Positions 1 to 64,000 of a DNA stretch of 64,000 nt are shown here, piece after piece (positions within the stretch are counted from its first letter, which is position 1; every line of letters starts with the position of its first letter). This DNA comes from Thermosediminibacter oceani DSM 16646 (lineage in GTDB: Bacteria; Bacillota; Thermosediminibacteria; Thermosediminibacterales; Thermosediminibacteraceae). The stretch lies in the NCBI RefSeq assembly GCF_000144645.1, contig NC_014377.1, positions 1,426,001 to 1,490,000 of the forward strand, read 5' to 3'. A model generated the notes under the pieces. It saw only the letters and a list, made by a program, of their open reading frames with translations. It made no database searches and was not told the origin of the DNA. Position numbers and translations under genes: made by a program.

Positions 1-43
1 TTATCTATTTTCACATAACACCACCGCCTTACTTAAACTTCAT

Positions 44-81
44 CTTATCTTTATTCCAGCATTATGTTGTTTATGATATTT
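44..81 (-). repeat. Dispersed two-block direct repeat, copy 1
   Basis: A 14-base block (44-57) and an 11-base block (71-81), separated by 13 unrelated bases, recur with exactly the same spacing at 827-864. The second copy lies just upstream of a leftward ORF, so both copies may be parts of a duplicated leftward promoter or operator. No clean -35/-10 pair is visible. Confidence 0.5.
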
Positions 82-216
82 TTGATTTGTGCCTAATAAA
101 TTTAACGTTTGCAGACTTATATTTTGGAAGCCACTTAATTAGCTTCAAACTTGCATTAGCAGTATGCTGGACTTCCGCAGGTGCATCCTAAGCGCATTTT
201 TAAGTAATGTAAGAAA

Positions 217-239
217 ATAAAAAAACCACCGTAAGGTGG
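217..239 (-). terminator. Intrinsic terminator, leftward
   Basis: On the minus strand a 5-bp GC stem (CCACC/GGTGG) with a TTAC loop is followed by a run of seven T. It would end transcription of the leftward ORF remnants at 284-800. The 13-base IS end at 242-254 lies one base from it. Confidence 0.75.
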
Positions 240-241
240 GA

Positions 242-254
242 CAGCTTGTAGACA
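242..254 (-). mobile_element. Orphan right-end sequence of the IS1182-type element
   Basis: Read on the minus strand, these 13 bases (TGTCTACAAGCTG) are identical to the last 13 bases of the two IS1182-type copies (ends at 11798 and 55470). As in those copies, the terminal CTG directly meets a terminator hairpin. No matching left end or transposase is visible nearby, so this is either a relic or the end of a related non-autonomous element. Chance similarity cannot be fully excluded from 13 bases. Confidence 0.5.
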
Positions 255-283
255 CATAACTAAACTTTTACGGAATAATAAAG

Positions 284-536
284 TTACTTGCCGTAGCTTT
301 TAATAGTTTGACCTTGCACATCAAGGAGTTCCCAAACCAGGTCAGGGTCTTTTTTGCCTGTAATATAACAAATCCGCAGACCTTTAGCTTCTACAATCGT
401 TGCCTCCTTACCATCAAATAGTACTTTGGCGACAGAGCTATCTCTGATGATACCCCGGCTTATCCATGCCCTACCTTTATTGTACTTGTATATAAAGCCA
501 GGGCTATGGGAAATGTCATAGCCCTGGGTCTTTTTG
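284..536 (-). pseudogene. 3' part of a broken small gene, function unknown
   Basis: An open frame of about 84 codons ends at a TAA at 284-286 and carries no usable start codon. It begins in a different frame from the 94-residue ORF directly upstream (516-800) and overlaps its end, so the two look like one gene split by a one-base insertion (or two-base loss) near the A-run at 531-535. The product would be a small, soluble, charged protein (for example the local motifs GKEATIVEAKG and DPDLVWELLDVQG). I do not recognise the family. Confidence 0.45.
498..527. other. Perfect 11-bp inverted repeat at the ORF break
   Basis: The 11 bases at 498-508 are the exact reverse complement of 517-527, with an 8-base loop. 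The stop codon of the 94-residue leftward ORF (516-518) lies at the loop edge. On the plus strand the stem is followed by GTCTTTTT, so it resembles a rightward terminator, yet no rightward gene lies upstream. Confidence 0.6.
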
Positions 537-800
537 AATTATCCCAACTTTTACCTTAAGTCTGCATACCCACTCATTGTTGCTTATCCTTACGTTCCTT
601 TGTGTAGCAAAATTTATGTAATTGTATCTAAATCCCACCGAATAACATAATACCCTAGTTCGTTGGCAGTGATAATCAGTGTTACTGTAATCTCCAAAGG
701 GCAGTCGAGACACCTTGCATTCCTGACCGGTAAGCTCTTTTATCTTGTCATGGATGGCTTTAATCTCCTTAATTATATCCTGTTTGGAGAGGCTCCCCAT
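516..800 (-). CDS. Hypothetical protein, 94 aa, probably the 5' part of a broken gene
   Basis: The product begins with a charged helix (residues 1-25, rich in K, E, I, D) and continues with a Cys- and Tyr-containing segment. The ATG at 800 has no visible ribosome binding site and no better in-frame start exists before the upstream stop near 828. The frame ends inside a perfect hairpin, and a second open frame without a start continues downstream, which suggests a frameshifted gene. I do not recognise the family and do not assign a function. Confidence 0.35.
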   Translation of the reverse strand: MGSLSKQDIIKEIKAIHDKIKELTGQECKVSRLPFGDYSNTDYHCQRTRVLCYSVGFRYNYINFATQRNVRISNNEWVCRLKVKVGIIQKDPGL

Positions 801-826
801 TCGTAGGCAGGTTACAGAATGGATTA

Positions 827-864
827 CTTATCTTTATTCCCGTATCCCGATACTTATGATATTT
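827..864 (-). repeat. Dispersed two-block direct repeat, copy 2
   Basis: This is the second copy of the 14-base plus 11-base repeat seen at 44-81, again with 13 bases between the blocks. It lies 26 bases upstream of the leftward ORF that starts at 800, which fits a promoter-proximal element. Confidence 0.5.
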
Positions 865-930
865 CTCTGAATATGCAAGGTCTTTTAAGAATAAAATTTA
901 TTAAAAAATATTGGGCGGGAGAGATGTAAA

Positions 931-1230
931 ATGATATCAAACATTCAGAGAAAAGGGGTTGTAATGGGAATTATCTGGAGCCTCTTAGCCTGGATTCCTT
1001 ATTATACCGATTATCTAGGGTCCGTGCGAGGAATTATAGGTATTCCTGCTGCTCTGGGGTTAAATCTGGAGCTGGCACTGAACAGGGGCGATTCCTTCGC
1101 TTACAGCATTCTTTTGGGGGCGGGCATGGGATTTGTAATTGGCAGCATTGCGGATTTTGCCAGGAACGGAATAAAAATTGTAGGCCTTTTCCCTCGTAAA
1201 AAGAAGAAACTATATGGGAGGGGGTTGTAA
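931..1230 (+). CDS. Small membrane protein, 99 aa, unknown
   Basis: Two hydrophobic segments (about residues 10-45 and 58-75) and a strongly basic C-terminal tail (RKKKK near residue 90) suggest a small inner-membrane protein with its tail in the cytoplasm. The ATG at 931 follows a GGGAGAGATG-type ribosome site; an internal ATG at 961 is a weaker alternative. It ends 2 bases before the UPF0016-type gene at 1233, so the two are very likely co-transcribed and may work together. I do not recognise a named family. Confidence 0.6.
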   Translation: MISNIQRKGVVMGIIWSLLAWIPYYTDYLGSVRGIIGIPAALGLNLELALNRGDSFAYSILLGAGMGFVIGSIADFARNGIKIVGLFPRKKKKLYGRGL

Positions 1231-1232
1231 TA

Positions 1233-1508
1233 TTGTCCCACTTAAAAACCTTTTTTACAACTTTTTTAATGGTATTTCTAGCCGAGCTGGGGGATAAGAC
1301 CCAGCTCACAACTCTTTTGATGGCTGCTCACAATGAATCTTTAAAAAGCGTCTTTTTGGGTGCATCGCTTGCTCTCATTGCAAGCAGTTTCATAGGCGTA
1401 TGCCTGGGTGGGTATATGTCCAGGTTCCTTCCGGAAAGCCTCATTCACTCTGCCGCGGGGATCAGCTTCATAATTATCGGAATATTACTCTTAGCTCAGA
1501 AGTTTTAA
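1233..1508 (+). CDS. UPF0016/GDT1-type half-size membrane transporter
   Basis: The protein carries the family signature E-L-G-D-K-T (residues about 18-23) in a first hydrophobic helix, followed by two more membrane helices. Full-length UPF0016 (TMEM165/GDT1) proteins hold two copies of this unit and are linked to Mn2+ or Ca2+ transport in other organisms. This 91-residue protein has only one copy, so it would have to assemble as a dimer or with a partner. The start is TTG at 1233, preceded by GGGAGGGGG; no ATG gives the full first helix. The substrate is inferred from the family only. Confidence 0.75.
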   Translation: MSHLKTFFTTFLMVFLAELGDKTQLTTLLMAAHNESLKSVFLGASLALIASSFIGVCLGGYMSRFLPESLIHSAAGISFIIIGILLLAQKF

Positions 1509-1532
1509 AAAAATAACCGGGTATGCTATAAT
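1504..1532 (+). promoter_or_regulatory. Predicted sigma-70 promoter for the Na/Pi transporter
   Basis: TTTAAA (1504-1509), a 17-base spacer and TATAAT (1527-1532) with an upstream TGC (extended -10) lie about 40 bases before the transporter start. The -35 overlaps the stop codon of the preceding gene. Confidence 0.6.
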
Positions 1533-1570
1533 ATTTTCGGCAAATTACATTAAAGTAGAGGAGGGTGTTT

Positions 1571-3202
1571 TTGACTTTAGATAGTTCATTGACTTTAATT
1601 GGGGGCCTGGGGCTTTTCATCTATGGCATGAAGCTTATGGGAGAGGGACTGGAAAGGGCCGCAGGAGACAGGCTTAGGGCTATCCTGGAACTATTTACCA
1701 GAAACAGGATACTGGGAGTCCTGACGGGAACGCTGGTTACTTCTATCATCCAGAGCAGCAGCGCCACTACAGTAATGGTCATCGGCCTCGTCAACGCGGG
1801 ACTCATGGACCTCCTGCAGGCCATCGGTGTAATAATGGGCGCCAACATAGGTACCACCGTCACCGCCCAGCTCATAGCTTTTAGGCTCACTAAAGCTGCT
1901 CTCCCGGCAATAGGGGTGGGCACAGCGTTACATCTTTTCTCCAAAAGCAAAAAACAGAAATTCCTCGGTCAGGTAGTTCTGGGATTCGGCCTTTTGTTTT
2001 TCGGCATGCAGACCATGGAGGTGGCGTTAAAGCCCCTTGCCGCAATGCCCGAATTCATCAATTTTATGGCAAACTTCGGTAAAACCCCCGTACTTGGCGT
2101 TTTAGCCGGATTTTTAACAACGGGCATAGTCCAGAGCAGCAGCGCCACGATAGGCATCCTCCAAGCTCTGGCCGGCCAGGGGATAGTCGATATCTCAATT
2201 GCATTGCCCATACTTTTCGGTGACAACATCGGCACATGTGTAACCGCCATGCTGGCCAGCATAGGCACCAACGTCACCGCCCGCCGGGCAGCTCTTCTTC
2301 ACCTGACCTTTAATGTAATAGGCACGGTAATATTCATGTTAATACTGCCTCTTTTCCAAACGTTTATTGTCCATACATCATCCGATCCCGTGAGGCAGAT
2401 AGCCAATGCTCATACTTTTTTCAATGTAATAAATACGATAATTCAATTACCTTTTGCAGTACTGCTGGTCAATCTGGTGATCTTCCTAATACCCGGTAAA
2501 CCCGACGTAGTCGAGCGGGGCACAAAGTACATTGACGATAGGCTACTGGATAGACCGTCGATAGCCCTTTCCCAGGCTAAAAAGGAAATCGGGCGCATGG
2601 GTGAGCTGGCCCTGGAAAACCTGAAGGAATCCATCAAACTCTTTATGAATTATAATGAAAAAGAAGCACAAACTTTACGAGAAAGAGAAGTGGTTATAAA
2701 CGAGCTTGCTAGAGAAAACATCAGATACTTATCACTGCTGTCCCAGAAACCCCTAGGATCCGACGAGTCGCGGGCGCTGGCTGATATGATCAACGCCATC
2801 AACGACATTGAAAGAGTGGGGGACCACGACATAAACTTGCTGGAGCTGGCAGAATACAAAGATGACCACCGCCTCCCCTTCAGCAAAGAAGCGTTAAAAG
2901 AGCTGTCGGAAATGGCATCCGAGGTGGAAGAAAGTTTTTCTCTCGCAGTGAAGGCCTTTGTTGAATCCGATATGAACCTTGCAGCTAGGGTAATCCAGAA
3001 CGAGGACAGGATAGACCAAATGGACCTCAAACTCAGGGACAACCATATAAAGAGAATCAACGGGGGAAAATGCAATCCCAGTTCCGGGGTGATATACCTC
3101 GATATAATCAGCAATCTTGAACGCATTGGTGATCATGCTTTCAACCTGGCATCATATATACTAAAAGTGGACAAGAATTATAAAAGACCTATTGTGTGGT
3201 AA
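1571..3202 (+). CDS. Na/Pi cotransporter family protein with PhoU-like tail
   Basis: Two repeated membrane halves each carry the family QSSSAT motif (about residues 61 and 187), the hallmark of the NptA/SLC34-like Na_Pi_cotrans fold. A soluble, helical, charged PhoU-like region follows (about residues 335-540). Such proteins bring phosphate into, or move it out of, the cell with sodium; the PhoU-like part is thought to regulate flux. I prefer TTG at 1571 because the GGAGG site lies 7 bases before it; a GTG at 1565 overlaps that site. The length (544 aa) is normal. It is a single gene between its own promoter and a hairpin terminator. Confidence 0.88.
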   Translation: MTLDSSLTLIGGLGLFIYGMKLMGEGLERAAGDRLRAILELFTRNRILGVLTGTLVTSIIQSSSATTVMVIGLVNAGLMDLLQAIGVIMGANIGTTVTAQLIAFRLTKAALPAIGVGTALHLFSKSKKQKFLGQVVLGFGLLFFGMQTMEVALKPLAAMPEFINFMANFGKTPVLGVLAGFLTTGIVQSSSATIGILQALAGQGIVDISIALPILFGDNIGTCVTAMLASIGTNVTARRAALLHLTFNVIGTVIFMLILPLFQTFIVHTSSDPVRQIANAHTFFNVINTIIQLPFAVLLVNLVIFLIPGKPDVVERGTKYIDDRLLDRPSIALSQAKKEIGRMGELALENLKESIKLFMNYNEKEAQTLREREVVINELARENIRYLSLLSQKPLGSDESRALADMINAINDIERVGDHDINLLELAEYKDDHRLPFSKEALKELSEMASEVEESFSLAVKAFVESDMNLAARVIQNEDRIDQMDLKLRDNHIKRINGGKCNPSSGVIYLDIISNLERIGDHAFNLASYILKVDKNYKRPIVW

Positions 3203-3229
3203 AAGGTAGCGATTTAGATCGCTACCTTT
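3202..3229. terminator. Terminator hairpin after the Na/Pi transporter
   Basis: A perfect 12-bp stem (3202-3213 with 3218-3229) and a 4-base loop start right at the stop codon of the transporter. The following T-run is short, so it may act with the next hairpin (3242-3274). Confidence 0.65.
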
Positions 3230-3241
3230 AGGTTATAATAA

Positions 3242-3274
3242 GAAGAGCAAGGTTAATTGCCTTGCTCTTCTTTT
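3242..3274 (+). terminator. Second terminator hairpin, shared by convergent genes
   Basis: An 11-bp stem (3242-3252 with 3260-3270) and TTTT follow on the plus strand. The TAA stop of the leftward zinc-ribbon gene (3253-3255) is in the loop, so the same hairpin probably ends both convergent transcripts. Confidence 0.7.
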
Positions 3275-3435
3275 GCATTTTCTTTTTCCTCTGCCCTTTC
3301 CCCTTCTATTATCTCTTTACCGCAGTAGGGGCATATCCATACTTTTAAATCTGCGGCGGAGTAAGATCTCTTAGAACAATAAGGACATATAGAGTACGGC
3401 AACACAAACCCCCCAAACTTTCTTATAGCCCTCAT
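3253..3435 (-). CDS. Small zinc-ribbon protein, 60 aa
   Basis: Two CPYC knuckles (about residues 17-20 and 35-38) can bind one zinc ion in a rubredoxin-like zinc ribbon; the C-terminal third is a charged Glu/Lys-rich tail. Proteins of this kind are usually nucleic-acid or protein adaptors, but no specific role can be given. The gene stands alone between two convergent or divergent neighbours. Confidence 0.65.
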   Translation of the reverse strand: MRAIRKFGGFVLPYSICPYCSKRSYSAADLKVWICPYCGKEIIEGERAEEKENAKEEQGN

Positions 3436-3519
3436 AACTTAAATAAAACGCTTCGCTTCGCTTCAATAATTAAATTTCACCATTTTTCCTTTAAATCCTT
3501 CCAGAAAGGATTGCATTTT

Positions 3520-4221
3520 ATGGATAATTTTATGAAGATTTTTTTATACAGCTCTCTTTCAGGCCTGGCGGTGATTCTAGGCGGGTATCTAGGTACGAAA
3601 AAGATTCCTAATAAAATTTTTGCCTTCGTCCTGACCTTCGGTTCGGGAGTGCTTATTTCGGTTCTGTCCTACTCGTTAATGCACGAAGCATACCGGCACT
3701 CGGGCCCCGTCTTCACATCGGTTGCTTTTATGGCGGGAGGCTTTGTATTTTACGCCATAGAAGGACTGCTAATAAGGAAAATTGCTCCCGGTATCGGGAT
3801 GATGTTGGGCACCGCCCTGGACGATTTGCCCGAGGCATTAAGCATGGGCATCGGTTTTGCCAGCGATACCGGGAAGTTAGGTATAGTTCTTGCGCTTTCT
3901 ATCTTCCTGCACAACATTCCTGAGGGGATTTCTTCTACCACCGAACTGATCGAAGAAGGCAGATTTTCGCCCAAGTCTGCGGTGACTCTGGCATTCCTAA
4001 TCGCCCTTTTGACCCCCTTCGCTGCTTTAACCGGGTATTACCTGCTTCGAAATATAGGCAGAACCTGGCTCGGAATAATAATGGCTTTTTCCGGCGGATC
4101 GATACTTTTCATGACCGGCACCGACATGATACCGAAAGCTCACAAAATAGGCGAAAAGATCGAAAACATCGGTCTCCTTGCCGGATTCCTGGCAGCCTTT
4201 CTGCTCAGCAGGCTCATGTAA
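3520..4221 (+). CDS. ZIP-family divalent metal transporter
   Basis: A hydrophobic protein of about 233 residues with the two ZIP metal-site motifs: D-D-L-P-E-A (about residues 101-106) and H-N-I-P-E-G (about 131-136). ZIP proteins (ZupT, GufA type) bring Zn2+, Fe2+ or Mn2+ into the cytoplasm; the metal is not readable from sequence. I chose ATG at 3520 because AGAAAGGA ends 9 bases upstream; TTG at 3511 sits directly on that site. It converges with the radical-SAM gene, 7 bases apart. Confidence 0.88.
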   Translation: MDNFMKIFLYSSLSGLAVILGGYLGTKKIPNKIFAFVLTFGSGVLISVLSYSLMHEAYRHSGPVFTSVAFMAGGFVFYAIEGLLIRKIAPGIGMMLGTALDDLPEALSMGIGFASDTGKLGIVLALSIFLHNIPEGISSTTELIEEGRFSPKSAVTLAFLIALLTPFAALTGYYLLRNIGRTWLGIIMAFSGGSILFMTGTDMIPKAHKIGEKIENIGLLAGFLAAFLLSRLM

Positions 4222-4228
4222 GGATGCC

Positions 4229-5920
4229 TCACGGGTCGAATTTAGCAAAATGCGTTCCGTTAGCGGTATACAGGAAAATCACGCCTATCTCCCTTTTGCG
4301 AAAATCGGATGTTACGTCGTGGCTGAAATACCCGTAAGAAATCTTGTTCCATATATTGCCGTTCGATAATTCCTTGACCCCGGGTAAATTTTGCTTCAGC
4401 CATTCTTGATTACCTGCCAGGGCTTTGACTTTGTCTTTAAGATGCCTGTCCTTTTCGCGATTTATACAATCGGGAGGAGATCCCTTGCAGCCGGAGTACA
4501 TGTAATCGAACTTGATCAGATCTTTTACAAGTCCCGGCTCAAGATTCAATGTAACGGCATAACGGTAAAGATGATCGTACAGAGATTTCAGGGAAAGTTC
4601 TTTTCTCAAAAGCCCTTTTTGCCTCCAGTAGTTGTACAAAGAAAGGTAAAACTCGAAGGGCCTTTTGAAGGTGCCTCCCAGATGAGCCAGGCTATACTTA
4701 AACCTGCCGGTATTGTAGTATTTGTCCAGCAGTTTTGCTATACCCTTCAACACGGCCAGCTCTTCGTAACCTATCCACCGGTTGTATAGTATTTCGTAGG
4801 GAGCCCTGGAGCGGTATACCATACCGTATTTTTCCGACTTATCCCTTAAGCGGGTGCCTTTTAAAAGTTTTAAAAACCCTAGTTGTATTTCATCCGGCTC
4901 AAGCCGGTAGACATCGTCGAAGGCCCGGCTAAAACTTTCAAAGTCATCATAGGGGAGGCCGGCGATCAGGTCAACGTGGAGTTTCACTCCGGCTGCCTTT
5001 AAACGTTCGATGCCCCTCAGCGCCCTTTCAACATCCGGATTCCTGGATATTTCTTTCAGGCTTTCGGGGTTGGTGGTCTGGATACCCACCTCAAACCTGA
5101 GCCTGTCTTCGATACCCTCCAGCCCTTTTAAAAATCTGTCGTTTACAAGCTCCGGATTTATTTCGCAGTGGAAAACGGTATTCCCCCCTAAACGCCGGAT
5201 TATATCCAGAATTGCTATGGCTCTTTCGGTATCGCAGTTAAAGGAGCGGTCTACTAATTTGACCGTGTCAACCCCCTTCCTCACGAAAAAAGAAAGGTCC
5301 CGCTCCACCTTTTCAAGGCTGGCTGTTCTCACGGCTTTATCCAGGGAGGAAAGACAGAAGGCGCAATTGAAGGGACACCCCCTTGACGTCTCGTAATACA
5401 CCAGCCTGTGGCTCAGGTCTTCCTGCTCATCGTAAGAGAAGGGTACCTCGTTTAAATCCACATAGCCTGCCTGCGGATTTACGTAAAGTCTACCGTCCCG
5501 GCGGTACGCAATCCCCGGGATTTCCGAAAAAAGCCCGTTACCCCGAAAGGCGTCAAGAAACGCCTTAAAAGTATATTCCCCTTCCCCGATAATGACATAA
5601 TCCACATAATCGCACCTTTTCAGGATTTCGCCAGCATCGTGCGAAACCTCCGGCCCTCCAAGTACCACGGTTATCTTTGGACTTACTTTCTTTAAATTCT
5701 CGGCAAGGTATAGCACATAGTCGATATTCCATATATAACAAGAAAAAGCCACCATTTGAGGAGAGTTGAGGATTATCTCCTCCAGCACGTCATCAATGCT
5801 GTCATTTATGGTGGCCTCGAAAATCTTTACGTCGTCCGACCGGCAGTACGCTGCCAGATTCCTGATGGCCAGGTTTGTGTGAATATACTTGGAATTTAGC
5901 CCCACCAGCAGTACCTTCAT
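4229..5920 (-). CDS. B12-binding radical SAM protein (DUF4080-type)
   Basis: Residues 1-140 form a cobalamin-binding Rossmann domain (VVLGGPEVS near residue 88). The radical SAM site is C182-x3-C186-x2-C189, which binds the [4Fe-4S] cluster that splits S-adenosylmethionine. The C-terminal 170 residues resemble the DUF4080 extension. Members of this class B group do methylations or rearrangements on largely unknown substrates. The ATG at 5920 follows GAGGAC. It is the last gene of a leftward group after aroE, 18 bases apart; no substrate can be inferred from that. Confidence 0.82.
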   Translation of the reverse strand: MKVLLVGLNSKYIHTNLAIRNLAAYCRSDDVKIFEATINDSIDDVLEEIILNSPQMVAFSCYIWNIDYVLYLAENLKKVSPKITVVLGGPEVSHDAGEILKRCDYVDYVIIGEGEYTFKAFLDAFRGNGLFSEIPGIAYRRDGRLYVNPQAGYVDLNEVPFSYDEQEDLSHRLVYYETSRGCPFNCAFCLSSLDKAVRTASLEKVERDLSFFVRKGVDTVKLVDRSFNCDTERAIAILDIIRRLGGNTVFHCEINPELVNDRFLKGLEGIEDRLRFEVGIQTTNPESLKEISRNPDVERALRGIERLKAAGVKLHVDLIAGLPYDDFESFSRAFDDVYRLEPDEIQLGFLKLLKGTRLRDKSEKYGMVYRSRAPYEILYNRWIGYEELAVLKGIAKLLDKYYNTGRFKYSLAHLGGTFKRPFEFYLSLYNYWRQKGLLRKELSLKSLYDHLYRYAVTLNLEPGLVKDLIKFDYMYSGCKGSPPDCINREKDRHLKDKVKALAGNQEWLKQNLPGVKELSNGNIWNKISYGYFSHDVTSDFRKREIGVIFLYTANGTHFAKFDP

Positions 5921-5938
5921 TTTTGTCCTCCCGAATCA

Positions 5939-6805
5939 TCATCCTTTCAAAAAACGGTCCAGAGCAGCCTCCATGACTTCAAGGGGTGCATCCAGGCCCG
6001 TCCAAAGTTTAAACGCCTCAACCCCCTGGTAAAGCAGCATGTATTTACCCGGAACAGTAAGATGCCCCCTGGATTGCGCTTCCTTTAAAAGACGCGTCGA
6101 CCCGGAGCCGTATACAGCATCGAAGAAAACGGTATTCTTATCCAGGTCATCCCAGGGTATTTCCAGCTCCAGGCCGAGGTCATCTTTTTGTCCCGCACCC
6201 GCCGTATTTGCTATTATGTCGACCCGGCTCGCGACCCGGCGCCAGGGCTGTTTTCCCCATTCTATGATGGAAATTTTCGAGCCCATGCCGGCCTTTTTAA
6301 AGTGGAACTCGAGCTCTTTAGCTCTGGTCTTCGTCCTATTTGAGACTATAATCGAGGACGCTCCGGATAAAAGGCACTGGCCTACAACAGCCCTGGCGGC
6401 ACCACCGGCTCCCAGCACCAGAACCCTCTTGCCGGTTAGATCCACTCCGGCTATCCTGTAAAGCGCATCTTTAAATCCGGAAGCGTCGGTATTAAAACCC
6501 ACCAACCGGCCGCCTTTATTTACTATGGTATTTACCGCCCCGATTACAGCAGCTTCTTTAGATATTTCATCCAGGTAATTCATCACTTTAACCTTGTGAG
6601 GTATCGTTACGTTGACTCCACCTACATTTAGCGCTCTTATACCCTCAATAGCCTCTTTTAGATTTTCAGGCTTTACCGGAAAGGGTACGTAAACGCAGCT
6701 CAGCTTTAGTTCCTCAAAAGCAGCGTTGTGGATTACCGGCGAGAGCGAATGATCTACAGGGTACCCTATAATGCCTAAGACCTTAGTATCACCTTTGATT
6801 TCCAT
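5939..6805 (-). CDS. aroE: Shikimate dehydrogenase
   Basis: This enzyme reduces 3-dehydroshikimate to shikimate with NADPH in the aromatic amino acid pathway. The substrate site is visible as SLSPVIHN (residues 20-27) and NVTIPHK with catalytic Lys71; the NADP site is the GAGGAAR loop (132-138). The length (288 aa) is typical. No other shikimate genes lie nearby; it sits between thiI and the radical SAM gene. Confidence 0.95.
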   Translation of the reverse strand: MEIKGDTKVLGIIGYPVDHSLSPVIHNAAFEELKLSCVYVPFPVKPENLKEAIEGIRALNVGGVNVTIPHKVKVMNYLDEISKEAAVIGAVNTIVNKGGRLVGFNTDASGFKDALYRIAGVDLTGKRVLVLGAGGAARAVVGQCLLSGASSIIVSNRTKTRAKELEFHFKKAGMGSKISIIEWGKQPWRRVASRVDIIANTAGAGQKDDLGLELEIPWDDLDKNTVFFDAVYGSGSTRLLKEAQSRGHLTVPGKYMLLYQGVEAFKLWTGLDAPLEVMEAALDRFLKG

Positions 6806-6844
6806 GAAAATCCCCTTCCGTGACTAAAAGCTCGCCCACATTCT

Positions 6845-8014
6845 TCAAACGATTCCTGGCGTAACCTCAATGATTTCGATGTTCTCCAAACCCCACTGGG
6901 TGAACTTGGCTATATCAAACCTCTCTTCCGCCTTGTGGACATCGGTAAGTTTCGGTCTGGTCTTCGGGTGTTCAGGCACGAATATCGAACAACAATCGGC
7001 ATACGGCTCTATTGAAATGTCATAAGTACCTATCCTCTTTGCCAGCTCGATGATCTCAACCTTGTCAAATCCTATAAGGGGTCTATAAACCGGTAGCTCC
7101 GCAACTTCATTGGTAGCCATCAGCGCTTCCATGGTCTGACTGGCCACCTGCCCTATGCTTTCACCCGTTACCAGAGCTTTAGCGCCGATTTTTTTCGCTA
7201 TTTCCTGGGAAATCCTAACCATCATGCGCCTCATGAGAATTGTGAGCAGTTCATTGGGACCCTTTTCCCCCAGCTCTTTAAGTACATCGGTAAAGTTCAC
7301 TACGTGAAGGCGTATTTTGCCGGAATAACCTGAAAGTACGCGGCAGAGTTCCACCACTTTTTCTTTGGCCCTATCGCTGGTAAAAGGGAAGCTGTGAAAG
7401 TAAACCGGCTCTATTTCGACCCCCCGTTTCATTACCATATAGCCGGCTACCGGACTGTCGATTCCGCCGGAGAGCAAAAGTACCGCCTTTCCGTTACAAC
7501 CCAGCGGCAGACCGCCGGGGCCCGGAATTCTCTTGCAGTACACAAACCCTTTCTCCCTTACCTCCACGTTTACTTCTATATCAGGATTATGAACATCAAC
7601 GCTCAACCCTCGCAGGTTCTTGAGTATATGCGCCCCTACAAGGCGACTTATATCAGGGGACTTTATCGGAAAAGATTTGTTGGTCCTCCGGCTTTCTACC
7701 TTGAAGGTCTTACCCATGTAATCCACTTCGCGCATCGCCGAAAGGGCCGCTTCTTTTATAGAATCGATGTTGAGGTCACAGCTTTTTGCAGGGCTTATGG
7801 CAACGACGCCAAAAACCCTTTTCAGCCTCTCCACCACCTCTTCCTGAGGACCCACGGCTTTAACGTATATTCTCCCGTGGGTTTTCCTGACGTCAACACC
7901 TTCAAAACCGGCCAAAGCCTGCTTTATCCTTTTTACTAAAATGCGCTCGAAATAAGGTCGGTTTTCCCCTTTCAATCCGATTTCGCCGAAGCTCAAAAGG
8001 TAAATATTTTCCAT
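6845..8014 (-). CDS. thiI: tRNA 4-thiouridine synthase ThiI
   Basis: ThiI adenylates U8 of tRNA and inserts sulfur delivered by a cysteine desulfurase; it can also serve thiazole synthesis. A THUMP domain (about residues 60-165) precedes the PP-loop SGGIDSP (182-188) of the ATP site. The protein ends after the adenylation domain, without the rhodanese extension, as is normal in Firmicutes. It starts 3 bases after the iscS stop, so the desulfurase and its acceptor are made together. Confidence 0.95.
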   Translation of the reverse strand: MENIYLLSFGEIGLKGENRPYFERILVKRIKQALAGFEGVDVRKTHGRIYVKAVGPQEEVVERLKRVFGVVAISPAKSCDLNIDSIKEAALSAMREVDYMGKTFKVESRRTNKSFPIKSPDISRLVGAHILKNLRGLSVDVHNPDIEVNVEVREKGFVYCKRIPGPGGLPLGCNGKAVLLLSGGIDSPVAGYMVMKRGVEIEPVYFHSFPFTSDRAKEKVVELCRVLSGYSGKIRLHVVNFTDVLKELGEKGPNELLTILMRRMMVRISQEIAKKIGAKALVTGESIGQVASQTMEALMATNEVAELPVYRPLIGFDKVEIIELAKRIGTYDISIEPYADCCSIFVPEHPKTRPKLTDVHKAEERFDIAKFTQWGLENIEIIEVTPGIV

Positions 8015-8017
8015 CGT

Positions 8018-9178
8018 CTACCTCCGTATAAATTTTCTTAACTCGGTCACTTCTTTCTTTAGTATCTCAACGGTATAGTCTATGTCTTCCAGAGAAAGGA
8101 AGGGCGAAAAGCTGAAGCGCAGGGCACTGTCTATCTCTTCAGCCGTCTTTCCCATGGCGGCCAGCACGTGACTTTTGCCCTTTTTATAAGAAGAACAGGC
8201 AGAACCCGTAGACACATAGATACCGTGGGACTCAAGGGCATGGAGCAACACTTCCGCTCTGGTGCCCAGAAAAGATATGTTCAGGATGTGAGGTGCACCG
8301 TTTTCAGAGCCGTTCAAAACTGCATCTGGTATTTCTTCCAGTATCCTGTCTTTTAGTCTCTCCTTGAGTTCCCGCATCCTCGCCTGCCAGGCGGCCATAT
8401 TTTTAAAGGCGAGTTCCGAAGCGGCGCTAAAGCCCGCTATGCCGGGCACGTTTTCCGTCCCCGAACGCAATCCTTCCTCCTGGCCGCCGCCGTTAAAAAG
8501 CGGCATTATTTTGATTCCGTCCCTGACGTACAGCGCTCCGACACCCTTTGGGCCATATATCTTGTGGGCGCTCAATGACATAAGATGTATACCCTTGAGG
8601 TGGGGAATAAGCGGAATTTTGCCGAAAGCCTGGACCGCATCTACGTGGAAAAGCGTATTTTTATTTTTCGCGATAATCTCCGCCGCAGCTTCAATGGGCT
8701 GGATGGAACCCACCTCATTGTTGACGTACATGATGCTTACTAGAATTGTATCAGGTTTAAGCGCCCGCTCCAACTCCTCCAAATTTATATGCCCGGAATC
8801 GTCCACTCCCAGGTAAGTGACGGAAAAACCCTCTTCTTCGAGGCTTTTGAAAACGTCGAGTACGGAAGGGTGCTCAATGGCCGTTGTTATCAGGTGCCTT
8901 CCGTAGCGCTTCCTTGCGTAGGCAGCGCCTTTTATCGCCAGATTATTGGATTCGGTGCCGCCGGATGTAAAATAAATCTCCCGCGACTTTGCCCCCAGAA
9001 AGGCGGCCAGGGTTTCGCGGCTTTTACTAACTATTCTCTCGGCTTCCATCCCTTTTCTGTGAAGAGAAGATGGATTTCCGAACGCCAAAGTCATTGCCTG
9101 CACCATTGCATCAACCGCTTCTTTGGCCACTTTTGTAGTAGCGCTGTTATCCAGATATACCTCCCTTATTTCTTCCAT
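8018..9178 (-). CDS. iscS: Cysteine desulfurase (IscS/NifS family)
   Basis: This PLP enzyme takes sulfur from cysteine as an enzyme-bound persulfide. The PLP lysine is in SAHKIYGPKG (about residue 205), and the catalytic Cys is in STGSACSS (about residue 326). The sulfur most likely goes to ThiI, encoded directly downstream. I chose ATG at 9178 (MEEIREV) because GAGGTGG lies 6 bases upstream; the longer frame starts at 9187 inside that site. Confidence 0.93.
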   Translation of the reverse strand: MEEIREVYLDNSATTKVAKEAVDAMVQAMTLAFGNPSSLHRKGMEAERIVSKSRETLAAFLGAKSREIYFTSGGTESNNLAIKGAAYARKRYGRHLITTAIEHPSVLDVFKSLEEEGFSVTYLGVDDSGHINLEELERALKPDTILVSIMYVNNEVGSIQPIEAAAEIIAKNKNTLFHVDAVQAFGKIPLIPHLKGIHLMSLSAHKIYGPKGVGALYVRDGIKIMPLFNGGGQEEGLRSGTENVPGIAGFSAASELAFKNMAAWQARMRELKERLKDRILEEIPDAVLNGSENGAPHILNISFLGTRAEVLLHALESHGIYVSTGSACSSYKKGKSHVLAAMGKTAEEIDSALRFSFSPFLSLEDIDYTVEILKKEVTELRKFIRR

Positions 9179-9197
9179 AAATACCACCTCGGAAAAT

Positions 9198-9521
9198 TTA
9201 TTTCCACGAAATCTGAGACGCCAGGAGGCTTTCTATTTTGTCCACCAGTTCTCCATACCGGCTCATCATAGCCTTACCCGTCTCGGTCAGCACTGCTCCT
9301 CCGCCGTTTTCTCCTCCTCTATGTCTCTCCAGCAGCTTAACTCCCAGCCTTTTTTCTATCTTCTTGATCTTCCCCCATGCCTGCCGGTAGGACATCTTCT
9401 GAGCAGCAGCAGCCTGATTGATAGAGCCGTATTTTTCAACAAGCTGTAAAAGCCTATAGATCCCGTCGCCGAAAACCTGCTTGCCCTCGTGTTCTATCCA
9501 TATTTTATATTTAATTTCCAT
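9198..9521 (-). CDS. ModE-type winged-helix DNA-binding protein
   Basis: The 107 residues correspond to the N-terminal DNA-binding domain of ModE: a helix-turn-helix with SINQAAAAQKMSYRQAWGK (about 33-51) and the wing with RHRGGENGGGA. The molybdate-binding domains of ModE are absent, as in many stand-alone clostridial members. It probably regulates transcription, perhaps in response to a partner protein. It lies 20 bases upstream of iscS on the same strand and may be transcribed with it. Confidence 0.8.
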   Translation of the reverse strand: MEIKYKIWIEHEGKQVFGDGIYRLLQLVEKYGSINQAAAAQKMSYRQAWGKIKKIEKRLGVKLLERHRGGENGGGAVLTETGKAMMSRYGELVDKIESLLASQISWK

Positions 9522-9714
9522 CTATTTTCACCCTAAGTCAATTTTAATACATTGAAATTCAATTAACAACACTATCTTAATACACTTCCCCGGCAAAACC
9601 AGCCTCGTCGCTTCTTTGGAACTCACATTTAATATTCCTCTTTTTTTCGAAGTTATTTGTTAACCAGGAATACAAAAAATACTAAAGGAAAAAATAAAGG
9701 TGGAGGTGGTCAGC

Positions 9715-9924
9715 TTGCAGTTAACGCAAAAAGAAAAACTATACCTGCAGGATACTCTAAGCCATGAGAGGGTCAGCGTCACAAAATGCAACTATTATGC
9801 CAGTCAGGCTCAGGATCCTCAAGTAGCAAATATGCTGCGGAACCTGGCAAACAGAGAACAGCAGCATATAGATACGATAACAAACCTGCTCCAGCAGGCC
9901 GGAGTACAGCCCCCTGCCCATTAA
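9715..9924 (+). CDS. CotF-like spore coat protein, 69 aa
   Basis: A short helical protein (SHERVSVTKCNYYASQA, then a second helix with REQQHI) that fits half of the ferritin-like CotF coat family. I chose TTG at 9715 because GGAGGTGGT ends 6 bases upstream; the GTG at 9700 lies before that site. A related small gene follows 23 bases later, so the two probably form a coat-protein pair made late in sporulation. Confidence 0.65.
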   Translation: MQLTQKEKLYLQDTLSHERVSVTKCNYYASQAQDPQVANMLRNLANREQQHIDTITNLLQQAGVQPPAH

Positions 9925-9947
9925 AACTGAGAGGAGGTATTGGTGAT

Positions 9948-10166
9948 ATGCAGCAGGCCGCTACCGCCACCATAGCCGACAAGGATATGATGAACGACAT
10001 ACTTATGACGATGAAATACCTTTCCGGAGTATACGAAACCGCGATAATGGAATGCACCAATGAGGCGGTGAGAAACGCCCTTCGCCAGATCCAGGATGAG
10101 GAGCAACAGAACGCCAAAATGATTTTCGATTTCATGGTTCAGAAAGGCTGGTACAAACCTCAATAA
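9948..10166 (+). CDS. CotF-like spore coat protein, 72 aa
   Basis: Two predicted helices with DKDMMNDIL, YETAIMECTN and DEEQQNAKM resemble the second half of CotF-type coat proteins. The ATG at 9948 follows a strong GAGGAGGT site; the frame is open further upstream but without a better start. Together with the gene at 9715 it looks like a two-gene coat unit that ends in the palindromic terminator at 10178. Confidence 0.65.
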   Translation: MQQAATATIADKDMMNDILMTMKYLSGVYETAIMECTNEAVRNALRQIQDEEQQNAKMIFDFMVQKGWYKPQ

Positions 10167-10177
10167 TATAAGAAGAT

Positions 10178-10203
10178 AAGAGGCAGTCATCAGACTGCCT
10201 CTT
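10178..10203. terminator. Terminator palindrome, left duplicate flanking IS copy 1
   Basis: An 11-bp stem with an ATCA loop, 26 bases in all, repeated exactly at 11799-11824 on the other side of the IS element. Joined without the IS, the site would be a 36-base palindrome between the convergent coat-protein and queG genes, a natural two-way terminator. Confidence 0.85.
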
Positions 10204-10204
10204 C

Positions 10205-10242
10205 AGACTGTCGACAAAGTAACTGTCGACAGTCTTTTTTTG
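10205..10242 (+). terminator. Terminator inside the IS left end
   Basis: A 12-bp stem (10205-10216 with 10224-10235), a 7-base loop and a run of seven T overlap the left inverted repeat. It would shield the transposase gene from outside transcription. The same structure is present at the left end of copy 2. Confidence 0.8.
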
Positions 10243-10315
10243 CAAAAGCTAGTACAAAAATCATCAGCTTTTTAGTAAAATTAAAGAAGATACAAAAATA
10301 TTGTGGGGCGATGAA

Positions 10316-11776
10316 ATGTTAACGAAGAAAAATCGAGAAATAATAGAGCAGGTAGAATTAGTAAGCATCGATAGCTTAGTACCTCAAGACCATCTCCTTA
10401 GGGCAGTAGAAGAAAGCATCGACTTTAATTTCATTTATGATGAAGTAAAAGACCTATATAGCGAAAATACAGGAAGACCTAGTATTGACCCGGTAGTGTT
10501 AATTAAGCTACTCATGCTCCAAGCATTGTATGGAATCCGCTCCATGCGCCAAACCATCAGAGAAGTAGAAGTCAATGTAGCTTACCGTTGGTTTTTAGGC
10601 TATGGATTACAAGAAAAAATACCTCACTTTTCAACTTTTGGAAAAAACTATGAACGGCGGTTTAAGGAAAGTGATCTATTTGAAAAGATATTCGAGCGGG
10701 TGTTGATGGAAGCAATAGAATGCGGGTTTGTTAAAACAGATGCAGTATTTATCGATGCTACTCACATAAAAGCCAGTGCCAATAAGAATAAATATATCGA
10801 GAAAGTCGCTAAGCAACGGACTCAAAAATATAAGGAAGAACTTTTAAAAGAAATCAACGCCGAACGGGAAGCAAACGGTAAAAAGCCCTTTGAAGAAGAA
10901 GATGATGATGACGATAACAACAAAGGAGAAAATAGCTCTAAAAAAGTCAGGGTAAGCACCACAGATCCTGAAAGTGGGATGTTTCAAAAAGGGGAAAAAG
11001 AGCGCTGCTTTGCCTACACAGCTTCTGTAGCCTGTGACCGGAACAACTTTGTCCTTGGTGTCAAAATAGCACCTGGAAATGTTCATGACAGCCAGGTATT
11101 CTCCCATTTATTTCAAGAAGTAAACGATAAATTTTCTAAAATAGAGGCGGTAGTGGTTGATGCAGGCTACAAAACCCCCGGGATATGCAGAGAAATCATT
11201 GAGGCAGGAGCGCTTCCCGTTATGCCCTACAAGAGGCCGATGACCAAAGATGGCTACTTTAAAAAACGCGAATACGTCTATGACGAATATTATGATTGTT
11301 ACATATGCCCCAACAACCAAATATTAGAATACAGCACCACCAACCGGGCGGGATACCGGGAATATAGGAGCAACCCCCAAATATGCTGTAAATGTCCCAT
11401 GCGCCTACAGTGCACCAAAAGTAAAAATTACACAAAAATCATAACTCGGCATATATGGGAGCATTACATAGAAATAGCGGAAGATATAAGACACACCCAA
11501 TGGGGTAAAGAACTATACAAAATGCGCGGCCAGACCATCGAGCGGGTATTTGCCGATGCGAAGGAAAAGCATGGCATGCGCTATACAAATCTACGAGGCT
11601 TGAGGAAAGTTGGACATTACCTCACGCTTCTTTTCGCATGCATGAATTTAAAAAAGCTGGCTTTATGGAAGAAAAGACGGGGAACGTTTCCGCCAACAGT
11701 CCCCGCTTTACATTCGTTTTTCTTAAAAATTTTCTTCGCCTTCAACAAAAAGCCGCTTTTAGGTTATGCATCCTAA
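10316..11776 (+). CDS. IS1182-family DDE transposase
   Basis: The protein (about 486 aa) cuts and rejoins the IS ends. The N-terminal DUF772-like part (RPSIDPVVLIKLLMLQ, YGIRSMRQ) is typical of IS1182. The probable DDE residues are D in VFIDATHIKAS, D in VVVDAGYKTPG and E in RGQTIERVFADAKEKHG. A Cys-rich knuckle (YICPNNQ, CCKCPMRLQC) precedes the last acidic residue. An acidic linker (EEEDDDDDNN) lies mid-protein. I prefer ATG at 10316 (MLTKKN) over TTG at 10301. The stop lies inside the right-end hairpin. Confidence 0.93.
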   Translation: MLTKKNREIIEQVELVSIDSLVPQDHLLRAVEESIDFNFIYDEVKDLYSENTGRPSIDPVVLIKLLMLQALYGIRSMRQTIREVEVNVAYRWFLGYGLQEKIPHFSTFGKNYERRFKESDLFEKIFERVLMEAIECGFVKTDAVFIDATHIKASANKNKYIEKVAKQRTQKYKEELLKEINAEREANGKKPFEEEDDDDDNNKGENSSKKVRVSTTDPESGMFQKGEKERCFAYTASVACDRNNFVLGVKIAPGNVHDSQVFSHLFQEVNDKFSKIEAVVVDAGYKTPGICREIIEAGALPVMPYKRPMTKDGYFKKREYVYDEYYDCYICPNNQILEYSTTNRAGYREYRSNPQICCKCPMRLQCTKSKNYTKIITRHIWEHYIEIAEDIRHTQWGKELYKMRGQTIERVFADAKEKHGMRYTNLRGLRKVGHYLTLLFACMNLKKLALWKKRRGTFPPTVPALHSFFLKIFFAFNKKPLLGYAS

Positions 11777-11786
11777 AAGCGGCTTT
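11749..11786 (+). terminator. Terminator inside the IS right end
   Basis: A 15-bp perfect stem (11749-11763 with 11772-11786) and an 8-base loop contain the last codons and stop of the transposase. It ends transposase transcription 12 bases before the IS end. Confidence 0.8.
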
Positions 11787-11798
11787 GTCTACAAGCTG

Positions 11799-11824
11799 AA
11801 GAGGCAGTCATCAGACTGCCTCTT
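11799..11824. terminator. Terminator palindrome, right duplicate flanking IS copy 1
   Basis: An exact copy of 10178-10203. It abuts the terminal CTG of the IS on one side and the TAA stop of queG (11823-11825) on the other, so queG keeps a terminator after the insertion. Confidence 0.85.
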
Positions 11825-12830
11825 ATCTTTTCAGCGCCCACAGTGCATGTTCCCTTATGACGGGCGAAGGATCTTCCAGGAGCTTTTCAAAGTGTTCTTT
11901 ATGCCCGGGACCGGCATTGGATAGCGCCAAAATGGCATTTCTTCTTAAAACATTCTTCCCCCGCCAGCCAATGGGAGTAGGCTTAAAAATCTTCTCGAAT
12001 TCACGGCTGTCGATATTTATTAACCTGATAAGGCGCCTTTCCAGGGAAAAATCGGGGATAAATTCTTCATGGGAAGGAATGCCCACATTTTTGTTTTTCG
12101 GGCACGCCTCCTGACAGGTATCGCAGCCAAATAACCTCACACCGAGCAGGGGCCTGAATTCTTCAGGGATCGAGCCCCTCATCTGCGTCACGTACGAAAG
12201 ACAACGGAACGGGTTAATGCGGTACGGGGCTTCGAGAGCTCCCGTCGGGCATGCTCTAACACACCTTCCGCAATTATCGCACCGGTTTGCGGAAGGTTCA
12301 TCCGGCTCTACCTCAAGGTCGGTGATGATCTCCCCCAGGAAGACCCATGAACCGTATTCCTCGGTAAAAAGGCAGGTATTTTGGCCGATCCAGCCCAACC
12401 CGGCCCTTCGGGCAGCGGCCCTGTCCATAAGTCCGCCCGTATCTACCAATATCCTGAAATTACCGCCCCAGTTCGAAAAAATATAATCCGCCACCAACCT
12501 CAATTTTTCTCCCATCACCCGGTGATAATCCTTTATGGAGGCATATTTCGATATTATACCTAGCGGCTTTTCCGCGTTCGATTTCGTATCATCGGAGTGT
12601 TCTATCAGGTAACCCATGGCAAAACATATAATGGTCCTTGCACCAGGTAAAAGTTCATTCGGGTCACACCTGAGCTCGACGTCGTTCTCTTCAAAGGGTG
12701 AAAAAAGACCCTTTTCCTTTCTTTCCAGCAGGATTTCCCTTTCGGATAAAAAAGGCTCGGCAGTTGTAAACCCCACCTTGTCAAGGCCTATACTCTTCGC
12801 GAAGTTTATAATTTTTTCTTTGATGCCCAT
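11823..12830 (-). CDS. queG: Epoxyqueuosine reductase
   Basis: QueG performs the last step of queuosine synthesis, reducing epoxyqueuosine in tRNA with cobalamin and two [4Fe-4S] clusters. The two cluster motifs are visible: CDNCGRCVRACPTGAL and CDTCQEACPKN. The last 60 residues (RRNAILALSN, REHALWAL) form HEAT-like repeats that hold tRNA. I chose ATG at 12830 (MGIKEK) because GGTGA lies 5-6 bases upstream. It converges with the IS element. Confidence 0.93.
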   Translation of the reverse strand: MGIKEKIINFAKSIGLDKVGFTTAEPFLSEREILLERKEKGLFSPFEENDVELRCDPNELLPGARTIICFAMGYLIEHSDDTKSNAEKPLGIISKYASIKDYHRVMGEKLRLVADYIFSNWGGNFRILVDTGGLMDRAAARRAGLGWIGQNTCLFTEEYGSWVFLGEIITDLEVEPDEPSANRCDNCGRCVRACPTGALEAPYRINPFRCLSYVTQMRGSIPEEFRPLLGVRLFGCDTCQEACPKNKNVGIPSHEEFIPDFSLERRLIRLINIDSREFEKIFKPTPIGWRGKNVLRRNAILALSNAGPGHKEHFEKLLEDPSPVIREHALWALKR

Positions 12831-13029
12831 AAAAATCACCAAAAAATAAAGCGAACCCCTCGCAATTATAAGTATTCCCCTAGAAAAATATTAGAGGTCT
12901 ACATTTATTTTAGCATCATTTTGCTAAAAGCATAAGCACAATTTTATTCTTAAGATAACTACGCAAGAACCCATTAACTCAGGCTCTCATAATAATATAT
13001 TAGTCAAAAAAATAAAAGGGGTGAGCAAT

Positions 13030-13365
13030 TTGTCTAATTCCACTGAGCAGTTAAAAGTTAATACAAGAGAACATGTTCATTCACATATAGGGGTTACGGC
13101 CTGTAACGCTGGTCACAGCCATATGCATTTTGGCATTACCAGCACTCCTATTCCTGCAAAGATGCATGGTTCTCATCAACATTATCACGAAATATGCGGA
13201 ATGACAACTTTTAGTGAGGGTCACTTTCACTTTTTTAGAGCTAATACAGGAATAGCCATACCATTACCGAATGGATATCATACCCACTATTTTTGTTTTA
13301 GAACGAGCTTTAATGAAGGGCACGACCACGAAGTTACAGGTTTTGTTGAAGCTATAAAAGACTAA
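13030..13365 (+). CDS. YmaF-family His-rich protein
   Basis: About 111 residues with many His pairs (HVHSHIG, AGHSHMHFG, GSHQHYHE, GHFHFFR, HTHYF, GHDHE), spaced as in the YmaF family, whose role is unknown. Such spacing could bind metal. The start is TTG at 13030 or GTG at 13021; AAAAGGGGTG fits TTG better. It stands alone, followed by a terminator, and the 180 bases before it hold an 8-bp inverted repeat (12908-12929). Confidence 0.7.
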   Translation: MSNSTEQLKVNTREHVHSHIGVTACNAGHSHMHFGITSTPIPAKMHGSHQHYHEICGMTTFSEGHFHFFRANTGIAIPLPNGYHTHYFCFRTSFNEGHDHEVTGFVEAIKD

Positions 13366-13372
13366 TTAACTT

Positions 13373-13404
13373 CCCCGGACCTATACCGGGGGTTCTTCTT
13401 TCTT
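13373..13404 (+). terminator. Terminator after the YmaF-like gene
   Basis: CCCCGG and CCGGGG pair across a 7-base loop and are followed by TTCTTCTTTCTT on the plus strand. Confidence 0.7.
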
Positions 13405-13441
13405 ACCTCTAGAAATTTGTTAGAAAATCCGTTTTGAACAT

Positions 13442-13477
13442 AAAAAAAAACGGTTTTCGTAAAATCCTCGAAAACCG
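13442..13477 (-). terminator. Terminator of the tRNA-Leu gene
   Basis: On the minus strand a perfect 9-bp stem (13469-13477 with 13451-13459) is followed by nine T. It lies 10 bases after the tRNA 3' end. Confidence 0.85.
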
Positions 13478-13486
13478 AGTGTTTTC

Positions 13487-13574
13487 TGGTGCAGGGAGCG
13501 GGATTTGAACCCGCACGGAGCAAATCTCCACTACCCCCTCAAAGTAGCGTGTCTGCCAGTTCCACCATCCCTGC
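13487..13574 (-). tRNA. tRNA-Leu (anticodon GAG)
   Basis: The minus strand folds as a class II tRNA: acceptor GCAGGGA/TCCCTGC, a D arm with TGGCAGAC, an anticodon stem CTACT/GGTAG with loop TTGAGGG (anticodon GAG, reading CUC and CUU), a long variable arm with GGAG/CTCC, and the T arm GGGTTCAAATCCC. The CCA end is encoded (13487-13489). It is monocistronic with its own terminator. Confidence 0.95.
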
Positions 13575-13720
13575 AATTCTACATATTCATCGATTGACAA
13601 TATATATTATACATTCTACCTGCCCGGCTGTCAATAACCTGGTCGGAAATAAAAAGCTATTGAACAAAACTATAGTACATTAGCAGAATGGTATTTCCCA
13701 CTATTCATTCGGGGAGGATG

Positions 13721-15007
13721 TCACATACGGTGGGATTCCAATTTAACTCTATCCTTATGTTTGCTGAACAGTATCCTGGCGGTATCGTTCGCCACGGCCT
13801 CCTTAACATGGCTCCTTGCCGCAAACTCATCGACGGCCTTCGCCCCCTCTTCAGGAGGGATTAATACTCCGGGCCCGCCCACGCAACCTCCCACGCAGGC
13901 CATGCCTTCAACGAAGTTGGCGTCAAGGGTGCCGTCTTCTATGGCATCGAGGATCTTCTTGCACTCTTTGATACCGTTGCCCTGTCGGGCTTTTACATCA
14001 ATGTCCGGCCTGAGTGTTTTTATGCTCGATACAATGGCAGTGGTAACACCGCCCGTATGGGCATAAATCCTGCCGTCGTGAGACGCATCAGCAAAAGGCA
14101 CCTCAACTTTTAACTCCTTGAGGTTGATTTTATAACCTTCAAACATGGCAGCCAGTTCCTCAAAGGTTAGAACGCAATCAACCGCATCCCTGAGTTCGGG
14201 CAGTTTGGCTTCGGTCTTTTTAGCTATACAGGGACCGATGAAAACCACCTTTGCGGCCTCGTCTTCGGCTTTGATAAACCTGGCTATAGCCACCATCGGG
14301 GAAACCGAATCGGATACCATGCCTGCAATCCTCCCACTGTAGCTTCTGGCCAGCCGCACAAAAGGAGGACAGCAGCATGATGTTATCATAAATTTGTCGC
14401 CCCTGTCCATACGCCTTATAAATTCCTCCGCTTCTTTCACGGTAATCATATCGGCCCCCAGAGCTACCTCGATCACGTCATAAAAGCCCAGCATCAGCAG
14501 GGCGGTCTTAACCTGCTCCTCACTTACCTCAGGACCGAACTGGCCGGCGAAGGCAGGCGCCACAACTGCATAAACCCTCCGGTGCTTTTTTATCATATTT
14601 ATAGTCTGGGCGATTTCAGTTTTATCGGTAATGGCGCCCTCAGGACATGCTACGATGCAGAGCCCGCACGATATGCACTCGTTGAGGTCTATAGACGGTT
14701 TTCCCTCTTCGTTAACTTTTACAGCTTTCGGTTCGCAGGTGATCCTGCACCCGCATTTTTCCCCGTGTCCCTCGCAAGCTTTTTCAATTACTGATATAAA
14801 GGGAAAATTTACAGTTTCGGGTATTTGACCCTCTTCGAAGGTGCCGAGCGCCGCGCGCACGCGGGCTTCCGCTTCTTCACGGTTTATTTCATCGCTTATA
14901 GATTCAACGACCGCAGTATATACATCCTGAAGATTATCGAGAGTTCTTGCGTGTTCGGCAATCAGCCGGTAGATTTTTCTCCGCAGTTTGATAATATCTT
15001 CCCTCAA
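13721..15007 (-). CDS. [FeFe]-hydrogenase-like protein with variant H-cluster motifs
   Basis: The N-terminal 75 residues are helical. A ferredoxin-like region follows (four Cys in ACEGHGEKCGCRITC, then CISCGLCIVACPEGAI). The hydrogenase domain carries the three H-cluster loops in altered form: TSCCCPPF instead of TSCCPxW, IGPCIAKKTEA instead of MPCxxKxxE, and GMACVGGCVGGPG, which is standard. This matches the non-prototypical [FeFe] hydrogenases thought to sense rather than make H2. The gene follows the histidine operon but is separated from it by a terminator. H2 turnover is not shown. Confidence 0.85.
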   Translation of the reverse strand: MREDIIKLRRKIYRLIAEHARTLDNLQDVYTAVVESISDEINREEAEARVRAALGTFEEGQIPETVNFPFISVIEKACEGHGEKCGCRITCEPKAVKVNEEGKPSIDLNECISCGLCIVACPEGAITDKTEIAQTINMIKKHRRVYAVVAPAFAGQFGPEVSEEQVKTALLMLGFYDVIEVALGADMITVKEAEEFIRRMDRGDKFMITSCCCPPFVRLARSYSGRIAGMVSDSVSPMVAIARFIKAEDEAAKVVFIGPCIAKKTEAKLPELRDAVDCVLTFEELAAMFEGYKINLKELKVEVPFADASHDGRIYAHTGGVTTAIVSSIKTLRPDIDVKARQGNGIKECKKILDAIEDGTLDANFVEGMACVGGCVGGPGVLIPPEEGAKAVDEFAARSHVKEAVANDTARILFSKHKDRVKLESHRM

Positions 15008-15163
15008 TGTACTACCTCCCCGATGCTTATTAAAATCTTAATGAAGGCACCAGACCATCCGGCGCAGAAAGTCCAGGCTTACTTGGATATTGCCGAATTT
15101 GAGTTAGAGTTCGCTAGTTTCTCTTTATTTATTATACCCCCTCCTATAATCCATAGCAAACAG

Positions 15164-15186
15164 AAAAAAAGGAGCCTTTCGGCTCC
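15164..15186 (-). terminator. Terminator of the histidine-degradation operon
   Basis: On the minus strand a 6-bp stem (GGAGCC/GGCTCC) with a 4-base loop is followed by seven T, 14 bases after the fchA stop. Confidence 0.85.
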
Positions 15187-15199
15187 CTTACCGTTATTT

Positions 15200-15835
15200 T
15201 TATGCAAGCGCTTCCTCTATTTTTTGATATAACCCGTCGGCTAGCTCGGTCCCTTGCTTTAAGATGGCCCGGGCTTTCTTTTCCACATCTTCAACAAACT
15301 TTGCGTCTTTTATCGAATTTAAATTTATTTTTACGTTCAGCCACGCGCCATAGAGGGCTGCTTTAAGACACAGCACTCCCACCCCTAGATCACTCAATGC
15401 GGAGGTCGTCGTATTCCCGAGAGCTTTTTCATGCAGCCTGATAGCTTTGAGGCATTCTTCCATAACTGTCAGCGGAATGACTGCGGCTTCCTTCAGCGCC
15501 TGTTCCATAGCTTCGCTCCTTGCTTTTTTCTGCTCTTCGGTTTCCCGGGGCATTTTTAAAACTTCCGCCACTTTGTTAAAGGCGTCGGTGTCCCTATCAA
15601 TCAATGTTACTAGCGATTCCTTTATTTTTTTCGCTTCTAGCAATATTTCCTGTAACAGCGGTTCCCGGTCCTTAAATTTTTCCTTCCCGGAAGTAAGGTT
15701 TGCCACCATGGAGGCCAGCGATATACCCATAGCCCCGGCGAGGGCTGAAGCGGACCCGCCTCCCGGTGCCGGACTTTTAGAAGCCAGCTCATCCACAAAT
15801 TCTTTGATGCGGTATTCCGAAAGCAGCATTTTCAC
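15200..15835 (-). CDS. fchA: Formiminotetrahydrofolate cyclodeaminase
   Basis: This helical enzyme releases ammonia from 5-formimino-THF to give methenyl-THF, the one-carbon product of histidine breakdown. The family signature SPAPGGGSASALAGAMG lies at about residues 20-36. The length (211 aa) is normal. It is the last gene of the hut group, and its product is separate from the transferase (17158-18060), whereas animals have the two fused. Confidence 0.9.
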   Translation of the reverse strand: MKMLLSEYRIKEFVDELASKSPAPGGGSASALAGAMGISLASMVANLTSGKEKFKDREPLLQEILLEAKKIKESLVTLIDRDTDAFNKVAEVLKMPRETEEQKKARSEAMEQALKEAAVIPLTVMEECLKAIRLHEKALGNTTTSALSDLGVGVLCLKAALYGAWLNVKINLNSIKDAKFVEDVEKKARAILKQGTELADGLYQKIEEALA

Positions 15836-15883
15836 CCTCCTATTAGGTATAAAATAATCCCGCGATTGCCCACTTCATTAATG

Positions 15884-17143
15884 TTATTTTTGAACTACAA
15901 CCCGGCCTTTTTTTATAACCGTCCTGACCAGGTTTACCCCGTAATGGTAGAATATAAAATCTAGGTCGGGGGCATCCCATATAACTATATCGGCCTGCTT
16001 CCCAACCTCAATGGTGCCGATAGTCGACGCTCTATTTACGGCTGCTGCTGAGTTTAACGTGACTGCCGTCAGCACTTCTTCCGGTGTCATCCTGTACTTT
16101 AGACAGGCAATGTTCATCACCAGCTGCAGCGACTCGGTCGGTGAAGAACCGGGGTTAAAATCGGTGGCAAGCGCTACGGGGATGCCGGCCTCTATTATAG
16201 TCCTGGCGCGAGCGAAGGATTCTCCGAGGTAAAAGGACGTCCCGGGAAGTAAGACGGCAATAGTCCCCGCTTCTGCCATCGCTCTGATGCCTTCATCGGT
16301 AGCGTAGATAAGGTGTTCTGCCGATAGAGCTCCCACCTCTGCAGCGAGTTTTGCGCCGCCCATCGGTGTGATTTCATCGGCGTGAAGCTTCGGTATGAGC
16401 CCGTGCGCTTTGCCGCTTTCTAATATGTATCTGGACTCTTCGATATCGAAAACGCCTTCTTCGCAGAACACATCGCAAAACTCCGCCAGCTTATCCCGGG
16501 CTACCCTGGGTATCATTTCCTCCACGATCAGCCTGATGTATTCTTTCTTGTTTTCCCTGTACTCCTCGGGAACTGCATGGGCTCCCATAAAAGTGGGCAC
16601 CACATCCAGAGGGTGACACCTGTTCAGTTCCCTTATAGCTGCCAGGGATTTGAGTTCATCTTTCAGGTTTAGTCCGTAACCGCTCTTTGCTTCGCAGGTG
16701 GTCGTCCCGTGTTCGAGCATGCGATCGAGAGACTTCATGCCGTTTGAAACGAGTTCTTCCAGAGAGGCCTTCCTGGTATTCCTGACGGTGCTGAGAATTC
16801 CGCCCCCCATCTTGAGTATCTCCAGGTATTTCATGCCTTTGAGCTTGAGGGAAAGCTCCTTCTGGCGCCATCCCGAAAAAATGAGGTGAGTATGCGGGTC
16901 TACAAGGCCGGGGGTAACCAGTTTGCCCCCGGCATCAATTACCACCGTCTTTTCCCCGAGAGTAATGTGGACAAGATTTTCCGCGCTGCCCACACCGGTA
17001 ATTACACCGTCTTTTACGGCAATAAAAGCGTCTTTGATAAGCTTAATATCGCCCTGCCGGTTTCCACCTACAGGGCAATTCCCTACCGGCGTTGCCAGAA
17101 CTCCTATGTTTTTTATTAGAAGGTCGGGATTGGTCATGCTCAC
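15884..17143 (-). CDS. hutI: Imidazolonepropionase
   Basis: HutI opens the imidazolone ring to give N-formimino-L-glutamate, the third step of histidine degradation. It is a metal-dependent amidohydrolase: the HTH pair is in VDPHTHLIFSG (about residue 86) and further metal ligands are in PKLHADE and ATDFNPG. The length (419 aa) is normal. It lies 14 bases after ftcD, in pathway order with its neighbours. Confidence 0.95.
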   Translation of the reverse strand: MSMTNPDLLIKNIGVLATPVGNCPVGGNRQGDIKLIKDAFIAVKDGVITGVGSAENLVHITLGEKTVVIDAGGKLVTPGLVDPHTHLIFSGWRQKELSLKLKGMKYLEILKMGGGILSTVRNTRKASLEELVSNGMKSLDRMLEHGTTTCEAKSGYGLNLKDELKSLAAIRELNRCHPLDVVPTFMGAHAVPEEYRENKKEYIRLIVEEMIPRVARDKLAEFCDVFCEEGVFDIEESRYILESGKAHGLIPKLHADEITPMGGAKLAAEVGALSAEHLIYATDEGIRAMAEAGTIAVLLPGTSFYLGESFARARTIIEAGIPVALATDFNPGSSPTESLQLVMNIACLKYRMTPEEVLTAVTLNSAAAVNRASTIGTIEVGKQADIVIWDAPDLDFIFYHYGVNLVRTVIKKGRVVVQK

Positions 17144-17157
17144 CCTCCATAAAACCT

Positions 17158-18060
17158 TTATTCTGCAATAAGATAATTTTCAAGTATCTGCTTGCTGTCA
17201 TCGAAATTTTCCAGCTGCAGGTAGTATTTTGCCACATCGATAAGGGCTTTCATCGGTGTTATGCCGACGATTTCGCTTCCAATAATGTCTACACCGTACC
17301 TCCTGGCCTCTATCCTGATCAGCTCGAAAGCCCTGTAAAGGGCGGTCTTCTCGTAATTAGTCATGTTCATGGAGACCTGGGCGATATTTCTATCCTCCAG
17401 CATTACGCCTATAGCCTTGACGTTTTTCAGGCCGCCTCCGCTCTCCCGGATGACCTTGGCTATGTTTTTTGCGATGTTAACATCCGAAGTGTTTAAATTC
17501 ACATTATAAGCGATCAGCGGCATCCTGGCACCTACCGCCACCGCACCGGCGGTCGGATGTATTTCGGGTTTTCCAAAGTCGGGGGCCCAGGCAGGGTCCT
17601 TTATCTTTTTCGCCATGCCTTCGAATTCGCCGCGCCTGATATCGGCCAGGTTTTTCCGTTCGGGCCTCGTCGCCGATTCTTCATACAAAAACACCGGTAT
17701 CGAAAGCTCTCCCGCAATCCTTTCGCCGACTTCGCGGGAAATCTGCACGCATTCCTCCATCGTTATGCCTTTAACGGGCACGAAGGGTATTACGTCAACC
17801 GCTCCCATCCTCGGGTGTTCGCCTTTATGCTTTGTCATGTCAATAAGCTGGGCTGCCTTTGACGCGGAAGCAAAGGCAGCCTCTTTCACGGCGTCGGGGT
17901 CACCGACAAAGGTAAAAACGCTCCTGTTATGGCTCTCGTCCGAAGAAAAATCCAGAAGCCGTACGCCTTTCACGGACCTAATGGCGTCAGCTATGGCCTC
18001 TATCACCTCTTTTCTTCTTCCCTCGCTGAAATTTGGTATGCATTCCACAAGCTTGGCCAT
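17158..18060 (-). CDS. ftcD: Glutamate formimidoyltransferase
   Basis: This enzyme moves the formimino group from formiminoglutamate to tetrahydrofolate, leaving glutamate. The N-terminal ECIPNFSEGR motif (residues 6-15) and HNRSVFTFVG (about 44-53) are family marks. At 300 aa it is the transferase only; the cyclodeaminase is encoded separately by fchA. It lies 16 bases after hutU. Confidence 0.94.
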   Translation of the reverse strand: MAKLVECIPNFSEGRRKEVIEAIADAIRSVKGVRLLDFSSDESHNRSVFTFVGDPDAVKEAAFASASKAAQLIDMTKHKGEHPRMGAVDVIPFVPVKGITMEECVQISREVGERIAGELSIPVFLYEESATRPERKNLADIRRGEFEGMAKKIKDPAWAPDFGKPEIHPTAGAVAVGARMPLIAYNVNLNTSDVNIAKNIAKVIRESGGGLKNVKAIGVMLEDRNIAQVSMNMTNYEKTALYRAFELIRIEARRYGVDIIGSEIVGITPMKALIDVAKYYLQLENFDDSKQILENYLIAE

Positions 18061-18076
18061 GAATTTTGCCTCCTTT

Positions 18077-19726
18077 TTACTTCAACATCGGCATTTTTAT
18101 GCCTTTTTCCTTTGCAGTCCTTATGGCTATTTCGTAACCTGCATCGGCGTGGCGCATTACGCCGGTCCCGGGGTCGTTATTGATCACCCTGGAAATCCTG
18201 AACGCGGCGTCGTCGGTGCCGTCGGCTACTACGACTACTCCAGCGTGGATGGAGTATCCGATACCTACACCGCCGCCGTGGTGCACAGAAACCCAGGTGG
18301 CACCCGACGCTACGTTGAGCAGCGCGTTCAGGATAGGCCAGTCGGCTATGGCGTCGCTGCCGTCCTTCATAGCCTCGGTCTCCCTGTATGGAGAAGCGAC
18401 GGAACCCGTATCGTGATGGTCTCTACCTATGACTATGGGTGCCGAGAGTTCGCCTTTTCTCACCATCTCATTGAACGCCAGAGCTGCTTTTGCCCGTTCG
18501 CCATACCGCAGCCAGCAGATCCTCGCCGGAAGGCCCTGGAAGGCAACCCGCTCCCTTGCCAGCTTAATCCAGCGGGCCAGGTGTTTATCTTCTGGGAAGA
18601 GTTCAAGCACCTTCTCATCAGTTTTGTAAATGTCTTCCGGATCTCCGGAAAGGGCCGCCCAGCGGAAGGGACCGCTTCCCTCGGAAAACAGGTCTCTTAT
18701 GAACTCAGGTACATAACCGAGAATGTCAAAGGCATCGGTTACTCCCTGGTCATAAGCCTGGCGCCTTATGTTATTGCCGTAATCGAACACCACTGCGCCG
18801 CGCTTTTTCATCTCCAGCATCGCCCTGACGTGAATCGCCATGCTCTCCTTGGCTTTCGCGATGTACTTTTGTGGATCGGTCTTCCTGAGTTCGACGGCTT
18901 CCTCAAGGGTCATGCCTGCGGGAACGTATCCGTTCAACGGGTCGTGGGCGGAAGTCTGGTCGGTCACCACATCGGGTATTATACCCCTGCGCAACAGTTC
19001 CAGGTGCACCTCTGCTGCATTGCCCACAAGTCCGATGGAAATGGCCCTGCCCTCTTCTTTTGCTTTGAGAGCCATGCTAATAGCCTCATCCAGGTCTTCC
19101 ACCATGACGTCGCAGTACCTGGTTTTAATCCTCTTTTCTATCCTGCTCCTGTCCACTTCTACGACCAGTGCCACACCTTCGTTCATGGTGATAGCAAGAG
19201 GCTGAGCTCCGCCCATGCCACCCATACCAGCGGTCAGGACCAGTTTGCCTTTTAGCGATCCACCGAAATATTTGTTAGCGCATGCGGCAAAGGTCTCGTA
19301 GGTGCCCTGCACTATGCCCTGGGTGCCTATATATATCCAGCTGCCGGCGGTCATCTGGCCGTACATGGTGAGTCCTTTTTTCTCCAGCTCCCAGAAATTT
19401 TCCCAAGTAGCCCATGCGGGAACCAGCATGGCATTCGATATGAGCACCCTGGGAGCCATCGGGTGGGTTTTGAATATCCCCACCGGTTTTCCCGACTGAA
19501 TGAGCAGGGTCTCATCATTTTCCAGGTTCCTCAGAGATTCAACTATTTTGTCAAAACATTCCCAGTTTCTCGCGGCCTTACCGGCTCCCCCGTATACAAT
19601 AAGTTCGTCGGGGTTTTCAGCCACTTCAGGATCGAGATTGTTCATAAGCATTCTCAAGGCAGCTTCTTGCTGCCAGCTCTTGCAGGAAATCTCTTTGCCC
19701 CTCGGGGCGCGTATTACCCTTTTCAT
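18077..19726 (-). CDS. hutU: Urocanate hydratase
   Basis: HutU turns urocanate into imidazolonepropionate with a tightly bound NAD+ that acts as electrophile. The NAD loop GMGGMGGAQ is near residue 171 and the conserved [12 protein letters not shown] segment near residue 265. The length (549 aa) is typical. A 144-base gap to hutH holds no recognised signal besides its ribosome site. Confidence 0.95.
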
Positions 19727-19870
19727 TTTTTATACCTCCCTATAATTTTTTATTATTATATTTCTCGTTTTATTTTTCTTACCCTTCGTAAAAATTCATC
19801 GAAACATGGAATTTTTTGCTGAGCTTGAACCAACTTCAGCACGAGCATTGCCGCTAGAGGCTTTTGCTCA

Positions 19871-21412
19871 TTAATACAATGGACCGATTTCATTTTCTAC
19901 CCTCTTTACCAGTTCTCCGCTTCGTATAAGCTCTGACAATATTTTTACGTCACCGCTCAGAACTCTATCTTCTTCAACGGCGGCCACGAGCTCCCTTACC
20001 GCCTCATAGGCTAGGGCGGTACCTTTACCCAGACTGCCTTTGTCCCCCATCTTTTCAAACCTGAGATCAATAGCCTGTGCCGCACATAAAAGCTCTATAG
20101 CCAGCACGTTCCTGGTATTTTCCACTATCATCATGGCCTTTCGCGCGGCGATGGTCCCCATGCTCACATGATCCTCCTGATTGGCCGATGATGGTATGGA
20201 ATCCACGCTCGCTGGAGAAGCCAGGGTCTTGTTCTCGGATACCAGGGCTGCCGCCGTATACTGGCTTATCATAAGACCCGAATTGAGACCTCCTTCTTTT
20301 GTCAAAAACGCGGGCAAACCTTCGTTTAAATAGGGATTTACCAGTCTTTCTATTCTCCGTTCGGAAATGTTCGCCAACTCTGATACCGCAATTCCCATAT
20401 AATCCATGTTTATCGCCACCGGCTGGCCGTGGAAATTTCCTCCGGAAATAACCTGTTCTTCATCGGGGAAAATCAGCGGATTGTCCGTTGCCGAGTTTAT
20501 CTCTATTTCTAAAACGTGCCTGACATGGCGTAGCGCGTCCTTTGTCGCCCCGTGGACCTGGGGAATACATCTTAACGCATACGCATCCTGCACTTTCAGT
20601 TCCCCCTGACGGGTTACCAGGGTACTCCCCTCGATAAGCCGCGCCATATTCCTCGCGCATTCGACCTGCCCAGGATGGGGCCTTGCCGTATGAATTTTTT
20701 CATCAAAAGCGTCTACTATTCCGTTCAGAGCCTCAAAGGTCAAGGCTCCGCAGATATCAGCCGCTTTCGAAAGGTTAAACGCTTCCACCAGGGCAATACA
20801 ACCTATTGCCGACATCGCCTGGGTCCCGTTGACGAGCGCGAGCCCCTCCTTGGCTTCCAGCACTAACGGTTTTATCCCAGCCAGTTCCAGAGCCCTTCCT
20901 CCGGGAAGAACCTTGCCTTCATAAATAGCCTCACCTTCGCCCAGCATAACCAGTACCATGTGGGCTAAGGGCACCAGGTCTCCGCTGGCTCCGAGCGAAC
21001 CCTGACATGGGACTAGAGGCGTAACTCCTTTATTCAACATTTCAACTAATGTCATCAGGGTAGAAAGCCTTACTCCCGAGTATCCCTTTGCAAGGGCATT
21101 AATCCTGAGCAGCATCATTGCCCTTACTACTTCTTCGGGAAAGTAATCCCCGACTCCTACCGAATGGCTTCTTATGAGATTTATCTGCAGTTTTTTAACG
21201 TCTTCCCTCGAGACAACCACATTACAAAATTTTCCAAACCCCGTTGTAACGCCGTAGACTACTTCCCCTCTTTCTATCATGTTTTCCACATATCTTCTTG
21301 AATGCTCGATTTTTTCTTTGGATTCTGCCGAAAGTTCCACCTTTTCGCCTTTAATTGCCACTCTTGCCACATCTTCTATACTGAGATTATTTCCATTTAC
21401 TATCATATCCAT
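19871..21412 (-). CDS. hutH: Histidine ammonia-lyase
   Basis: HutH removes ammonia from histidine to give urocanate, the first step of the pathway. The self-formed MIO cofactor comes from Ala-Ser-Gly in GASGDLVPLAHM (about residue 142). The length (513 aa) is normal. A GGGAGGCG site precedes the ATG. It is the first enzyme gene after the symporter and a long hairpin. Confidence 0.95.
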   Translation of the reverse strand: MDMIVNGNNLSIEDVARVAIKGEKVELSAESKEKIEHSRRYVENMIERGEVVYGVTTGFGKFCNVVVSREDVKKLQINLIRSHSVGVGDYFPEEVVRAMMLLRINALAKGYSGVRLSTLMTLVEMLNKGVTPLVPCQGSLGASGDLVPLAHMVLVMLGEGEAIYEGKVLPGGRALELAGIKPLVLEAKEGLALVNGTQAMSAIGCIALVEAFNLSKAADICGALTFEALNGIVDAFDEKIHTARPHPGQVECARNMARLIEGSTLVTRQGELKVQDAYALRCIPQVHGATKDALRHVRHVLEIEINSATDNPLIFPDEEQVISGGNFHGQPVAINMDYMGIAVSELANISERRIERLVNPYLNEGLPAFLTKEGGLNSGLMISQYTAAALVSENKTLASPASVDSIPSSANQEDHVSMGTIAARKAMMIVENTRNVLAIELLCAAQAIDLRFEKMGDKGSLGKGTALAYEAVRELVAAVEEDRVLSGDVKILSELIRSGELVKRVENEIGPLY

Positions 21413-21465
21413 CGCCTCCCATTATATTTTTTATCGGTGTAATCCTTTAACATCATAAAAGTCCC

Positions 21466-21536
21466 TAAAAAGTCGTTAAGGGAACCACCTTCGAAGTTCG
21501 ATGATAGCCTCGAACTTCAAAGGAAGGTTCCCTTAA
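21466..21536 (-). terminator. Long hairpin between the symporter and hutH
   Basis: An 11-bp outer stem (21476-21486 with 21526-21536), a 4-bp middle stem and a 9-bp inner stem (21493-21501 with 21510-21518) form a 61-base hairpin. On the minus strand it is followed by CGACTTTTT, so it can act as a terminator or partial terminator that lowers hutH transcription relative to the symporter. Confidence 0.6.
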
Positions 21537-21569
21537 AAACCTATGCGTGAATAACGAAAGAATCAATTT

Positions 21570-22985
21570 TTATTTTGCCGGTTCATCAACCTTTTTTGGC
21601 TGGGTAGCTAATGAAACAATCACAAAGATTACGAGTGAAATCAATGCTGCGTAGACTTCTACCGGAGCTCCAAAATATTTATCTTTGATCTTTGTCAAAA
21701 TACCTGCGAGGGCAATTATAGAACCGGCTATTATTGATGATAAAGCGCCGGCTCTGGTGGCACCTTTCCAGAGAAGGCCACCCATAACCGGTATGAAGAC
21801 ACCTGCTGTATACATGGTATATGAATAAATCAACGCATCAATTATCCCGGGAACTTTAAGTGCAATAATCAGCGAAAGTATTCCAAGGATAAAAGTAAAA
21901 TTCCTTGACACAGCAAGGAGCCTTTTTTCTTCCTTTGCTTCATCTACATGAAAGGTTTCTACCCATAAATCCTTCACTATATGAGCGGTAGCTGCGGTGA
22001 GCAGCGAACTTGCTGTAGACATGATGGCGGCCAATATGGCTGCAAGGAATATTCCACCAACGACGGGATTCATAAGGTTTTGCAGTACCCATGGAACTGC
22101 GCTGCTAGCATCGTCTATATCCGAAAGGGCCCGCGCACCCATACCGATTATTGCTGGGAATAAGCTCAAAATTATCATCACAATACCGCCTGCTAGAGAG
22201 CCTATTTTTGCAACTTTTGAATCCCTGGCAGAAAAAAGCCTCTGATAAAAATCCTGACCAATTAGGGTGTACATGACAGTAGGAATCAAAATCCACATAA
22301 TGCTTGAAAATCCCATGCCCCATATATTAAAATACTGGTCCGTCACACCTTTATCAGCAACTAAAGACGAAAGCCCTGCCATACCACCGGCTTTTGACAA
22401 AACTATCATTGTGGCCCATACTACCCCTATGGCGGCTATTATGATTTGGATAAAATCGGTCAGGGTGTCGGCCCATAAACCTCCTACCATAGTGTAAACA
22501 ATGAAAACTATTGTTGCCAGCACGGCACCGGCATCACCCTTTATTCCGACTATGGAGAGAGCACTCTGAGTTGCAATCGTTTGAGCTGCCAGAATTCCGA
22601 TAAGTGCAACGAGCGAAAGTAGCGCTCCCAGGACTCTGACCGCTTTACCACCGTACCTGTGTTCCAGATAGTCCGGCACGGTGTATATAGCAAGATCTCT
22701 GAATTTTGAGGTAAAGAACAGGAAAAGCAGACCTACGCCGCATGATATCCCGTACCATGCTCCCGATAGCCCGTAATTATACCCGTATTCCCCTCCTCCC
22801 ATAACGGCTCCGCCGCCAAAGTGCGTTGCCACCAGCGTGGCGGTTAAAAGCCACGGGCCGAGTCTTCTACCGGCCAGCAAAAAATCCGTCATGCCTTTTA
22901 TGTAATATTTACCGCACCACCAACCTACGAATAACATACAAGCCATGTAGAGTACCAAGATAAACAAAATCATTCTTTCACCCAC
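21570..22985 (-). CDS. Sodium:solute symporter (SSS family), probably for histidine
   Basis: About 13 membrane helices with SSS-family features such as ATHFGGGAVMGGGEYGY near residue 54 and the GGLWADTLTDFIQ segment near residue 167. Such carriers import amino acids, sugars or vitamins with Na+. Its place just upstream of hutH in the same direction suggests histidine or urocanate as substrate; this is inference from context only. The ATG at 22985 follows GGGTGAAAGA. Confidence 0.82.
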   Translation of the reverse strand: MGERMILFILVLYMACMLFVGWWCGKYYIKGMTDFLLAGRRLGPWLLTATLVATHFGGGAVMGGGEYGYNYGLSGAWYGISCGVGLLFLFFTSKFRDLAIYTVPDYLEHRYGGKAVRVLGALLSLVALIGILAAQTIATQSALSIVGIKGDAGAVLATIVFIVYTMVGGLWADTLTDFIQIIIAAIGVVWATMIVLSKAGGMAGLSSLVADKGVTDQYFNIWGMGFSSIMWILIPTVMYTLIGQDFYQRLFSARDSKVAKIGSLAGGIVMIILSLFPAIIGMGARALSDIDDASSAVPWVLQNLMNPVVGGIFLAAILAAIMSTASSLLTAATAHIVKDLWVETFHVDEAKEEKRLLAVSRNFTFILGILSLIIALKVPGIIDALIYSYTMYTAGVFIPVMGGLLWKGATRAGALSSIIAGSIIALAGILTKIKDKYFGAPVEVYAALISLVIFVIVSLATQPKKVDEPAK

Positions 22986-23174
22986 TCTTTCTTTAAGTTT
23001 TAGTTTGATTTCTTTAAAACTTTGTTCTATATTTTTAATTTTCTGTAATAAAAATAAAATAATCCTTCCCTTTCGTGAAAACAGCCATGGATTGAATGAA
23101 ATTTTTAGTTATTCCAACATCAATGATATATATTCTTTAAAATAATTATTTTTTCCTGCTATTATTAATCATTT

Positions 23175-23204
23175 TTAACACATTTTATCCGACTAACATA
23201 TTAT
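23175..23204 (+). promoter_or_regulatory. Possible promoter of the peptidoglycan-binding protein
   Basis: TTAACA (23175-23180), an 18-base spacer and TATTAT (23199-23204) lie 36 bases before the GTG start. The surrounding sequence is very AT-rich, so chance matches are possible. Confidence 0.4.
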
Positions 23205-23239
23205 TATACTGCAAAAGTTTTCCAGAAGGAGGCATAGAC

Positions 23240-23476
23240 GTGCAATCCCGCCAAGCTTTTGGGTCGAGAACATTGCGCAGGGGTATGCGTGGGAAGGATG
23301 TGGCCGAACTCCAGACGAAATTACAGGCCCTTGGATATTATATGGGACCCATAGACGGCATCTTCGGCCGTTTGACCGAGATGGCCGTACGACGGCTCCA
23401 GAGGGACAATAATATAAGAGTTGATGGTATAGTGGGACCTCAAACCTACGCTATCCTGGAACAGTTAATACCTTAA
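23240..23476 (+). CDS. Small peptidoglycan-binding protein, 78 aa
   Basis: One complete PG_binding_1 repeat: LRRGMRGKDVAELQTKLQALGYYMGPIDG and the matching GPQTYAILEQL end. Stand-alone modules like this bind the cell wall or spore cortex. No signal peptide is visible, which fits action inside the sporangium but does not prove it. The start is GTG at 23240 with AGAAGGAGG upstream. It converges with sspI at a shared terminator. Confidence 0.8.
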   Translation: MQSRQAFGSRTLRRGMRGKDVAELQTKLQALGYYMGPIDGIFGRLTEMAVRRLQRDNNIRVDGIVGPQTYAILEQLIP

Positions 23477-23483
23477 AGACGAT

Positions 23484-23506
23484 GGGGTGGATCTTCCACC
23501 CCTTTA
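23484..23506. terminator. Shared terminator of two convergent spore-type genes
   Basis: GGGGTGG pairs with CCACCCC across a 5-base loop. The hairpin begins 8 bases after the stop of the rightward gene and meets the TAA of the leftward sspI gene. Confidence 0.6.
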
Positions 23507-23719
23507 TGTCCGGTTGATGGCAGCCATAATCTTGTCCATCATGCTGTTCCTCTCATTTTGGTTCGACTTCTGCCAGACCACCTCGAATAGTACGCCCATC
23601 CCTGGGAGAGCCTGTTCTTCTTTGGTCTGAATGGTTTCATTTATATACCCTTCCACCTCTTCCCTGGTGCTTCCCTCAAGGTTTTTTATCACCAGCTCCC
23701 TGATATCGAATGCTGCCAT
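23504..23719 (-). CDS. sspI: Small acid-soluble spore protein I (SspI family)
   Basis: The 71 residues match the SspI pattern: an N-terminal FDIRELVIKNLEGST segment, the central EEQALPGMGVLFEVVWQ core and a short charged tail. SspI is a minor spore-core protein that is made in the forespore in Bacillus. This supports a spore-forming host. The gene is monocistronic. Confidence 0.85.
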   Translation of the reverse strand: MAAFDIRELVIKNLEGSTREEVEGYINETIQTKEEQALPGMGVLFEVVWQKSNQNERNSMMDKIMAAINRT

Positions 23720-23786
23720 GGGCTATTCCTCCTTGGAATTTATTTTCTCAATTTATAGTTCCCTCAATTTGGGGCAAAAATACCGA

Positions 23787-23810
23787 TAAAAAAAGAGGCT
23801 TCACAGCCTC
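23787..23810 (-). terminator. Terminator of csaA
   Basis: On the minus strand GAGGCT/AGCCTC pair with a 4-base loop, followed by eight bases that are nearly all T, directly after the csaA stop. Confidence 0.8.
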
Positions 23811-24140
23811 CTAAGCAACCGGTGTACCATTTTTTACAGGCTCATCAGGTTTTAACAGTACCACATCACCTTCTTCCGGAATACCACCAAGCACCAGCAC
23901 CTCGGATTTAAAACCCGCGATAAATTTAGGGGGAAAGTTTACTACTGCGACCACTTGACGTCCAACGAGTTGTTCCGGTTTATATCTCCTTGTAATTTGG
24001 GCCGAAGAGCGTTTAATACCGATCTTACCAAAATCAATTTCTAGTTTTATTGCGGGTTTTCGTGCTTCCGGAAACGATTCTGCTTTAATTATAGTACCAA
24101 TGCGGATATCTAAATTCAAAAAATCCTCAATTGTCGCCAC
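23811..24140 (-). CDS. csaA: CsaA-like tRNA-binding (EMAP/OB-fold) protein
   Basis: A single OB-fold of the tRNA-binding type: [12 protein letters not shown] near the start, then [23 protein letters not shown]. CsaA in Bacillus has chaperone activity towards exported proteins, and the fold binds tRNA. I chose GTG at 24140 because GGAGGT lies 7 bases upstream; the ATG 15 bases earlier overlaps that site. It sits 32 bases after the LysR gene. Confidence 0.87.
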
Positions 24141-24172
24141 GATTATTACCTCCATTTTAAGAGTATCGTAAT

Positions 24173-25072
24173 CTAAAGTTTTAAATTTATAATAAACTCT
24201 TTAAATGTGGCAGCATTAGGAGAAAGAGTCCTCCCTTTCTTGAAAACCAGGTAAAAACACCGGTGAACTTCCATGTCCCTTATACGGTAAACCCTCAGCA
24301 ATTTCATCTTTTCGTAATCCTCGACAGCCCTCCTCGATATAACGGAAACTCCGATGCCCTCTTTAACGGCCTGCTTTACCGCCTCGGAACTGCCCAGTTC
24401 CGCAACGACATTCAAATCCTCCAACCGAAAACCTCTATTTTTTAAAGCCGTTTCAAAAGTCTTTCTGGTACCGGATTTTTTTTCCCGCAGTACAAACATT
24501 TCATGCAAAAAATCGGCAATGCTTACGTAATTGTCGTTCCTCAGCGCTCTGTTCCAGTTGTTCGGCGTTATTAGCACCAGTTCATCGGAAGAAAACGGCA
24601 CAAACTGCAGGTTTTCAGCATCCGATACTGTACCTACTATTCCGAGTTCAACCGCACCTTCGGAAACCAGGCCTATCACCTCTCCGGAATCCGCCTGTCT
24701 AATTCTCAATACCACCCCCGGATACGCTCTGTTAAATTCCTTGATAACAGAGGGCAGTATATAGGCGGCCGGTATTGAACTTGCAAATATTTCTAGATCA
24801 CCTTCAACGGTTCCCAAAAACCTTTTCAATTCCAGCAGGGCCAATTCTTTAGCCGCCAGGATGTTTTTAGCTCTCTCATACATGATTCTCCCGGCCGGAG
24901 TAAGTTCAATATCCTTCCCCCGCCTGTCAAAAAGTTTTATGTCGAGTTCCTTTTCCAGGGAAATTATATGGGCGCTTATGGTGGGTTGTGTTAAAAACAA
25001 GGACTCGGCCGCTTTTGAAAAACTCCTGTATTCGGCTACCCTGACAAAGGCTTCTAACTGATGAAATTCCAC
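24173..25072 (-). CDS. LysR-family transcription regulator
   Basis: The N-terminal helix-turn-helix is clear: [28 protein letters not shown] (about residues 7-34). A two-lobed effector domain follows to residue 299. The CysB/CysL-like effector part suggests response to a small metabolite that I cannot name. The frame is open for 50 more codons upstream, but the GTG at 25072 starts the protein exactly where the family begins. The upstream part overlaps sfsA. Confidence 0.85.
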
Positions 25073-25154
25073 GAAAATACCCCCGGATAAGTAATTTCCC
25101 CTAAAAGCTCTAATATTTAATATTATACTATTATTTGTCAGATAAAAAAATGGG

Positions 25155-25844
25155 TCATAATTCAACCGGCAATCGATTAAAAAGTAGTATCTCATTTCGG
25201 TCAACCCGGCAGTTGTAAGCAAACACCTCTACTCCAGCCTCTGCCGCTTTTCTCACTGCGTCTCCGAATTTTTTGTCCATAGAATCGTTGGGAGAAAACC
25301 TGTCCGCATCCTCCCTCTGGACTATAAAAAACACCCCGGCCCCGTAGCCTTCTTCTTTGGCTCTTATAAGTTCGAGCATGTGTTTCGTGCCCCTTTCCGT
25401 CGGGGCATCCGGAAACATGGCCCTGCCGTTTTCCACCAGAGTTACACCCTTTACCTCAATGTAATAAAAAATTTTCCCCTTGCTGCCCAGGCCGATGTCA
25501 AAACGGCTGTTACCGTATTTAACCTCGGGCTTTACGAAATCGTAATTTAAATTTAGTATCCGTTCCCTTGAAAGTTCAGAGAGCAGCAATCTAGCCGGCA
25601 AGGACGAATCCACGGAAACCAGAGTATCGCCGGTGTATACCATGATCAAATCATATGGATACTTTCTTGCGGGATTTTGAGCTTCCCTTAAAATCACCCT
25701 GGCTCCCGGGACCAGCAATTCAGCCAGCCTGCCGCTATTTGGCACGTGAACCTTATGAGACCTACTGCCGATTTTTACTGCAGCCACAAACCTGTTAAGC
25801 CTTTTTTCAAAAGTTGCTTCAATTTTGATGCCTTCTATTCTCAT
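25155..25844 (-). CDS. sfsA: SfsA homologue (nucleic-acid-binding, nuclease-like fold)
   Basis: The family marks are visible: HVPNSGRLAELLVPGA (about residues 33-48), RFDIG and YYIEVKGVTLVENG with the nuclease-like E-x-K, then FPDAPTERGTKHM. SfsA was found as a sugar-fermentation stimulation protein in E. coli; its role is still poorly defined. It lies 12 bases downstream of the membrane-protein gene. Confidence 0.92.
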   Translation of the reverse strand: MRIEGIKIEATFEKRLNRFVAAVKIGSRSHKVHVPNSGRLAELLVPGARVILREAQNPARKYPYDLIMVYTGDTLVSVDSSLPARLLLSELSRERILNLNYDFVKPEVKYGNSRFDIGLGSKGKIFYYIEVKGVTLVENGRAMFPDAPTERGTKHMLELIRAKEEGYGAGVFFIVQREDADRFSPNDSMDKKFGDAVRKAAEAGVEVFAYNCRVDRNEILLFNRLPVEL

Positions 25845-25856
25845 TGCTCTTTTCCC

Positions 25857-26663
25857 CTACACTAGATATCTAAAACGCTTCGATTCAATTTCGGTCCGTA
25901 CAAAATATGTCCTGTTGGGGTTCAAAAAAATCTCAAAAGGAAACCCAAAGGTATAATCCCTGCCGAGAATGTCGACAATCCTAAGATCCCCTACATCCTT
26001 ATAAGTCGTAAAAAATCTTTGCAGCGTCCTGCCGAAGGGTATCGCCAGCATATTTGCCAGAAGAAAGGCTGCAAGGATGTTTAAAATCGAAAGGTGGCTG
26101 TAAAATACGAGCACCAGTATAAAAGCCAGCGAAAAAATCAGATTTGCTGCCGCCATAGAAGTGCCGCACCGTGGGTGAATCGCAAGATGTATTTCTCCGT
26201 TTTTCATGCGATACAGGGCCTCCCTTGCCGCGTCCAGCACCTCATAAGCAGGCGGTAGGTCCGGACCCGATAAGGAAAAACCGTCAGAGTAAGCAAGCCC
26301 TCCTATGCGCAAAGGCCTCCCGTACCTCTCTTCCAGCACATTCACCGTAGCGTGTTCCAGGCTGTGATTTTTTCTCACCCTCCTGTCAGCGGCGATTTTC
26401 AATATCTGCCACGGAATCGTAATGATATTAAAAATCGAATTGAAAACGAAAACATAGGGCAGCAGAAATAAAAAACCTATAATGAAAAATGCTACAACCG
26501 GTAACAGAAGATAGGGAAAAAACAGCAGTAGCAAAAAACAAAAAAAATAAGAAAGGCATAGGATTTTAATATCTCCTTTCAATATGTAAATCTTTTGTCC
26601 AGCATGATACTGACCATCTGAAAGGAATTCCATGGCAATGAGGCCCTTAGGCCTTCCTCCCAC
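25857..26663 (-). CDS. Membrane protein with HSLEHA motif (DUF6391-like)
   Basis: Two strongly hydrophobic stretches (about residues 32-82 and 175-210) enclose a soluble loop containing RKNHSLEHATVNVLEER and HPRCGTSMA. The HSLEHA and HPRCGT motifs look like metal ligands and are family marks. The function is unknown. The start may be GTG at 26663 (with GGAG 4 bases upstream) or ATG at 26633. It is downstream of the ornithine operon but beyond its terminator-like hairpin. Confidence 0.7.
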   Translation of the reverse strand: MGGRPKGLIAMEFLSDGQYHAGQKIYILKGDIKILCLSYFFCFLLLLFFPYLLLPVVAFFIIGFLFLLPYVFVFNSIFNIITIPWQILKIAADRRVRKNHSLEHATVNVLEERYGRPLRIGGLAYSDGFSLSGPDLPPAYEVLDAAREALYRMKNGEIHLAIHPRCGTSMAAANLIFSLAFILVLVFYSHLSILNILAAFLLANMLAIPFGRTLQRFFTTYKDVGDLRIVDILGRDYTFGFPFEIFLNPNRTYFVRTEIESKRFRYLV

Positions 26664-26744
26664 CGGCTCCAGTAAAGGCGATCATAATAATAATAATATA
26701 CCTTAACCACCGGACTTTATCAATGAATTCGAGAAAAACAATGA

Positions 26745-26765
26745 GAGGACCTTTAATCGGTCCTC
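26745..26765 (-). terminator. Hairpin at the end of the ornithine operon
   Basis: A 7-bp stem (GAGGACC/GGTCCTC) has the mutL-like stop codon (26753-26755) in its loop. On the minus strand a T-run follows only after 6 bases, so termination may be partial. Confidence 0.55.
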
Positions 26766-28123
26766 ACGTCATTGATTCTTAGACTTTTTTTGAGCAACTT
26801 TATCGCATCATCGGGATATTCTTTTGATAAAACTCCCGTAGAAGCCATTATATAATCCCTGTCTATTAACACCCGGGCATCCTCGCCGGGCAGCAGTTTT
26901 TTGCCGGTGGTCTTGGACCTGATTTTCTCCAGAATCCTTCTACCGCCGGGTAACCTGGTCAGGGCTCCACCGGTTCCGATTATCCACTTCACCCCGGTAA
27001 GATCCTTACCCTCCGCAACCGTATACCTGCCGGTGGGCCCGTAGAGGTGTTTTATCCCACCAGCATGGCGATTGACGGCTGTAACGGCGGCAATTTCTGT
27101 AAGAAATTCAGCCAACCACACTTCATCTTGATTTTTCGGCACCGGCGGCTGGACTTCAAGGGCGTGGCTTAAGTTGTCACCGAATTTTTTCCTCGCTTCC
27201 TCGAATCCTAAAACTTCAACCACATTATACCTGTTAACGTAAACCCCCAGATCGCCTTCAACGGTCCTTTTGGCGGCGGGTTCTGGGGCTATTAATATCC
27301 TGTTTATCTCTTCCGAACCTTCGGTAACGGAGTGAACATCCGTTGTAGCCCCGCCCACGTCTACCACAATCAGGTCCCCTATATCTTCCTTTAAAAGCAA
27401 GGCAGCCATCATCACCGCCCCCGGCGTGGGCACTATGGGACCATCCACCATAGTGCGGATTTTCTCCATTCCCGGCGCCACCACTATATGTTCTTCAAAA
27501 ACCTGCTGTATCACCCTGCGGGCCGGTTCTACGTTGAGTTCGTCGATTCTCGGATATACGTTCTCAACGAAGAACACCCTGTTTTTCCCCGAAAAAATTT
27601 CTGCCACCTCTTCCCGGGCTGCCACATTCCCCGCATAGATCACCGGGATATCCGGACAGTGCTCCGCAATCTTCCTGGCGTTTTCAATGACGGTTTTCTT
27701 TTCCCCGTAATCCACTCCACCCGCCAGCAGTATTATGTTGGGTTTTATTTTCCTTATCTTTTCCAGGTCCGACTGGCTCAAGAAACCCGCCGTCATCATG
27801 TGCAAAACGGCACCCGCGCCCAATGCTGCTTCTTTTGCCGCTTTGGCTGTCATATCGTAAACGAGGCCGTGGACGGTCATCTTGAGGCCTCCCGCGGCGC
27901 TGCTGGTGGCCATCATCCTCTTCCACTTTACTGCTTTACCCAGTCTTTTCTCCAGATCCTTCACGGCACCTTCCAGGCCAACGGTAACATCGCCCTGCAA
28001 CACCGTAGTGGGGGCAAGCCCCTGTCCCACAAATTCGGGACAGGGGGTACCCAAGCCTTTGAAGGCATTTACGAGAGTGGTGGTGCTGCCTATCTCGGCA
28101 ACAAGTACATCCACTTCTATCAC
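26753..28123 (-). CDS. MutL-type protein (reactivase of B12 aminomutase)
   Basis: An ASKHA-type ATPase related to the glutamate mutase helper MutL: phosphate-binding loops EIGSTTTLVNA (about 9-19) and VVDVGGATTDVHSV (about 254-267). Such proteins exchange damaged cobalamin in the partner mutase using ATP. It lies 17 bases after oraE, so its partner is most likely ornithine 4,5-aminomutase. The length (456 aa) fits. Confidence 0.85.
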   Translation of the reverse strand: MIEVDVLVAEIGSTTTLVNAFKGLGTPCPEFVGQGLAPTTVLQGDVTVGLEGAVKDLEKRLGKAVKWKRMMATSSAAGGLKMTVHGLVYDMTAKAAKEAALGAGAVLHMMTAGFLSQSDLEKIRKIKPNIILLAGGVDYGEKKTVIENARKIAEHCPDIPVIYAGNVAAREEVAEIFSGKNRVFFVENVYPRIDELNVEPARRVIQQVFEEHIVVAPGMEKIRTMVDGPIVPTPGAVMMAALLLKEDIGDLIVVDVGGATTDVHSVTEGSEEINRILIAPEPAAKRTVEGDLGVYVNRYNVVEVLGFEEARKKFGDNLSHALEVQPPVPKNQDEVWLAEFLTEIAAVTAVNRHAGGIKHLYGPTGRYTVAEGKDLTGVKWIIGTGGALTRLPGGRRILEKIRSKTTGKKLLPGEDARVLIDRDYIMASTGVLSKEYPDDAIKLLKKSLRINDVRTD

Positions 28124-28140
28124 TTAAACGAACCTCCGTT

Positions 28141-30339
28141 TTACAATCTCTTTTTCTCCCTCAATTTTTTAACCAGGAAGCTGGCAACATGTATTCCCTT
28201 TGTACCGCGTCCAAACCCGGCGTCCAGCCCCGACTCCCTGGCTATATCATCGGTGACCTGAGTTCCACCTCCTACCAGCAGGACCCTGTCTCTGATGCCC
28301 TTTTCTACACACAGTTGGTGGAGTTTCCTCATGTTTATCCTGTGAATGTCGGCATGGGTAATGATGGTGCTGATGAGTATTGCATCCGCATCTATTTCTA
28401 TCGCCGCGTCTACCACCTTTTCCACCGGCACCGATGTGCCCAGATAGTGACATTCTATTCCGAAACCTTCCAGACCACCGTGTTTGATGTCTATTATCTC
28501 CCTCAGACCTACCGAATGCTCATCCTCACCCACGGTGGCAGCAACTATTTTTACGGGATTCTCCTTTACGAAATTTATTATCTCCTCCGGCGAAAGGATC
28601 TCCGGTTTCTTGGGGATTGTAAGCGACGACGGATCTATCGTGAAAGGCACCTTCCCCTTTATCTCCAGATACGTGCCTTCCGACGGGTGCATTATCTCCC
28701 TGTGGATGATTTCTGCGTCAGTAAGCCCCAATCTCTTGGCGATTTCCAAGCCCGCAGCTTCAGCTATCTCTTCTCCGACCGGCAGGAATAAATTCATGCA
28801 GACTATTCCATCGGCAAACCATTCAACTTCGGGTTTTATGAGCCCTTTTTCGCGAATCTCCCGGGTTTCTTCCAACCTTACGTGTACGTTGTCCTTCTCA
28901 TCAAGCTCATCTATATAAGCTATTTTGTCCGGATTGCAAAGGGTACACCCTCCTATCAAGTCGCAGGGATGCTCGAGGCCCTCCGGCAGATTGTTGTACC
29001 CGAAGTGGTGGCATACCGGAGCCAGGTAGTCCTTATCCCGCTTAACGACGGTTCCCGCTCCGACGCCGCCGTCGATTTTTCTCACAATCCCGTCGCCGTT
29101 CCTCTCGGGATAAAATCCCGAGTCTACGAAAAATCCCATTTCGACAGCCTTGAAGTATCCCCCTACTTCCACGATCTCTTCAAGGAACAGCACAGCCCTC
29201 TCTTTGAGTTCCCTCACTTTTTCACCGAGCGGGCCATCTCTTTTTATCTGGACCATCTCGGTTAATCCGTCCATCCCCACAAGGGCCTGTTTTGCCGTAT
29301 CCACCGCCTGTATGTTGAAGTAATGCCATGGCACGTTTCTTCCTTCATCCGGGGTAATCGTGCTCTGGATGTCGGCACCGGTGAGGCGGGAAATCAGAAG
29401 GTTGAGCACATGGGTTACCGTCGCCTCCCTCGTGCTGGACTCAATGTACTTCGTATTCATTTGGGCCCGCATCCTAAAACCCTTGAAAAGCTCCCTGAGG
29501 GCTACGGCGTACGGCAGGTCAAGCCTTATACATGGTGCCGGAGGTGCCGTCGGAGGCACCGTAGAAAGGCTAATATTTTCCTTCTTCATTCCCACCTTCA
29601 GCGAATACATGGCGTTTATGGCGTGCTGGACCATGAGCTCGGGCATGACCTTCCATGCTTCCCTGGCCGTAGCGTTGGCGTTATGGGCCCCGTCAATTTG
29701 GATCATATCGGCCCAGGCCATTATCTTTTTGGCAACCGCCGCGTCGACGAAGGAACGCACCATATTCACATTCCTGTAAAGCACGTTGTACTGGGGGTCC
29801 TGGTGGGCGCCGTTGACTCCTTCTTCGGCAAACAGTACCGCCACTTCCGGCCCTGCCACACCGCTCACATAGGAGTGAAAATTGATGGGCCTGCCCACCT
29901 CGTCCTCTATCATGTCCAGGGCCTTTCTGGTGGCCCGGAGTTGTTTTCGCGTAATGGGAACTCCGCCCACACCTTCGGGAGTACCTTCGATAAGTCCGTC
30001 AAAGTGGCTCTGCCCCGCGGTCCTTATAACCATAATGTGGTCGGCTCCGTGCCAGGCCGCCATGCGCATCCTGCGTATATCGTCCTCGAACCTGCCGGAG
30101 GCTATCTCGGTGGTAATGACATAATCGGGCTGGGGATCTATACCGCCGAAATACTTGGCTGCAGGCAGCGGAATGCTGTTTTTCAAGCCCTTCGAAGTCT
30201 CCCGGTACTCGAAGGGGCCTATTTTTTGATTTTCTACCTTCTCCCTCCAGTGCCATCCCCGCCTCCGGGGCCGGTAGTTTTCAAGGTTTTTCAGTATTTC
30301 CTCTATATTGAGCTTTTCGTTTTTTTTAAGTTCCATCAT
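28141..30339 (-). CDS. oraE: D-ornithine 4,5-aminomutase, large (E) subunit
   Basis: This enzyme moves the terminal amino group of D-ornithine to C4, giving 2,4-diaminopentanoate, with adenosylcobalamin and PLP. The catalytic barrel fills residues 1-530. The C-terminal domain has the base-off cobalamin motif D-E-H-S-V-G (near residue 608) and the GGGTQVTDDIARESG segment. The length (732 aa) is standard. Its start overlaps the oraS stop by 4 bases, which suggests translational coupling of the two subunits. Confidence 0.95.
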   Translation of the reverse strand: MMELKKNEKLNIEEILKNLENYRPRRRGWHWREKVENQKIGPFEYRETSKGLKNSIPLPAAKYFGGIDPQPDYVITTEIASGRFEDDIRRMRMAAWHGADHIMVIRTAGQSHFDGLIEGTPEGVGGVPITRKQLRATRKALDMIEDEVGRPINFHSYVSGVAGPEVAVLFAEEGVNGAHQDPQYNVLYRNVNMVRSFVDAAVAKKIMAWADMIQIDGAHNANATAREAWKVMPELMVQHAINAMYSLKVGMKKENISLSTVPPTAPPAPCIRLDLPYAVALRELFKGFRMRAQMNTKYIESSTREATVTHVLNLLISRLTGADIQSTITPDEGRNVPWHYFNIQAVDTAKQALVGMDGLTEMVQIKRDGPLGEKVRELKERAVLFLEEIVEVGGYFKAVEMGFFVDSGFYPERNGDGIVRKIDGGVGAGTVVKRDKDYLAPVCHHFGYNNLPEGLEHPCDLIGGCTLCNPDKIAYIDELDEKDNVHVRLEETREIREKGLIKPEVEWFADGIVCMNLFLPVGEEIAEAAGLEIAKRLGLTDAEIIHREIMHPSEGTYLEIKGKVPFTIDPSSLTIPKKPEILSPEEIINFVKENPVKIVAATVGEDEHSVGLREIIDIKHGGLEGFGIECHYLGTSVPVEKVVDAAIEIDADAILISTIITHADIHRINMRKLHQLCVEKGIRDRVLLVGGGTQVTDDIARESGLDAGFGRGTKGIHVASFLVKKLREKKRL

Positions 30340-30725
30340 ACCACCTCCCCTGCAGATGCAGCGCTTATTTTCACAGCCATTGCCTGTTCGATCTCATCCC
30401 AACCATCGCCTTTGGCCAGTCTTTCCCCGGCTTCCTTTATGGGAATGTTTTTGTAGAGAGCATATTTCAGCACAACGTGACCCGCGCCCTTTCCCAGCAG
30501 GCCCTTTTCTACGCATTTTTCCACTATTGCTTTGGCAGTCAGGCTGTCGAACCCCATCCGGAGCAGTACGGACCTCTCTATCGACGGAGAAGTATGGGTA
30601 CGCGCCAGTTCTATCAGAGGTTCCACTATTTTCTCCGTGAGCTCCCAGAACCTTTTTTCGAGCTCTTCTTCGCTAAGATGCGCAAGATGCTGGCGCCTTG
30701 TTTCAAAGTCATCCTTTCGCTGCAT
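30336..30725 (-). CDS. oraS: D-ornithine 4,5-aminomutase, small (S) subunit
   Basis: The 129-residue helical subunit assembles with OraE. Family features are the N-terminal RRQHLAHLSEEELEKRFW and the later LLGKGAGHVVLKYA segment. It has no cofactor site of its own. The ATG at 30725 lies 12 bases after the ortB stop. Confidence 0.93.
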   Translation of the reverse strand: MQRKDDFETRRQHLAHLSEEELEKRFWELTEKIVEPLIELARTHTSPSIERSVLLRMGFDSLTAKAIVEKCVEKGLLGKGAGHVVLKYALYKNIPIKEAGERLAKGDGWDEIEQAMAVKISAASAGEVV

Positions 30726-30737
30726 TTTCCTACCCCC

Positions 30738-32156
30738 TTAGATTGAAATCCCCAGCTCTTTTACAACCATTCTCACATAGTCTTCACTGGTCTTGGTATC
30801 TTCCGCCAGGAATTTAATGTCTTCCCCGGTCAGCTTCTGAACCTTGTAATGTTTTATGCAGTTGGAAATATAGGACTTTTTAAGGGCGTCCAGGTTGACT
30901 TCCTTAACCCTTATTTGGGCCGGGTGCTCGGGGATTACTATCCTTTCTCCTGGCTTATCGTCGGCGGGGTCTCCCCGGCGCACTTCTATGCCCATTTCTC
31001 TCGCAAAGGTGAGCTGCGCCGACGGGAGCTTGCCCGCTCCCGTGTACTCGGTTTCCTGGACGACTATGACCTGATCTTCGTCCATCTCTTGGGCTATTGC
31101 AAAAGCGGCGGCCAGAGACGTGTTGCCTGCCGGGCCCCGTTCCATACCCTCAAGCTGAGCCAAAGCTTCTGTCATGTAAAAAACTTCGCCCTGGCTTACC
31201 GTTACGTACCTGTCCAGGTAGCGCAGCGACCTGGCGGCGTTTCTGGGCACATCGGCTCTATCCGGCCATGTAGCAAAGGGAACGCCGAACCCCGTATGGC
31301 CGGTGGTGAAGGATTTCCTGTTGAAATCCCGGTCGCTGGCCATGTGGAGCCCGGTAAGGTCCACGCTGGCGCCTATAATCTTTGTATTTTTACAGCCGGC
31401 TTTCAAAAGGCCTCTGGCTGTACCGGTCACGTTACCTCCGCCCGCGTGGGTTATCACCACCGCGTCCGGGTCCCTGCCCGTAGCCGCCCTCACCTGTTCG
31501 GCCACCTCGTAGCCCAGGGTTTCGACCCCGGCTATGCCGAAGGGCGTGTAGAGCGAAGCATTAAAATATCCCGTCTCCTCGAGGAGGCAGAGAAAAGTAT
31601 AAAAGAGCTCCGGCCCCACCGAAAGCTGGATAACTTCAGCACCAAATGCTTCGCACTTTCTACCCTTTTCCAGTATCTCGGGCTGTCCCCTGCCCTCACT
31701 GTCAAAAACTTCTTGGACAACTATGCAGTTCAGCCCCCTCATGGCTGCCTGCGAGGCTACAGCCGCCCCGTAATTGCCGCTGGTGGCGGCAATCACCCCT
31801 TTAAAGCCGAGTTTTTGGGCTCTGTAGACCGAAACCGATGCCCTCCGGTCCTTGAAACTGCCCGACGGATTGCAGGCTTCGTCCTTTACAAAAATCCTGG
31901 CGCCCTTTCCTGCCGGTGCCAGCTTCCGGGCGAGCTTGGTGAGGTTTTTGAGTTCGATCAGTGGGGTATTACCAACTCCCGTCTCAGCCTGTATCTTTCT
32001 TATCTCATCTATGGTGTAACCCACTTCCTTCATCATGCGTTCGTAGTCGAAAGCTATGCTGCCCGATTCAAAGACCTGGTAATCAATCCCAACCGCCTTT
32101 TTCATAATCTCGTTTTTCCTGGCCATTACGGCCTCGTAACTCATGTCCCGGGTCAC
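30738..32156 (-). CDS. ortB: 2-amino-4-oxopentanoate thiolase, PLP subunit (OrtB)
   Basis: With OrtA it splits 2-amino-4-oxopentanoate with CoA to alanine and acetyl-CoA, the energy-yielding end of the ornithine route. It has the threonine-synthase/TrpB-like PLP fold: Lys102 in NPSGSFKDRRA and the phosphate loop HAGGGNVTG. The length (472 aa) is normal. It overlaps ortA by 4 bases. Confidence 0.93.
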   Translation of the reverse strand: MTRDMSYEAVMARKNEIMKKAVGIDYQVFESGSIAFDYERMMKEVGYTIDEIRKIQAETGVGNTPLIELKNLTKLARKLAPAGKGARIFVKDEACNPSGSFKDRRASVSVYRAQKLGFKGVIAATSGNYGAAVASQAAMRGLNCIVVQEVFDSEGRGQPEILEKGRKCEAFGAEVIQLSVGPELFYTFLCLLEETGYFNASLYTPFGIAGVETLGYEVAEQVRAATGRDPDAVVITHAGGGNVTGTARGLLKAGCKNTKIIGASVDLTGLHMASDRDFNRKSFTTGHTGFGVPFATWPDRADVPRNAARSLRYLDRYVTVSQGEVFYMTEALAQLEGMERGPAGNTSLAAAFAIAQEMDEDQVIVVQETEYTGAGKLPSAQLTFAREMGIEVRRGDPADDKPGERIVIPEHPAQIRVKEVNLDALKKSYISNCIKHYKVQKLTGEDIKFLAEDTKTSEDYVRMVVKELGISI

Positions 32157-32458
32157 CGGCCGTCACCCCCAAGTATCTTCCTCAACTCCATGCCTATCGT
32201 GAGAAGTTCAGGCACGGGCCTGCCAAAGCCGTGGTCGTATTCGGGATTTACTTTCACCAACCTGCCCTTCACCCTCCTGCCTATCAGGGTTTCGATCTCC
32301 ACTTCGTCTCCGATGCATGCGTCATGGGTGAGAAATCCCTTTAACCTGAGCTCCAGCGGCACTTTCTTCGTATCGTCCGGCAGGTGAGGCGACCTTTCTT
32401 CGGACTTGAGGACCACCCGGTGAATCTGGACCCACGTGCCTTTAACCGCATCAGGCAT
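32153..32458 (-). CDS. ortA: 2-amino-4-oxopentanoate thiolase, small subunit (OrtA)
   Basis: A 101-residue beta-rich subunit with the conserved VQIHRVVLKSEERSP start and the NPEYDHGFGRPVPELL segment. It is needed with OrtB for thiolase activity. It overlaps both neighbours (ord by 8 bases, ortB by 4 bases), so the three are tightly coupled. Confidence 0.92.
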   Translation of the reverse strand: MPDAVKGTWVQIHRVVLKSEERSPHLPDDTKKVPLELRLKGFLTHDACIGDEVEIETLIGRRVKGRLVKVNPEYDHGFGRPVPELLTIGMELRKILGGDGR

Positions 32459-33503
32459 TATTCACACCGTCCTTTGCGAGTTTTCTTATGTCTCCCATCA
32501 GGGCCGCCGGAACCGGCAGATCTTTCATGGTTACTAGGCCCGTATTAGCGCTGATAACCTTAGGAATCATATTTACCGCGATGGCAATGGTCCCTATACC
32601 TCCGGGAATTTCGGGTTTAATCGACAGTTTTATGTTTGGAGTGCCCTCAATTTCGATGTAGTCGCCGGTTTCCACATCTTCCAGCTCCGGCCTTATCTGT
32701 TGGGGGTGCTCCAGCACTATTACGGGCTCACCCTTTCTGTAGCCTATGCCTGTATGTTTGCAGCCCGCCACCATGCCCGGTTCGACCCTGGCATAAGGGG
32801 TTTCCCTGTAGACGTTGGAAACGATGGGCTCTCTCATCTCTCTGATCTCATCGATTTCAAGTCCCAAAGCTTCGGAGATCAGGCTTATGGACTCCGGAAA
32901 ACCGATGTGGCCCACAATAGTCCCTTCCTCAAGGCCCTTCCGGAACTCATCAACGGTGGTGCCTACACCCTGGGTTCTCATAACCGTGGTCCCGAAGGGA
33001 GAAAGGTCGTTTATTCTTCTCGCGGTGATTTTCTTTATGTCCATGCAGACACCGCTCAGTGCAATAATGAGCGTATCCAGCACGAATCCGGGATTGATAC
33101 CGGTGCCCAACACCGTTACTCCATGGTCTTTCGCCATTTTATCTATTTTTGCAGCGAGCTCGGGTTCCCTGTATGCCGGATAAGCCATCTCCTCGGCGAT
33201 GGTGATTACATTTTTACCACTTGCTATAATCCTCTGCAGTTGAGGATAAACCTCTCTGGTAAAAGAAGAGGTGGCAAGCAGCACAATGTCAGCGGGCTGT
33301 TTTAAAACGGTTTCCGGGTCGCAAGAAATCGTCACCCCGGTTTTTAAGCCAAGATCCAGCACTTCGCCCAGGTCCTTGCCGCTTTTTTCGGGCCTGGAAG
33401 CTATAGCTCCAACTATCTCCATACCTTTTTTCTGCAAAATCATCCTGGCCATGCCTCCGCCCATGGCGCCGAGGCCCCAGATAATGACTCTTATTTTTTC
33501 CAT
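32451..33503 (-). CDS. ord: 2,4-diaminopentanoate dehydrogenase
   Basis: This DapB-like enzyme oxidatively deaminates 2,4-diaminopentanoate to 2-amino-4-oxopentanoate with NAD(P)+. The dinucleotide loop is WGLGAMGGGMA (about 9-19), followed by a DapB-type catalytic domain with GINPGFVLD. The length (350 aa) is typical. It is the first gene of the ord-ortA-ortB-oraS-oraE-mutL operon, 50 bases after a sigma-54 promoter. Confidence 0.93.
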   Translation of the reverse strand: MEKIRVIIWGLGAMGGGMARMILQKKGMEIVGAIASRPEKSGKDLGEVLDLGLKTGVTISCDPETVLKQPADIVLLATSSFTREVYPQLQRIIASGKNVITIAEEMAYPAYREPELAAKIDKMAKDHGVTVLGTGINPGFVLDTLIIALSGVCMDIKKITARRINDLSPFGTTVMRTQGVGTTVDEFRKGLEEGTIVGHIGFPESISLISEALGLEIDEIREMREPIVSNVYRETPYARVEPGMVAGCKHTGIGYRKGEPVIVLEHPQQIRPELEDVETGDYIEIEGTPNIKLSIKPEIPGGIGTIAIAVNMIPKVISANTGLVTMKDLPVPAALMGDIRKLAKDGVNNA

Positions 33504-33553
33504 TTTATTACACTCCTTTAATTTACTTTTTAATTAACTAATAATAATTTTTA

Positions 33554-33569
33554 AGCAAATTTTATGCCA
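33554..33569 (-). promoter_or_regulatory. Sigma-54 (-24/-12) promoter of the ornithine operon
   Basis: On the minus strand TGGCAT, five bases and TTGCT match the sigma-54 consensus TGGCAC-N5-TTGCW, with GG and GC ten bases apart. It lies 50 bases upstream of ord and downstream of the nhaC terminator. A sigma-54 activator gene lies in the same cluster (36280-37701). Confidence 0.82.
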
Positions 33570-33581
33570 ATCTTTTTTGGC

Positions 33582-33609
33582 TTTTATTGCAATATTTTTG
33601 GCAATAAAA
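33582..33609. promoter_or_regulatory. Perfect 9-bp inverted repeat, candidate activator site
   Basis: TTTTATTGC and GCAATAAAA are separated by 10 bases, 12 bases upstream of the -24 element. A dyad like this suits the Fis-type helix-turn-helix of the nearby sigma-54 activator. It is closer to the promoter than most such sites, so it could instead be part of another control. Confidence 0.5.
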
Positions 33610-33631
33610 AATACCCTCATCATAGAGGGTA
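33605..33631 (-). terminator. Terminator of the NhaC-type antiporter gene
   Basis: On the minus strand TACCCTC/GAGGGTA form a 7-bp stem with a 6-base loop followed by TTTTTTATT. It separates the antiporter unit from the ornithine operon and overlaps one arm of the inverted repeat at 33582-33609. Confidence 0.85.
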
Positions 33632-33676
33632 ATGTAAAAACGATCTTATTTTTTATTTACGAATTTTTTTATTGTA

Positions 33677-35062
33677 TCATTCATCCTCGCGAAGCTTTTC
33701 AATCGTAAAACCTGTAAAACCGTATATTATCGAAACGATGGGGTTGATATAGTTCAGAAATGCCCAGGGGCCGTATGCGAAAGCCGAGATCCCCAGGACC
33801 CCCTTTATAAAGGCGCCGCAAGTGTTCCACGGGACTAACGGCGATGTAAGTGTCCCTGCATCCTCCAGAGCTCTTGAGAGATTCTTCGGATGAAGCCCTT
33901 TCTCCCTGTAAGCCCTGGCGTACAATCTTCCGGGCAGTATTATCGAAATGTACTGTTCGGGCAGCAGCATGTTACTGGCTACGCACGTCAAAACAGTGCT
34001 GCATATCAGAGCTCCGACGCTTCTTACCTTTCTGAGCAAAGCTTCAAGCAGAACCTCCAGCTGGCCGGTTTTTTCCATAATGCCTCCGAACATCATCGAG
34101 GCTATCACCAGGGAAATGGAGTACATCATTGACGTCATTCCTCCGGCGCTCAGCAGATCATCGATCATCTGGTTGCCGGTCTCGCTCACAAAGCCCGAAT
34201 ACCCTGCGCTGATGATCTTCCCCAGGTCCGCGTTCTGAAATATGAAAGCTTCCACGGCGCCCAGGATCACGCCTAATGCGATGCCGGGAATGGCGGGAAC
34301 CTTGAGGGCCACGCAAAGAATAACCGTCAGAGGTGGTATGAGGAGCAGCGGGTTTATTGTGAATTGAGAAGCTAAAGCGCTTTTTATGGCGTTTATTTCG
34401 TTTACATCTATGGAACCGCCGCTGAACCTGAAGCCTATTACCGTATACAAAGCAGCGGCAATGGCATAACTTACGCCGGTCGTGAAGATCATGTGCTTTA
34501 CGTGGGTAAAGACATCGGTTCCGGCTACCGCCGGTGCCAGGTTGGTAGTATCGGAAAGCGGTGACATTTTGTCACCGAAGTACGCTCCGGAAATTATCGC
34601 CCCGGCGACCAAAGCCGGAGGCATGCCCAAACCCTGCCCGATACCCATGAGGGCTATACCAATAGTGCCAACCGTTCCCCAGGAGGTACCGGTAGCCAAC
34701 GAAACTATAGAACAGATCAGCAGTGTAGCAAGTAGAAATATTTTGGGAGTTAAAAGCCCTAGGCCGTAGTAAATCATCGAAGGTACCACACCGGCTACAA
34801 TCCATACGCCGATCAATACACCGATGATGACCAATATTATGACTGACTGCAGGGCCTGATATATTCCTTCCATCATGCCCTTTTCGATTTCTTCCCAGCT
34901 GTACCCTGCACGGAAGGCAACGATGCTAGCGAAAATAGAACCTATCAACATAGGCACGTGTGGGTCGGTATGGTATTTCACAAGGGATACGGCCATGACA
35001 ACGATGAGTCCCAATACAGAAAATAGAGCTTCGTAAAGATATGGTTTTCTCGGAATTTTCAT
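33677..35062 (-). CDS. NhaC-type Na+/H+ antiporter family protein
   Basis: About 11 membrane helices with NhaC-family features such as GTSWGTVGTIGIALMGIG and GAYFGDKMSPLSDTTNLAPA. NhaC members exchange Na+ for H+; some relatives exchange amino acids or acids. Its place between the ornithine racemase and the ornithine operon hints at uptake of ornithine or ion balance during ornithine fermentation, which is inference. It has its own extended -10 promoter and terminator. Confidence 0.85.
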   Translation of the reverse strand: MKIPRKPYLYEALFSVLGLIVVMAVSLVKYHTDPHVPMLIGSIFASIVAFRAGYSWEEIEKGMMEGIYQALQSVIILVIIGVLIGVWIVAGVVPSMIYYGLGLLTPKIFLLATLLICSIVSLATGTSWGTVGTIGIALMGIGQGLGMPPALVAGAIISGAYFGDKMSPLSDTTNLAPAVAGTDVFTHVKHMIFTTGVSYAIAAALYTVIGFRFSGGSIDVNEINAIKSALASQFTINPLLLIPPLTVILCVALKVPAIPGIALGVILGAVEAFIFQNADLGKIISAGYSGFVSETGNQMIDDLLSAGGMTSMMYSISLVIASMMFGGIMEKTGQLEVLLEALLRKVRSVGALICSTVLTCVASNMLLPEQYISIILPGRLYARAYREKGLHPKNLSRALEDAGTLTSPLVPWNTCGAFIKGVLGISAFAYGPWAFLNYINPIVSIIYGFTGFTIEKLREDE

Positions 35063-35100
35063 TCAATTAAACCTCCCGTGTTTTATAATTTTTTTAAAGT

Positions 35101-35109
35101 ATTATACCA
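35101..35109 (-). promoter_or_regulatory. Extended -10 promoter of the antiporter gene
   Basis: TGGTATAAT on the minus strand lies 38 bases before the start codon. No clear -35 is seen, which is usual for extended -10 promoters. Confidence 0.55.
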
Positions 35110-35176
35110 AAAAATCATTAAAAAAAGGATTTGCCATTTACAAATTTTTTGCAGTTGATGATAAAATTTTTGCATA

Positions 35177-36244
35177 TCAGACCGGAACCTTGTCCACATA
35201 AGGTGAAGTCATAAGGCTGAGCATGGCTCCGTAAGACATCCGGAATTCCACCACCGAACCCACTCTTATGTCCCGCTTTGCTCGGGTGACGTCAAGCAAA
35301 AGGTGATCGCTGCTTGCGCCTAGGATCTCTATGGATTCATCTAAAGGAATAAGCCCTTCTATCCTGCAGTCCTGCTTACCCAATGCTACTATAGCTCTCT
35401 TCATCGGCCCCCGGTCTTCAAAAACCGGTATATTTCCAAAAGCGTCCCGGCCTATCTCGCCGATTGGCTTGGAAGGCTTTACTTTTACTTCTATTATTTC
35501 TGCCTTCAATACCATAGTCGCCTGGGATGTCCCCGGCACGTTCCTGCCGTTAGTAGGGTCGGTTCCAAGGAGTATGCCTTCGCCGATTCTCAATTGGTTC
35601 ACGCCGGGAGCAATCCGCCCGTTTTCCACCAACTTCAGTGTAGCCGTATTGCCGCCGGAAATGGTTTTTACCCTGACCCCGTACCTTTTTTCAATATCCC
35701 TTGCCAAATCCACAAGAATCTTTGTATTTTCATAACTGGGCAGCACCCCGCCATAACATCCGACATTCGTCCCTAAGCCTTCAAATTCCACACCGGGCAT
35801 TTCTAGAATCCGTCCTACGACCTCAGGCACATCCTCGGGCATTACGCCTTCTCTGAGGTCGCCCACATCCACCATCAGGATAACCCTGTGGATCTTACCC
35901 AGGGCTCGTGCCTTTTCCGAAAGCAGGTCTATCACTTCCGGTTCGGAGTTGAAACTCCCATCAGCCCACCGCACAACTTCTTCAACTTCGGACGGCATGG
36001 GTATCCTTATGAGATATATCGGTATCTCCAGCCCTGAGCATTTCATATTTTTTATATTCTTTATACGGGAGTCCCCGAGCTTTTTGACACCCCCGTCCAC
36101 CATCGTCCTGACGACGGGCAGCAGGGCACAGAAACCTTTGGTAATTCCCATCACCTCGATGCCGGATCTTTTGCACAAATCTACGATGTACCTTGCATTT
36201 TCCCGGATCAGCGAGAGATTAATTTCGATCCTAGGATAGGTCAA
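35177..36244 (-). CDS. orr: Ornithine racemase (alanine-racemase fold)
   Basis: The PLP barrel of the alanine racemase type: the PLP lysine is in GITKGFCALLP (about residue 36). The sequence resembles the ornithine racemase of clostridial ornithine fermenters, which supplies D-ornithine for OraS/OraE. I chose TTG at 36244 (MTYPRIEIN) because GGAGGTG lies 6 bases upstream; the longer frame starts inside that site. A sigma-54-like promoter lies 28 bases before the start. Confidence 0.88.
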   Translation of the reverse strand: MTYPRIEINLSLIRENARYIVDLCKRSGIEVMGITKGFCALLPVVRTMVDGGVKKLGDSRIKNIKNMKCSGLEIPIYLIRIPMPSEVEEVVRWADGSFNSEPEVIDLLSEKARALGKIHRVILMVDVGDLREGVMPEDVPEVVGRILEMPGVEFEGLGTNVGCYGGVLPSYENTKILVDLARDIEKRYGVRVKTISGGNTATLKLVENGRIAPGVNQLRIGEGILLGTDPTNGRNVPGTSQATMVLKAEIIEVKVKPSKPIGEIGRDAFGNIPVFEDRGPMKRAIVALGKQDCRIEGLIPLDESIEILGASSDHLLLDVTRAKRDIRVGSVVEFRMSYGAMLSLMTSPYVDKVPV

Positions 36245-36271
36245 AGCAATCACCTCCAGCAAAATTCTTTA

Positions 36272-36287
36272 TGCAATTCTTATTCCA
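36272..36287 (-). promoter_or_regulatory. Possible sigma-54 promoter of orr
   Basis: TGGAAT, five bases and TTGCA keep the essential GG-N10-GC spacing on the minus strand. It overlaps the stop of the activator gene (36280), so transcription of orr could be raised separately from the activator. Confidence 0.5.
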
Positions 36288-37701
36288 TATTCAGCCTTCT
36301 CATCCTGTACTGGAGGGTCTGTCGCTTAACTTTCAATCTGTCTGCCGCCTTTGTCACGTTGCCGTTGCATTCTTTTATGGTCCTTTTAATGATTTCTTTT
36401 TCAATCTTACTAAGTATCTCGTCAAGGGAATAATTTTCTAATTCCATAAAGGCAAGAAGATCCGCTCCGGTTTTTTCCGACTTTCTGTTCAAATAATCGG
36501 TAATGTAAAACGGCAGGTGTTCTTCTTCTATCAAAGACTCATCTCCTATCATATTCATAGAACCCTCAATGACGTTCTCCAGTTCCCTCACGTTGCCGGG
36601 CCAGTTGTATTCCATAAAAATGCGTTTAACCGCCGGGGAAATGTCGATCACATTCCTGTTCAGTTTTTTGTTGAACTTATCTATAAAGTGGCGTGTGAGG
36701 AGGATTATGTCCTCTTTCCTTTCCCTCAGGGGCGGAATTTTCACGCAGACGACTCCCAGCCGGAAGAAGAGGTCTTTCCTTAATATTCCCTTTTCTACAG
36801 CCTGCAGAGGATCCTCATTGGTCGTAGCGATTATCCTTACGTTTACCGGTATGGTCCTGGTATCGCCGATCCTCCTTACACAACCTTCCTGCAGTACTCT
36901 CAAGAGTTTTGCCTGAAGGTTTATGCCCATGGAATTTATCTCATCTAAAAGCAGGGTACCTCCGTGGGCCTGCTCAAAAAGCCCGGGTCTGTCCACCGCG
37001 CCGGTAAAGCTCCCTTTTACCGTACCGAACAGGATCCCCTCAAGAAGGCTTTCTGGGAGTGCTGCACAGTTCTGTGCGATAAAAGGCCTTCCTTTTCGCG
37101 GACTTGCGTTGTGTATGCTATGTGCGAACAACTCTTTTCCTGTACCCGTTTCTCCGAATATTAGCACCGAAGAAGAGGTCATAGAGGCTTTCCTCGCCAT
37201 GTGGATCGCTTTTGTAATCGCCGGACTTTCGCCGATTATGTCTTCAAAAGTAAACCTGGTAAACGGGTGGGGCATTTCCCGTGAAACTTTTATTTTTGTA
37301 GAATCCTGTAAAAATACCACCTTTTCTGCCATTTCCCTGAGTTTTGTAATATCTTTGGCGATTTCCACGGCTCCCATTATTTTATTGCCTTTCTTCAGCG
37401 GCAGCGTGGTGTTGATGGTGGTTATCCGCTGTCCCCTGTAGTTAAAATAGGTTTGCACGCGATCGACAATAGCTTCTCCCGTTTTCAGCACCCTGAATAG
37501 GGTGCTGGTCTCACGGTTAAGTGATGGAAACACCTCCAGCAGTTTTTTGCCTATGACGGCGTCGGGGTCAAGCCTCTCCAGCCTGCCCATAGCCGCATTA
37601 TAAAAAACCGTATTTCCCTCGCGGTCTACTATATGGATACCAACATCCAGGCTGTTGAGTATCTCATCGTAAAATTCGTTCAGAAATTCGGCGGACATCA
37701 T
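36280..37701 (-). CDS. Sigma-54-dependent activator with PAS domain (RocR-like)
   Basis: Domains in order: PAS sensor (about residues 10-120), AAA+ ATPase (150-385) with Walker A GETGTGKE (183-190) and Walker B LLLDE (250-254), and a Fis-type helix-turn-helix (about 445-470). The sigma-54 contact loop reads GSFTGA (230-235) instead of the common GAFTGA. Its neighbours and the sigma-54 promoter at 33554 make it the likely activator of ornithine breakdown. The ligand of the PAS domain is unknown. Confidence 0.9.
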   Translation of the reverse strand: MMSAEFLNEFYDEILNSLDVGIHIVDREGNTVFYNAAMGRLERLDPDAVIGKKLLEVFPSLNRETSTLFRVLKTGEAIVDRVQTYFNYRGQRITTINTTLPLKKGNKIMGAVEIAKDITKLREMAEKVVFLQDSTKIKVSREMPHPFTRFTFEDIIGESPAITKAIHMARKASMTSSSVLIFGETGTGKELFAHSIHNASPRKGRPFIAQNCAALPESLLEGILFGTVKGSFTGAVDRPGLFEQAHGGTLLLDEINSMGINLQAKLLRVLQEGCVRRIGDTRTIPVNVRIIATTNEDPLQAVEKGILRKDLFFRLGVVCVKIPPLRERKEDIILLTRHFIDKFNKKLNRNVIDISPAVKRIFMEYNWPGNVRELENVIEGSMNMIGDESLIEEEHLPFYITDYLNRKSEKTGADLLAFMELENYSLDEILSKIEKEIIKRTIKECNGNVTKAADRLKVKRQTLQYRMRRLNME

Positions 37702-37719
37702 TCTTCCACCTCTTGTAGG

Positions 37720-38097
37720 CTACCTCACCCTGTCGCAGACACTTTCCCAGTCACATCCCCGGCAGAAAGAAGAAAACCAGTGCTCCGGCGCCGACTTTAT
37801 TTTTTCTTTTAATTTCAACCAATTTACCCTTTGTCCCGCGCTGATTTTCAGGAAACTCAAAGCTTTGCCGTCAAGTTGCCTGATCTCCTGGTCGGCACCC
37901 TCCTTATGAGCACAGCGGTTTCCCGAAAGGTACGGACACGCCCTGCACACATCGTCGGGGCCCTCTACCACTTCGATTTCCTCACCGCGGCCGGCCCTAT
38001 CGACCAATCCCTTCAGGTTATCGACAAATTCCCTGTTGTAACCTTCACCCTGGAAAAAATGGAGGCATATTAGGTGATGTCCCCTGAACCTTATCAT
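37720..38097 (-). CDS. DUF1284 Cys-rich protein
   Basis: The N-terminal RFRGHHLICLHFFQGEGY is the DUF1284 signature. Cysteines in CRACPYLSGNRC and FCRGCDWESVC could bind an iron-sulfur cluster or zinc. The function is unknown. Its start overlaps the stop of the thioredoxin-like gene by 4 bases, so the two are probably made together. Confidence 0.85.
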   Translation of the reverse strand: MIRFRGHHLICLHFFQGEGYNREFVDNLKGLVDRAGRGEEIEVVEGPDDVCRACPYLSGNRCAHKEGADQEIRQLDGKALSFLKISAGQRVNWLKLKEKIKSAPEHWFSSFCRGCDWESVCDRVR

Positions 38098-38627
38098 CTT
38101 TCACCATCCCCTGCTTTTTTTGAACCTTCAATTATTTGAAGAAAATCACCGGCTATGACCTCCGAGTATTTACCCTGCCTGTATTCCCTGCGGGCCACTA
38201 TAATGTCCGGCTGGTATCCCCTGGCGTAGATGTCTTTTAACATTTGGGGAATCTCCACAAAAGCGCCGAGCTCTTCGTACTTCTCGTTCAGGAAAATAAA
38301 GGTAGGTATCCGGGGCTTGCCTTCGTACTTATACTTTTCCAGGAAATCCTCATAGCCTTCTCTCGGGAGTATTGCAAAATCAATCAATCCGTTGATTTCG
38401 GCAATTTTCTTAAGAACCGGCAGGCTGACTATACAGTCGGGACACCAGGGTTCGGCAAAGACCAGTACCCGGATTTTTTCTGTTATTTTCTCAATCCGTT
38501 CCAGCGTCTTTTCCGAAAGTTTAATATCCTCGTAGCATTTCTCAAATTCCCGCCTGTATTTTTGGTCGGCCTCTTCTAAAAATTCATTGTATTTTATACC
38601 TTTTTCATACAATTCTCTCATCAACAT
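38094..38627 (-). CDS. Thioredoxin-family protein with WCPDC site
   Basis: A helical N-terminal region of about 55 residues is followed by a thioredoxin fold with active site PWCPDC (about residues 64-69) and the cis-Pro segment RIPTFIFLNEKYEELG. It probably exchanges disulfides in the cytoplasm. I chose ATG at 38627 (MLMREL) because GGGAGGTGGGA lies 6 bases upstream; the longer frame starts inside that site. It overlaps the DUF1284 gene. Confidence 0.82.
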   Translation of the reverse strand: MLMRELYEKGIKYNEFLEEADQKYRREFEKCYEDIKLSEKTLERIEKITEKIRVLVFAEPWCPDCIVSLPVLKKIAEINGLIDFAILPREGYEDFLEKYKYEGKPRIPTFIFLNEKYEELGAFVEIPQMLKDIYARGYQPDIIVARREYRQGKYSEVIAGDFLQIIEGSKKAGDGER

Positions 38628-38746
38628 AAAGTATCCCACCTCCCGTCTCATTATAACATACTTGCCATGCCTGTGAAATCAAAAAAATTGTATATTTAGA
38701 AGCTATATGTTAAGATAAAAATAACACAGCGCAGGGGGAAATTGCC

Positions 38747-40096
38747 ATGGAGCTTAATGTAAAAATTCCCGTAATAGTAAAGCAAATATGCCTTGAATTA
38801 AATACCCGGGGTCATCAGGCTTTCGTTGTGGGAGGTGCTTTGAGGGACATAATACTCGGGCGCGAAAGCCCCGATTACGATATAGCCACCGACGCTCTGC
38901 CGGAAAGGATTGCTTCCATATTCGCCGACGCAATTCCTTACGGCAATTTCGGCACAATGCTTTTAATTCGCGGCAACACGAAGATCGAAGTGACACCCTT
39001 TAGAGACGACGCTCCCGGCAGAAAACCACATTATACTTTCGGAGGCACGATTTATACCGACCTGGCCCGCAGGGATTTTACCATAAATTCCATGGCTTAC
39101 GACCCTATCACAGGCCAATTCATCGACCCCTTTGGAGGTCTTAACGACTTGAAGGCACGTACAATCAGGTGTACCGGCTCTACAAAAAGGGTCTGGGAAG
39201 ACCCACTGCGGGCTTTAAGAGCCGCCAGGTTTCAGGCTCAGCTGGGTTTTGCAATAGAACCGTCTACCATGTATTCCCTCAAAGCCTACGCATCAATGCT
39301 GGACACTATTTCCCGGGAAAGGATAAGAGACGAACTGTCGAAGTTAATCACATCCGACCATCCCTTCGATGGCCTGGTGACTCTGGTGGTAACCGGACTG
39401 ATGAATTACATAATACCCGAACTAATGGAAGGCATGGGGATGAGGCACTTTAACAAGCCCGCCGACGTCCTGGAACACAACCTGCTGGCCTGCAGGTATG
39501 TCAAAAACTCCCTTCACCTGCGCCTCGCTGCATTGCTCCACGATGTGGGAAAGCCCGGGTGTGCCGTAGAGGGTAAAAAAGGACTCGAATTTCCCGGTCA
39601 TCATCTCAAATCCGTGGAAACGGCAAAGCACATACTGAAAAATCTCAGATTCGACAGTAAGACAATAAAAAAAGTGCTGCTGTTGATAGAGCACCATATG
39701 TTCGTATACTCGCCGGATTCACCCCTCTCGGAAGCAAGGCGGCTGATTTCCAGGGTGGGCTGGCAAAACATATACGACCTTATTGAACTCAGGATGGCCG
39801 ACCGGCTGGCCAGCGGTTTCAATGAGGCCGCTGGCCCAGGTCTAAAGAAACTCATAAACGACCTGGAAGAGTTGAAAAAGGAGAACTCCGATTACAAAAT
39901 CAAGGACCTGGCCGTATCCGGAAAAGAACTCATCGAAACTCTAGGAATCCGGTCGGGGCCTATAGTGGGCAAACTCCTGAACAGGCTTCTGGAAGATGTT
40001 ATCGAAAACCCGGAACTCAATAGCAAGCGGACTTTACTTGAACTTGCTGAAAAGTATTTAAAGGAGGAGTTATATGAGGATAGGCATTATCAGTGA
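38747..40096 (+). CDS. cca: CCA tRNA nucleotidyltransferase with HD domain
   Basis: A class II polymerase-beta-like head: VVGGALRDIILGR (27-39) and the metal pair in DYDIATDA (43-50), then DFTINSMAYDP. An HD domain follows (LLHDVGKPG near residue 264, IEHHMF near 312). It adds or repairs the CCA end of tRNAs; the HD part may have phosphatase or phosphodiesterase activity. It overlaps the next gene by 23 bases. Confidence 0.9.
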   Translation: MELNVKIPVIVKQICLELNTRGHQAFVVGGALRDIILGRESPDYDIATDALPERIASIFADAIPYGNFGTMLLIRGNTKIEVTPFRDDAPGRKPHYTFGGTIYTDLARRDFTINSMAYDPITGQFIDPFGGLNDLKARTIRCTGSTKRVWEDPLRALRAARFQAQLGFAIEPSTMYSLKAYASMLDTISRERIRDELSKLITSDHPFDGLVTLVVTGLMNYIIPELMEGMGMRHFNKPADVLEHNLLACRYVKNSLHLRLAALLHDVGKPGCAVEGKKGLEFPGHHLKSVETAKHILKNLRFDSKTIKKVLLLIEHHMFVYSPDSPLSEARRLISRVGWQNIYDLIELRMADRLASGFNEAAGPGLKKLINDLEELKKENSDYKIKDLAVSGKELIETLGIRSGPIVGKLLNRLLEDVIENPELNSKRTLLELAEKYLKEELYEDRHYQ

Positions 40097-40622
40097 CACG
40101 CACGGCAGCCCCACGGCTTTTCGGAAGGCGCTGGGTGTCCTGGGCCGGTGCAACTTCATACTCCATGCCGGCGACGTACTTTACCACGGCCCCAGGAATC
40201 CCCTGCCCGAAGGCTATAACCCGAAAGAGCTGGCGGAAATTATAAACGGCATCGATATTCCTTTGCTGATAGCAGCCGGAAACTGCGACGCACCCATCGA
40301 CCAGATGCTAATATCAGTCCCTATCCAGTCGCCCTATACGATGCTTTGCTTTGACAACCACCGGCTGCTCCTGACCCACGGCCACGACTTGAGCGAAGAA
40401 AATCTCGAAGAGCTTGCCGCCAGATGGAAAATCGACATACTGGTCACCGGCCACACCCATGTGAAGGGCATAAAAAAATTGCCCGGCCTCACTCACATAA
40501 ACCCCGGTTCTTGCTCGCTACCCAAGGATGGCATACCCTCGGTGGGGTTGATAGACGGTTCACGGGTTTTACTGATTAACCTGGATACCGGCCAGGCACT
40601 GCAGGAAGAAGAATTAAATTGA
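40074..40622 (+). CDS. YfcE-type metallophosphodiesterase
   Basis: All metallophosphoesterase motifs are present: SDTHGS (7-12), HAGDVLYHG (about 33-41), AAGNCD, LTHGHD and TGHTHVKG. YfcE-like enzymes cleave phosphodiesters with Mn2+; the cellular substrate is unknown. The ATG at 40074 follows GGAGGAGTT inside the end of cca, so translation is coupled. Confidence 0.87.
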   Translation: MRIGIISDTHGSPTAFRKALGVLGRCNFILHAGDVLYHGPRNPLPEGYNPKELAEIINGIDIPLLIAAGNCDAPIDQMLISVPIQSPYTMLCFDNHRLLLTHGHDLSEENLEELAARWKIDILVTGHTHVKGIKKLPGLTHINPGSCSLPKDGIPSVGLIDGSRVLLINLDTGQALQEEELN

Positions 40623-40648
40623 ACATGAACCCTTTCAACCGGTGATTT

Positions 40649-40728
40649 AACCCGGCCGCTCAAAGCCCGGAGGCTGTAACTCCCGTATTCCGAGTTGGGG
40701 GTTTTCCCGCCGGGAGCGGCCGGGTTTT
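40649..40728. terminator. Large structured hairpin between cca/yfcE and purD
   Basis: A 13-bp outer stem (40649-40661 with 40714-40726) encloses a 52-base GC-rich interior that can form smaller hairpins. The plus strand continues GTTTTAAATT. It separates convergent transcription units and is larger than an ordinary terminator. Confidence 0.6.
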
Positions 40729-40758
40729 AAATTAACGGTTTCCTTTTTTACATCGATT

Positions 40759-42012
40759 TTAAAGTCCTATATCCTTTCTGTAATGCATCCCGTCAAAGCG
40801 GATCCTCGAAACCGCCCGGTAGGCGATTTCCCTTGCCTCTTCCTCTGTCCTCCCCAGGGCCGTTACACCCAGCACCCTTCCGCCCGCTGTGATTATTTTC
40901 CCATCCTTTAAAGCTGTACCCGCGTGAAAAACCATCGCACCTTCCCCTTCGGCATCTTCAATCCCGGCGATTTCCTTCCCTTTTTCGTAGTCCCCCGGAT
41001 AGCCCGCCGATGCCAGTACGACGCAGACGGCCTTTTCACCGGTCCAATTTATATTGCATTCGGAAAGCCTGCCTTCAATAACGGCTTCTATAACGTCGAC
41101 CAGGTCGGTTTTCAACCTGGGTACCACCACCTGGGTCTCCGGATCGCCGAACCTGCAGTTGAATTCAAGCACCTTCGGACCTTTAGAAGTCAGCATGAGG
41201 CCCGCATAGAGCACCCCTTTGAAGGGAATGCCTTCCAGGCGCATGGCTTCGAGGGTTTTTTGGATTATATTTTTATTCACGTATTCCGAAACATCGGGAG
41301 TATAATAATGCGCTGGAGAGACGGCCCCCATACCACCGGTATTCGGTCCGCGATCTTTGTCGTAAGCCCTCTTGTAATCCCTGCTGCACTCCATGGGCAC
41401 GGCAGTAACTCCATCGCAAAAAGCTAACACCGTCACCTCGCGTCCTTCCAGAAACTCCTCGATAACCACCCTCCTGCCGGAATCGCCGAAAATCCCGTCT
41501 TTCATTATCGACTTCACGGCGTCAAGAGCTTCTTCCCTTTCCCGGGCCACCATAACACCCTTGCCGGCGGCAAGACCTTCGGCTTTTATCACCAGCGGAG
41601 TTTCAGCCTCCCTTATATACCGGCCCGCTTCCTCGGGATCGTCGAAAACCCGGTAGTCCGCCGTAGGGATGCCGTATTTTTTCATTAGTTCCTTGGCAAA
41701 CACTTTGCTGCCCTCGATTCTTGCGGCGGCCTTAGAAGGTCCGAATATCCTGAGCCCCCGCTTCTCGAACTCATCGACTATACCCGCAACCAGCGGAGCT
41801 TCCGGGCCCACAACGGTAAGGTCGATGCCCTGCTTCTGGGCAAAACCGGCAAGGCCTTTTACGTCTTCGGCCTTTATATCAACGCATTGGGCCAGCGCCG
41901 CTATGCCCGCATTGCCCGGTAAACAAAAGATCTTCTTTACCCTGGGGCTTTGGGCTATCTTCCAGACCAGGGCATGTTCCCTGCCGCCGCCGCCAACTAC
42001 CAGCACCTTCAT
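40759..42012 (-). CDS. purD: Phosphoribosylamine-glycine ligase
   Basis: PurD joins glycine to phosphoribosylamine with ATP, step 2 of purine synthesis. The N-terminal [15 protein letters not shown] (4-18) and the ATP-grasp region with [13 protein letters not shown] and [12 protein letters not shown] are family marks. It is the last gene of the ten-gene pur operon, 18 bases after purH. Confidence 0.96.
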
Positions 42013-42030
42013 TCTTATATTCCCCCTCTT

Positions 42031-43590
42031 TCAGTGCTTGAAATGCCTTACGCCGGTGAATACAATTGCAATGCCTCTTTCATCGGCAGCTCTGATGGAT
42101 TCCTCGTCCCTAACGGAACCTCCCGGCTGAATGATAGCGGTAATTCCGGCTGCTGCCGCGGCTTCCACCACGTCCGGGAAGGGGAAGAAGGCATCCGAAG
42201 CCAGTACGGCACCTCTTGCCCTTTCGCCTGCCTGAGCTATGCTCTGCCGGGTAGGCCATATTCGGTTTACCTGACCCATTCCCATTCCCACGGTGGTCCT
42301 GTCTTTCGCCAGCACTATGGCGTTGGATTTAACGTGTTTTACCACCTTCCAGGCAAACAGAAGATCCCTCATTTCCGTTTCGGTGGGCGGCCTCTTGGTT
42401 ACAACTTTAAGGTCTTTTTCGTCAAAGTCCTTTACGTCTGGTTCCTGGACCAGCAGGCCGCCGCTTACCCTTTTGAGGTCCCAGCCGCGGTTTTTCTTTC
42501 CCGCCATATCCACTTGAAGAAGCCTCAGGTTTTTCCTGGCCTTCAGGATTTCAAGGGCGTCCTGGTTGAACCCGGGAGCTATTACGATTTCCAGGAATAT
42601 CTTTAAAAGTTCTTCAGCTGTCGCCGCATCAACGGGCCGGTTCAGCGCCACGATCCCGCCGAAAATGGAGACCGGATCGGCGGCGTATGCCTTTAAATAG
42701 GCTTCGCGCAGGTCAGCGCCGCAGGCGGCTCCGCAGGGATTCGTATGCTTTACCGCCACGGCACAGGGTTCTTCAAATTCCAGGACCAGCGCCAGAGCTG
42801 CGTCGGCGTCGTTTATGTTGTTAAAGGAAAGTTCCTTGCCGGACAGCTGCTTCGCCCCGGCGATGGTGCCGGTATCCCTCATATCCTTGTAAAGGGCCGC
42901 CATCTGGTGGGGATTTTCCCCGTACCTGAGATCCTGCAACTTTTCAAAAGCAAGCGTAAGGTTTTTGGGAAAAATGCTTTGAGTTCTTCCTTTTTCCTCT
43001 CCCTCAACGGTACGCCTTAGATAGTCCGAAATCACAGCATCGTAATGGGCGGTATATTCGAAGGCCTTGAGAGCCAGCTGCCTGCGAAAACTGCCGTCGA
43101 CGTCCCCTTTCTTCCTCAGTTGCTCAAGCACCGCCGGGTAATCCTCCGGATCGCATACCACTATAACGTGCTCGTGGTTTTTGGCGGCTGAGCGCAGCAT
43201 GGCCGGCCCGCCTATATCTATATTTTCAACGGCTTCGTCCAAGGTGACGCCGGGCTTTTCGATGGTTTGCTTGAAAGGGTAAAGATTTACGGCCACCAGA
43301 TCTATTGGCTGAATGCCGAGCTCTTCAATTTCCTTTAAATGTATATCCTTATTCCGGATGGCCAGTATAGCGCCGTGGATTTTGGGGTGAAGGGTCTTGA
43401 CCCTACCGTCGAGTATTTCTGGAAAACCGGTCACTTCCGATACCGGCGTAACTTTGACGCCGTTTTCTTCAAGAGTTTTTGCGGTCCCTCCGGTGGAGAT
43501 TATTTCCACGCCCATTTCTAAAAGGCCTCTGGCAAAATCCACAACACCGGTTTTATCCGATACGGATATCAAAGCCCGCCTGATCATCAA
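42031..43590 (-). CDS. purH: AICAR transformylase / IMP cyclohydrolase
   Basis: The bifunctional enzyme of the last two steps to IMP. The N-terminal MGS-like cyclohydrolase (1-190) has [10 protein letters not shown] and [15 protein letters not shown]. The C-terminal transformylase (about 200-519) has [11 protein letters not shown] and [10 protein letters not shown]. The start overlaps the purN stop by 4 bases. Confidence 0.96.
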
Positions 43591-44222
43591 AGCTCCTCCT
43601 TCCTTATCAAAACCCTCCTGCCCGCCACCTGAAGCCTGTTTTCTGCGTAGAGCTTTATGGCTTCGGGCAGGAGCTCGTGTTCGACTTTCAACACCCTGGC
43701 AGCCAGACTTTCGGGGGTATCGTCGTCTTCCACCGCTACGGCCTTCTGGAGAATGATTGGCCCCGTATCGGTTCCCTCGTCCACGAAATGGACAGTCGCG
43801 CCGGTCACCTTGACCCCGTACTCCAGAACTGCCCTGTGCACCCGAATGCCGTAGAAACCCTTGCCGCAGAAGGATGGTATTAGCGAGGGGTGAATGTTGA
43901 TTATCCTCCCTGAAAAGGCCCTAACGAAACGGGGGGATAGCACCTTTATGAAACCGGCCAGCACCACGAGATCCACTCCGGCCCAATTTAGCAACTTGAT
44001 CATCTCTTCTTCATACTCTTCGGCACGACCGTGATCCTCTGGACGAACGACAAAGGTCCTTATGCCGCAGTTTTTCGCCCTTTCCAGGGCGTACACCCCG
44101 TCCCTGCTGGATACGACCACCTCGACGGCGGCCTTTAAGTATCCCGATTTAATACTGTCTATTATCGCCTGAAGGTTGGTCCCGTTTCCCGAAACCAGAA
44201 CTCCAAGCTTTAACGCCGGCAA
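43587..44222 (-). CDS. purN: Phosphoribosylglycinamide formyltransferase
   Basis: PurN formylates GAR with 10-formyl-THF. The phosphate loop [11 protein letters not shown] (9-19), catalytic [11 protein letters not shown] and [10 protein letters not shown] segments are clear. It overlaps purM by 13 bases and purH by 4. Confidence 0.95.
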
Positions 44223-45247
44223 AATACCACCCCGCCTTCACCCCTGCATATTTCACCTATGTTCCAGGCTTTCAATCCCCGGTTACGGCATAATTTAATG
44301 ACTTTATCGGCTTCCTCTTCCGGTGCCACGACGACAAAACCTATACCCATGTTGAAAGTCCTGTACATCTCCGCTTTCTCCACATTTCCCATCTTCTGAA
44401 GGATCGAAAATACCGGGGGGATATCCCAGGACCCTTCGTTTATCCTGAACTCCAGTCCTCCGGGCAGGATGCGGGGCAGGTTGTCGATAAAACCGCCTCC
44501 GGTTATGTGGGCCATACCGTGGATTTCCAGTCCCTCAAGTTCCCTAACGATAGCAGCGTAAATTCTCGTCGGTGTCAGGAGTTCTTCGCCGACGGTCCGC
44601 CCAAGTTCATCAATGTAGGTGTTTACGGTAAGGCCTCCCCGGTCAAAAAGTATTTTTCTCGCCAGCGAATAGCCGTTGCTGTGCAGTCCCGACGAAGCTA
44701 TGCCCAAGACTATATCTTTCTCTTTTATCTTCGACCCGTCGATTATCCTGTCTTTATTCACCACTCCCACGGCAAAACCGGCCAGGTCGTACTCGTTGTC
44801 GCCGTAAAACCCGGGCATCTCGGCAGTTTCGCCACCAATAAGGGCGCACCCGGCTTCCCTGCAGCCCTGAGCGACGCCTTTCACGATGTCCGCGATCTTT
44901 TCGGGTTCAAGTCTCCCGGTGGCGATATAGTCCAGGAAAAACAACGGCTCGGCGCCGTGGACCAGTATGTCGTTGACGCACATGGCCACGCAATCGATGC
45001 CTACGGTGTCGTGTTTGTCCATCATAAAAGCTATTTTGAGTTTGGTTCCCACTCCGTCCGCCCCCGACACCAGGACCGGCCGCCGGTACTTTCCCACGTC
45101 GAGCTCGAAGAAACCTCCGAAGCCGCCGATGTCTCCCAGTACCCCGCATCTATGGGTTGACTCGATTTGAGGTTTTATTAGTTTTACGGCCCTGTTGCCC
45201 TCATCCACATCCACCCCGGCTTCCCTGTATGTCATCTTTTCATCCAT
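44210..45247 (-). CDS. purM: Phosphoribosylformylglycinamidine cyclo-ligase
   Basis: PurM closes the imidazole ring to AIR with ATP. Family marks: [35 protein letters not shown] and [13 protein letters not shown]. The length (345 aa) is standard. It starts 12 bases after purF. Confidence 0.96.
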
Positions 45248-45259
45248 AAGCCATCTCTC

Positions 45260-46666
45260 CTAACGTTTTTCAAATAAATACTTCTTGCCTTCCCCGGGTA
45301 CCTGGAGCGGGTAATCACCGGAAAAGCAGCCGGTGCATAAATTATCCGCACCGAGCCCGGTGGATTTTATGAGCCCTTCAAGGCTGAGATACCCAAGGCT
45401 GTCGGCGCCTATGAACTTTCTTATTTCATCCACGGTGTAGCTGGCAGCTATGAGTTCCCTGCGGGAGGACGTATCTATGCCGAAATAACACGAAAAACCT
45501 ATGGGAGGAGAGCTAACCCTAACGTGGACCTCTTTTGCTCCGGCGTCTTTCAGCATCCTTACAATCTGGCCGCTGGTAGTACCCCTTACTATCGAATCGT
45601 CTACCAGGACCAGGCGCTTGCCCTTTATTACATCCTTCAGGGCGCTGAGCTTTAACCTCACCCCCAAGTTCCTCAACCGCTGGCTCGGCTGTATGAAGGT
45701 CCTGCCTATATACCTGTTTTTGATCAAACCAAATCCAAAGGGTATACCCGAGGCAGCGGCAAAACCCATAGCTGCCACATTGCCGGAGTCAGGCACGCTT
45801 ATGACCAGGTCCGCATCGGCCGGATGTTCAACGGCAAGATTTTTCCCGGCCTCCCAGCGGGCCGTGTGTACGTTTACCCCGTCTATGGTACTGTCCGGCC
45901 GGGCAAAATAGACGAACTCGAAGATGCAAAGGGAACGCCTTGCAGGGCCCTCATACCTTACGCTCCTTAAGCCGTCCCTGTTTATTATCACGATCTCTCC
46001 CGGCTCTATATCCCTTACGAATTCAGCCCCGATAGTGTCAAAGGCGCAGCTTTCGGAGGAAATAATGTAGGAGCCGTTGTACCTCCCCAAGCCCAGGGGG
46101 CGCAAACCGTGGGGGTCCCGCACACCTATGAGGCTGTCTTCGGTCATTATAGCCAGAGCATACGACCCCCTGATTCGGTCCATGCAGCCCTTTACTGCTC
46201 TTATAAGATCCCCGGAAGCTTCCCCGGCTATGAGGAAGGCGATGACCTCGCTGTCAACGGTACTCTGGAACACGGCACCGCTCTCTTCAAGCTCCCGCCT
46301 GATATCGGTCGCATTGACCAGATTACCGTTGTGAGCCACCGCCAGTGCCCCCTTCCCGTACTTCACCACCAGGGGCTGGGCGTTGTTCAGCGTGTTGGCC
46401 CCCGTAGTGGAGTACCGCACATGCCCGATGGCTATGTATCCCGAAAGGCTGTCGAGAATCTTTTCGCTGAACACTTCGGACACGAGTCCCAGACCCCTGT
46501 GGCAACTGATACCCTTCCCGGAACTGACGGCAATGCCGGCGCTCTCCTGTCCCCTGTGCTGTAATGCGTAAAGGCCGTAGTATACTGTCCTGCCTATCGC
46601 AGGGTCCTCATGATCCGAATATATTCCAAAAACTCCGCACGCTTCCTTGAGTTTGTCCTCCATCAT
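45260..46666 (-). CDS. purF: Amidophosphoribosyltransferase
   Basis: PurF makes phosphoribosylamine from PRPP and glutamine, the committed step. A short propeptide precedes the nucleophile Cys in ACGVFGIY. The PRPP loop is [13 protein letters not shown]. The C-terminal [11 protein letters not shown] and nearby Cys fit the [4Fe-4S] type known from Bacillus. It overlaps purL by 4 bases. Confidence 0.96.
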
Positions 46667-48876
46667 TTTTCAACCTTCCGCTTTATCGAATCGCACCACG
46701 CAGAGGCCATCTTCTCAAGGCAAAGGCTTACCATACCTGCAATACTTCCACCGTTTTTGACCGTTATATCCATGCGCTCCGGGTAAACAAACCCCAGCAC
46801 GGTGATTTCGACACGCAATTCCTCTGCCAGCTCTTTTAAAGTTGAAAGGTTTTTTTCCGGCAGACTTGCTATTATCCTCGACTGACCTTCACCGAAAAGC
46901 AGGGCGTCAGCCCTGAAACCGGTATGAATCTCACCTTTAAACCCCAGGCCGCCGGCTATACAGCTTTCGGCCAGCGCAACGGCAAGCCCTCCTTCGGATA
47001 TGTCGTGGGCTGAGCTCAGAAGCCCCAGTTCAATGGCCTTCAGGCAGCACTGCTGTACCCTTTTCTCCCTCTCCAGGTCGACCCTCGGAGGCCTGCCTCC
47101 CTGGATTCCGAAAATTTGCTTCAGGTATTCGGAGGCGCCGAGTTCGCCGGTATTAGTGCCTAATAGAACCACTACATCGCCTTCTTTTTTAAAGGCCATG
47201 GTGCAACGCCTTTCCACGTCTTCCAGCAGCCCGACCATACCCACCACGGGAGTCGGGAAAACGGTCCTTTCTTTCGTCTCATTGTAAAAGCTCACGTTGC
47301 CGCTTATAACCGGGGTGCCTAGGGCTTTTGCTGCATCGGAAATACCGTCTATGCATTTTTCGAACTGGTAAAATATCTCGGGTTTTTCCGGGTTGCCGAA
47401 ATTAAGGCAGTCGGTTACGGCTAAAGGTCGGGCGCCGCTCACCACCAGATTTCGTGCGGCTTCGGCCACCGCTTGCTTGCCTCCCTCGTAAGGATCCAGG
47501 TAGCAGTAAAGTCCGTTGCAGTCCGTCGTCAATGCGATTCCCTTGCGGGTGCCTTTTATCCTGAGCACGGCCGCGTCGGAACCGGGGGGTACAACCGTAT
47601 CCGCGCGGACGGTGTGGTCGTACTGCCGGTAAACCCAAGCTTTGCTCGCGATATTTGGAGATGCAAGAAGCCTCAACAACACCTCATTCAGGTCTGAGGG
47701 CATTTCCAGCCTGGAGTAATCTATATCCGTATTGTCCATATAAGCCGGCCTCCTGCCTTCCCGCTTGATCACCGGCGCACCCTCCGCCAGAGACTTGGCC
47801 GGAACTTCGGCTACCACCCGGCCGTTTTCCAGCACCCTCAGCATACCGTCGCCGGTCACCGTGCCTATTTTTACGGCGTGCAGGTCCCATTTTTCGAAGA
47901 TCTTTTGTACATCCTCTTCATGCCCCTTCTCCACGATGACCAGCATGCGCTCCTGGGATTCCGAAAGCATTACTTCATACGGCGTCATCCCTTCCTCCCG
48001 CCTGGGAACCAGGGCTACGTCCAGCTCTATACCCGTGCCCGCCCTGGCGGCCGTCTCCGAACAGGCACAAGTCAGGCCAGCAGCGCCCAGGTCCTGTATC
48101 CCTACAACCCACCTGTTCTTCCGCAGTTCAAGGCAGGCCTCCAGAAGCAGCTTTTCCATAAACGGATCTCCCACCTGTACCGACGGCCGCTTCGAGGTGG
48201 AATCCTCCGAAAGCTCTTCGGAGGCGAAACTGGCCCCGTGGATGCCGTCCCGGCCCGTGGCCGAACCCACCAGCATCACCGAATTGCCCACGCCTGCAGC
48301 TCTTCCCCTGACGATTTCTTCGTGGCGGATTATTCCCACGCACATGGCGTTGACCAGAGGATTGTCTCTATACGCTTCGTTGAAATAAACTTCACCGCCT
48401 ACGGTGGGGATTCCCATGCAGTTGCCGTAATCGGCTATGCCCGAAACCACGCCTTTCAAAAGATATTTGACCCCGGGGTTGTCCGGTTCCCCGAATCTCA
48501 GGGAATCCAGCAGGGCTACCGGCCTTGCTCCCATTGCGAATATGTCGCGGATTATTCCTCCCACCCCGGTGGCGGCGCCCTGATAGGGCTCCACCGCCGA
48601 TGGATGGTTGTGACTTTCAATCTTCATAACCACCGCCAGATTATCGCCTATATCGACGATGCCGGCATTCTCACCCGGCCCCTGGAGCACGTGAGTCCCT
48701 TTGACGGGAAACCGTTTCAGCACCGGCCTGGAATTTTTATAGCTGCAGTGCTCGGACCACATGACGCTGTACATGCCCAGTTCCACGTTGTTGGGCTCCC
48801 GACCCAGCGTCTTTACGATTTCATCGTATTCGCGGTCCGTTAGGCCCAGTTTTTTTGCATTATCCCTGCCTGCCAC
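46663..48876 (-). CDS. purL: Phosphoribosylformylglycinamidine synthase, large subunit
   Basis: The 737-residue small-type PurL makes FGAM together with the glutaminase PurQ and the small PurS subunit, both encoded directly upstream. Marks: [16 protein letters not shown], the ATP site around [18 protein letters not shown] and a second synthase lobe. It overlaps purQ by 17 bases. Confidence 0.96.
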
Positions 48877-49579
48877 TCTTTACCCTCCCCTCGAAGTATT
48901 CCAGGATCGACTCGAAGAGTTTTCTGCCGTCGGTATTGCCCAGGATCTCTTCGGCACAGCGCTCCGGATGGGGCATCATTCCGAGTATATTCTTACCTTC
49001 ATTGAGTATACCGGCAATGTTTTCGAGGGAACCGTTGGGGTTGGCATCATCGGTCAGCATACCGTGCCTGTCGCAGTAGTAGAACGCGATCCTGCCTTCG
49101 GCCTTCAACCTTTCTATAGTTTCCCTGCCGGCGTAGTAATTGCCCTCCCCGTGGGCTATGGGCATTCTTACTACCTCACCCCGCCTGTACAGGTTCGTAA
49201 AGGGCGTATCCACGGTCTCCACTTTCAGGTATACATCGTGGCAGTGAAATTTAAGATCCCCGTTTCTCATCATGGCTCCGGGCAGAAGGCCGGACTCCAG
49301 GAGGATCTGAAACCCGTTGCATATACCCAGAATCAGCTTTCCTTTTTCGGCCGCCCTGTAGACGCTGGCCATGGCCGGCGAAAACCTGGCAATCGCCCCG
49401 ACCCTGAGGTAATCTCCGTAGGAGAAGCCCCCCGGCAGTATTATCAGATCAAAATCGTCCGGTGAGAAGCGATCTTTGTGAAATACATACTCGGCGGGCT
49501 GCCCCAGGACGTTCCTCCACACGTGATAGCAGTCGATATCGCAGTTTGAGCCGGGAAAAACGATAACGGCGCACTTCAT
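48860..49579 (-). CDS. purQ: FGAM synthase glutaminase subunit
   Basis: A class I glutamine amidotransferase that supplies ammonia to PurL. The catalytic Cys is in [15 protein letters not shown], and the His/Glu pair is in [12 protein letters not shown]. The length (239 aa) is normal. It overlaps purS by 4 bases. Confidence 0.95.
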
Positions 49580-49830
49580 AAGTTTTCCTCCGCTATCTCA
49601 AAAGTGAAGTCCTCGATAACCGGATTCGCCAGGAGCTTCTCACACATCTCCCGAACGGTCCGGCCCGCGGCACTCCTGTCCTCAGCTTCTAAAGTTATTT
49701 CTATCATCTTTCCGGTGCGCGCGCTTTTCACTCCCTCGAACCCCAGGTGATTTAAAGCCCCCAAGATCGCTGCGCCCTGCGGGTCGAGCACGCCGGGCTT
49801 AAACCTCACGTGAATTCTTGCAAGATACAT
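49576..49830 (-). CDS. purS: FGAM synthase small subunit
   Basis: An 84-residue subunit that holds PurL and PurQ together. [19 protein letters not shown] and the C-terminal [12 protein letters not shown] are typical. I chose ATG at 49830 (MYLARIHV) behind GGAGGAATT; an ATG one codon earlier is equally possible. The longer open frame upstream is not part of the protein. Confidence 0.92.
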
Positions 49831-49911
49831 CATAATTCCTCCATCGATTTTAATTTTAGGGGTAACAGCCCAGTGCCTTCGTGTCTTGGCCGCTACCATG
49901 CTATAAAATTT

Positions 49912-50616
49912 TCATACTTTTACCCTGCTCAGTATCTCCCTATAGGCTTCCTCTACCCCGCCAAGATCCCTGCGGAAGCGGTCCTTATCCAGTTTTTCCC
50001 TGGTCTTTGCATCCCAGAAGCGGCACGTATCGGGGGATATTTCATCGGCCAGGAGTATTTCGCCGTCGAATCTCCCGAATTCCAGCTTAAAATCCACCAG
50101 GACGATGCCCTTTTTTATGAGGTATTCCTTTAAAATCTCGTTGACTCTTAAAGAGGTTTCTTCGATGAATCTGATCTCATCTTCGGCGGCCAGGTCCATC
50201 GCCAGGACGTGGTAAGCGTTTATCATGGGATCTCCAAGCTCGTCACTCTTATAACAGAATTCTAGCACCGGCCTTTTGAGCTCCAATCCTTCTTCTAAGC
50301 CAAGTCTTTTCGCCATGCTTCCGGCTGCGATGTTTCTCACGATAACCTCCAGCGGTAGGATTTTTACAGCTTTTACCAGCATTTCTCTATCACTCAAAAG
50401 CTTTACAAAGTGGGTTTTTATGCCGTTTTTTTCGAGAATCTCGAATAACACCGCCGAAATTTTATTGTTTAGCTCGCCTTTGTCCCGGATGGTCCCCCTC
50501 TTTTGTCCGTTGAAAGCCGTGGCATCGTCCTTGAATTCCATCACGAAAAGCTTATCATCGTCGGTTCGGTACACTTTTTTTGCCTTGCCTTCGTATATCA
50601 TTGCAGTTTTTTTCAC
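49912..50616 (-). CDS. purC: SAICAR synthetase
   Basis: PurC joins aspartate to CAIR with ATP. Marks: [38 protein letters not shown] and [10 protein letters not shown]. The length (234 aa) is normal. It overlaps purE by 4 bases; about 80 bases separate it from purS. Confidence 0.95.
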
Positions 50617-51116
50617 GGATTTTTCACCTCACCCTTTATTCTTTCATCTTTTTCCATCACTTCCCGGGCCAGGCTCTCCCTGTATTCTTTAAGCTTTGCC
50701 TTCAAGTCCGGGTCATTCAAGGCCATTATTTCCACAGCCAGCAGCGCCGCGTTCTTCGCTCCGTCGATTGCCACGGTAGCCACCGGTACACCAGGTGGCA
50801 TCTGCACTATTGAAAGCAGGGCATCCAAGCCTTCAAGGGCGCTTGACTTTATCGGAACCCCTATGACCGGAAGCGTGGTAAGGGCGGCTATAACGCCAGG
50901 CAGGTGGGCCGCCTTTCCCGCTCCGGCGATAACCGCGCTGAAACCCTGGGTCTCGGCGTTTTTTGCAAATTCAATCACCCGCTCGGGGGTGCGGTGAGCC
51001 GAAATCACCGATACCTCAAATTCCACCCCGAAATTCCTTAAAATATTCAGAGCATCCTTCATAACACCGTAGTCGGAATCGCTGCCTATCAAAATTGCAA
51101 TCTTTTCATTACCCAT
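50613..51116 (-). CDS. purE: N5-CAIR mutase (PurE)
   Basis: PurE makes CAIR in purine synthesis. The signature is [12 protein letters not shown] (8-19), SAHRTPERV (39-47) and [14 protein letters not shown]. It is the first gene of the operon. No purK, the usual partner that makes N5-CAIR, follows it, so either purK is elsewhere or this PurE uses AIR and CO2 directly. Confidence 0.94.
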
Positions 51117-51137
51117 GTTCTACCCCCATCGTTATGT

Positions 51138-51169
51138 AAAAATAAAAGGTAGAGATGGAAATCTCTACC
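51138..51169 (-). terminator. Riboswitch-controlled terminator before purE
   Basis: On the minus strand a 9-bp stem (GGTAGAGAT/ATCTCTACC) with a 4-base loop is followed by TTTTATTTTT. It lies between the purine aptamer and purE. GGTAGAGA also recurs inverted to the aptamer's TCTCTACC, which allows an alternative antiterminator pairing. Confidence 0.88.
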
Positions 51170-51206
51170 TAAAAAGCCATTTGGGTTCAGGGTAATAACC
51201 GGCCAA

Positions 51207-51278
51207 CCCTTATAGCCAGGGCGGTTTACGGCCGCCCGGTAGAGACTTCCAGGCCCTATTCCTGGAATTATATAAGGG
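51207..51278 (-). ncRNA. Purine riboswitch aptamer
   Basis: The minus strand folds as the three-way purine aptamer: P1 CCCTTATA/TATAAGGG, P2 CCAGG/CCTGG with loop AATAGGG, P3 GGGCGG/CCGCCC with the conserved loop CCGTAAA. The joining strands read AAGTCTCTACC and GGCTATA. The ligand-pairing base (position 74 of the xpt aptamer) is C, which predicts guanine or hypoxanthine. Two positions differ from the common form (see findings). It should turn off the pur operon when purine is plentiful. Confidence 0.88.
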
Positions 51279-51317
51279 ACTTGCTCTTATATTAAATTTG
51301 TTCATAATATTACTTAC

Positions 51318-51346
51318 ATAATATCATATATCCCTTCAATAATCAA
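51318..51346 (-). promoter_or_regulatory. Promoter of the purine operon
   Basis: On the minus strand TTGATT (51341-51346), a 17-base spacer and TATTAT (51318-51323) lie about 40 bases before the aptamer. This fits a sigma-70-type promoter of the riboswitch leader. Confidence 0.75.
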
Positions 51347-51404
51347 CATTTTTTCCGAACATTTTTAGCATATACTGTCGATATCGTACGTTACTTAAGT
51401 AAAA

Positions 51405-51426
51405 TACCGGCCATTTAAGGCCGGTA
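51405..51426. terminator. Terminator palindrome, left duplicate flanking IS copy 2
   Basis: An 8-bp stem with a 6-base loop, 22 bases in all, repeated at 55471-55492 with one difference in the loop (A here, G there). It was probably the terminator of the aminotransferase gene before insertion. Confidence 0.85.
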
Positions 51427-51538
51427 CAGACTGTCGACAAAGTAACTGTCGACAGTCTTTTTTTGCAAAAGGTAGTACAAAAATCATCAGCTTTTTAGTA
51501 AAATTAAAGAAGATACAAAAATATTGTGGGGCGATGAA

Positions 51539-51847
51539 ATGTTAACGAAGAAAAATAGAGAAATAATAAAGCAAGTAGAATTAGTAAGCATCGATAGCCT
51601 GGTGCCTCAAGACCATCTCCTTAGAGCTGTAGAAGAAAGCATCGACTTTAGTTTCATATATGAAGAAGTAAAAGACCTATATAGCGAAAATACAGGAAGA
51701 CCTAGTATTGACCCGGTAGTGTTAATTAAGCTACTCATGCTCCAAGCATTGTATGGAATCCGCTCCATGCGCCAAACCATCAGAGAAGTAGAAGTCAATG
51801 TAGCTTACCGTTGGTTTTTAGGCTATGGATGTTTATTGCATAATTAA
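51539..51847 (+). pseudogene. IS1182 transposase, N-terminal fragment
   Basis: The first 97 codons match the transposase of copy 1 with a few changes (for example E to K in NREIIxQ and DFNFIYDEV to DFSFIYEEV). The frame then runs a few codons into IS21 and stops. The remaining part lies at 54306-55448. Confidence 0.92.
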
Positions 51848-51984
51848 AATGGACAGAGTTGCAAAATAAAATCCCCACTTTTGCAACTCAAAAATCCCCA
51901 AATTTGCAAAGGTCATTGCAGGCACCCCTAAAAACCTTTACCCTTGTAGTTAGGGAAATCTTAACTGCAAGGGAGGATTGGAGG

Positions 51985-53508
51985 ATGCTCACAATGACCC
52001 ATATTGATAATATCAGAAAAGCGTTCTTTATGAAAGGGCAAAATATCAGCGAGATAGCCCGGGAATTCCAAAAAGACCGAAAAACTATACGCAAGTATAT
52101 TTATCAAGAAGACTGGAACACCAGGGTTAAAGTTGAAGAAGTTAAACATACCTTCCCAAAACTCGACCCTTTCAAGGCGGATATAGATCAGTGGCTTGAA
52201 GAAGATAAAAAAGCTCGCAAAAAGCAGAGGCATACCGCCAAAAGGATTTATGACAGGCTCTGTGAAAAATACCAAGATAAGTTTAACTGTTCTTACCGCA
52301 CCGTAGCAGGCTACGTAGCCATGAGAAAAAAAGAATTGTACCAGGACAACTCATGTCGTCTGCCGCTGGAACATATCCCGGGTGAAGCGCAGGTGGATTT
52401 CGGTGAGGCAGACTTTTACGAAAACGGGACGCTGCATCACGGATTTTATCTGAACCTGTCGTTTCCCTACAGTAACGTAGGATATACCCAGCTTTTCAAG
52501 GGAGAAAACCAGGAATGCCTGTTTCAGGGACTTAAGGACATATTTGAACACTTGGGGGGAGTACCCCGTAAGCTATGGTTTGATAACGCCAGCACTATCG
52601 TGAAACTCTCGAAAAATGGAGAGCGCAAACTAACCGACGCCTTCCTGAGGTTCAAGCAGCACTATGGTTTTGAAGCGGTATTCTGTAACCCTGCTTCCGG
52701 CCATGAAAAGGGTAATGTGGAAAACAAGGTGGGATACCACCGGCGCAACTTCCTTGTCCCGGTCCCCAGGTTTGAAAAGCTGGAGGATTTTAACCGCGAA
52801 CTTTTACGATTGTGCGACCGGGACATGCACCGCGAACACTACCGGAAGGAGGCATCCATAGCCGAACTTTTTAATGAAGACCGTAAGGCTCTGCTTGAGC
52901 TGCCTACCGTTCCTTACGAGGTAGCCGGTTACATAACAGTCAAAACCAACGCCTACGCCAAATTCAGCTTGAACGGTGGAAAGCACCTATACTCTACCGC
53001 CCCCAAATACGCCAACAGCCGGGTGCTTGTAAAGATAACAGCCCATGAGGTCATACCGCTGGATGAGAGCCACCGGGAAATCGTGCGCCACCGGCGGCTT
53101 TACGGGGACAACAAGCAAGAAAGCATGGACTGGCTGCCATATCTTACCCAGCTTTCCCGCTGTCCGGGAGCCCTTAAGTATTCGGGAATATACAGCATGC
53201 TGCCGGACCCACTCCGGGAATACCTCGACGGCTTAAGCAAAAGTGAGCGCGGCAAAGCGCTCAAGGCTTTGGCTGTGCTTTGTACCAAAAGCAGTTTTGA
53301 ACAGGCTGTGAACGCTGTAGCCGAGGCTCTCCTTTACGGAGTGCAGGATTTAGACAGCCTCGTAGCCATCCATAACAGGATAACGGGTATAACCCCGCAG
53401 TTGGAGCCGGTAAAGATTCCGGAAGGGGTTCCTGAACTCACTGCATTCCGCTTCAATGCAGAAGACTATGACAAAGCCTTTCTGAAAGGCGGTGCCAATT
53501 TATGCTGA
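51985..53508 (+). CDS. istA: IS21-family transposase IstA
   Basis: An N-terminal helix-turn-helix (GQNISEIAREFQKDRKTIRKY) and an rve-type integrase core: D in AQVDFGEADFY, D in RKLWFDNASTIV and E in KGNVENKVGYHRRN. It cuts the IS21 ends. I start it at ATG 51985 behind GGGAGGATTGGAGG; an ATG at 51994 is also possible. The stop overlaps the istB ATG (ATGCTGA), the usual IS21 coupling. Confidence 0.9.
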   Translation: MLTMTHIDNIRKAFFMKGQNISEIAREFQKDRKTIRKYIYQEDWNTRVKVEEVKHTFPKLDPFKADIDQWLEEDKKARKKQRHTAKRIYDRLCEKYQDKFNCSYRTVAGYVAMRKKELYQDNSCRLPLEHIPGEAQVDFGEADFYENGTLHHGFYLNLSFPYSNVGYTQLFKGENQECLFQGLKDIFEHLGGVPRKLWFDNASTIVKLSKNGERKLTDAFLRFKQHYGFEAVFCNPASGHEKGNVENKVGYHRRNFLVPVPRFEKLEDFNRELLRLCDRDMHREHYRKEASIAELFNEDRKALLELPTVPYEVAGYITVKTNAYAKFSLNGGKHLYSTAPKYANSRVLVKITAHEVIPLDESHREIVRHRRLYGDNKQESMDWLPYLTQLSRCPGALKYSGIYSMLPDPLREYLDGLSKSERGKALKALAVLCTKSSFEQAVNAVAEALLYGVQDLDSLVAIHNRITGITPQLEPVKIPEGVPELTAFRFNAEDYDKAFLKGGANLC

Positions 53509-54234
53509 AGGACGAAATCGCCCGCCTGCTGTAAAGCATTAAAACTCAGCCGCAATCTAGTGGAAAACTGCGACAAGATCGAGGCTCAAAGCCATGAAGA
53601 ATACCTGCTGAAGCTGCTAAGATTAGAACTGGAGCACAGAGACGCAAGCCGAAAGGACAGGCTTTTGAAAAATGCGGGCTTTTACACGATAAAGACCTTT
53701 GCCGGCTACATATTCGATGAAATCAAACTCCCGCAGGGGCTTACACCGCAGGACCTAAAAGATTGCAAATTTCTCGAAGAAAAGAAAAACCTGATCCTTT
53801 ACGGCAACGTGGGAACCGGCAAAACCCATCTTGCCACCGCCATCGGTGTGGAGGCCTGTAAAAAAGGCTACAACGTAAAGTTTTTCCGCACTGCAGCGCT
53901 GGTAAACCGGCTGGTGGAAGCCCGGAAGGGAGGTGAACTTTCCGGGTTACTGAAACAGCTTTCCAAACCAGATCTTCTGATCTGCGACGAATGGGGCTAT
54001 GTTCCTTTGGACCGCGAAGGAGCGCAGCTACTTTTTCAGGTGATTTCGGACTGCTATGAACGTCGCAGTGTAGTAATTACCACTAACCTGGAATTCAGCC
54101 GCTGGGCGAGCATTTTCTACGATGAGCAGATGACAGCAGCAATGATTGACCGGCTAATACACCACAGTTACCTATTGATCTTTGATGGTCAAAGCTACCG
54201 GATGAGGCAATCACTCATGAGGCAATTAAGTTAA
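53502..54234 (+). pseudogene. istB: IS21 helper ATPase IstB, frameshifted near its start
   Basis: IstB is the AAA+ helper that selects the target and activates IstA. Walker A is GNVGTGKTH, Walker B is LLICDEWGY. The natural start at 53502 gives MLKDEIARLL and then meets TAA at 53532. Removing one T there restores the family sequence KALKLSRNLVENCDK and joins the long frame. A GTG at 53560 could restart translation, but without the first 19 residues. Confidence 0.85.
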
Positions 54235-54305
54235 CATAAAAATTCCCCACCGGTGCCTGGGGAAAAACCTTTGCAAAAATGGGGAATTTCCTCTTGCAAA
54301 AAACA

Positions 54306-55448
54306 ACTTTTGGAAAAAACTATGAACGGCGGTTTAAGGAAAGTGATCTATTTGAAAAGATATTCGAGCGGGTGTTGATGGAAGCAATAGAATGCGGGTT
54401 TGTTAAAACAGATGCAGTATTTATCGATGCTACTCACATAAAAGCCAGTGCCAATAAGAATAAATATATCGAGAAAGTCGCTAAGCAACGGACTCAAAAA
54501 TATAAGGAAGAACTTTTAAAAGAAATCAACGCCGAACGGGAAGCAAACGGTAAAAAGCCCTTTGAAGAAGAAGATGATGATGACGATAACAACAAAGGAG
54601 AAAATAGCTCTAAAAAAGTCAGGGTAAGCACCACAGATCCTGAAAGTGGGATGTTTCAAAAAGGGGAAAAAGAGCGCTGCTTTGCCTACACAGCTTCTGT
54701 AGCCTGTGACCGGAACAACTTTGTCCTTGGTGTCAAAATAGCACCTGGAAATGTTCATGACAGCCAGGTATTCTCCCATTTATTTCAAGAAGTAAACGAT
54801 AAATTTTCTAAAATAGAGGCGGTAGTGGTTGATGCAGGCTACAAAACCCCCGGGATATGCAGAGAAATCATTGAGGCAGGAGCGCTTCCCGTTATGCCCT
54901 ACAAGAGGCCGATGACCAAAGATGGCTACTTTAAAAAACGCGAATACGTCTATGACGAATATTATGATTGTTACATATGCCCCAACAACCAAATATTAGA
55001 ATACAGCACCACCAACCGGGCGGGATACCGGGAATATAGGAGCAACCCCCAAATATGCTGTAAATGTCCCATGCGCCTACAGTGCACCAAAAGTAAAAAT
55101 TACACAAAAATCATAACTCGGCATATATGGGAGCATTACATAGAAATAGCGGAAGATATAAGACACACCCAATGGGGTAAAGAACTATACAAAATGCGCG
55201 GCCAGACCATCGAGCGGGTATTTGCCGATGCGAAGGAAAAGCATGGCATGCGCTATACAAATCTACGAGGCTTGAGGAAAGTTGGACATTACCTCACGCT
55301 TCTTTTCGCATGCATGAATTTAAAAAAGCTGGCTTTATGGAAGAAAAGACGGGGAACGTTTCCGCCAACAGTCCCCGCTTTACATTCGTTTTTCTTAAAA
55401 ATTTTCTTCGCCTTCAACAAAAAGCCGCTTTTAGGTTATGCATCCTAA
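54306..55448 (+). pseudogene. IS1182 transposase, C-terminal fragment
   Basis: From TFGKNYERRF to the end this matches the transposase of copy 1 without any difference that I can see, including the three acidic catalytic residues and the Cys-rich knuckle. It has no start codon of its own. Confidence 0.92.
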
Positions 55449-55470
55449 AAGCGGCTTTGTCTACAAGCTG

Positions 55471-55492
55471 TACCGGCCGTTTAAGGCCGGTA
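55471..55492. terminator. Terminator palindrome, right duplicate flanking IS copy 2
   Basis: The 22-base hairpin equals 51405-51426 except for one loop base. The TAA stop of the aminotransferase gene (55481-55483) is in its loop, so that gene keeps its terminator. Confidence 0.85.
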
Positions 55493-56656
55493 TTTTATTT
55501 CTTTCAAAAAAGCATCGATTCTATCTACTGCCTCTTCGAGGTTTGCCATCGATGTGGCATAGGCTATTCTTATAAAGCCCTGGCCGGTCTCCCCGAAGGC
55601 GCTGCCGGGGACCACTGCCACCTTTTTCTCCTTCAGGAGCCTCTCGGCGAATTCCTCCGACGAAAGGCCGGTATTTTTTATAGACGGGAAAATGTAAAAG
55701 GCGCCCTTCGGCTCGAAGCACTCGAGACCCATATTTTTCAGGCTGTTCAAAAGAAAAATCCGCCTTTTGTCATACTCGCTGCGCATCAGCTCTATATCGG
55801 CGTCACCGTTTCTCAGAGCTTCTATCGCGGCATACTGTCCCATGGTGGGAGCGCAGGTGACGCTGTACTGGTGGACTTTGAGCATCTCTGACGCCAGGCC
55901 CTCGGGAGCCGCAATGTATCCCAGCCTCCAGCCGGTCATCGCATAGGCCTTTGAAAAGCCGTTTATCGTCACCGTTCTCTCGCGCATCCCCGGAATCGTC
56001 GCAAAAGCCGTATGCTCGACGCCGTAAGTGAGCTCTGCGTATATCTCATCGGTAACAACGATGAGATCGTGCTTTTCGACAATTCGGGCGATGTCTTCCA
56101 ACTGTTTGCGGCTCATCACCGCTCCCGTTGGGTTATTGGGATAGTTCAGTATCAGTACCTTTGACCTGGGAGTTATGTACCTTTCCAGTATATCGGGTTT
56201 CAGGGTGAATTCGTCTTCCTGGTACGTAGGCACAAAAACCGGCCTGCCCCCTGCGAGAATCGTGCAGGGTTTATACGCCACAAAAGAGGGTTCGGGAATA
56301 AGCACTTCGTCCTCAGGGTTTAACAACGTCCTAATTGCCACGTCGATGGCTTCACTGGCACCAATTGTGACTATTATTTCCGTTTCCGGAGAGTACTGAA
56401 GCCCGAAACGGCGTTTTAGATAATCAGCTATCTCGCGGCGAAGTTCCATCAGGCCGGGATTGGGAGTGTAGGAGGTTTTTCCCTCGTCGAGAGCCCTTTT
56501 GGCCGCACCGCTTATGTGGGAAGGAGTGACAAAATCGGGCTCTCCTATGCATAGGGATATTGCTTCAGGCATCTGGTTTACCAGATTAAAAAAATGCCTT
56601 ATGGTGGAAATTCGGACTTTTTTAACGCCTTCCGATACGTATTTTTTGTAATCCAC
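55481..56656 (-). CDS. Class I/II aminotransferase (aspartate aminotransferase-like)
   Basis: A fold-type I PLP enzyme of 391 residues: the PLP lysine is in NGFSKAYAMTGWRLGY (about residue 233), with YPNNPTGAVMS and the substrate Arg in GFIRIAYA. It moves amino groups between an amino acid and a 2-oxo acid; the substrate range (Asp, aromatic or other) cannot be read with certainty. Its terminator was the landing site of IS copy 2. Confidence 0.87.
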   Translation of the reverse strand: MDYKKYVSEGVKKVRISTIRHFFNLVNQMPEAISLCIGEPDFVTPSHISGAAKRALDEGKTSYTPNPGLMELRREIADYLKRRFGLQYSPETEIIVTIGASEAIDVAIRTLLNPEDEVLIPEPSFVAYKPCTILAGGRPVFVPTYQEDEFTLKPDILERYITPRSKVLILNYPNNPTGAVMSRKQLEDIARIVEKHDLIVVTDEIYAELTYGVEHTAFATIPGMRERTVTINGFSKAYAMTGWRLGYIAAPEGLASEMLKVHQYSVTCAPTMGQYAAIEALRNGDADIELMRSEYDKRRIFLLNSLKNMGLECFEPKGAFYIFPSIKNTGLSSEEFAERLLKEKKVAVVPGSAFGETGQGFIRIAYATSMANLEEAVDRIDAFLKEIKYRP

Positions 56657-56714
56657 GGAAACCCCTCTCCCTTCTTTTCATACATAATAGCAGGGAACCC
56701 ACTGTTACAGCAGA

Positions 56715-57410
56715 TCAAGACCCATTTCTATTGTATTCATAAGTATAATAGCGGCATGAATCTTTCAGAACGCAATTTTCACATTTTGGTTTTCTGGCCG
56801 TACAGACGCGCCGTCCGTGGTTGATGAGCCAGTGATGGGCCTTTATCCAGTATTCCCTCGGTACCTTTGCTGTCAGGTCCTTTTCAACACCCAGGGGATC
56901 CTTTCCGTCGGAAAACCCCAGTCGCCTGGCCACCCTGAATACATGGGTATCCACCGCAAAGGCCGGTTTCCCGAAGGCGTTGGCCAGGATTACGTTGGCT
57001 GTCTTACGGCCAACCCCTGGTAGTTTAATGAGCTCCTCAAATTCATCCGGAACGCGGCCACCGTATTTTTCCACGATAATGCGGGAGGTCTCGATTATGT
57101 TTTTGCTCTTGCTCCTGAAAAGGCCGCATTCCTTTATGTCTTCCTCCAGTTCATGCCGCTCGGCACGGGCAAAGTCTTCCGGCCCCTTGTATTTTTTAAA
57201 AAGCCTGGCCGTCACCTGATTAACCCGCCTATCGGTGCACTGGGCTGAAAGGATCGTAGCCACCAAAAGCTGGAACGGGTTTTCGTACCGCAGGGCCGTA
57301 GTAGCGTTCGGATAAGACTCCTCAAGCAGTGCAAGTATCTTCCGGATGCGCTCTTTTTCCTCTTCGCTGATCTTCATATTGCCGTTTAAATTATTTTCCC
57401 TCATAGCCAT
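56715..57410 (-). CDS. nth: Endonuclease III
   Basis: A base-excision repair glycosylase/lyase for oxidised pyrimidines. The helix-hairpin-helix LPGVGRKTANVIL holds the catalytic Lys, DTHVFRVARRLG the catalytic Asp, and CTARKPKCENCVLKDSC the [4Fe-4S] cluster (C-x6-C-x2-C-x5-C). It lies 8 bases after nfo in the same direction; the two enzymes act one after the other. Confidence 0.95.
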   Translation of the reverse strand: MAMRENNLNGNMKISEEEKERIRKILALLEESYPNATTALRYENPFQLLVATILSAQCTDRRVNQVTARLFKKYKGPEDFARAERHELEEDIKECGLFRSKSKNIIETSRIIVEKYGGRVPDEFEELIKLPGVGRKTANVILANAFGKPAFAVDTHVFRVARRLGFSDGKDPLGVEKDLTAKVPREYWIKAHHWLINHGRRVCTARKPKCENCVLKDSCRYYTYEYNRNGS

Positions 57411-57418
57411 CCCTATCT

Positions 57419-58255
57419 TCAGCCATTTTCTTTGCTCATTTCCTTTAAAATCGCTATCTCTTTTTTATAGTTTTCCATGCCACCGGGGGTCTCCAGCAAA
57501 AAGGCTCTGCCTTTTAAGGCGGGGTGAGTTATGACTCTTTTTATGGCTTCAAGCCCGAGTTGCCCTTGGCCCAGGTTGGCATGCCGGTCCTTACGGCTGG
57601 CCAGGCCAAATTTACTGTCGTTCAGGTGCACGGCTTTAATTTTATCTAACCCCAGCACTCGGTCAAACTCCGCCAGGACCTCGTCCAGGCGGTCCTTAAC
57701 GTCATATCCCGCACCGTAAAGGTGGCAGGTGTCTATACACACACCGAAGGCATGGGGAATGCCGGTTTTATCCATTATATCGTACAGCTGCTCAAAGGTA
57801 TATCCCACTTCGCTGCCCGAACCGGCCATGGTCTCCAAAAGTACCATCACCCTTTCCCTGCCTGTGACGACCTCTTTTAACACCGCTGCGATTCTTTCAA
57901 TACCCGCTTCCACTCCGTCGCCCAGGTGGCTACCCGGATGTATCACGAGGTAAGGAGCCCCCACCTTTTCCAGTCTATCCAGGTCTTCCCTGAGCACCCT
58001 CCTCGTAAAGTCCGCCGTCTCATTTTTATTAGCCGCCATGTTCACGGTATAGGGCGCGTGGGCCACCATGGGCCCGAAGTTTTCCTTCTCCCGCAACTCA
58101 AAAGATTTTTTAATATCGTTTTCGTCCAGGGCCTTGGCGGCGCCTCCCCGCGGATTCCGGGTGAAAAACTGAAGGGTGTTGGCCCCGATAGAAAGGGCTT
58201 CTTTCACCGCGTTTTCGTAACCCTTTGAAATCGATATATGGGCGCCAAATAGCAT
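57419..58255 (-). CDS. nfo: Endonuclease IV
   Basis: An AP endonuclease with a TIM barrel and three zinc ions: GAHISISKGYENAV at the start, HPGSHLGDG, DTCHLYGAGYD and HLNDSKFG with metal ligands. I chose ATG at 58255 (MLFGAH) because AAAGGAG lies 6 bases upstream; the longer frame begins 7 codons before. It forms a repair pair with nth. Confidence 0.94.
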   Translation of the reverse strand: MLFGAHISISKGYENAVKEALSIGANTLQFFTRNPRGGAAKALDENDIKKSFELREKENFGPMVAHAPYTVNMAANKNETADFTRRVLREDLDRLEKVGAPYLVIHPGSHLGDGVEAGIERIAAVLKEVVTGRERVMVLLETMAGSGSEVGYTFEQLYDIMDKTGIPHAFGVCIDTCHLYGAGYDVKDRLDEVLAEFDRVLGLDKIKAVHLNDSKFGLASRKDRHANLGQGQLGLEAIKRVITHPALKGRAFLLETPGGMENYKKEIAILKEMSKENG

Positions 58256-58272
58256 GGCAAATTCTCCTTTCT

Positions 58273-59268
58273 TCATTTGCTCTGCACCTGTTCGTATACC
58301 CTGATGAAGTTATTCCCCAGGATTTTCCCGATGTCTTCATCGGAGTAACCCCGGTATACGAGGCCACGGGTAATATTCCAGAACTTTTCACAGGATTCCA
58401 ATCCCGGAACCTCACCGCTAAAACCATCGAAGTCGGAACCGAGACCGACGCAGTCCACTCCCCCGATGCTGGCTATGTAATCGATGGCATCCAGCAGCTT
58501 TTCCAGGTTCCCTCCTTCACCGCCGTAACTGGCAAAGTAAAGACTCACCCCGATAACTCCTCCTTTTTCCGCTACGGCCTTTATCTGATCGTCATCGAGG
58601 TTCCTTGGAATATCCATGAATTTCCTGGGAAGCGAGTGGGAGACGATTACCGGCTTTGTGGCCGTTTCTATAACATCCCAAAAACCTCTCGGAGATATGT
58701 GGGCCAGGTCTACCACCATTCCCAGCCTCTCCATTTCCTTTATGACCTCGACTCCAAAACTCGAAAGCCCTCCTCCGCTCCTGATATCGCCAGCACCGTC
58801 GGCAATCGCGTTTCTATTGTTCCAGGTGAGAATCATTGAAGAAACTCCCAGTTCCGAGTATATTCCAAGCATATCCAGGTCTCCCCGGAGGGCTTCACCG
58901 CCTTCAATACTTATCAGCGCAGCGATCCTCCCTTCCGCCGCAGCTTTTTTAATACCGTCGGCGGACCTGGTCAGGACCACGTCGCCAGCGTTTTTCTCGA
59001 ACTCCCGCTTTAATGCGGCAATCCCTTTCAGCGTGGCGTGGACCGCGTCGCCGTACCATTCGGGCCGCACGAACACCGAAAATACCTGGACTTTAATTCC
59101 CCCGCTTTTGAGCCTGGGTATATCCAAATGTCCCTCCTCTGACCTTTCTCCGAGAGTTCGCTTACCCTCTAACACCTGAAGGATGGTGTCGCAGTGGGCG
59201 TCGAAAACGATGCTCTCACGATGCAGCTTTAGAGCCCTCTGCTCCTGTTCTCCGTTCAGTTGAAACAC
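58273..59268 (-). CDS. Membrane dipeptidase family protein (renal-dipeptidase type)
   Basis: A zinc dipeptidase of the M19 family: the metal pair is in FDAHCDT (about 22-28), with SIEGGEAL, VDLAHISPRGF, VSHSLPRKF and GLGSDFDGF. Such enzymes cleave dipeptides, including those with D-residues, usually in the cytoplasm in bacteria. No signal peptide is visible. It is the first gene of the dipeptidase-nfo-nth run. Confidence 0.9.
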   Translation of the reverse strand: MFQLNGEQEQRALKLHRESIVFDAHCDTILQVLEGKRTLGERSEEGHLDIPRLKSGGIKVQVFSVFVRPEWYGDAVHATLKGIAALKREFEKNAGDVVLTRSADGIKKAAAEGRIAALISIEGGEALRGDLDMLGIYSELGVSSMILTWNNRNAIADGAGDIRSGGGLSSFGVEVIKEMERLGMVVDLAHISPRGFWDVIETATKPVIVSHSLPRKFMDIPRNLDDDQIKAVAEKGGVIGVSLYFASYGGEGGNLEKLLDAIDYIASIGGVDCVGLGSDFDGFSGEVPGLESCEKFWNITRGLVYRGYSDEDIGKILGNNFIRVYEQVQSK

Positions 59269-59335
59269 GGAAGTATACTCTCCTCTCTTTCCGGGTTATT
59301 AACTTCACTAAAAGGAGTGAGATTTACGCTTTCCC

Positions 59336-60196
59336 CTAATATATATGAACCCCATCCAGCCTTAACTGTGAAAAGCGTATATCGGGAACCCCCAAACACC
59401 TACTGGCGACAAACTCCCCATGACAATCCGAACCACCGGTCACCAGTAGATTATTTGATTTGCATATTTCAAGACAGTACCGGGTTATTTCAGGGCTATT
59501 CTCGGGATGATAGCATTCTATACCTCTAATCCCCTCACCTATCATGAAGGTAATTAAAGCCTTATAATCCTTATCGTAAAACGACGCACCCGGGTGTGCC
59601 AATACAGGAACCCCTCCGGCCATGCAAATCGCTTTTATCGCTTCGCCGGGCGATACGAATTCGAGTTTTTCAAAAGGGTTCCCCCAGTCGCCGAATAAGC
59701 TGAAAAAGTCTTTATAGCTTCTGCATAACTTTTTATCGATCAAGTAATTTAAAGCTTTCCATCCTCCTCTATCCGGGTTATTTTTATACTCTTTATATTC
59801 ATCGAAGCAAACAATCGGATACTTCCTTTCGAGATATTTTATGCTTTCATCATCCTTTTCCTCCATTAATTGCCGGTTTCTTTTCAGCAGCCTCTGCAGC
59901 TCCTCGTTTTCAGGTTGGATTCCCAAGCCAAGAATATGATAATTATGGTTGTTATAAGTGGTGTTGACCTCCACTCCGTTTATAAATTTGAGACCGTATT
60001 CTTTAGCTAGCGCAGCGGTCTCAGCAAGATTTTCCGTGGTATCATGGTCGGTTACGGCAAAAAGTTTAATCCCTGCACTTATCAGCTTTTTCAGCAGGGT
60101 TTTTGGTCGCCAGGTGCCATCGGAAGCTGTTGTATGAATGTGCAGATCCGCTTTTATATCGTCAGATTTCCATTCCCCATTAAAAGTAGTGTTCAT
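59336..60196 (-). CDS. PHP-domain phosphoesterase-like protein
   Basis: The metal motifs of the PHP family are clear: KADLHIHTTASDGTW (15-29), AVTDHDTTE (47-55), GVEVNT and GGSDCHGE near the end. Relatives are nucleotide phosphatases or 5'-3' exonucleases (RNase AM/YciV type). An insert of about 60 residues (95-155) separates the metal motifs. The substrate is not known. It stands alone. Confidence 0.82.
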   Translation of the reverse strand: MNTTFNGEWKSDDIKADLHIHTTASDGTWRPKTLLKKLISAGIKLFAVTDHDTTENLAETAALAKEYGLKFINGVEVNTTYNNHNYHILGLGIQPENEELQRLLKRNRQLMEEKDDESIKYLERKYPIVCFDEYKEYKNNPDRGGWKALNYLIDKKLCRSYKDFFSLFGDWGNPFEKLEFVSPGEAIKAICMAGGVPVLAHPGASFYDKDYKALITFMIGEGIRGIECYHPENSPEITRYCLEICKSNNLLVTGGSDCHGEFVASRCLGVPDIRFSQLRLDGVHIY

Positions 60197-60461
60197 TCAT
60201 TGAACCCCCGATTTCCTAAGATTTTACAGTCAAATTACAAAATCAAAAAGATGAAAAAATAAAGCTAAATAGCGAATCAATCATCATATACAATCATCAT
60301 ACACAACTTTAAAACAACGAGCAATACTAATTCGTAAATTCAAAAAACAAGCGCTCAATTGTTGAAACTTTTTCTTTTAACCAGCCGTAATATGACGTTA
60401 TTTTATGATATATTATTTAGTGAGTGGTATGGAAGTCTATTTTCAAGAGGAGGGAAATATT

Positions 60462-61016
60462 ATGAACGAGGTCATCAATGCCATAAAAACCCGCAGGAGC
60501 ATCCGGCGGTTCAGGCCGGAACAGATAAAGGAAGAGGAAATACAGACGATCATCGAGGCGGCGATCCATGCCCCCAGCGGGCACAACGAGCAACCTTGGC
60601 ATTTCACCGTAATACAGGACAAGGAATTAATAGACCACTTCAGCCGCGTGACAAAAAAGCTCATGGCTGAATCGGAGATAGAATGGATAGCTGCCATGGG
60701 GCGCAACGAGAGATTTCACCTATTTTACAATGCGCCCACGATAATCGTGGTATCGGGCAGGAAGGACGCTTATTCCGCCTTGATCGACTGCAGCGCTGCC
60801 ACGCAGAACATGCTGCTGGCTGCTCACAGCCTCGGGCTGGGTGCATGCTGGATAGGCCTTACAAGTTTTCTGTTTAAAATCGAGGAAGAGGTGAAAAAAT
60901 TTTCTCTCCCGGACGGCTACGAGCCGTTTTTCACCGTGGCCCTGGGGTATCCCGACCCAGCAAAGCAACCACGCCCCATTGAAAGGAAAAGGAACGTCGT
61001 AAACTACATAAAGTAA
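60462..61016 (+). CDS. Nitroreductase-family FMN protein
   Basis: A 184-residue FMN-dependent oxidoreductase: KTRRSIRRF at the start, HAPSGHNEQPWHF and CSAATQNMLLAAHSLGLGACWIG. It may reduce nitro groups, quinones or enones with NAD(P)H. I chose ATG at 60462 behind GAGGAGGG; the frame is open for 19 more codons. A tandem 13-base repeat (60277-60302) lies in the 265-base gap before it. Confidence 0.87.
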   Translation: MNEVINAIKTRRSIRRFRPEQIKEEEIQTIIEAAIHAPSGHNEQPWHFTVIQDKELIDHFSRVTKKLMAESEIEWIAAMGRNERFHLFYNAPTIIVVSGRKDAYSALIDCSAATQNMLLAAHSLGLGACWIGLTSFLFKIEEEVKKFSLPDGYEPFFTVALGYPDPAKQPRPIERKRNVVNYIK

Positions 61017-61103
61017 AGACGTAAATCGCTATACGTTCAGCTAACCCATAGCCATAATGATCCTTCGGATGATGAATAAAAGTCCGTGAAAGGAGGTGTA
61101 GAA

Positions 61104-61973
61104 ATGTTAAGGACCAACATCGAAAAAACGGTAATTCAATCGGTTCAGGGAAAAATCCATCATCCCGTTGCCGCATCACCTTTTAGGATAGGATATGACG
61201 GAAGCGTAAATATACTGCCGGCTACCGGAGGCATTACATACAACGTAAGCCTCGGCGACTCCGCTTTCGGATTGTCCGGCGACCACATAGAACCGGGCGT
61301 TTCAATAAGAAACGAAGATAAAAACGAAAACAACGCCCTTATGATGCTGTCATGCATAGGAAATGAGGCGAGGGTAGTAACCGGCGACGCAAAAGGTGCA
61401 AAAGGGGTTGTTATAGGAAAACACGGAGGAATCGAGCATGTCATCCTCCAATTCAAAAAAGAAGACATGGAAAAAATGGCGGTAGATGATAAAATACTCA
61501 TCAAAGCCTGGGGACAGGGGCTAAAACTTCTCGACTACCCCGAAATCGTGGTAATGAACATCGATCCCCGCCTGTTCTTAAAAATACCTATAATTGAAGA
61601 AAACGGCATACTTAAAGTCCCAGTTGTCGCCGAAGCCCCGGCACACCTCATGGGTTCCGGCCTTGGCGCGGCAACAGCTTTCAGCGGAGACTATGATATA
61701 ATGACCGGCGACAAAGACGAAATCCAAAACCTCGGCCTTGACCGGTTAAGGTTCGGCGATTTGGTTTTACTCAAAGACTGCGATAACACTTACGGAAGAG
61801 GTTATCTAAAAGGAGCCGTAACCATCGGCGTAGTAATACACAGCGACTGCGTCAAGATGGGTCACGGACCGGGTATCACCACCATCATGACATGCAAAAC
61901 AGCCAAAATTAAAGGAATAATAGATAAAAACGCCAATATAATGAATTATATCGATTATTTGGATTTGGAATAG
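61104..61973 (+). CDS. DUF4438-family protein
   Basis: A 289-residue soluble protein with many Gly-rich turns (DGSVNILPATGGITYNVS, GLSGDHIEPGVS, GHGPGITTIMT). It fits the DUF4438 family, of which no function is known to me. I chose ATG at 61104 behind AAAGGAGGTG; a GTG at 61086 is upstream of that site. It is followed by a strong terminator. Confidence 0.78.
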   Translation: MLRTNIEKTVIQSVQGKIHHPVAASPFRIGYDGSVNILPATGGITYNVSLGDSAFGLSGDHIEPGVSIRNEDKNENNALMMLSCIGNEARVVTGDAKGAKGVVIGKHGGIEHVILQFKKEDMEKMAVDDKILIKAWGQGLKLLDYPEIVVMNIDPRLFLKIPIIEENGILKVPVVAEAPAHLMGSGLGAATAFSGDYDIMTGDKDEIQNLGLDRLRFGDLVLLKDCDNTYGRGYLKGAVTIGVVIHSDCVKMGHGPGITTIMTCKTAKIKGIIDKNANIMNYIDYLDLE

Positions 61974-62005
61974 GTTTTTCTGCCAATAAAAAAATCTTTT
62001 CAGGC

Positions 62006-62050
62006 AAGCACCGCTTTTTGGCTGTGTATCCAAAAATCGGTGCTTTTTTT
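62006..62050 (+). terminator. Terminator of the DUF4438 gene
   Basis: A long stem (62006-62021 with 62030-62045, one mismatch) is followed by TTTTTTT on the plus strand. Confidence 0.85.
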
Positions 62051-62064
62051 CCTTATAATAGCCT

Positions 62065-62849
62065 TTATGTATGATCGGTGTATTTCCACCATATTATCGT
62101 CAATGCATAGCAAACTATACAAGTAAAGGCCAATATCAAATAACTCCATATATTCAATAGACTTTTAAACTCGCCGAGAGCACCGCTGTATAAACCGGGA
62201 ATTAACCATGGAAAATAATATCGTATATTGGTAATCGCGATAAACTGATCCAAAATCAAAGTTAACACTAAAAAACCTAAAGGTGCTAAATAACCTTTAC
62301 TCCACAATGCAAAAAAAGAAATCGGTGTACCTAAGGCCATAGCTAATAGAGCGGTGATAAAATAGGTCTTGAGGCTTTCATAGAAAACTCCATGCTCCCA
62401 ACCGTTAAGTTCAATGCTCTCCCTATTAAAAGTCCCAAAATTAAATTAGAGATTGTTAGGCCAGAGCACCAGACAAAATAAACAAAAAATTTCGCATTTA
62501 ATATCTTATCACGAGAAACCGGCAATGAGAGTAAATCCCTCACCGTTCTGTCCACGTACTCCCTTCCAAAGATATAACTTGCAACAAAACCGAATACTAT
62601 TATTCCTCCAAATCCCACTACTTGCGATAAAAAAGAAAAATAAGAATTCCAATCGGCAGAAAAAGTCAGTATAGCGGCTTTAGCACTTATAATTCCTAAT
62701 TTATGAGTTAATATTGGGTTTTGCAAAATTATTATTATAAGGCAACCCATAATGGGCCCCAAAGCAAAAGCAGCAAAACTAACCCATATTGCGTTCGAGT
62801 GCTTTAGTTTCAATAGTTCCGCAATAAATGCTCTTTTTAGCCCCTTCAT
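62065..62849 (-). pseudogene. ABC-2 type permease, frameshifted
   Basis: The N-terminal frame (62343-62849, 168 aa) holds about three membrane helices (IWVSFAAFALGPIMG, GGIIVFGFVASYIFG) and stops. The C-terminal frame (62065-62340) holds the remaining helices. Reading one base over near 62385, in a T-run, gives YESLKTYFITALLAMALG and joins the two. The intact protein of about 260 residues would be the membrane part of an exporter of the antibiotic/lantibiotic-resistance kind. Confidence 0.85.
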
Positions 62850-62852
62850 ACA

Positions 62853-63726
62853 TTAACCCTCCTCGTTGCTTATGGTTCTTATGAAGAAGGATTCCAAATC
62901 CTCTTCAAAAACATATAAGGTTCTTGGAGGCAAACCGGCATTAACCAACCTTTACAAATAATTTCAGGATTACTTATTGCTTTGTAATCGTATATTTCAA
63001 TCATACCTTCATCATTAATACTTGAAAAAATACTATTATTTAGCAATTCTACAGCTTTCATATTATCACGAGTTTCTACTATTAATTTCTTTAAAACCTG
63101 TTGCTCTAATTGTTCCGATTCTAATTCTTTAATAAGCCTGCCCTTATGTATTATGCCGATTTTTGTGGCCAATTTAGCAATCTCGCTTAAGATATGACTG
63201 GAAATAAAAATAGTGGTTCCTCGTTTAGAAAGCTCTACAAGTATCTGCCGAATCTCTATAATCCCCGCTGGATCCAATCCATTCATAGGTTCGTCTAAAA
63301 TGAGTAGTTTGGGTTCATGCATTAACGCTTTTGCTAATCCCAATCGCTGTAAATTGCCCAACGATAGATATTTGGCCTTAGTATTTCGATAATCCGAGAG
63401 CTTTAATCTTTCAATAACGTTGTCTATTAACTTGTTATCGGTTAATTTTCTTAAATGAAGATACACTTCAAGGTTTTCTCTAACCGTAAGGTTAGGATAT
63501 GAATGAGTGGTTTCGACTAAGTATCCCACATTATTCCCAAACAGCAACACAGTCCCCTGTGTTGGCTTTATCATTCCGAGTAACATTCGTATCGCAGCAG
63601 TTTTTCCGGCGCCATTTAACCCTAAGAAACCATATATTTCTCCAGGTCCTTTTTAAATGAAATATTATTAACCGCAATCAAATTCCTAAATTTTTTTGTC
63701 AAATTATGCACCTCGATTACTTTCAT
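62853..63726 (-). pseudogene. ABC transporter ATP-binding protein, two frameshifts
   Basis: The ATG at 63726 behind GGAGG begins MKVIEVHNLTKKF. One base is missing in an A-run near 63654; the next frame gives GEIYGFLGLNGAGKT (Walker A). The main frame has the signature SLGNLQRLGLAKAL and Walker B LLILDEP. A second shift near 62957 is needed to read the natural end, which includes PRTLYVFEEDLESFF. The last bases overlap the permease start region. The gene looks inactivated. Confidence 0.85.
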
Positions 63727-64000
63727 TTTTCAATCCTCCATTCCAATTGTCATTCCCCTTAAATATCTGTTCTGCCAATCCCGTAACCAACAGCTTTATA
63801 GCTTCGTGATAGTATTCACCTATTTGTTTTTCATACAATGCTGTAACAAAAATCGCTCTTAAAGCTGCCGAAATAGTATCGATATTGCCACACTCCTCGA
63901 TTTCCAATACTTTTAACAGGTTTTTTATAAATATAGAATCAAAAGAGTGATGTTTTTTAATCACTTCATCCGGCAGCTTTCTCAAAATAATCTCCATTTC
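63704..64000 (-). CDS. C-terminal part of a TetR-like regulator, cut by the window edge
   Basis: The open frame continues past the end of the window. The visible 98 residues are helical (SFDSIFIKNLLKVLEIEE, ISAALRAIFVTALY, IKLLVTGLAEQIF) and resemble the effector domain of TetR-type repressors; the helix-turn-helix would lie outside. Its stop overlaps the ABC ATPase start by 23 bases, so it probably controlled that transporter. Confidence 0.6.
   Translation of the reverse strand, partial: EMEIILRKLPDEVIKKHHSFDSIFIKNLLKVLEIEECGNIDTISAALRAIFVTALYEKQIGEYYHEAIKLLVTGLAEQIFKGNDNWNGGLKNESNRGA

Follow-up and report, generated by a model that had tools for sequence, protein, structure and literature searches.

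A putative OrdR/sigma-54-dependent control region before the ornithine fermentation operon of Thermosediminibacter oceani

The ornithine fermentation genes of Thermosediminibacter oceani DSM 16646 raise the question of how their transcription is controlled, and whether the OrdR/sigma-54 system described in Clostridiales is also found here. In the part drawn on here, Nie et al. 2019 (PMC6615313) predicted OrdR/sigma-54 control of ord-ortBA-oraSEF-orr-nhaC in five species, none of them from the Thermosediminibacteraceae, and examined sigma-54 binding for promoters other than that of ord. In C. difficile, a -24/-12 promoter has been mapped upstream of ord (PMC7438776, Table 4: CD0442, regulator CD0441/OrdR), and the fold change for ord in the sigL mutant is entered as NR in that table. 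Within the sections of these two papers used here, neither demonstrates that OrdR binds at ord or that ornithine induces ord.

We analysed a stretch of 64,000 nucleotides of the genome (the window), in which the genes ordR-orr-nhaC-ord-ortA-ortB-oraS-oraE-glmL lie in this order, all on the minus strand (Table 1). The gene names ord-ortA-ortB-oraS-oraE-mutL given in an earlier sequence-only reading of this DNA stand, except that its "mutL" is a GlmL-related protein and not the mismatch-repair MutL. The start of orr is probably a TTG nearer 36244. Among named organisms, the closest relative is Thermosediminibacter litoriperuensis, whose Ord protein is 93% identical. Elsewhere in the window (10301-11776), a transposase-like gene lies near two small possible coat-protein-like frames.

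Table 1. Features of the ornithine gene cluster and its putative control region (window positions)
Feature	Position	Strand	Basis
GlmL/MutL-family ornithine degradation protein (glmL)	26753..28123	-	NF040744
D-ornithine 4,5-aminomutase large subunit (oraE)	28141..30339	-	NF040743, 1445 bits
D-ornithine aminomutase small subunit (oraS)	30336..30725	-	position and conservation; no NCBIfam match
2-amino-4-oxopentanoate thiolase subunit (ortB)	30738..32156	-	NF040741
2-amino-4-oxopentanoate thiolase subunit (ortA)	32153..32458	-	NF040739
2,4-diaminopentanoate dehydrogenase (ord)	32451..33503	-	NF040740, 557 bits
Predicted sigma-54 -24/-12 promoter TGGCATAAAATTTGCT for ord-ortA-ortB-oraS-oraE-glmL	33554..33569	-	pattern scan and conservation
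9-bp perfect dyad TTTTATTGC-N10-GCAATAAAA, only central part conserved	33582..33609	not assigned	
Candidate activator-site core (upstream activating sequence), TGCCAAAAATATTGCA on minus strand, GC-N10-GC	33588..33603	not assigned	motif match
Predicted intrinsic nhaC terminator with stem at 33612-33631 and T-rich tail into dyad	33602..33631	-	predicted; conserved in relatives
nhaC-type antiporter, upstream of ord promoter	33677..35062	-	TIGR00931, above cut-off
Probable remnant of a second promoter region, before nhaC	35094..35174	-	sequence and relatives
Ornithine racemase (orr)	35177..36262	-	NF040742, 457 bits, just under 480-bit cut-off
Weak candidate sigma-54 site TGGAATAAGAATTGCA before orr, overlapping activator stop codon	36272..36287	-	one mismatch
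PAS/AAA+/Fis enhancer-binding protein, assigned as OrdR orthologue from gene neighbourhood and similarity	36280..37701	-	Pfam PF08448, PF00158, PF02954

Read along the minus strand, the end of nhaC is followed by a terminator hairpin, a dyad, 12 bp, the element TGGCATAAAATTTGCT, and then 50 nt to the ord ATG (33503). We found that TGGCATAAAATTTGCT is a consensus -24/-12 element that fits TGGCA-N6-TTGC with the exact GG-N10-GC spacing, so that the near-perfect promoter placed 50 bases before ord by the sequence-only reading is borne out. The pattern TGGCAYN5TTGCW has 13 matches in the 2.28-Mb genome and 2 in the 64-kb window, compared to 0.14 expected in the window; the second window match (9787) lies antisense within a possible coding region, is not closely followed by any gene start and appears to be a chance match. 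The genome also encodes rpoN (E 4e-62), the absence of which had been named beforehand as an argument against the proposal. A weak match to the RpoN DNA-binding domain (genome 1414844-1415023) lies inside a 1019-aa frame, which adjoins two sigma-54 promoters (genome 1411400 and 1411995) and may possibly encode a LevR-type activator.

We considered that the housekeeping sigma factor might instead transcribe ord from a sigma-A-like sequence, TTGGCA-N18-TATTAT (33570-33541), that overlaps the sigma-54 site on the same strand and matches 10/12 consensus positions, in which case the -24/-12 match would be coincidental or secondary. However, a shuffled region is expected to contain 1.6 matches of this quality, and the -10 part is not conserved in relatives, unlike GG-N10-GC, which all six genomes of the family retain, as do most of the activator-linked loci described below. 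We regard this alternative as highly improbable.

To place the promoter in a wider context, we assembled a set of 112 distinct ord loci, the majority of them from Bacillota, and called promoters within 300 bp before ord with a weighted -24/-12 score requiring GG-N10-GC. A promoter was present in 44/50 loci with a PAS/AAA+/Fis gene within about 10 kb, compared to 10/62 loci without one (uncorrected for kinship, and with some contigs in the latter class too short to reveal a neighbouring activator); in shuffled upstream regions, the call was made in 2%. Given these two limits, the Fisher value for the contrast is not to be read at face value. In most cases, the promoters in loci with an activator were located 50-72 nt before the start codon. 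A missing rpoN might have explained the promoterless loci, but we rejected this idea, as rpoN is nearly universal, found in 38/40 ord genomes tested. Thus, it is the activator, not rpoN, that discriminates the loci with a promoter, and the association of promoter with activator gene is strong enough for the control of ord operons to be predicted from sequence.

The corresponding gene in the window, which the sequence-only reading had correctly recognized as encoding a PAS/AAA+/Fis activator, specifies PAS, sigma-54 interaction and Fis domains, and is linked to the ornithine genes as in an OrdR-type regulon; similar genes adjoin ord in relatives. Its Walker A motif is GETGTGKE, and its sigma-54 contact loop, GSFTGA, is of the GAFTGA type. 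Among 48 orthologues the contact loop reads GGFTGA in 22, GSFTGA in 19 and GAFTGA in 4. The best-scoring NCBIfam model for this protein is that of PrdR (NF041552), the activator of proline Stickland fermentation, which shares the same domain logic; with 404 bits against a 795-bit cut-off, we nevertheless conclude that the activator is not PrdR.

The sequence-only reading had noted a perfect 9-bp dyad 12 bases upstream of the promoter, and we indeed found an exact dyad (33582-33590 and 33601-33609, with a 10-nt gap), the full 28-bp pattern of which is unique in the genome. By itself, however, this dyad is weak evidence: the spacer that holds it is 79% AT, and a 9-bp perfect dyad occurs in 14% of its dinucleotide shuffles. 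We therefore tested conservation by running an EM search for palindromic motifs on 40 sequences from upstream of the -24 box, with the window's family excluded. While exact counting of TGC-Nn-GCA gave no clear signal, a motif appeared once we allowed GC-N10-GC with A/T flanks. This motif, TGCAAAAATTTTTGCA (that is, TGCAAA-N4-TTTGCA, most informative at GC-N10-GC), reached a log-likelihood of 234, compared to 39-44 for eight shuffled sets. It is shared before ord across species, as in an OrdR-type regulon. In the loci without activator and promoter, the motif was found at p<=0.05 in 3/49, about the chance number. Sites often occurred in tandem at 20-25 bp (23/34 pairs), equal to two helical turns, a spacing that resembles that of enhancer sites. 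For comparison, the PrdR motif is given as TGT-N10-12-ACA in the part of Nie et al. (PMC6615313) drawn on here, versus TGC-N10-GCA in our loci.

The centre of the window's dyad fits this independently learned motif well. The 16-bp core TGCCAAAAATATTGCA scores 16.1 bits, is the best match in the 64 kb and the sole one above 14 bits, and its score was equalled or beaten in only 10/5000 shuffles; this conserved core is the strong part of the dyad evidence. Since the motif from other families matches and all six held-out family genomes carry it, the dyad centre is very probably the enhancer site of the activator. The check proposed by the sequence-only reading, whether the same dyad precedes the ornithine genes of relatives, thus comes out positive for the GC-N10-GC core; it does not for the outer A/T arms, which are not conserved and look incidental.

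We also considered that the sigma-54 promoter is real, but that the dyad arose as a side effect of the AT-rich tail of the terminator, with the activator acting either in solution or from more distal upstream sites. The frequency of 9-bp dyads in shuffles is in line with this idea, as are the facts that the terminator tail supplies one arm, that very little DNA separates the site from the -24 box and that half-sites exist before nhaC. Yet the agreement of the core with a motif from other families argues against it, every family member has such a core (26, 50 or 160 bp from the -24 box), and there is no other site of at least 4 bits within 220 bp upstream of the window's ord promoter, which leaves this promoter with one activator site. 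We consider this explanation unlikely.

Matches to the core elsewhere in the genome do not support a wider OrdR regulon: only 1/22 with surroundings checked sits at a sigma-54 promoter, and this one fronts an altronate-dehydratase-like gene pair with its own activator: the promoter (genome 652840-652855) lies between a PAS/AAA+/Fis gene and the altronate-dehydratase-like genes, and the activator-like site, of 13.3 bits, is 58 bp upstream of it. At two other ord loci (L131 and L132), the -24/-12 promoter is accompanied by a different palindrome, TGCCGAAATATCGGCA, perhaps a site for another activator.

The dyad also overlaps the terminator of the antiporter gene, as the sequence-only reading had observed: the hairpin ACCCTC-TATGAT-GAGGGT is followed by a T-tail that reaches 33602-33611 and runs into the dyad. 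This arrangement might allow a dual role, compatible with control of ord from the same site, in which the activator, once bound, would also stop or modify transcription that arrives from nhaC. Such a role would be in keeping with the joining of terminator tail and enhancer core seen in each of the six family genomes, but the predicted nhaC terminator is good without help and, outside the family, the site is usually without such a terminator; we think a dual role improbable.

What sets the window apart is the spacing. The centre of its core lies 26 bp from the -24 box, the closest among 39 promoters (others 47 to 207 bp), which would put it at about -52 relative to the predicted transcription start; this single, unusually close site counts against the activator-dependent reading. 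According to the part of Nie et al. 2019 (PMC6615313) used here, most activator sites are 100-250 bp upstream. In the family, the distance from core centre to the -24 T is 50 bp in four genomes and 160 bp in T. litoriperuensis, where there is extra sequence between core and -24 box. We tentatively suggest, as a possibility somewhat short of even, that a deletion moved the OrdR enhancer to its present position and that the activator works beside the polymerase, where hardly any DNA is left for looping. If so, the window and its relatives, with 47-207 bp between site and -24 box, would form a natural series on minimal enhancer distance.

Overall, we consider it highly likely that this is an OrdR/sigma-54-dependent control region of an ornithine fermentation operon, with the activator on the core TGCCAAAAATATTGCA. 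Judging from sequence and conservation, sigma-54 RNA polymerase would wait as a closed complex on TGGCATAAAATTTGCT, and the activator, encoded 2.7 kb upstream, would bind the palindromic core as a dimer through its Fis-type helix-turn-helix, as the motif match suggests. On a signal sensed by the PAS domain, probably ornithine or a related metabolite, the activator would then assemble into its ATPase form and open the complex, which would drive ord-ortA-ortB-oraS-oraE-glmL; the preceding terminator would insulate the promoter from nhaC transcription. Sigma-54 control of this operon by the cluster's own activator, as first proposed from the DNA, is well supported comparatively, in that the promoter tracks the activator gene and an independent motif matches the dyad centre.

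The wiring has already been described in C. difficile and others, and the window appears to be a well-supported further example, in which the new elements are a useful motif and an odd spacing. Like the Clostridiales regulon as presented in the sections of PMC6615313 used here, it combines an enhancer-binding activator, ord-ort-ora-orr-nhaC genes, a -24/-12 promoter and an upstream activator site, but the gene order (ordR-orr-nhaC-ord onwards) differs and far less DNA separates the site from the promoter. Likewise, the ord operon of C. difficile 630, in the portion of PMC7438776 consulted, combines a -24/-12 promoter before ord with an adjacent gene for an enhancer-binding protein, in a different gene order. 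OrdR/sigma-54 control of ornithine (Stickland-type) fermentation would thus extend beyond the clostridia where it was first described, and the 16-bp activator motif is a concrete one, with position and mutation predictions.

Other parts of the cluster carry traces of similar promoters. Before nhaC, where a scan found no sigma-A promoter, there are two activator half-sites 21 bp apart (35174-35161 and 35153-35139) and the sequence TGGTATAATACTTTAA at 35109-35094, which is without the -12 GC; sister genomes have TGGTATNTAAATTGCA. The weak candidate site before orr is kept in two sister genomes, and in the other family genomes orr is preceded by perfect sites. This pattern suggests an ancestral three-promoter regulon that may have partly decayed in the window. 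In Fervidicola and Thermovorax (L054-L056), separate perfect -24/-12 elements precede nhaC and orr, about 1.6 and 4.6 kb upstream of ord, and the activator sites before nhaC are paired and overlapping, sharing a GC.
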